The notes under the pieces are model-generated. The model did not search any database, was not told where the DNA came from, and saw only the letters and a list, made by a program, of their open reading frames with translations. Positions 1 through 37,129 of a stretch of DNA of 37,129 bases are shown here, one piece after another. Both the position numbers and the translations under genes were made by a program. Position 1 is the stretch's first letter. Each line of letters opens with the position of its first letter. Source of the stretch: Rhodospirillaceae bacterium (lineage in GTDB: Bacteria > Pseudomonadota > Gammaproteobacteria > Steroidobacterales > Rariloculaceae); NCBI GenBank assembly GCA_024640685.1, contig JAHEEN010000009.1, positions 1 through 37,129 of the forward strand, given 5' to 3'.

Positions 1-2
1 TC

Positions 3-1517
3 ATGGATGCGACCGACGCGTTTCGTCGGCCTGTCAGCGACGAAGCAGAGCTCGCCGGAATGCCTCCTCTTATCATCGAGCGCGCCCGGGAGGCTGCCGA
101 GTCGGAGGGCTCGAGCGGTTATCTGTTGACGCTCGATGCACCCACGTATTCGGCAGTCATGGCGCAAGCCGACTCCGAGGCGCTACGCGCCGAGTACTAC
201 GAGGCCTGGGTCACCCGCGCGTCCGATTGCGGTCCGCACGCGGGCCAGTGGAACAACGCCGATATCATCGAGCGCATTCTCGCGCTACGCCACGAATCTG
301 CCGATCTGCTCGGTTATCCGAGCTTCGCCGCGTTATCGCTGGCCACGAAAATGGCCGGCAGCGCCGACGACGTGATCGAATTCTTACGCGGCCTCGGGCG
401 CAGGAGCAAGCCGGTGGCCGAGTCGGAGCTTGCCAGACTCGAGAAGCACGCAGGTAGAAAACTCGAGGCCTGGGATATCGCTTACTACTCCGAGCGGCTG
501 AAGCGCCAGCTGTTCAGTTTCTCCGACGAGGATCTACGCCCGTACTTTCCTGCCCCACGTGTGCTCGACGGTGCGTTCGAGATCATCCGAGAGCTGCTCG
601 GAATTCGCATCGAGCGCGTTCCCGCGGTTGGTCTCTGGCACGCCGATGCCGAGAGATTCGAGCTGCGCGACAATCGTGAGCAGTTGATCGGCACGCTGCT
701 GACCGACCTATACGCGCGCCCCAACAAGCGAGGCGGCGCGTGGATGGATGGCGCGTACTCGCGGAGTTGGCTGCCCAAGGCCGAACAACTGCCGGTCGCT
801 TATCTGGTTTGTAATTTCAATCCTCCGACCGCATCACGACCTTCGCTGTTAACCCACGGCGAGGTCGTTACCGTATTCCACGAGCTCGGCCACGCGTTGC
901 ACCATCTACTGACGGAGATCGACTATCCATCGCTATCCGGAATCAACGGCGTTCCCTGGGATGCCGTCGAGTTGCCTAGCCAGTTTCTCGAGAACTACGC
1001 TTGGCTCGAGGCCGCGCTGCCGAGGATCTCGGCGCACTACGAGACCGGCGAGCCGCTGCCGGCTCAGACGCTCGCAACCCTAAAGCAAACACGCCGCTTT
1101 CAAGCCGGTCTGGCGATGGTTCGGCAGCTTGAGTTCGGTCTGTTCGATTTTCTGATGCACGCCGAATACGATCCGGCCCGCGGTGGTCGCGTCGACGAAC
1201 ATCTGGCGACGGTGCGCGAGGAGATCGCGGTCATCGAGGTCCCTACGTACAACCGATTTCCGAACACGTTCTCGCACGTGTTCGGTGGGGGTTATGCGGC
1301 TGGTTACTACAGCTACAAATGGGCTGAGGTCCTCGCCGCCGATGCCTACTCGGCGTTCGAGGAGCGCGGCAGCTTCGACCGCGATACGGCCGAGAGATAC
1401 CGACGATGTATTCTCGCTGCAGGCGGTAGCCGCGATACACTTGCTGCATTCACGGAGTTTCGTGGCCGCGAGCCGAGCTTGGATCCACTATTGCGTCAGT
1501 CCGGTATCGTTGCCTGA
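3..1517 (+). CDS. prlC: Oligopeptidase A-like M3 family metallopeptidase (5' end truncated by window edge)
   Basis: HELGHALHH zinc motif in VVTVFHELGHALHHLLTEI; C-terminal FSHVFGGGYAAGYYSYKWAEVLAADAYSAF typical of M3 thimet-type oligopeptidases. The frame is open to the first base; only 504 aa are present, so the N-terminus is probably missing. Confidence 0.9.
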   Translation: MDATDAFRRPVSDEAELAGMPPLIIERAREAAESEGSSGYLLTLDAPTYSAVMAQADSEALRAEYYEAWVTRASDCGPHAGQWNNADIIERILALRHESADLLGYPSFAALSLATKMAGSADDVIEFLRGLGRRSKPVAESELARLEKHAGRKLEAWDIAYYSERLKRQLFSFSDEDLRPYFPAPRVLDGAFEIIRELLGIRIERVPAVGLWHADAERFELRDNREQLIGTLLTDLYARPNKRGGAWMDGAYSRSWLPKAEQLPVAYLVCNFNPPTASRPSLLTHGEVVTVFHELGHALHHLLTEIDYPSLSGINGVPWDAVELPSQFLENYAWLEAALPRISAHYETGEPLPAQTLATLKQTRRFQAGLAMVRQLEFGLFDFLMHAEYDPARGGRVDEHLATVREEIAVIEVPTYNRFPNTFSHVFGGGYAAGYYSYKWAEVLAADAYSAFEERGSFDRDTAERYRRCILAAGGSRDTLAAFTEFRGREPSLDPLLRQSGIVA

Positions 1518-1522
1518 TCTCG

Positions 1523-2302
1523 ATGACGATGAAGATCGCCAGTTGGAACGTCAATAGCTTGCGCGTACGGCTCGAGCACGTGCTCGACTGGCTCACCCGT
1601 GAGACGCCCGACGTGCTCGGGCTGCAGGAAACCAAGCTAACCGACGACAAGTTTCCGGTCGCGGAGCTCGAGGCCATCGGTTACCGCTGCGCGTTCAGCG
1701 GTCAACGCACGTACAACGGCGTAGCGCTGTTGAGCCGCACCGAGATCGAGGATGTCGTCACTGACTTCGACGGATTCGAGGACGAACAACGTCGTATTCT
1801 CGGCGCTCGCATCGGCGGCGTTCGGGTATTCAACCTCTACGTGCCAAACGGCCAAAGCGTCGGCTCCGACAAGTATCGCTATAAGCTCGACTGGCTCGAA
1901 GCCCTGCATGGGCAGCTCGATCGCGAGCTTACGACCAACGACCATGTCGTCGTCGTCGGAGACTTCAATATTGCGCCCGACGACCGAGACGTTCACGACC
2001 CGGACGCGTGGCACGAGAAAATTCTCTGCAGCACGGACGAGCGCAATGCGCTGCGACGGATCTTTGACCTGGGCTTCGTCGATACCTATCGACTCGCCGA
2101 GCAAGCCAACGGCCAGTTCAGCTGGTGGGATTACCGCGCGGCTGGGTTTCGTCGCAATCTGGGACTTCGTATCGACTTGATCCTCGCGTCGACTAAACTC
2201 GGTGAGCGTTGCATTCGCTCCGTAATCGACGTTGCGCCGCGACGACTCGAGCGCCCGTCCGATCACGCGCCGGTCGTCGCCGAGTTCGATCTGGCGAGTT
2301 GA
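1523..2302 (+). CDS. xthA: Exodeoxyribonuclease III (start may be 1529, MKIASWN...)
   Basis: KIASWNVNSLRVRLEHVLDWL, LGLQETKL, VVVGDFNIAPDDRDVHDP, RRNLGLRIDLILAS and PSDHAPVVAEF: full set of Exo III / AP endonuclease motifs. Confidence 0.93.
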   Translation: MTMKIASWNVNSLRVRLEHVLDWLTRETPDVLGLQETKLTDDKFPVAELEAIGYRCAFSGQRTYNGVALLSRTEIEDVVTDFDGFEDEQRRILGARIGGVRVFNLYVPNGQSVGSDKYRYKLDWLEALHGQLDRELTTNDHVVVVGDFNIAPDDRDVHDPDAWHEKILCSTDERNALRRIFDLGFVDTYRLAEQANGQFSWWDYRAAGFRRNLGLRIDLILASTKLGERCIRSVIDVAPRRLERPSDHAPVVAEFDLAS

Positions 2303-2313
2303 TTGGCTCGACG

Positions 2314-3405
2314 ATGCCCGGCATGGAATCCATCGCGATGACTGCTGTCCGAGACGACTATTATCAGGAGCGCCGCAGCGAGTTCGACGTCACCAATACC
2401 GTCGACGTCAGCTCGCCGGTCGCAGTGCGCAATGCCGTAGCGGAGATCTTCGTCGAGCTCTATCCGAACGCGTCGTTCGATCCGGTCTTAATGGCGTTCT
2501 TCGACTTCGAGCGCTACTTCACCGGGTCGCACGCTGACTATCACGGCGTCGACACGAGCTACCATGACATCCAGCACACGCTCGACATGACGCTCGCGCT
2601 CGCGCGGCTGGTCGCAGGATACGAGCACACGCACGGCAGCGCGGATCGGCTGGGCGCGGATCGCGCGCGCCTCGGCCTCGTGACAGCGCTGTATCACGAC
2701 GCAGGCTACCTGCGTCACCGCGCCCGTGATGGCCATGCGCTCAACGGTGCCGAGTTTACGCTGAGGCACGTGTCTCGCAGCGCCGAGTTTCTCGGCGAGT
2801 ACTTGCCTACGATCGGTCTCGACGCCGATGTGCCGGTCGCCAAACAGATCGTGCATTTCACAGGTTACGAGCTCAGCCTCGACAGCATCGAGCTCGAACA
2901 GCCGCAGGACAGTGCTATCGGTCACTTGCTCGGCACGGCCGATCTCCTTGCTCAGATGGCCGACCGCTGCTATCTCGAAAAATGCCGCGACCGGCTATTC
3001 GCCGAATTCGTCGTCGCCGGCATTGCAATTGACGACACCGGCGTCGAGACCGTCGTCCGCTATCGTTCCGGCAAGGACTTATTACGCAAAACGCTGGCAT
3101 TCTACGAATACTCGGCGCGCGACCGCCTGGATCGGAGCTTCAATCGTGCTTATCGATATCTCGAGGCCTACTTCGAAGCCGAAAATCCATACGTCATCTT
3201 CGTATCGAAGAATCTCGAGCATCTCGGCCGCATCGTCGAGGACGATACCTGGGATGAGCTGCGCAGACATCCGCCGTGCTTCATGCCAGCTCCGGACGGC
3301 GAATCGCATTTGACCGAGCTCGCACTGGAACGCATCAGAAAATTGGCGTCGGCCAACAAGATCGCGCTGACCGGCAATCATCGCTTACTACCGGCATTCG
3401 GCTAA
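2314..3405 (+). CDS. HD-domain metal-dependent phosphohydrolase (cyclic nucleotide phosphodiesterase-like)
   Basis: YHDIQHTLDM ... ALYHDAGYLRH ... IVHFTGYEL ... HLLGTADLLAQMADRCY: HD-type histidine/aspartate pattern. Track ORF starts at 2209 inside xthA; in-frame ATG at 2314 (MPGMESIAM) follows the xthA stop. Confidence 0.72.
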   Translation: MPGMESIAMTAVRDDYYQERRSEFDVTNTVDVSSPVAVRNAVAEIFVELYPNASFDPVLMAFFDFERYFTGSHADYHGVDTSYHDIQHTLDMTLALARLVAGYEHTHGSADRLGADRARLGLVTALYHDAGYLRHRARDGHALNGAEFTLRHVSRSAEFLGEYLPTIGLDADVPVAKQIVHFTGYELSLDSIELEQPQDSAIGHLLGTADLLAQMADRCYLEKCRDRLFAEFVVAGIAIDDTGVETVVRYRSGKDLLRKTLAFYEYSARDRLDRSFNRAYRYLEAYFEAENPYVIFVSKNLEHLGRIVEDDTWDELRRHPPCFMPAPDGESHLTELALERIRKLASANKIALTGNHRLLPAFG

Positions 3406-3408
3406 CCT

Positions 3409-3427
3409 GTGCCCGTCTCGGCACGGG
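3409..3427. other. Two overlapping, mutually exclusive short hairpins between convergent genes
   Basis: GTGCC-cgtctc-GGCAC (3409-3413/3420-3424) and CCCGT-ctcggc-ACGGG (3412-3416/3423-3427) in the 35-nt gap between the HD gene (+) and glmS (-). No U tract. Confidence 0.3.
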
Positions 3428-3440
3428 TAGTGAGAACACG

Positions 3441-5273
3441 TTACTCGACAGTCACGGATTTCGCGAGATTGCGCGGCTGGTCGACGTCGGTGCCCTTGAG
3501 AACCGCGACGTGATAGGCCAAAAGCTGTAGCGGCACGGTGTACACAATCGGCGCAATCAAGAGATCGACATGCGGCATCGGCAGCACGGTGACGCCGTCG
3601 TCGGAGTCAATGCCGGTCTCGGCATCCGCGAAGACATACAGTTGTCCGCCTCGCGCACGCACGACTTGCATGTTGGACTTGAGCTTGTCGAGCAGCTCGT
3701 TGTTCGGCGCGACGACGACGACCGGCATCTCCTCGTCGATCAGCGCGAGCGGGCCGTGCTTGAGCTCGCCGGCCGCATAGGCTTCGGCATGAATGTACGA
3801 GATTTCCTTGAGCTTGAGCGCCCCCTCCATCGCGATCGGCCACATCGGCCCGCGACCGAGAAAGAGGGTATGGTGCTTCTCGGCGAATACCTCCGCGAGC
3901 TCGCGCAGCGCCGCGTCCATCGTCAGTGTCTGCTCGACGATCTTCGGTAGCTTGACCAGCTGGCTAACGAACTCGCGCTCGCGCGATTCGGACATGCCTC
4001 GCTGACTCGCCAGCATCAACGTGACGAGCAACAGGCTCTGCAGCTGCGTCGTAAACGCCTTCGTGCTTGCGACGCCAATCTCCGGCCCCGCATGCGTCAT
4101 CATGACGAGATCGGACTCACGCACCATTGAGCTGTGGGCGCTGTTGCAGATCGTCAACGACCCCAGGTAGCCCGATTTTTTTGCCCTGCGCAGTGCCTCG
4201 AGCGTATCGGCCGTCTCTCCGGACTGCGACAACGTCACGAACAGCGAGTCGGGCGGCACGACGACCTGACGGTAGCGGTACTCACTCGCTATCTCGACGT
4301 GGCATTGCACGCCGGCCAGCGCCTCGAGCCAGTACTTGCCGACGAGGCCCGCGTGATAGCTGGTTCCACAGGCGACAATGTGGACGTTCTGCACGCGCGG
4401 CAACAGCGTCGCCGCAGCCGGTCCTAATGACTCGGTTAGCACTGCGCCATCTGCGATACGGCCGTAGAGCGTATCGGTCAGCGCTGCTGGCTGGTCGAAG
4501 ATCTCCTTGAGCATGAAATGCCGATACGGCCCTTTCTCGACGGCGTCGGCGCTGACGGTCGTCTCGTGGACGTCGCGTCTCACTTCGTTACCCTTCGCGT
4601 CGTACACGGTCACGCGCTCACGCGTGATTTCCGCAACATCGCCCTCGTCGAGGTAGACGAAGCGCTGGGTTACAGGCAGCAATGCCGGGATACCGCTTGC
4701 GACGAAATTCTCGCCGAGTCCTAACCCGATGACGAGCGGGCTTGCGATACGGGTTGCGATAATGCGCTCGGGATGCTCGACGTCGATGACGAGCAACGCA
4801 TAGGCGCCGGTAAATCGTTCGACGGCCGCGCGTACGGCATCGAGCAAGTCTAGGCCTTCGTCGAGATACCGATGAACCAAATGAGCTGCAACTTCGGTAT
4901 CGGTCTCGGACTCGAACACATAGCCTGCTACCGTCAGCTCGTCTCTGATCTCCTGGAAGTTCTCGATGATACCGTTGTGAATGACCGCGACCCGGCTCCG
5001 TGACACATGCGGATGCGCGTTTCGCTCGGTGACGCCGCCGTGCGTCGCCCAACGGGTGTGTGCGATACCGAGTCGCCCGGCAAGCGGATGCTCGGCAAGC
5101 TTGGTTTCGAGCTCCGCGACCTTGCCGGTGGTGCGCACGAGTCCGAGTGCGCTGTCACCCTGCGCAACGACGATCCCGGCTGAATCGTAGCCGCGATACT
5201 CGAGCCGGTGCAGGCCTTCGATCAGCACCGGCACGACGTTGCGCTCCGCGATGGCTCCAACGATTCCACACAT
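3441..5273 (-). CDS. glmS: Glutamine--fructose-6-phosphate aminotransferase (isomerizing)
   Basis: Starts [33 protein letters not shown] (catalytic Cys after Met); two SIS domains; ends NLAKSVTVE. Track ORF is extended upstream to 5531; the true start CAT is at 5271-5273 (610 aa). Confidence 0.97.
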
Positions 5274-5305
5274 AGTCGCTGTTCCGTGACGACTCGCTAG
5301 CTCGC

Positions 5306-6676
5306 TCAGTCCCGAGGCTTCTTCTCGGGCCGTCGCCAGCCCGGTATCGTCGTAGGTCGCGTCCGCGCGACCGTCAGTGCGTCCGCCGCGACGTCTTTGG
5401 ACAACGTCGCGCCCGCACCAATCGTCGCCCCATCGCCGACGGCAATGGGCGCGACCAGCATGACACCGGAACCGACGAAGACGTTGTCGCCGATCGTCGT
5501 GCGGTGCTTGTTCGCGCCATCGTAGTTGCACGTGATCGTGCCCGCGCCGATGTTGACGCCGGTGCCGACGTGGGTGTCGCCCACGTAGCTCAAATGATTG
5601 ACCTTGCTGCCGGCTTCGATCTCGCTGGCCTTGATCTCTACGAAGTTACCGATTTTGACACGCTCGATGAACGTAGCGCCCGGGCGCAATCTCGCAAACG
5701 GCCCTATCTCGCAACTCGGTCCCGCTGTCACGCCTGACATCACGCAGTGAGGATGCACGATGCAGTCGTCGCCCAGCGTTGAATTTTCGATGACCGAATA
5801 CGGTCCGATGCGGACGCGATCACCGAGCACAACGCGCCCGATCAGGACGGCACCGACGTCGATGAACACGTCCTTACCGATCGTAATGTCGCCGCGCTGC
5901 TCGATTCGAGACGGGTCCGCAAGCGTCGCGCCTTGATCGAGCAAGCGCTGCGCGTAGCGCCCCTGCACGATGCGCTCGGCGGCTGCGAGCTGCGCGCGAT
6001 CGTTGATCCCGAGCACTTCGTTCGCATCGGGTGCCTCGACGGTAACGATCGGTAGCTGCTCGGCGACAGCGCTAGCAATGACATCGGTTAGGTAATACTC
6101 GCCCTGCGCGTTGTCGGGCTCGAGCTCTGCGAGCACGCGGGCGAGCCATCCGGCCGGCATGAGCATGACACCGGTGTTGATTTCATCGATTGCGCACTGC
6201 TCGTCAGTCGCATCGCTTTCCTCGACGATCCCTGTGACGTTGCCGTCGGCGTCGCGCACTATCCGACCGTAGCCGCTGGGATCGGCCAGCTTCGCGGTCA
6301 AAAGACCGAACGAGTCGGGCGTTACCACGTCGCACAATATCGCGAGCGTCTCGACCGCGAGCAGCGGCGCATCGCCGCACAGCACGAGTACCTGGTGATC
6401 TGCAGGTACGGCCGGCAATGATTGCGCGACGGCATGACCCGTGCCGAGCTGCTCGGCCTGCAGCGTCCAGGTCAGATCCTCGTCGGCGAACGCGTTGCGC
6501 ACAGTGTCGCCACCGTATCCGTAGACGACGTTGATCGTATCGGCATCCAGGGCACGCGCTGTCTCGATGACGTGCGCAAGCAGCGCCCGCCCGGCTAGCG
6601 GCTGCAGAACCTTGGGCTGCTCGGAGTTCATCCGTGTGCCCTGCCCGGCGGCCAGGATCACGATACTCAATGCCAC
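5306..6676 (-). CDS. glmU: Bifunctional UDP-GlcNAc pyrophosphorylase / glucosamine-1-phosphate N-acetyltransferase
   Basis: [26 protein letters not shown] nucleotidyltransferase motif plus C-terminal left-handed beta-helix hexapeptides ([31 protein letters not shown]). GTG start at 6676 gives 456 aa; track ORF start at 6787 is over-extended. Confidence 0.96.
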
Positions 6677-6873
6677 GGTGTGGATACCTCGGTCACATCG
6701 GCGCTCGATGAAGGCCGCATGATACCGCGTTCGCCACGGCTGGAATGTGACATGGCGAGCACCAGGCCGACGCGCGTTTTCCTGCAATTAGGTGTAACAG
6801 ACAGACAACCAATTGATTCGGTCGACAGGGACCGCCGCGCCGAGTCGATCAGCCGCGCCCAGCGAACGTCGTA

Positions 6874-7290
6874 TTAGCGCTTGCCCTTGAGCTTCTGCGC
6901 GGCGCGGTAACGCGCCTCAGCTTCGACGAGCTCGGCCTGCGCCTGCTCGAGGTCGATCTCGCCGTGACGCCCCTCGAGCGCTTCGCGCGCCGCCTCGCGA
7001 GCCGCGAGAGCGGCATCCTCATCGAGCTGCTCCGCATGCAGCGCGCTATCGGCGAGAATCGTCACGAGGTGTGGCTGAACCTCGAGAACCCCGCCGGTGA
7101 CGTAGAACAACCGCTCCGTGCCCTCGTCGCTTTGGACGCGGACCTCGCCGGGCTTGAGATCCGTCAACAGCGGCGCATGGCGGGGCGCGATGCCGATCTC
7201 ACCGAGCTTCGCCGGCGCAAACACCATCGCGGCGTCGCCCGAGAAAATCTCACCCTCGGCGCTAACGATGTCGACACGGATATTGGCCAT
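6874..7290 (-). CDS. atpC: F-type ATP synthase epsilon subunit
   Basis: MANIRVDIVSAEGEIFSGDAAMVFAPAKLGEIGIAPRHAPLLTDLKPGEVRV; position at the end of the atp cluster. Confidence 0.96.
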   Translation of the reverse strand: MANIRVDIVSAEGEIFSGDAAMVFAPAKLGEIGIAPRHAPLLTDLKPGEVRVQSDEGTERLFYVTGGVLEVQPHLVTILADSALHAEQLDEDAALAAREAAREALEGRHGEIDLEQAQAELVEAEARYRAAQKLKGKR

Positions 7291-7305
7291 TGTGGGCTTC
7301 GTCCC

Positions 7306-8700
<1,395 letters not shown>

Positions 8701-8717
8701 CTATTTCACTATCCGTT

Positions 8718-9578
8718 TCAAACGGCCGCCGCGCCACCCACGATCTCGGAGATTTCCTGGGTGATGGCTGCTTGGCGCGCCTTGTTGTAGATCAGTTGCA
8801 GCTGATCGATGAACTTGCCCGCATTGTCCGTAGCCGCCTTCATTGCGACCATCTTCGATGCCATCTCGCACGCGACGTTCTCGACGGCGGCCCGGTAAAC
8901 CTGCGACTCGATGTAACGCATCAAGACATTGTCGAGCAGATCGGCAGCGTCCGGCTCGTAAATGTAGTCCCAGCTCTCCTGGAGCTCCGACTTGTCGACA
9001 GCCTCGACCGGGAGCAGCGTGCGAATCTCTGGCGTTTGCGTCATCGTGTTCTCGAACACGTTGTGCACCAGAAAGAGTTTGTCGATCGTGCCCTGCACGT
9101 ACTCGTCCGTCATCGCGGTGATCGTGCCGATTAGGTCGGCAACCTTGGGAGCGTCGCCTAGATGCGTCGCTGCCGCAACGATGTTCGTCCGTAGACGACG
9201 GAGAAACGCGACCCCCTTGGCTCCGATGACGCACAGATCGACTTCGACGCCCTTCTCCTGCCACGCTCGCATGTCGTTCAACATCGCGCGAAACAGATTG
9301 ACGTTCAGCGAGCCGCATAAGCCGCGATCCGTCGTAATGACGATGTAGCCGACGCGCTTGATCTCGCGCGAATCGAGAAACGGGTGGCGGTAGTCGGGAT
9401 TGGCCTCGGACAAGTGTCCGATCACCGTGCGAATACGCTCGGCATACGGCCGCGACGCTGCCATGCGATCCTGCGTCTTGCGCAGCTTCGATGCAGCGAC
9501 CATTTCCATGGCCTTCGTGATCTTCTGCGTGTTCTTGACGCTATTGATCTTCGTGCGAATTTCTTTGCCGACCGCCAT
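8718..9578 (-). CDS. atpG: F-type ATP synthase gamma subunit
   Basis: [30 protein letters not shown]-terminus and ...[32 protein letters not shown]-terminus. Confidence 0.98.
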
Positions 9579-9609
9579 CGCGTGTTCCTATCAACCTGCC
9601 CGTGCGCGC

Positions 9610-11151
9610 TCAGTAAGTGCCGGTCGACTTGAATGCCTCGACAACGGCTTTGAGCTCTGCCGCTATCTCGTCGTTGTAATCGCCCGTCGCATTGATCTTC
9701 TCCATCAGTGCCGCCGCATTGGCGTTCGCATGCGCGTGCAGGCCGGCTTCGAACGCAACGACTTTATCGACCGGTACGTCGTCGAGAAGCCCTTCGTTGA
9801 CCGCGAACAGCGAGATCGCCATCTCGGCAACCGACAGCGGCGAGTACTGTGGCTGTTTCATGAGCTCCGTAACACGCTGGCCGCGCTCGAGCTGCCGGCG
9901 TGTGGCCTCGTCGAGATCGGACGCAAACTGCGCAAAAGCCGCAAGTTCGCGGAACTGCGCGAGAGCGAGCCGCACGCCGCCACCGAGCTTTTTGACGATC
10001 TGCGTCTGCGCAGCGCCGCCGACACGCGACACCGACAAACCCGCATTGATCGCCGGGCGAATACCGGCGTTGAACAAATCAGTCTCGAGAAAAATTTGGC
10101 CGTCCGTAATCGAGATCACGTTCGTCGGCACGAACGCCGACACGTCACCGGCTTGCGTCTCGATGATCGGCAGCGCAGTCAGCGAGCCTGTCTGGCCCTT
10201 GACCTCACCATCGGTAAAGCGCTCGACGTAGTCGGCATTGACGCGCGCGGCACGCTCGAGCAGCCGCGAGTGCAGATAAAACACGTCGCCGGGATAGGCC
10301 TCGCGGCCTGGTGGGCGGCGCAGTAGCAGCGACACCTGACGATAGGCCCAGGCCTGCTTCGTCAAATCGTCATAGATAATGAGCGCGTCCTGGCCGCGGT
10401 CACGAAAGTACTCGCCCATCGCGCAACCGGAATACGGCGCGATGTACTGCATCGCGGCCGACTCCGACGCCGAGGCCGCGACGATGATCGTGTGCTCCAT
10501 CGCGCCGTGCTCTTCGAGCCGTCTGACGAGATTGGCGACGGTCGAATTCTTCTGGCCGATCGCGACGTAAATGCACTTGATGCCCGTGCCTTTCTGGTTG
10601 ATGATCGTATCGATCGCGACGGCACTCTTGCCGGTTTGGCGGTCGCCGATGATCAGCTCGCGTTGGCCGCGGCCGATCGGGACCATCGAGTCGATCGATT
10701 TCAGCCCCGTCTGCACCGGCTGGCTGACCGACTTACGATCGATGACGCCCGGCGCGACCTTCTCAATTGCCGACGTGATCGCCGCATCGATCGGTCCCTT
10801 GCCGTCCAACGGCCGGCCCAGAGAGTCGACGACACGACCCAATAGCGCCTCGCCGACCGGAACCTCGAGAATGCGTCCAGTCGTCTTGACCGAATCGCCC
10901 TCGGACAGATGCTTGTAATCTCCGAGCACGACAGCACCGACCGAGTCCTGCTCGAGGTTCAACGCGAGCCCGAACGTATTGCCTGGAAACTCGATCATCT
11001 CGCCGTACTGCACGTCGCCGAGCCCGTGAATTCGAACGATGCCGTCGGTCAACGCGATGATCGTGCCGACGTCGCGCGCTTCGGACGAGGCCTCGAAGTT
11101 CTCGATTCGTTGTCGAATCAGATCGCTGATTTCAGACGCTTTCAATGCCAT
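9610..11151 (-). CDS. atpA: F-type ATP synthase alpha subunit
   Basis: [19 protein letters not shown] Walker [43 protein letters not shown]. Confidence 0.98.
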
Positions 11152-11163
11152 TGGTATTCCCCA

Positions 11164-11718
11164 TTAACCGATCAACGCCGCGGCGAGCCGCTCCAAGCGG
11201 CTTTTCACCGAGCCGTCGATGACTCTATCGTCGGCGCGCACGATCGCGCCGCCGACTAAATTCGAATCGACCGCAACTTCGATCTCGACAGAACGACCGA
11301 GCCGCTCGCGTAATGCCGCTGTCATCGTCTCGAGTTGTCGTGCGTCGACATCGCTCGCCGAGTAAAGCTTGACGGTCACCTTGTTCTCGGCATCCGCTCG
11401 AAGCTTGTCGAATTGCGCTGCGATCTCGGGCAGCGCGGCCAACCGGCCATTCTCGCTAAGCAACGCCAGAAGATTACGGCCCTGGGCCGAGCCGATCGTA
11501 TCGGACACGGCGGTTGCGGCCAGCACACCGACGAGAAAAGCCGCACGCTCGTTCGCTTTGAGCGCGGGCGTTGCCAGATACGCTCGCGCAACCGGGTCTG
11601 CGACGACACCGGCCGCGGCGTGTAACGCCTCGGACCAATTCGCGAGACGCCCGTCGCTGTTCGCGACGTCGAAAACGGCTCGCGCGTAGGGTCGTGCGAT
11701 CGTGCTGTAGTCCGCCAT
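11164..11718 (-). CDS. atpH: F-type ATP synthase delta subunit
   Basis: STIARPYARAVFDVA N-terminus; C-terminal EVAVDSNLVGGAIVRADDRVIDGSVKSRLERL; position between atpF and atpA. Confidence 0.95.
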   Translation of the reverse strand: MADYSTIARPYARAVFDVANSDGRLANWSEALHAAAGVVADPVARAYLATPALKANERAAFLVGVLAATAVSDTIGSAQGRNLLALLSENGRLAALPEIAAQFDKLRADAENKVTVKLYSASDVDARQLETMTAALRERLGRSVEIEVAVDSNLVGGAIVRADDRVIDGSVKSRLERLAAALIG

Positions 11719-11724
11719 TGTCGC

Positions 11725-12195
11725 CTAGAGCTCCGAGGCGAGTCGGTCGAGCAACTCGCGGTGCGCATTCGCGTCGATTTCCCGTGCAAGAATGCGCTCG
11801 GCGCCGGCGACTGCGATCGCCGCAACCTGCCCTCGCAGCTCATCTCGCGCACGATTAGCCTCGATATCGATCTCGGCGCGCGCGCCCTCGAGCTGACGGG
11901 CTCGCTCGGCCTCACCGGCCGATTTGGCTTCCTCGACGATACCGTTCGCTCGGACGCTTGCTTGGTCGACGATACCGCGCGCTTGGTCGCGTGCTTCGGC
12001 GACGATTTTCTCGGCCTCGGAACGTGCCGAAGCTAGATCGGCCTGTCCGCGCTCCGCAGCAGCGAGACCGTCCGCGATCTCCTTCTGGCGCGCTTCGATC
12101 GCATCGGTGATCGGCGGCCAGATGAATTTCATGCAAAACCAGACGAACACGAGCATCGCGATCGACTGGCCAAACAGTGTCATGTTGAAATCCAC
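11725..12195 (-). CDS. atpF: F-type ATP synthase b subunit
   Basis: FNMTLFGQSIAMLVFVWFCMKFIWPPITDAIEARQKEIADGLAAAER; GTG start preceded by GGGAGA. Confidence 0.96.
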   Translation of the reverse strand: MDFNMTLFGQSIAMLVFVWFCMKFIWPPITDAIEARQKEIADGLAAAERGQADLASARSEAEKIVAEARDQARGIVDQASVRANGIVEEAKSAGEAERARQLEGARAEIDIEANRARDELRGQVAAIAVAGAERILAREIDANAHRELLDRLASEL

Positions 12196-12272
12196 TAGAT
12201 TCTCCCGCTAGCTGCGTGCGGCCCGCGCCCCGAATCCGGGGAACGCAGGCGCTTCGCACCCGTAGATCGCTG

Positions 12273-13404
<1,132 letters not shown>

Positions 13405-13806
13405 CTAGCTCTTCGCTCCTAGATCCACGTTCGAGGCCCCGCTGCCCATCAGCAGGCCACCGAAAACGACGAGTTGCGCGGCGATAAATCCACCGAACAC
13501 CGCCGGCGCCGACAGCGGCCTGACGGTCGCAAATATCACGCCGAACAACACAGCCGTTAGCACCGTCTTGCCGACGACCCCAATCCGCGCTGAGCGAACG
13601 ACGGCTTCGGCGGAATCGCGCTCGCGCGGCACCGCCAGCCGAGCAGCCAAATACGCATTAGGCGCTACAGCGGTGATACCGCCAAGCAGCGCCGACATCG
13701 ATTCGACCGGGCCGTAGGCCACGCCCAGCACGACAGCGACGGCGACCGTTACGCCTGCTTGCGTCAGCAAGGTCAACGGCACGACGCGACTGTCGTCTAC
13801 TCGCAC
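13405..13806 (-). CDS. atpI: ATP synthase protein I (start re-assigned to GTG at 13806; 133 aa)
   Basis: Small membrane protein upstream of atpB: LTLLTQAGVTVAVAVVLGVAYGPVESMSALLGGITAVAPNAYLAAR. GTG at 13806 is preceded on the minus strand by AAGAGG at 5-nt spacing. The track start at 13902 would place an intrinsic terminator inside the CDS and overlap a -10 element. Confidence 0.78.
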   Translation of the reverse strand: MRVDDSRVVPLTLLTQAGVTVAVAVVLGVAYGPVESMSALLGGITAVAPNAYLAARLAVPRERDSAEAVVRSARIGVVGKTVLTAVLFGVIFATVRPLSAPAVFGGFIAAQLVVFGGLLMGSGASNVDLGAKS

Positions 13807-13836
13807 AATGGCCTCTTGATCAGCCTGGAACGGCGA

Positions 13837-13856
13837 GTCGGCAAAAGGCTGCCGAC
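13837..13856 (-). other. Second perfect stem-loop in the atp leader
   Basis: Minus strand GTCGGCA-gccttt-TGCCGAC, 7-bp perfect stem directly after the T8 tract and upstream of the atpI Shine-Dalgarno. Confidence 0.6.
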
Positions 13857-13883
13857 AAAAAAAAGCCACGACGGCATCGTGGC
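13857..13883 (-). terminator. Intrinsic (Rho-independent) terminator / attenuator upstream of atpI
   Basis: Minus strand GCCACGA-TGCCG-TCGTGGC followed immediately by TTTTTTTT: 7-bp perfect stem, 5-nt loop, 8-T tract. Confidence 0.85.
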
Positions 13884-13900
13884 GCGTGTCCAGCGGCTGC

Positions 13901-13929
13901 ATTGTAAGCAGTCACCAGGTCGTAAGCAA
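13901..13929 (-). promoter_or_regulatory. Putative sigma70 promoter for the atp operon
   Basis: Minus strand TTGCTT (13929-13924), 17-nt spacer ACGACCTGGTGACTGCT, TACAAT (13906-13901), in the parB-atpI intergenic region. Predicted +1 near 13894. Confidence 0.65.
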
Positions 13930-14003
13930 TACGAGAGAGCACTTGAATCTTCGCGATTGTCCCGGCGCACAGACGAATCTTTGCCACCGATCCATCGTTC
14001 GGT

Positions 14004-14888
14004 TTACTTAATGTGGGCTAGGATGCCCTCGAGCTCGTCGGTCGTGTGATAGCGGATCACGACACGCCCGCCGCGCGCCCCGTACTCGATGCTGACGGCC
14101 GCACCGAGCTTTTCTGAAAGCTCGACCTCGAGCCGCTCGACGTCCGCATCGTTGCGCCCGGAGCGCCTGCGCTGGCCGCTCCGCGCACCGGTTGAGCCCG
14201 CGGACAGCTTGCGCACGGCGGCTTCGGTCTCGCGAACGCTCAAGCCCGAGCGCACGACGCGTCTTGCCAGCCCGACCATCAACTCGGGCGACGAGATGCC
14301 GAGCATCGCGCGCGCATGGCCCATGCCGATCTCGCGGTCCTCGAGCAACGTCTTGATCGGACTCGGCAGCTCGAGCAGTCGCAGTAGATTGGTCACAGCA
14401 GCCCGCGACCGGCCGACGGCGGCCGCCGCGGCTGCATGCGAGAGTCCGAACTTCTCTACGAGTTGATCCAGCGCACGCGCCTCCTCGAGCGGGTTTAGGT
14501 CCTCGCGCTGGATGTTCTCGATCAGCGCCATCGCAACGGCAGCCTCGTCGGGGATTTCGCGAACGACAGCCGGGATCGCATGCAGCCCGGCGAGCTGTGC
14601 GGCACGCCAGCGCCGCTCACCGGCAACGATCTCATAGTGCTGCTCGCCGCCGCGCTTGCCGAGCGGCCGCACGACAATCGGTTGCACGACGCCTTGCGCC
14701 TTGATCGACTCGGCGAGCTCGGCGATCGTCTCCTCGCGCATGTCCGAGCGGGGCTGATACTTGCCGCGCTCTAACAGGTCCACCGGGAGCTCCTTGAGCT
14801 CACCGGAGCCCGCGGGCTCGTCGCCAGCGGCTGTCGCGCTCGACAGCAACGCATCGAGGCCGCGCCCGAGACTTCTGCGTTTTGCCAT
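14004..14888 (-). CDS. parB: Chromosome partitioning protein ParB
   Basis: MAKRRSLGRGLDALLSS, ELPVDLLERGKYQPRSDM, VAGERRWRAAQLAG, LIENIQREDLNPLEEARAL. Start ATG at 14888 (294 aa); track ORF extended to 14948. Confidence 0.96.
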   Translation of the reverse strand: MAKRRSLGRGLDALLSSATAAGDEPAGSGELKELPVDLLERGKYQPRSDMREETIAELAESIKAQGVVQPIVVRPLGKRGGEQHYEIVAGERRWRAAQLAGLHAIPAVVREIPDEAAVAMALIENIQREDLNPLEEARALDQLVEKFGLSHAAAAAAVGRSRAAVTNLLRLLELPSPIKTLLEDREIGMGHARAMLGISSPELMVGLARRVVRSGLSVRETEAAVRKLSAGSTGARSGQRRRSGRNDADVERLEVELSEKLGAAVSIEYGARGGRVVIRYHTTDELEGILAHIK

Positions 14889-14963
14889 GTCGCGCTGCCG
14901 CTCCCGCTTGCTGCTTGGCGCGATTGTAGCGTAACGCGGAACGCTCACGAGGCGCCCGCCTCG

Positions 14964-15740
14964 CTACGCCGCCGCCGTCGCCTCGCGACGGTTGATTTCA
15001 CCGGCAAGCGCCAGATACGCCAAGGCACCGCGCGAGTACTTGTCGTGGTAAAGCGCCGGGCGCCCGAAGCTCGGTGCCTCGGCGAGGCGCACGTTCCGCG
15101 GAATGACCGTTCGGAACACGCGATCGCCGAAATGCTCGGTCAGCTGGCTTGAGACCTCGGTCGCGAGATTGTTTCGCGGATCGAACATCGTGCGAAGAAT
15201 GCCGTAGAGACGCAGCTTCCGATTCGCGCCGCCGCGCAGCTGCTCTATCGTGTTCATTAGCGCGCTGAGCCCTTCGAGCGCGTAGTACTCGCACTGCATC
15301 GGCACTAGCACGCCGTCCGCCGCGGTCAGCGCATTGACGGTCAGAATGTTCAGCGACGGTGGGCAGTCGATCAGAATGTAGTCGTAGTCGGCGGCAACCG
15401 CTTGCAGTGCGCGGCGCAGCTGGTACTCACGCTCGGACTGCTTGACGAGCTCGACTTCGGCGAGCGTGACCGACTGGTTGCTCGGCGCGAGATCGAAGCC
15501 GCCCTCGGCCGCCGGCACAACGGCTGCGCCAATGTCGACACCGTCGAGCAGAACGTCGCAGATCGTCGTCTCGAGCTCGGCCTTGTCGACGCCGCAGCCC
15601 ATCGTTGCATTGCCCTGTGGATCGAGATCGACGACGAGGACGCGACGATGCGTCGCCGCGAGCGACGCGGCGAGATTGACGCACGTCGTCGTCTTGCCGA
15701 CGCCACCCTTTTGATTCGCAATTGCGATGATTCGCCCCAC
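14964..15740 (-). CDS. parA: Chromosome partitioning ATPase ParA
   Basis: IIAIANQKGGVGKTTTCVNLAASLA deviant Walker A; VVDLDPQGNATMG; DYILIDCPPSLNILTVNAL. Confidence 0.96.
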   Translation of the reverse strand: MGRIIAIANQKGGVGKTTTCVNLAASLAATHRRVLVVDLDPQGNATMGCGVDKAELETTICDVLLDGVDIGAAVVPAAEGGFDLAPSNQSVTLAEVELVKQSEREYQLRRALQAVAADYDYILIDCPPSLNILTVNALTAADGVLVPMQCEYYALEGLSALMNTIEQLRGGANRKLRLYGILRTMFDPRNNLATEVSSQLTEHFGDRVFRTVIPRNVRLAEAPSFGRPALYHDKYSRGALAYLALAGEINRREATAAA

Positions 15741-15749
15741 CGAAATCCC

Positions 15750-16363
15750 CTAGCTTGCCGCATGCTCGAGCGCGACGAGCGCGCCTTTGAGCACGTCGCA
15801 GCCCGCGGGCTCAAGGCGCCGAACGCAGAAATCCCGACCGACGTCGCCGGCTTCGGCGGCAAAATCGGCCTTCGTCGGGACCAGCATGACGCCGCGCGCC
15901 CCGAGCAAGTGCCCCGCGAGCCTCGCAATCTCCGGGAGCGATGCGACGGCGCGGGCGAGCACGGTATCAAACGGCGCAGCATCGCGTAAGTCCTCGACGC
16001 GGGCCTCGATGACGTCGACGTTGGCCAGCGCGAGCTCGCTCTTTACATGGCGCAGGAACGCCGTTCGCTTTGCGCGGCTCTCGATCAGCGTGAACTGCCG
16101 CTCGGGCTCGACGATCGCAAGCGGAATACCGGGCAGCCCGGCGCCGCTACCGACGTCGGCGATGCGCCGGCCGCGCAGCGCCGGCCGCAGCGCGAGGCTC
16201 TCCGCAACGTGGCGCTCGATCATCGCGTTGCGATCCCTGACGGCGGTCAAGTTGTGGACCCGGTTCCAGCGCTCGAGGAGGTCGAGATAGGTGCCGAGTC
16301 TCGCTTCCTCGGCAGCGGCGACCGGCAGGCCGAGCGCCGTCAACCGCGTCGAGATCTCTGATG

Positions 16364-16367
<4 letters not shown>
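15750..16367 (-). CDS. rsmG: 16S rRNA (guanine527-N7)-methyltransferase
   Basis: LDLLERWNRVHNLTAVRDRNAMIERHVAESLAL, IADVGSGAGLPGIPLAIVEPERQFTLIESRAKRTAFL. Start ATG at 16367 (205 aa), overlapping the upstream stop by 4 nt; track ORF over-extended to 17147. Confidence 0.95.
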
Positions 16368-18219
<1,852 letters not shown>

Positions 18220-18220
<1 letters not shown>

Positions 18221-19107
18221 CAGCGGTCCTTCGGATCGAGCGCGTCACGCAGACCGTCGCCGAGGAAGTTGAAACAAAACAGCGTCGCGGCGAGAAACGT
18301 CGCTGGGAAGATCAGCTGCCACGGTGCACTCTCGAGCTCCTCGGCACCGTCCTTGACCAGCGCGCCCCACGATGTCATCGGCTCCTGCACACCGAGGCCG
18401 AGAAAGCTCAGGAACGACTCGACGAGAATCACTTGGGGAATCGTCAACGTCACGTAGACGGCGACGACACCGAGCAAGTTCGGCACGATGTGCCGGCGCA
18501 ATATCGCCGGCGTGCGCACGCCCTGTGCCTCGGCAGCTTCGACGAACTCGCGGCGCTTGAGGCTCAACGTCTGACCGCGGACGATACGCGCCATATCGAG
18601 CCAATTGATCGCACCGATCGCAACGAAGATCAACAGAATGTTTCTGCCGAAGTAGACCATCAGCAATATGACTAGAAACATGAACGGGAGAGCATAGAGA
18701 ATGTCGACGATCCTCATCATGATGTGATCGGTGCGCCCACCTAAATAGCCCGCGGTCGCGCCATAGCTGATACCGATTGCGAGACTAACGATCGTTGCGA
18801 CGATGCCGACCATCAGCGAGATACGCCCGCCGTAGAGCGTGCGCACGAATAGGTCGCGGCCGAGCGTATCGGTTCCGAAGTAATGGCCGTGCTCTAGCCC
18901 CGGCGCAACAGACAGATTGCTCCAGTCGGTGAAATCGTAGCTGAAGGCGCTGAACCACGGGCCGACGATGACGAAAACGGCCATCGAGCCTACGACAATT
19001 GCCGAGACCATCGCCGCACGATTACGGCGCAGCACACGCCAAACATCGCTCGAAAGACTGCGCCCCGGGATTTCGTCTTGCGGCACTTGTGAGGCTTCGG
19101 TGCTCAA
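18220..19107 (-). CDS. oppC: Oligopeptide ABC transporter permease (OppC type)
   Basis: HYFGTDTLGRDLFVRTLYGGRISLMVGIVATIVSLAIGISYGATAGYLGGRTDHIMMRIVDILYALPFMFLVILLM; EAAEAQGV EAA motif. Confidence 0.92.
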
Positions 19108-20027
19108 GCGTACTTCACCTTGGGATCGAGCCAGGCGTACGCCAAATCCACGAGCAGATTGGCAAAGACGATCAGCACGCCATAGAACACGACGACTCCC
19201 ATGACGAGCGTGTAGTCGCGATTTAGCGCGCCCTGCACGAAGAAGCGCCCCAGCCCGGGCACGCCGAATATTTGTTCGATGACGACTGACCCCGTGATCA
19301 CGGCCGCAGTCGCAGGCCCCAAATAGGAAACGATCGGCAACAGCGCCGGCTTCAACGCATGGCGCAGCAGAATCTTCGCTTGCGGCAAACCCTGCGCTTT
19401 CGCCGTGCGAATGAACGGGCTGCGCAGCACCTCGATCATGCTGCCGCGCGTCAGTCGCGCGATGTAGGCAATTTGCGGCAGCGCGAGCGAGACGACCGGA
19501 AGGATCAGGTTACGAATCGCTCCGTCGCCGAGGCCGCCCGCAGGCAGCCAGCCCAAGTAGACCGCGAAGATCAATATCAAGATCGGCGCCATGACGAAAT
19601 TTGGGATCGAGATGCCGGTCATCGACATCGCCATGACCGTGTAATCCGTGCGCGAGTTCTGCCTAAGCGCCGCGAGACTGCCGACCGAAACGCCAAACAG
19701 CAGCGCAACGACCATAGCGCCCAGACCGATTCGTAGCGACACGGGGAACCCGGTCATGATCAGCTCGGTCACCGTGTAATCGCGATACTGGAACGACGGC
19801 CCGAAGTCACCTCTGACGAGTCCGCCGAGGTAACGAGCAAATTGCATCGGCAACGGCTCGTCGAGATGATAGGTAGCGCGTAAGTTAGCTTCGATTTCGG
19901 GCAGCAATGCCCGCTCGGCGTCGAACGGGCCACCCGGTGCGAGCCGGATCATGAAGAACGCGAGCGCGATCAGGATCAGCAGCGTCGGGATCGCGCCGAG
20001 TACCCGACGCAGCGTGTAGCGTAGCAA
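19104..20027 (-). CDS. oppB: Oligopeptide ABC transporter permease (OppB type)
   Basis: MLRYTLRRVLGAIPTLLILIALAFFMIRLAPGGPFD; RTAKAQGLPQAKILLRHALKPALLPIVSYLG; EQIFGVPGLGRFFVQGALNRDY. Confidence 0.93.
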   Translation of the reverse strand: MLRYTLRRVLGAIPTLLILIALAFFMIRLAPGGPFDAERALLPEIEANLRATYHLDEPLPMQFARYLGGLVRGDFGPSFQYRDYTVTELIMTGFPVSLRIGLGAMVVALLFGVSVGSLAALRQNSRTDYTVMAMSMTGISIPNFVMAPILILIFAVYLGWLPAGGLGDGAIRNLILPVVSLALPQIAYIARLTRGSMIEVLRSPFIRTAKAQGLPQAKILLRHALKPALLPIVSYLGPATAAVITGSVVIEQIFGVPGLGRFFVQGALNRDYTLVMGVVVFYGVLIVFANLLVDLAYAWLDPKVKYA

Positions 20028-20036
20028 CGCGTCGGC

Positions 20037-21701
20037 CTAGTGCTTGAGGATGTAGAAGTTCTTGCTGCGGTGATGATCCATGATGTTCGGCTCGTAGCCG
20101 CCGACCCAGGGTTTCTTGAGGCGACTCGTCACATAGAAATAGATTGGCATGATCGGCATGTCCTCGAGCAGTATCACTTCGGCGTCTTGCAATAGTCCCG
20201 CGCGTGCGCCGAGATCGCTTTCGCGCGCCGCTTGGCGGACGAGCGCGTCGTAGTCAGCGTTCGAGTAACCGGAGTTATTGATGCCACCGCCCGTAACCAG
20301 CAGCTCCGCGAACGTGTTCGCATCGTTGTAGTCGCCAATCCAGCCGCTGCGGAAGACCTGCGTATCGACCATCTGACGGCGGGTGTCGAGAAACACCTTC
20401 CACTCCTGATTGAGTATCTGCGCCTCGACGCCGAGCACCTGCTTCCACATCGCCGCGACCGCAAGCGCGATGCGGCGATGATCCTCCTGCGTGTTGTACA
20501 TGATCTCGGTGCGCAACGGGTTATCGCCCGAGTAGCCGGCCTCGGCGTACAGTCGCCGCGCCTCGGTGTTGCGCTCTTCCTGGGTCCACGCGGCTTCGGG
20601 CATCTGCTGGCCGACATAGCCGTTGACGGGCGGCACCCAGCCGTAGGCCGGCACTTCGCCGGCCGCGGTGACTTGGCCCGTGATGATCTCGCGATCGACC
20701 GCGAGCGACAGCGCACGCCTGAGTTGCGGATTGTCCTTAAACGGCGGGCGCGTCACATTGAAACCGTAGTAGTACGTTGCGAGGTACGGCGCGAATGCCT
20801 TCTCGTCGCTGATGTTCTCGTCAATCCACGCAACTTGGCGCTTCGGCACGGTATACGTGATATCGAGCTCGTCGGCACGGTATCGCCTAAGCTCGGCCGA
20901 CTGGTCCTCGGTCACGTAGAACCAGACCTCGTCGAGCGTCGTCGTAGCATTGTCCCAGTACTCGAGATTGCGCACGAGCTTGATGTGCGACTGCACGACC
21001 CAGTCCTCGAGCATGAATGCGCCGTTCGACACCAGGTTGCCCGCCCGTGTGAACTGATTGCCGTGCGCCTCGACGCTCGGGCGATGCACCGCGTAGGTCG
21101 CCGAATGCGTCAACAGCCCCAAGAAATAAGGTGTCGGCGAGTGCAGCGTGATCTCTAGCGTGTAGTCGTCGATCGCGCGCACGCCGAGCTCGCTCGTCGG
21201 CAGCTCACCGGCGGCAACCGCATCAGCATTGACGATAGGACTCATGATGAATGTGTACTGCGACAGCGTTGCCGGATCGAGACTCCGACGCAGGCTAAAG
21301 ACCCAGTCCTCGGCCGTGACCGGATCGCCGTTCGACCAGCGCGCATCGGGCCGCAGGTGAAACGTGTAGACGACCCCGTCGTCGCTGATGTCCCAGGATG
21401 CCGCCGCACCGGGCTCGAGATCGCCGTTCGGTGCCTCGTTAACGAGCCCCTCGAAAAGGTCGCGCTGTATATTCGAGCTCGGCGACCCCGTCGCGCCGTG
21501 CGGGTCGAGGCTCTGCGGCTCAGAGCCGTTGCCCCAGCGCAGCACTTGGCTCTCGGCGAGCTCCATGCCGGTAGCACCACCGATAGGCGCGGATCGAGCA
21601 GCTGCTGCCGGCATGTCGGCGTCATTTCCACCCGTGCAGGCAACGAGCGCGCACGTGACGATCAGGGCCGGCGTTGCGAACCAAATACTGTATCGTGACA
21701 T
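20037..21701 (-). CDS. oppA: Oligopeptide-binding lipoprotein (OppA type, SBP family 5)
   Basis: Lipobox LVAC after hydrophobic segment; LRWGNGSEPQSLDPHGATGSPSSNIQRDLFEGLVNE typical of SBP_bac_5. ATG at 21701 has GGAG SD; track start (21713) is an upstream TTG. Confidence 0.93.
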   Translation of the reverse strand: MSRYSIWFATPALIVTCALVACTGGNDADMPAAAARSAPIGGATGMELAESQVLRWGNGSEPQSLDPHGATGSPSSNIQRDLFEGLVNEAPNGDLEPGAAASWDISDDGVVYTFHLRPDARWSNGDPVTAEDWVFSLRRSLDPATLSQYTFIMSPIVNADAVAAGELPTSELGVRAIDDYTLEITLHSPTPYFLGLLTHSATYAVHRPSVEAHGNQFTRAGNLVSNGAFMLEDWVVQSHIKLVRNLEYWDNATTTLDEVWFYVTEDQSAELRRYRADELDITYTVPKRQVAWIDENISDEKAFAPYLATYYYGFNVTRPPFKDNPQLRRALSLAVDREIITGQVTAAGEVPAYGWVPPVNGYVGQQMPEAAWTQEERNTEARRLYAEAGYSGDNPLRTEIMYNTQEDHRRIALAVAAMWKQVLGVEAQILNQEWKVFLDTRRQMVDTQVFRSGWIGDYNDANTFAELLVTGGGINNSGYSNADYDALVRQAARESDLGARAGLLQDAEVILLEDMPIMPIYFYVTSRLKKPWVGGYEPNIMDHHRSKNFYILKH

Positions 21702-21719
21702 CGTGCTCTCCAATTGCCC

Positions 21720-23618
21720 TTAGGCGCTCTTCCTCAGCTCACGTTTCTTGAGCTCGACCAACAGCAGCGCAACCGCCGCCGGTGTCATGCCCGACATCCG
21801 CGATGCCTGGCCGATCGTCTCGGGACGCGTCCGTTCTAGCTTCTCGCGCACTTCGTTCGACAAGCCGTGTATGCGCGTGTAGTCGAACTCGGCCGGAATC
21901 TGCCGCGACGCTTGCGCGCGCTGCCGCTCGATGTCACGCGTCTGCCGCTCGATGTAGCCGCAGTAACGCGCGCCGATCTCGAGCTGCGCGGCCGCTTGCT
22001 CCGCGGTCATCTGGTCGAGCTCTGTGAATGCGTCGACCCGGCCGATTCGCACTAGCGCGACGACATCCTCGTAGCGAACGTCCGGACGCTTGAGCAAATC
22101 ATAGGCACGCGTGTCGCGACTGATGTCACCGATCGCAGACTCTGGCCCGATATCGCCCGGCCGAACGACGCGCGCTTCGAGTCGGCGGGTCTCGGCTTCG
22201 ACGAATGCCCGCTTGGCCTCGAACGCGCGCCAGCGCGTATCGTCGACGAGGCCGAGCTCGCGACCGACCGGCGTCAAGCGCAGATCCGCATTGTCCTCAC
22301 GCAGCGACAAACGATACTCGGCACGCGATGTGAACATTCGATACGGCTCGGTCGTGCCGCGTGTGATCAAGTCGTCGATCAACACACCGATGTACGCTTG
22401 CTCGCGGGTCGGATACCACGGCGATCGTCCGACCGCGGCGCGTGCCGCATTGAGCCCGGCGACGAGCCCTTGTGCAGCTGCTTCCTCGTATCCGGTCGTA
22501 CCGTTGATCTGGCCCGCAAAGTAGAGCCCGCGCAACGCCTGGGTCTCGAGCGTCGGTTTGAGATCGCGCGGATCGAAATAATCGTACTCGATTGCATAGC
22601 CTGGACGCGTAATCTCGGCGCGCTCGAATCCCGCGATCGTGCGAACGAATGCGCATTGGACGTCGAACGGCAGGCTCGTCGAGATTCCGTTCGGATAGAC
22701 CTCAGTCGTCTTGAGCCCTTCGGGCTCGATAAAAATTTGGTGGGAGTCCTTGTCTGCAAACCGAACGATCTTGTCTTCTATCGACGGGCAGTAGCGCGGC
22801 CCGGTGCCCTCGATTGCGCCGCTGTACATCGGCGAACGGCCGAGGTTCGCGCGGATGATCTCGTGGGTCGCCGGTGTCGTATGCGTGATATGACAATGGA
22901 CCTGCGCTGGATGTTCAGCGCGGTCGCCCAGAAATGAGAACACCGGCCGGGGCTCGTCGCCAGGCTGCGGCGTCAGACCGCTGTAGTTGATACTGCGCCC
23001 GTCAATTCGCGGCGGCGTGCCAGTCTTGAGCCGACCGACTGCAAGCCCGAGATCGCGCAGCGTCGCGGCAAGCCCAATCGACGCCGGGTCGCCCATGCGA
23101 CCGCCGGCCTGGGTCGCATCGCCGACATGAATCTGCCCGCCCAAGAACGTGCCGACCGTCAAAACGATTGAGCGCGCGTGAAACGTAATCCCCGACTGCG
23201 TTACGACGCCGGTCACGCGATCAGCCTCGACCGCCAGGTCTTCGACACCTTGCTGTAAGAGCTTCAGATTCGGCGCTGCGTCCAGAATCTGACGAATCGC
23301 TACTTTGTAGAGCGAGCGGTCGGCTTGCGCGCGCGTCGCGCGCACCGCCGGGCCCTTGCGCGCATTCAGCGTCCGAAAATGAATACCCGCACGATCGATC
23401 GCGCGTGCCATCGCGCCGCCGAGCGCATCGACCTCTTTGGCGAGATGTCCCTTGCCGATCCCGCCGATTGCGGGGTTGCAGCTCATCTGACCGACAGTCT
23501 CGAGGTTCTGTGTCAGCAGCAGCGTGTTGGCACCTGCGCGCGCGGCAGCAAGCGCGGCCTCGGTGCCAGCGTGGCCGCCACCGACGACGATGCAATCGAA
23601 CGCGTTCGCGGAATTCAT
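21720..23618 (-). CDS. mnmG: tRNA uridine-5-carboxymethylaminomethyl(34) synthesis enzyme MnmG
   Basis: [63 protein letters not shown]-terminal [50 protein letters not shown]. Confidence 0.98.
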
Positions 23619-23722
23619 GACCGGGGAATTCTAGGCGTAGCCGCGATTTGCCGCCAGGACACCGTTACCAAACGACACAGCGGTCGCCATTCGGCCGTCG
23701 ATGCGATCGGCCACTCCCAAGC

Positions 23723-23745
23723 CAGATCCAGCCGAGCCGGATCTG
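23723..23745. promoter_or_regulatory. Inverted repeat in divergent mnmG / serine peptidase intergenic region
   Basis: CAGATCC-agccgagcc-GGATCTG, 7-bp perfect arms, 9-nt spacer, about 47 nt upstream of the ATG at 23792. Confidence 0.3.
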
Positions 23746-23791
23746 CATTGGGCTGGCAAATCGTCGCGCCGCGCGCCAACATGTCGCCGCG

Positions 23792-25240
23792 ATGAGACCC
23801 GCCCGATTCGTTTTCCTGACCGTGACGCTGGTTTTGGCCCCGGCAGTTGCGAGCGCCGAGCTCGTTCTCGAGCCATGTCGCCTCGAAGCGCCTCGCTTGC
23901 CGAGCGTCGCCGCTCGCTGTGGGCACCTGACGCTCCCGGAGAACCCGAGCGAACCCGATGGCCGTGAGATCGAGGTCTTCGTCGCACGGGTTCCATCGTT
24001 GAGCCCAGAGCCCCAGCCCGACCCGCTCGTCGTGATAGCTGGCGGCCCCGGTCAAGCCGCATCGCGTTTCTACGCGGCCAGCGGCGCCGCGTTCGAGGCG
24101 ATCCAACGCGATCGCGACATCGTGCTCGTCGATCAGCGCGGCACCGGTGAATCCGCGCCGCTCACATGCCCGTCGGTCAGTGTAGCTAGCCTCGAGAGCA
24201 CCGAGCTGAGTCTATTGCCCGACGCGATGCGCACGTGCCTGGCATCGCTAGACGGCGATCCGCGCTACTACACGACGTCCGTCGCAGTCGCCGACCTCGA
24301 TGCGGTGCGCGAGGCGCTCGGCGTCGAGCGCTGGAACCTCTACGGCGTGTCGTACGGCACGCGCGTCGCGCAACACTATCTGCGCCGCTACCCCGAGCGC
24401 GTGCGGGCGCTGATCCTCGACGGCGCCTTGCCTAGCGACGCGGCGCTCGGGCCCGACATGGCCATCCATGCGCAGAGCGCACTCGACCTGATCTTCGCAC
24501 GATGCGCAGCCAGCGCCGCCTGCGATGCGCAGTACCCCGATAGCGCCGGCATGTTTGCAACGTTGCTTGCGACGCTCGATGCAGCTTCCGTCGAGCTGTC
24601 CCTCGCCGATCCGACGACGGCGCAGCCGCTTTCGCTGACGTTGACCGGCGACGACGCGCGCGCGGTGGTTAGGCTGCTCAGTTACGCACCTCAAACCGCG
24701 GCGCTGTTGCCATTGTTGATCGACGCCGCCCGTGCCGGGAACTTTGCACCGCTCGCTGCGCAAAGCCGGATGTTGACGGCCGATCTCGACTCCGAGCTCA
24801 GCCTGCCGATGCACAACGCCGTCGTCTGCACCGAGGACGTGCCGTTTTTTCCCGACGCGCCGAGCGTAGAGGTCTTGACGACCTATCTCGGCACCAGCGT
24901 GTCAGACGCATTGCGGGCGGTTTGCTCGGTCTGGCCAGCCGGTGAGCGCGATGACGAGTTGCGCGATCCCGTTGTCACCGACCACCCGGTGCTGATTCTG
25001 TCGGGGGATACCGATCCGATCACGCCGCCGGACTACGGCGAGCGAGTCGCTGCAACGCTTGCAAACGCTCGCCACATCGTCGGCGAGGGACAGGGTCACG
25101 GCCTAGCTGGCATTGCCTGCATGCCGCGGCTCTTGCGTGAGTTCGTGACGAACCTCGAGACCGAAACGCTCGATGCCAGCTGTCTCGAACGGAGCCGACG
25201 AACGCCGTTTTTTCTAGATTTCAGCGGCCCGGAACCGTGA
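23792..25240 (+). CDS. Secreted alpha/beta-hydrolase, proline iminopeptidase / tripeptidyl aminopeptidase-like serine peptidase
   Basis: Signal peptide MRPARFVFLTVTLVLAPAVASAE; VIAGGPGQAAS, DIVLVDQRGTGES, nucleophile elbow LYGVSYGTRVAQHYLRRYP, C-terminal LILSGDTDPITPPDYGERVAATLANARHIVGEGQGHG. Track ORF start 23648 lacks a signal sequence; ATG 23792 preferred. Confidence 0.88.
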   Translation: MRPARFVFLTVTLVLAPAVASAELVLEPCRLEAPRLPSVAARCGHLTLPENPSEPDGREIEVFVARVPSLSPEPQPDPLVVIAGGPGQAASRFYAASGAAFEAIQRDRDIVLVDQRGTGESAPLTCPSVSVASLESTELSLLPDAMRTCLASLDGDPRYYTTSVAVADLDAVREALGVERWNLYGVSYGTRVAQHYLRRYPERVRALILDGALPSDAALGPDMAIHAQSALDLIFARCAASAACDAQYPDSAGMFATLLATLDAASVELSLADPTTAQPLSLTLTGDDARAVVRLLSYAPQTAALLPLLIDAARAGNFAPLAAQSRMLTADLDSELSLPMHNAVVCTEDVPFFPDAPSVEVLTTYLGTSVSDALRAVCSVWPAGERDDELRDPVVTDHPVLILSGDTDPITPPDYGERVAATLANARHIVGEGQGHGLAGIACMPRLLREFVTNLETETLDASCLERSRRTPFFLDFSGPEP

Positions 25241-25956
25241 TCGACGTCGACGGCATCAGCAAGCGCTTCGGCCACGTGGAGGCCCTCAAAGGCGTTAGCT
25301 TTACAGTCCGCGACGGACGGATCACCGGCTTGCTCGGACCGAACGGCGCGGGTAAGTCGACGTGCCTAAGAATCCTCTACACGGTGCTCAAGCCCGATAC
25401 CGGCACCGCGCGCGTCGACGGTATCGACGTCGTCGAGCATCCGCTCCGCGCGCGCCGCAGCCTCGGCGTGCTGCCGCATGGCGCGGGACTCTATCCGCAG
25501 CTGACGAGTCGCGAGAACATCGCATACTTCGGCCGGCTGCATGGCCTCAAAGAACCGGTGTTGTCGGAACGCGTCGAGCAACTGATCGAGCGGCTCGAGC
25601 TACAGGAGATTGCCGATCGCCGGGCCAAAGGCTTCTCGCAAGGCGAGCGCACCAAGGTCGGGCTCGCCCGCGCGCTCGTCCATCGACCAAAGAACCTGCT
25701 CCTCGACGAGCCGACGAGCGGTCTCGATGTCATGGCAACGCTCGTGCTCAGAAACTGGCTGACCGAGCTCAAGGCTCGTGGCCAGTGCATCGTAATCTCG
25801 AGTCACATCATGCAGGAGGTCGCGGCACTCTGTGACGATCTCGTGATCGTCGCGCACGGCCAAATCGTCGCGCAGGGCACGACCGAGGAACTCAAGGAGC
25901 GCTTCGATAACCAGTCGCTCGAGGACATCTTCGTCGAAAGCGTGGCCGGGCGATGA
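25237..25956 (+). CDS. ABC transporter ATP-binding protein (NatA-like)
   Basis: GLLGPNGAGKSTCLRILYTVLKP, FSQGERTKVGLARALVHRPKNLLLDEPTSGLD; 4-nt overlap with upstream gene. Confidence 0.92.
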   Translation: MIDVDGISKRFGHVEALKGVSFTVRDGRITGLLGPNGAGKSTCLRILYTVLKPDTGTARVDGIDVVEHPLRARRSLGVLPHGAGLYPQLTSRENIAYFGRLHGLKEPVLSERVEQLIERLELQEIADRRAKGFSQGERTKVGLARALVHRPKNLLLDEPTSGLDVMATLVLRNWLTELKARGQCIVISSHIMQEVAALCDDLVIVAHGQIVAQGTTEELKERFDNQSLEDIFVESVAGR

Positions 25957-27137
25957 GAGCGCCGATCGCCGCAGTGTGCCGCAAAGAGGTCGTCGAGAAT
26001 GCGCGCGATCGGCGCACGGTATTCTCGACGTTGTTCTTCGGTCCGCTGTTCGCGCCGGCGCTATTCAGTGTGCTGATCAACGTCATGCTGTCCCAGGCAT
26101 TATCTAGCCTCGACGAGGTCATCGAGATACCAATCGTCAACGCCGAAGAGGCGCCGAACCTCGTCGACTTCCTTGGACGCTTTGGACTCGCGGCAGCCGC
26201 GGATGGGCCAACGACGGTCGCAGCGGCGCGCGCGGCCGTGCAGCGCGGCGATATAGACGTCGCACTTGCGATTGCGCCGGGCTATGGCGACGCGTTTCGC
26301 ATAGCTGGCGACGCGCGCGTGCAGCTCATCGTCGACCGCTCGCAGGCGAGCGCAACGGCCTCGAGTCAGCGCGTGCGCGCAGCCCTAGACGCGTACTCGA
26401 ATCAAGTGGGCATGTTGCGCTTGCAAGCCCGCGGCTTGAATCCAATGGTGTCACGCGCGGTTACAGTCGACGAGCTCGACGTCTCGACGGCGGCAACGCG
26501 GTCCGTGTTGCTGCTCGGCATGCTGACGTACTTCTTGCTGCTTGCGACATTGGCCGGCGGTTTCTATCTCGCAATCGATGCGACGGCCGGCGAGCGCGAG
26601 CGCGGTTCCCTGGAGCCGTTGTTGACTCTACCTGTCGGCCGATCGAGCCTATTGCTGGGCAAGATGGCCGCAACGATTTGCTACATGTTGCTGTCGCTGG
26701 CGCTGACGTTGGTCGGATTCACCGTGGCGCTGCAGTTTGTGTCGCTCGAAGGGCTCGGCATGCGCGCGAACTTCGGCCCGGTCATCGCCGCAGAGGTCTT
26801 TCTCGTGCTTGCTCCGTTTACGCCACTGGGCGCAGCCCTGATGACGCTCGTCGCATCGTTTACACGCAGCTATAAGGAAGCACAGACCTACCTGACTCTC
26901 GTGATGTTGATTCCGACCTTACCGCTGCTGATTGCGACGCTGTTGAACGTGCAACCTGATCTCAGCTTGATGTGGATCCCGAGCTTGAGCCAGCATCTGC
27001 TCGTCACGGGATTGCTCAAGGCCGCGCCTCTCGGTTGGGGTTATACGGCGTTATCGGCGCTTTCGAGCCTGCTCCTCGGTGCGTTGCTTGCGGGCATCGC
27101 GATTCGTCTCTACCAACGCGAGGCGTTGCTCGGTTAA
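25953..27137 (+). CDS. ABC-2 type permease (NatB-like)
   Basis: N-terminal CRKEVVENARDRRTVFSTLFFGPLFAP, extracytoplasmic loop, then GGFYLAIDATAGERERGSLEPLLTLPVGRSSLLLGKMAAT (ABC-2/NatB signature) and multiple TM segments; 4-nt overlap with the ATPase gene. Confidence 0.88.
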   Translation: MRAPIAAVCRKEVVENARDRRTVFSTLFFGPLFAPALFSVLINVMLSQALSSLDEVIEIPIVNAEEAPNLVDFLGRFGLAAAADGPTTVAAARAAVQRGDIDVALAIAPGYGDAFRIAGDARVQLIVDRSQASATASSQRVRAALDAYSNQVGMLRLQARGLNPMVSRAVTVDELDVSTAATRSVLLLGMLTYFLLLATLAGGFYLAIDATAGERERGSLEPLLTLPVGRSSLLLGKMAATICYMLLSLALTLVGFTVALQFVSLEGLGMRANFGPVIAAEVFLVLAPFTPLGAALMTLVASFTRSYKEAQTYLTLVMLIPTLPLLIATLLNVQPDLSLMWIPSLSQHLLVTGLLKAAPLGWGYTALSALSSLLLGALLAGIAIRLYQREALLG

Positions 27138-27251
27138 CGCGCCATACACGGCTTATGTAAAAAGAAAACGTCGAAAAGCGGGAGCGCGATCACTGTCGGC
27201 ATTGAATCACCCTGGCAGGATTTCCGCATCAAGAGCTAGCTATAGAACTAA

Positions 27252-27848
27252 GTGACGCACTCGACCGGGCGAGCGAGCCACGCTCGTGCCCATAACGATG
27301 AACGCGACGCGCTGACGCAAACGCTGTTGCGCCCGGCATTCGTGTCGCATCTGCGGACGCGACTCGACCGAGCCGCGCGCGATGCAGAGCCCTTCGGCGT
27401 CTGTCTCGTCGATCTCGATCGATTCAAGAACATCAATCTATCGCACGGGCCGTCGCGCGGTGACGACGTGTTGAGCGAAGTCGCTGCGCGGCTCGTGCGA
27501 ACCACCAGCGCGATTCCCGGCGTCGGCGACGAGTCCGTCATCGCGCGCTACGACGGCAACGCATTTGCGTTGCTCGTCGAAACACTCTCGGCGCGACAGC
27601 TAGCAGCGGTCGCCGAACATCTGCGCTCTACAGTATCCACTCGCGCGCCTGATGCCCCCTTTTCGCTAAGCGCTTCCGTCGGCGCCGCGTTGGCTCGGAT
27701 CGGCGAGGGCGCCGATGCATTGCTGCTCAGGGCCGAGCAAGCGCTATTCCTCGCCAAGCAAAGCGGCCGCGACCGTGTCGAGGTCGCCGCAGGCCCCGAA
27801 CCGCGACGCGCCGAGCCGATCGTGCTCTCGCTGCGCCATCGCGCGTAG
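27252..27848 (+). CDS. Stand-alone GGDEF-fold protein with degenerate active site
   Basis: PFGVCLVDLDRFKNINLSHGPSRGDDVLSEVAARLVR ... VIARYDGNAFALLVETL ... RAEQALFLAKQSGRDRVEV; the GGDEF motif position reads DGNAF. GTG start. Confidence 0.75.
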   Translation: MTHSTGRASHARAHNDERDALTQTLLRPAFVSHLRTRLDRAARDAEPFGVCLVDLDRFKNINLSHGPSRGDDVLSEVAARLVRTTSAIPGVGDESVIARYDGNAFALLVETLSARQLAAVAEHLRSTVSTRAPDAPFSLSASVGAALARIGEGADALLLRAEQALFLAKQSGRDRVEVAAGPEPRRAEPIVLSLRHRA

Positions 27849-27928
27849 CGCATCGATCACTGCAGACTGCCTATCCGCCGTCACAACACACGTGGCGGGA
27901 GTACCGACAGGGAGCAATTACGCTAGGC

Positions 27929-27974
27929 AAAAAAAACGGCGACGGCGTCTAAGACGCCGCCGCCGCGTTTTCGC
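27929..27974 (-). terminator. Intrinsic terminator, possibly bidirectional, between convergent genes
   Basis: Minus strand CGGCGGCGGCGTCT-t-AGACGCCGTCGCCG followed by TTTTTTTT, located 11-57 nt past the stop of the minus-strand gene. Plus strand has only TTTT after GCG. Confidence 0.88.
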
Positions 27975-27984
27975 GAATCAACCG

Positions 27985-30093
27985 TTAGTGCGCCAGCGGA
28001 TCCGGTCGCACCTGGAAGTGGACGACGAGCGGGCGCGTGCCCTGGCCGCCTTCCTTGAGCCACGGCGTGCGGTCGCCACTCGGGACCCAGAGGCCGCGGC
28101 CTTTCCAGCCGGCGTTCGGATCGTCGATCCGGCCTTCGAAGCCCTTCGAGTAGAAGCCCATCGGATACGGGATGCGCATCGTGACCCAGTCATCGTCGAC
28201 GAGCGCGTGCACGCCGTCGAACAGATTGGCCGTCGACATTGGCACGTCGTCACCGAGGCCCGTGACGTTGTGCTGATCGACCCAGCTGTAATAGCTCGAC
28301 TCGGCGCTGAGCTCAGGCGACTCGGGGAAGCCCGGGCCCGGATAGCGATGGAACGTCCAGCCTTCGGGGCAATGATCGCCCTTTGCGGCTTCTGGGCCGT
28401 TTAGCTGTGCGGTGCACTTGCGACGATCGAACTCGCCGAGATGGCCGCTACCGAGCGAGACCCAGACGCGGCCCTCGAGATCGATGTCGGCGCCGCGCGG
28501 GCCGTAGCCGGGCAGCGGCACGTTGTAGACCTCGGACAACGCCGTCTGCGGCGGGTTGTCACCCGGGTCGAGCCGGACGATCGCGCCGGGGAAGTCACGC
28601 AGCGTGCCCCAAACGGAGTCGTCGACCGGGCTCGGCATTGCGGCGTAGAAGCCGCTGCCGGGAATCCGCATGTCTTTGCTCGGGTCCATCGGCTCGCCGG
28701 GCTCGGTCCACTCATCGAGCTGGCCGTTGCCGTTCGAGTCGGCAATCAGCGGCGCCCAACCCTGCGAGGCCTGCTCGTCGCCGGTCTCGAGGAATTTGTT
28801 GGTATCGAGCCAGCCGACGACATCGCCACCGCCGCTGGTCCACAGCGTGTTGTTGTCGTCTTGGTCGAAGTGCAGATGGTGCGTCGAGAAGCACGTGTCG
28901 ATCGGCGTGAACTCCTCTTTCTGCGGATCATAGACGGCCAGATTGCGGCCCGTCCGCGATGTCGGAAAGACCTGCGCCGACGGATGATCCGAGCCTTCGC
29001 GACAGAACGCCGGCGTTTCCGGTCCGCGGACGCGGGCCGTGTACCAGACGCGGCCGTCGTGGCCGAACATCGGGTTGTGCGAGTTGACCTGGCTATCCCA
29101 GATGCGCTCCTCGCCCCAGTACGGCGACGGCTGCACGACCGGTGCGTCGTTCGTCGTCGGCGTCTCCGGGCTGCGCGGACTCGCGCGGAACGTCGTGTCG
29201 GTATTCGCCATTGGATCGAGCACCGGGAAGTTGTCGGTGCTGAGCTCAGGCGAGCCGTAGATTTTGCCGTAAGCGTTGACCGTCGGATTACGCCGGTCGG
29301 TCGTCGTCAGATCGTGCAGGTAGCTCTTCTCCGACGCCCAATCGCGAACCGTCGCGACGATGTTGCGCTCGAGGCCCTGCGGCCGAGGCGGCACGTGCGC
29401 CGGAATCTCGCCGTCGGCAACGCGGTCGGTCCAGTCGCCGAAGTACTTGAACGGCACGCCCTGCAGCTCTTGAGCGAGCTGACGGATCATCTGGCCGCCA
29501 GCCTGACCGGACTGCACGCGGCGCATCCAGGCCTGGTCGCCGGGCAAGTGGCTGAACATCTCCGGGATCGTGCGCGTGGCCTTCTGGCCGAGCTGGTGGC
29601 AGCCCACGCAGCCGTTGTTGCGCATCATGTTCTGGTAGTGGTTCAGGCCACCCTCGACGTTGGCGACTTCTGCCTCGCTCGGCAGGTGCATCATCGAGTA
29701 CCAGTAGATTGCCGGGTAGTACTCCGCGGCAGCAGCGGCCGACGGTGCGACGACCGCATCGAGGTCGTGGCGTTGACCGGGCCGTGCCGAGACCTTCTCG
29801 GAGTCGACGAGCCCGTAGCCGCGAACCCAGACGTCGTACTCGGCGTCCGGCAGATCGGGCAGGACGTAGCGGCCCTCGTCATCGGTAACGACGATCTTCG
29901 CGTAGCGCGTATCGAACTCGTCGGTCTCGGCGATTACCCAGACGCCGGCCTCGGCGCCGTTTGCACTCGTGACGACGCCTGCGATGTCGTTGTCGTCCAT
30001 GGCCGGCGCTTGCGCAAAAGCGGCCGTAACCGCCAGCGACATGATGCCGGCGACAATCGCTGAAGATATCGATCTTCCCCCTAGATGTGTCAT
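27985..30093 (-). CDS. Secreted c-type-heme-motif protein with carboxypeptidase-regulatory-like N-domain and Vgb/streptogramin-lyase-like beta-propeller
   Basis: Signal peptide MTHLGGRSISSAIVAGIMSLAVTAAFAQA; Ig-like/CarboxypepD_reg segment IAGVVTSANGAEAGVWVIAET...TDDEGRYVLPDLPDAEYDVWVRGYG; NNGCVGCHQLGQKATR (CxxCH); propeller-like repeats (GHDGRVWYTARV, DNNTLWTSGGGDVVGWLD, VDDSVWGTLRDFPGAIVRLDPGD, DLEGRVWVSLGSGHLGEFDR). Start ATG at 30093. Confidence 0.75.
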   Translation of the reverse strand: MTHLGGRSISSAIVAGIMSLAVTAAFAQAPAMDDNDIAGVVTSANGAEAGVWVIAETDEFDTRYAKIVVTDDEGRYVLPDLPDAEYDVWVRGYGLVDSEKVSARPGQRHDLDAVVAPSAAAAAEYYPAIYWYSMMHLPSEAEVANVEGGLNHYQNMMRNNGCVGCHQLGQKATRTIPEMFSHLPGDQAWMRRVQSGQAGGQMIRQLAQELQGVPFKYFGDWTDRVADGEIPAHVPPRPQGLERNIVATVRDWASEKSYLHDLTTTDRRNPTVNAYGKIYGSPELSTDNFPVLDPMANTDTTFRASPRSPETPTTNDAPVVQPSPYWGEERIWDSQVNSHNPMFGHDGRVWYTARVRGPETPAFCREGSDHPSAQVFPTSRTGRNLAVYDPQKEEFTPIDTCFSTHHLHFDQDDNNTLWTSGGGDVVGWLDTNKFLETGDEQASQGWAPLIADSNGNGQLDEWTEPGEPMDPSKDMRIPGSGFYAAMPSPVDDSVWGTLRDFPGAIVRLDPGDNPPQTALSEVYNVPLPGYGPRGADIDLEGRVWVSLGSGHLGEFDRRKCTAQLNGPEAAKGDHCPEGWTFHRYPGPGFPESPELSAESSYYSWVDQHNVTGLGDDVPMSTANLFDGVHALVDDDWVTMRIPYPMGFYSKGFEGRIDDPNAGWKGRGLWVPSGDRTPWLKEGGQGTRPLVVHFQVRPDPLAH

Positions 30094-30229
30094 GACTGAA
30101 CTTCCTCGCTTCAGGGTTCTCGTTGGTTCCGCGGAGCGCACAGGGCACCCCGATAGTTTATTCGTATCTCGGCCGCAAATCGCGACCTAGACTGTGCAGA
30201 TTGCAACAGCTGCGCGACAGGCTCAAGTC

Positions 30230-30257
30230 CCATCGCGGCCGGGCTCCCCGGCGATGG
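30230..30257 (-). other. Strong GC hairpin directly after the TPR/oxygenase stop codon
   Basis: Minus strand CCATCGC-CGGGGAGCCCGGCC-GCGATGG with inner GCCGGG-GAG-CCCGGC; no U tract. Confidence 0.45.
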
Positions 30258-31919
30258 CTATTCGGGGGCCGGGAACACGTCGAAAGCGATGCTGATCCTC
30301 GCGTCCTGGCCCGTGAACGGCAGCGTCCGATGGCACGTAAACGAAGGAAACGAGACCAGCAGGCCCGGCTGGGGCTCGATCCGGCGCGTCGGTGGCGCCA
30401 CGTTCGCGGCAAGCTGCTCGGGCACGCAGCCGAGCTCCAGCCAACCGTCTTCACCGTGCGTCGGGCCCATGCCGTCCGCCGACGTTGCGACATAATATAC
30501 GCCGCTCAGCCAAGCATCTGGATGAATGTGCGGCGTCTGGTACCCCTGGTCACCTAGCACAACGGCCCACGCGTTGACGAACCAGTGGTTCGGCGCATTC
30601 GCGACCCACGGATGATCCCTGTGCTCACTGTTGCCGAGGCGCTGTTTCAGCTCGCGGACGCGGCCGTCGATGATCCGCCCGAGCGCGCGCATTTCCGGGG
30701 CCGGCTCGATCATTAGGCTGCCGGTCTGGGCGCCGTGGCGTGTTGCGCGGTTTGAATGCACACGATCGAACGACGAATGCTGGCGAATCACCCGCTCGAG
30801 CGCGGCGTTGAACCCATCGAGATCGTCGAACCGCGACGGAGTCTCAACGACTTCGGCCGTCACGAGCGTGTCGAGGCCGAGCACCGCATCCGCTTCGGCA
30901 GCCCGCCCTGCGTCGCGCAACGCGAGCGCTTTGACAACGATCAATGCCGCCGAGATCGGCTGGCGTGCGAGATACTCATCGGCGACGGCCAGTGCGCTAT
31001 CGCTATCGCCTGCCGCACTATGCAGATTCGCGAGCTCGCTGAACGAGGTTGCAAGCTCCGGGGCGAGCTCGGCAGCCTTCTCGTACGCTTCGACGGCACT
31101 GTCACGTTTGCCTGACCGGGCCCGTGCGCGGCCGAGATGAAACCATGCGTTGGCATCCTCGGGCATCGCTGAGACGACGTTCGCGAGCACGGCCTCGGAC
31201 TCATCGAAGCGATTGAGCTGAAACAGCGCGACACCTTTGACGACGAGCGTAGCCGTATCGTCAGGGCGCGCCGCCAGACCCGCATCGGCGACCTCGACCG
31301 CGCGATCGAAGTCGCTGCTCTCGAGAAACGCGTGCGCCAGCGCGTACGCAACCTGAGGGTCGTCGGGCGCAACGTTGCGAGCGCGCTCGAGCACATCGAC
31401 AGCCTCGGCGCTTCGACCACAAGTAATCAATGTCGAGCCCAATCGAGTCAACGCGACGAGTCCCGTCGGGTTGATCTCCACTGCACGCCGCAACAGGTCC
31501 TCGGCCTTCTCCTGCTCGCCGGACTGCAGATAGAGCAGCCCGAGATCCTCGAGCGCGCCGGTCTCGTTGCCCGGTGCATGTCGGACGGCCGCGCCGAGTA
31601 GCTTGATCGCCTCGTCGATGTCGCCGGTCTCATGGGCCAGTGCGCCGGCTAAGCGCAATGCCTTGAAGTGGTTTGGCTGGGCACGCAGCACCTTGCGGTA
31701 CAAGCGCTTCGCGGCCGCGACGTCACCCTTGCGGTGCGCGACAGCCGCATCGACGAGTGCGTTCGCTGCTTTGTCCGCTCGACTGGGCGGTGCCTTCGAC
31801 CGTCGCGTTGCCAACTTAGACTCCGGGAACCTGCGTATAGCGGCGCAATCTAGCACCGCCGGCCCGAACCCGGCAACGCGAGGCGGAGCGCGAACGCGCG
31901 CCGTCCCGAGGGCGAGCAT
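30258..31919 (-). CDS. TPR-repeat protein with C-terminal 2OG-Fe(II) oxygenase domain (start uncertain)
   Basis: Serial TPR-like motifs (e.g. GDVAAAKRLYRKVLRAQPNHFKALRLAGALAHETGDIDEAIKLLGAAVRHAPGN) then YQTPHIHPDAWLSGVYYV ... LLVSFPSFTCHRTLPFTGQDARISIAFDVFPAPE, typical of putative 2OG-Fe(II) oxygenases. Confidence 0.82.
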   Translation of the reverse strand: MLALGTARVRAPPRVAGFGPAVLDCAAIRRFPESKLATRRSKAPPSRADKAANALVDAAVAHRKGDVAAAKRLYRKVLRAQPNHFKALRLAGALAHETGDIDEAIKLLGAAVRHAPGNETGALEDLGLLYLQSGEQEKAEDLLRRAVEINPTGLVALTRLGSTLITCGRSAEAVDVLERARNVAPDDPQVAYALAHAFLESSDFDRAVEVADAGLAARPDDTATLVVKGVALFQLNRFDESEAVLANVVSAMPEDANAWFHLGRARARSGKRDSAVEAYEKAAELAPELATSFSELANLHSAAGDSDSALAVADEYLARQPISAALIVVKALALRDAGRAAEADAVLGLDTLVTAEVVETPSRFDDLDGFNAALERVIRQHSSFDRVHSNRATRHGAQTGSLMIEPAPEMRALGRIIDGRVRELKQRLGNSEHRDHPWVANAPNHWFVNAWAVVLGDQGYQTPHIHPDAWLSGVYYVATSADGMGPTHGEDGWLELGCVPEQLAANVAPPTRRIEPQPGLLVSFPSFTCHRTLPFTGQDARISIAFDVFPAPE

Positions 31920-31961
31920 CCATCAAGGCCCAAATCGTGGCTGGCGCGCTTAAGATCCAAT

Positions 31962-31984
31962 GCCCTGGCCACTGCCGCCAGGGC
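31962..31984 (-). other. Perfect 8-bp stem-loop downstream of the AraC-family gene
   Basis: GCCCTGGC-cactgcc-GCCAGGGC between the AraC-family stop (32029) and the TPR gene start (31919); no U tract. Confidence 0.4.
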
Positions 31985-32028
31985 GCTCGTGCACTTCCGC
32001 TATCTCGCAAGCGCGACATGGTCGGCCG

Positions 32029-32886
32029 TCAGCGTCGCGCCGATTTGCGGTACCGCGTCGGCGTCGTGCCGACGAGCCGCTTGAATGCCTTGGCGAACGC
32101 GAGATCCGAGTCGTATCCGACCCTTGATGCGACGTCGTAAAGCGGCAATGGGGTCTCGCGCAACAGCGCTTGCGCGCGCTGCATTCGCAGCGTCGTCAGA
32201 TACTCGAACATCGTCTGGCCGACACGCTCCTTGAAGCGCTTGGCAAACGCCGCGCGCGACAGCGCAACCTCGCCGGCGAGCTTGTCGAGCGTCCATGCGC
32301 GCTGCGGTTCGGCATGCAGCAAGCCGAGCGCATGGGAGATCGGCTTATCGAACAAAGCGCCGACGAACCCGGCATTGTCGGATCGCCCGAAGTTGATGCG
32401 AACCAGCTCGACGATGACGACCTCGGTCAGCTTGTTGACGATGACCTCGTTGCCGGGCTGCTGCGCTAGGTACTCAGCGCTCAATTGATCGAGCGTCGAC
32501 TTCAGCCATGCATGCCGCAGCAACTCTTCTTCACGTACGATCGTCAACGTCGGCATCGCTTCGAGCAGCGGATGGTCGAGCGGCGCATCGAACCGGCAGT
32601 AGCCGCACAACAGCAACGTTTCCCCTGGGTGCTCCGGCTCGGTCGACCCGGGCCGTGAGCTACTCAAGCGATGATCGAGCTTCGCGCCGACGAACACGAG
32701 ATCGCCGGGGCCGAGTCGCTCGGTCACGTCATCGGCTGTCAGCCAGCACTCGCCGCGACGCACGAGATGGAAGCTCGCATCGTCGCGATCGACGAAATCC
32801 ATCGACCACGGTGCTTCGAGGTGGTCGCAGAAATAGACGCTTCCAGCGACGCGCATCGAGTCTAAGATATCGCTAAGTACTTCCAC
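32029..32886 (-). CDS. AraC-family transcriptional regulator with N-terminal cupin domain
   Basis: N-terminal cupin (WSMDFVDRDDASFHLVRRGECWLTADDVTERLGPGDLVFV) and C-terminal HTH (WTLDKLAGEVALSRAAFAKRFKERVGQTMFEYLTTLRMQRAQALLRETPLPLYDVASRVGYDSDLAFAKAFKRLVGTTPTRYR). Confidence 0.92.
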   Translation of the reverse strand: MEVLSDILDSMRVAGSVYFCDHLEAPWSMDFVDRDDASFHLVRRGECWLTADDVTERLGPGDLVFVGAKLDHRLSSSRPGSTEPEHPGETLLLCGYCRFDAPLDHPLLEAMPTLTIVREEELLRHAWLKSTLDQLSAEYLAQQPGNEVIVNKLTEVVIVELVRINFGRSDNAGFVGALFDKPISHALGLLHAEPQRAWTLDKLAGEVALSRAAFAKRFKERVGQTMFEYLTTLRMQRAQALLRETPLPLYDVASRVGYDSDLAFAKAFKRLVGTTPTRYRKSARR

Positions 32887-32985
32887 CGAACTAGGGCCGA
32901 GACCGCATCGGTGCGCGTCTGGCTCCAGCTGCGCTACGTGCCATTGCCGTGCGTTCGAACTTTTGCGGCTCCCGCTGCGCGGGCA

Positions 32986-34635
<1,650 letters not shown>

Positions 34636-34739
34636 TCGCTGTCCTCGTTTGTCGTCGCCATCGAGTCCGGCACTTCACACGCGCGAGAGTATGGCCGCGT
34701 TGGCCAAGCCGATCCAGACGGCGCCCAATGCCACTCGAC

Positions 34740-34768
34740 TTGACGAAGGCGGGGCTGATTTATATAGG
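34740..34768 (+). promoter_or_regulatory. Putative sigma70 promoter for the amidohydrolase-like gene
   Basis: TTGACG (34740-34745), 17-nt spacer, TATAGG (34763-34768); lies 50 nt upstream of the preferred ATG at 34818. Confidence 0.55.
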
Positions 34769-34817
34769 TGACCCTGCCACCGCCGAGGTGTCGATGAAAC
34801 TGATCGAGGAAGCTTCA

Positions 34818-36674
34818 ATGCAATTAGTTCGGTCCCTCCTGCTCGCGTGCTGCATCGTCTTCGTTGTCGCGATCGCGATCCATCCGAGCGCTGTCAGCGC
34901 TCAGGCATTAGTTATCGAAGGCGGGACGTTGATCGATGGTAACGGCGGCCCACCGATCGCGGATGCCGTCGTCGTCATCGAAGGCAACCAGATCACGCGG
35001 GTCGGCGAGATCGGGCAGGGCCGGTATCCACGCGGTGCGGACGTTATCGATGCGCGCGGAAAATACGTGCTGCCGGGCCTTTGGGACGCGATGGTCAGCT
35101 ATCAGTGGTTCTATGGCGAGATCATGCTGAACTACGGCATCACGGCGACGCTCGACGTCGGCATCGCCGGCGAGGTCGGCGCAGCGTACCGTGACGGCGT
35201 GCTGATGGGCAAGATCAAGGCACCGCGAGCGTTCAGCGGTATCTCGCGACTCACGACGCGCGATGTCGGCGACACGGGACTCGAGACCGTGTTGACGCCC
35301 GGTCGCCGGCCGACCTCCGAGCAGCACACGCGTGAGCTCGTGCGTGCGTTCGTCGAAGGCGGTGCCGACATCGTCATGTTCCAAGACGGCACGCTACCGA
35401 TCGAATACTACCGTGCAGGCTTCGACGAGGCGCGCCGCCTCGGCATGCCGGTTTCCACGCGTGCCTACGGGCCCGTCTTCGGCCCGATTGAGGCCGCCGA
35501 GCTCGGCAGCAACATGTTGCCGCACTCGGCTGGCGTCGGCCGTCTGATCACGCGTAGCCCACCGGCCGGCAATGCGCGCGGCAACGATGCGGACATGTAC
35601 GCCGACATGGACGATGCGAAGGCGCGCGAGGTCATCGCAATGCTCGTCGACGCCGAGGTCGCGCTCGATCCGACGTATCGCAACTCCTGGCTGCGCATGC
35701 CGCGCGACTGGGAGCGGATGGGCGAGGAGGTTCGCGACTTCTTCGATCGCGGCGATCCGGCGATGCTGTCGTATTACCCGATGGCGCGCCGCGAAGCAGC
35801 GCTAGCCCAGTTCCGTGACCCAAGACCGACCGGCGAGGTCTGGGAGCGGCGCATGCGCGGGTTCCGTAACTCGCTGCGCTTCCACAAGATGTTCGTCGAT
35901 GCAGGCGGGATGCTGATCCCCGGTTCGGACAGCAATCCCGTCAAGGTACCCGGACTGAATCTGTTTCACGAGTTCATGATCTTCACTGAGGCCGGCGTTA
36001 CACCGATGCAGATTATCCAGGGCGCGACGAAGTGGTCGGCGGCGCTGCTCGACATGGACGACGAGATCGGCACGGTCGAAGCCGGCAAGATCGCCGACAT
36101 CATCATCGTCAATTCCGATCCGCTGGCCGACGTGCAAAATCTGCGCGATATCGATCGGGTGGTCTTCGACGGACGAGACGTCGATCTCAGCTACACCGCG
36201 GGCTACGACCCGGTGTTCAAGGTCGAGTCCGAGCTCAATCCGCCGGTGACACGACTGCTGTGGGTCAACGCATTCAAACCCGTAGCAACGGGCGGCAGCG
36301 GCGGGCGATTCAACGGCCGCCCGCCGGTCGGGGCGGGCGAGCCGCTCCCGGATCCGGTCGAGTCACCGCAGCCGGCGATCGAGACGATTTTGCCGGTACA
36401 GGTCGAGGCCGGGAGCCCTACGACCGAGGTCACGATAACGGGCTTTAATTTCGTGCAGCGCTCGCGCGTGCTCTTCAAGGGCGTTCCGGCGCCTCACGAG
36501 GTCGTCAGCGGCTCGGAGTTGCGCGTGACGATCGATGCGCGCCTGTTGCAGGAAGCAGGCCTACACGAGCTCGTCGTCGTCAATCCCGAACCCCTGCATC
36601 CGGAGCTCGGCATGGAGTGGGGCAACGGCACATCGAACTCGGCGTTTCTGATCGTCGCGTTTGCACCGGAGTAG
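34818..36674 (+). CDS. Secreted amidohydrolase-family-like protein with C-terminal IPT/TIG-like domain
   Basis: Signal peptide MQLVRSLLLACCIVFVVAIAIHPSAVSAQ with GAGGA SD upstream; ALVIEGGTLIDGNGGPPIADAVVVIEGNQITRVG ... GKYVLPGLWDAM ... GGMLIPGSDSNPVKVPGLNLFHEFMIFTEAGVTPMQIIQGATKWSAALL ... GTVEAGKIADIIIVNSDPLADVQNL; C-term IETILPVQVEAGSPTTEVTITGFNFVQRSRVLFKGVPAPHEVVSGSELRVTI. Track ORF start 34359 lies antisense inside fumA. Confidence 0.85.
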   Translation: MQLVRSLLLACCIVFVVAIAIHPSAVSAQALVIEGGTLIDGNGGPPIADAVVVIEGNQITRVGEIGQGRYPRGADVIDARGKYVLPGLWDAMVSYQWFYGEIMLNYGITATLDVGIAGEVGAAYRDGVLMGKIKAPRAFSGISRLTTRDVGDTGLETVLTPGRRPTSEQHTRELVRAFVEGGADIVMFQDGTLPIEYYRAGFDEARRLGMPVSTRAYGPVFGPIEAAELGSNMLPHSAGVGRLITRSPPAGNARGNDADMYADMDDAKAREVIAMLVDAEVALDPTYRNSWLRMPRDWERMGEEVRDFFDRGDPAMLSYYPMARREAALAQFRDPRPTGEVWERRMRGFRNSLRFHKMFVDAGGMLIPGSDSNPVKVPGLNLFHEFMIFTEAGVTPMQIIQGATKWSAALLDMDDEIGTVEAGKIADIIIVNSDPLADVQNLRDIDRVVFDGRDVDLSYTAGYDPVFKVESELNPPVTRLLWVNAFKPVATGGSGGRFNGRPPVGAGEPLPDPVESPQPAIETILPVQVEAGSPTTEVTITGFNFVQRSRVLFKGVPAPHEVVSGSELRVTIDARLLQEAGLHELVVVNPEPLHPELGMEWGNGTSNSAFLIVAFAPE

Positions 36675-36775
36675 CTCCGCGACGCATCCGTGACACGGGT
36701 CGGTGCCGATCAGGGTCGCTCGGCGTATCCTCGGTGACTCGTCAACGACTACAAGGCTTTCGGAGGTAGCGTGCG

Positions 36776-36994
36776 ATGACGGATCTAAGGACATACGGCG
36801 TCCTCCTGGCGATCGTCTATCTCGGCGCATGTTCTGTCGAGGAGGATGCAGCGTCGACGAGCCAGGCCGAGCGTGACGCGGCGCTGCGCGAGTCGGCGTT
36901 CGGCGGCCTCGTCGAGCCGATGGATCGCGCACGGGAGCTTGAGCAGCTTTCGATCGACCGCAAGCGGGAGCTCGACGCCGCAATCGACAACTAA
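36776..36994 (+). CDS. Small putative lipoprotein (72 aa)
   Basis: MTDLRTYGVLLAIVYLGACSVEED: hydrophobic segment plus lipobox LGAC; strong SD GGAGGT 8 nt upstream; charged C-terminus. Confidence 0.6.
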   Translation: MTDLRTYGVLLAIVYLGACSVEEDAASTSQAERDAALRESAFGGLVEPMDRARELEQLSIDRKRELDAAIDN

Positions 36995-37006
36995 CGAGAC
37001 CGCTGC

Positions 37007-37024
37007 GGCTGCGCTACTGCAGCC
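37007..37024. other. Short stem-loop downstream of the lipoprotein gene
   Basis: GGCTGC-gctact-GCAGCC, 6-bp perfect stem 13 nt past the stop; no U tract. Confidence 0.35.
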
Positions 37025-37028
37025 CTGG

Positions 37029-37076
37029 TCGACAGTCCTGCGCCGCACCCCCTGCGCGGAACCCGCAGCCTGTCGA
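37029..37076. repeat. Nested imperfect palindrome (REP-like structure) at the window edge
   Basis: TCGACAG-tc-CTGCG ... CGCAG-c-CTGTCGA, arms 37029-37042 and 37064-37076, with an inner CCGCAC...GCGCGG near-match. Confidence 0.45.
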
Positions 37077-37129
37077 ACTCGGGGCCAAGGTTGAAGTATC
37101 GACGGAGTTCTCAAATCGGCTGGGTTCGG

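Follow-up and report, generated by a model that had tools for sequence, protein, structure and literature searches.

The stretch of DNA that was analysed (37,129 nucleotides, hereafter the window) carries parA and parB next to an atp operon, and all of the features described below lie on its minus strand. The parB gene (14004-14948; Pfam ParB_N, HTH_ParB and ParB_C) is upstream of atpI (13405-13806; PF03899 ATP-synt_I, E 1.6e-12), which is followed by the next gene of the operon, atpB, for subunit a (12553-13401; PF00119). The gap between parB and atpI holds, in order of transcription, a putative promoter (13929-13901), an 11-nt leader, a hairpin, a tract of eight T residues and then atpI. The parB stop codon (14004) lies 74 nt before the -35 element, and the T tract is separated from the atpI start codon by 50 nt. 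The start of atpI was set at the GTG at 13806, which has AAGAGG as a ribosome-binding site upstream, and not at the ATG within the -10 element that was chosen by the ORF finder. The long open reading frame beginning at that ATG (13902), in frame with atpI, was rejected because its start codon lies upstream of the predicted transcription start and because the frame differs in one relative (L104).

A preliminary description of this DNA had proposed a promoter, TTGCTT-17-TACAAT, at 13929-13901 of the minus strand, and both its letters and its coordinates were found as claimed, with the -35 element at 13924-13929 and the -10 element at 13901-13906 (each read directly). The GC-rich discriminator GCAGCC (13895-13900) is followed by G at +1 and C at +2, and the spacing predicts transcription to start at G13894, as had also been proposed. 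The hexamers conform to the sigma-70 pattern (16-18 bp spacing), with 8/12 consensus matches and a spacer of 17, and this spacing is conserved: TTGNNT occurred 17 nt upstream of the -10 element in 10/10 of the family loci first aligned, and relatives have TANAAT at the corresponding position before the hairpin. A stricter promoter scan, requiring at least 9/12 matches, left out this promoter (8/12), which was the top 12-position match between 14020 and 13780. The 12-position scan of that interval returned no credible -10 element or promoter downstream of the terminator up to atpI in the window, in agreement with the earlier statement that no convincing promoter lies between the two. Similar GC-rich stretches stand at this position in most of the order's atp leaders and in other gammaproteobacterial atp promoters, and the discriminator is reminiscent of ppGpp-controlled promoters elsewhere. 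Judged by its conservation, the predicted promoter is a genuine one.

The canonical intrinsic terminator that had been placed at 13883-13857, ahead of atpI, was likewise confirmed in position and letters. Its hairpin, GCCACGAT-GCC-GTCGTGGC (13865-13883), has an 8-bp stem and a 3-nt loop and is conserved and mildly covarying; it is G+C-rich and is immediately followed by the T8 tract (13857-13864, read directly), the arrangement of an intrinsic (Rho-independent) terminator. The predicted folding energy was -11.3 kcal/mol, and 0/200 shuffled sequences folded as well. This anatomy leads us to infer that transcripts end there by intrinsic termination. A short leader RNA of ~38 nt (13857-13894), folded in silico, is predicted if transcription begins where the promoter spacing places it and stops with the last T. 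The hairpin begins only ~11 nt after the predicted start in the window's genus, and this was counted against reading the element as an attenuator. A second hairpin, GTCGGCA/GCCTTT/TGCCGAC (13837-13856), stands directly after the T tract with a perfect stem of 7-8 bp and no T tract of its own, and is only partly kept, within the genus only. Pairing of the terminator hairpin's loop with a downstream CGGCA was seen in the window's genus, and no conservation of this pairing was found.

The preliminary description had tied its proposal to conservation of the hairpin and the promoter in close relatives, and both turned out to be conserved. The genomes compared were mostly draft metagenome assemblies, and the relatives are phylogenetically non-independent. 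The parB gene was present in 21/22 family genomes, and the order -35 element, 17 nt, -10 element, GC-rich discriminator, hairpin, T tract and atpI was kept in nearly all readable junctions of the family. The leader ahead of the hairpin measures ~9-14 nt in four genera (g1, g2, g7 and g9) and ~32-35 nt in two (g5 and g10). Most family members have preserved the T tract, which is weak in genus g4. An alignment of 11 family hairpins of the longer-stem type had 94% of its cells paired, versus 20-66% in slid controls. Two pairs of this hairpin showed changes on both sides, and the covariation score of the alignment was reached by 2/500 shuffles; the covariation suggested for the family hairpin is modest, the sequences being related and not independent. 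Some family members depart from the common layout. Genus g8 (L109) retained the hairpin and lost the T tract, a natural test of the hairpin alone, and in L123, from a reduced 1.2 Mb genome (G007), the whole element is gone and the gap from parB to atpI is ~20-30 nt. One in-frame TGA was reported inside each of the ParB matches of three g10 genomes (G017, G019 and G020).

The same layout was found in seven further families (f3, f6, f7, f9, f10, part of f11 and part of f12), where the leaders are usually 25-50 nt long and the hairpin is larger. The base of the stem, GCCAC/GTGG, was identical in 24/24 aligned hairpins of these other families, an invariance that was partly selected for because the alignment anchors were picked by eye, and the interior of the hairpin varied in sequence and length. 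The tandem scan described below did not use the GCCAC motif, yet it recovered mostly identical stems. Because many families keep the stop signal, with the stem base frozen while the interior changes, the comparison suggests that the signal is under selection. The promoter was present and the terminator absent in families f2 and f4 and in several members of f11. Outside the order, the same type of promoter was matched by a strict pattern in 24/61 atp loci of Pseudomonas and other gammaproteobacteria, and a terminator between promoter and atpI was detected by the same test in 0/61 of the other gammaproteobacterial loci, a test that missed a related hairpin and T tract in L031. The promoters of those 24 loci have TATAAT followed by a GC-rich discriminator, as in this order. 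On the simplest reading of these distributions, the atp promoter would be ancestral and the terminator a later addition made within the order. In two loci, L031 and L181, atpI is preceded by a longer leader in which a distinct CCACAT/GTGTGG hairpin is followed by a T tract, perhaps an independent version of this arrangement.

A hairpin near the predicted 5' end could also serve to stabilise the atp mRNA or to adjust its translation, with little or no termination, and the g8 locus that keeps the hairpin without a T tract would suit such a role. A stabiliser does not need a T tract, however, and most lineages have maintained one directly behind the stem despite their very different genome base composition, so that we consider this alternative unlikely.

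In the window, as in most relatives, parB lies upstream and is oriented like atpI, and the parB-atpI gap of the window holds no other terminator-like site; both would be expected of an ordinary operon-boundary terminator that ends rsmG-parA-parB and leaves a strong atp promoter unaffected. This explanation is rendered improbable by what the element stays with. In Woeseiaceae-type genomes (L023:3424-4590; L215), parB and atp are parted by a convergent gene with an EAL domain, and several further f6 genomes have a long antisense ORF between parB and atp, of which the one tested (L215) encodes the EAL domain; the family names Woeseiaceae and Steroidobacteraceae were taken from few records, and L023 (Woeseiaceae) aligns with the f6 leaders. 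In these genomes, too, atpI is immediately preceded by the promoter, leader and terminator. The terminator is also always downstream of the promoter, despite 75-210 nt of free space from parB to the promoter, and it is absent from other gammaproteobacterial parB-atpI gaps. The earlier suggestion that the terminator stops read-through from parAB was therefore not upheld as its main role, because the element persists with atp where the EAL gene intervenes and parAB no longer enters atp.

Only ~20 nt separate the T tract from the atpI start in the Woeseiaceae-type leaders, leaving too little room for another promoter together with a ribosome-binding site, so that any atpI transcript there has to traverse the terminator unless an unrecognised promoter overlaps the hairpin. 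The promoter lies upstream of the terminator, no other promoter was seen between the terminator and atpI, and relatives keep this arrangement, so it is very probable that transcription of atp runs through the terminator. The proposal that ATP synthase expression runs through this site was borne out to that extent.

Searches for a regulatory mechanism within the leader gave little. Across 33 loci, and with few exceptions, the longest helix between the leader and the 5' arm of the terminator did not exceed what shuffled leaders gave; in L190 a helix of 7 bp was matched by 8% of shuffles, a single case not common to the other loci. Classical attenuation by alternative folds was not supported, given the absence of helix enrichment over shuffles and the presence of only 11 nt before the hairpin in the window's genus. 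Rfam 15 gave no match in the window at the gathering score, and with the leaders of 17 loci at E up to 1 it gave no relevant match, the one sub-threshold hit being unrelated. No conserved aptamer was found in the leader. An ATG with an open frame in three leaders (L195, L198 and L202) was absent from most of the 20 Woeseiaceae-type leaders inspected by eye, and indels shift the frame; on that reading by eye, a conserved leader peptide appears unlikely. The preliminary description's candidate attenuator stood in its anatomy and conservation, and for the regulated switch it had pictured no antiterminator, aptamer or, by eye, conserved upstream ORF was found. In the Woeseiaceae-type leaders L194, L208 and L215, the hairpin's inner 5' arm (GCCGCCGG) is nearly complementary to the Shine-Dalgarno region of atpI (CCGGAGGC), and could base-pair with this ribosome-binding site once polymerase has read through.

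The layout of a promoter followed by a terminator is also that of a small RNA gene, and the expected product, ~38 nt in the window's genus and longer where the leaders are longer, might be read as a tiny RNA that acts in trans, its promoter and terminator lying before atpI by coincidence. That reading appears very improbable, as no conserved single-stranded seed was found between families, just 11 nt precede the hairpin in the window's genus, and an Rfam match is absent.

Single elements and their combination differed in how they compared with chance. Lone terminator-like sites were not above expectation, with 1 found versus 1.4 expected in the 2 kb scanned. The tandem pattern (TTGNNN-17-TANAAT, followed within at most 110 nt by a G+C-rich stem of at least 5 bp and a T-rich tail) occurred exactly once in the 37-kb window. 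In 480,520 strand-bases of the relatives' loci the scan found 38 tandems, and 38/38 were atp leaders: 34 matched listed atp leaders and four more were read as atp leaders too (an alternative -10 element in L120, and L136, L142 and L174). No tandem was found outside the atp leaders in these strand-bases, and the reversed control also gave 0; this background is local and not genome-wide, because the loci were taken from around parB and atp. The motif GCCAC-N4-34-GTGGCNTTTTT was present in 0-4 copies per genome among 39 relatives, which rules out a generic dispersed repeat, and in the window's own genome it occurred three times, at the atp leader and on both strands of one bidirectional terminator. 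A strict class-wide pattern applied to 370 genomes gave one match, in the same order and at atp, a result that speaks to specificity and not to range, since the strict pattern fails to detect even the copy in the window. It is the tandem, and the fact that it is conserved, that stand above chance expectation, not the single elements. A chance juxtaposition, for which the ~1.4 lone terminator-like sites expected in the 2 kb might be cited, is hardly credible and is contradicted by the specificity and conservation of the tandem.

We favour the reading, with a probability of roughly 0.7, that the element is a promoter-proximal intrinsic terminator belonging to the leader of the atp operon, at which part of the polymerases would stop while the rest read through. 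As judged from anatomy and conservation, its identification as a promoter-proximal attenuator, in which promoter, terminator and atpI keep a conserved order, is well supported. RNA polymerase would start at the ancestral sigma-70 atp promoter, at the predicted G13894, and would transcribe the 11-nt leader and then the stable hairpin and U8. A fraction of the polymerases would halt at U8 and release the RNA of ~38 nt, and the remaining polymerases would read through to give the atpIBEFHAGDC mRNA. The terminator might act as a fixed throttle, or it might respond to the rate of elongation, to the levels of NTPs or to a trans-acting factor; these would be expected over a riboswitch-type fold because no conserved antiterminator, aptamer or leader peptide was found. 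The invariant stem base would fit a trans-acting factor. We infer that read-through into atp may be under conditional control. The more specific proposal of a conditional attenuator throughout the order, whose read-through follows the cell's energy or nucleotide state by way of elongation rate, the supply of UTP at the U tract or a dedicated RNA-binding factor recognising the GCCAC/GTGGC stem base, is at present a tentative and rather doubtful one.

Classical attenuators of the trp, his and pyrBI type have an intrinsic terminator between the promoter and the first gene and yield a short terminated leader RNA. The atp leader resembles them in the placement of its terminator and in the short RNA expected from it. 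It differs from them in having no alternative antiterminator helix and no conserved leader peptide seen by eye, and in having only 11 nt before the hairpin in the window's genus. Term-seq or similar mapping has located premature-termination sites in 5'UTRs that limit downstream expression, in E. coli (PMC7815308) and in P. aeruginosa (PMC8297930). The 3' ends described there lie in leaders, as is proposed here, whereas the evidence in the present case is evolutionary and not transcript mapping. The main text of PMC7815308 and of PMC8297930 does not mention atp genes among the premature-termination cases. A search of the full-text literature, in which subscription journals were largely outside coverage, for atp operon attenuation, leader termination, term-seq and conserved upstream RNA returned no description of such an element. 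The earlier remark that the well-studied atp operons are not known to have been described as attenuated in this way agrees with that search of full texts from few subscription journals, in which no previous account came to light of a bacterial atp operon preceded by a terminator in its own leader.

Few protein complexes are as important or as costly to a cell as ATP synthase. The atp leader of this order contributes a candidate leader RNA that has no Rfam family and no recognisable antiterminator, and control of ATP synthase by termination would be directly testable in cultured members of the order. If the conditional attenuator were true, ATP synthase output in these bacteria would be set at termination, and not at initiation alone.
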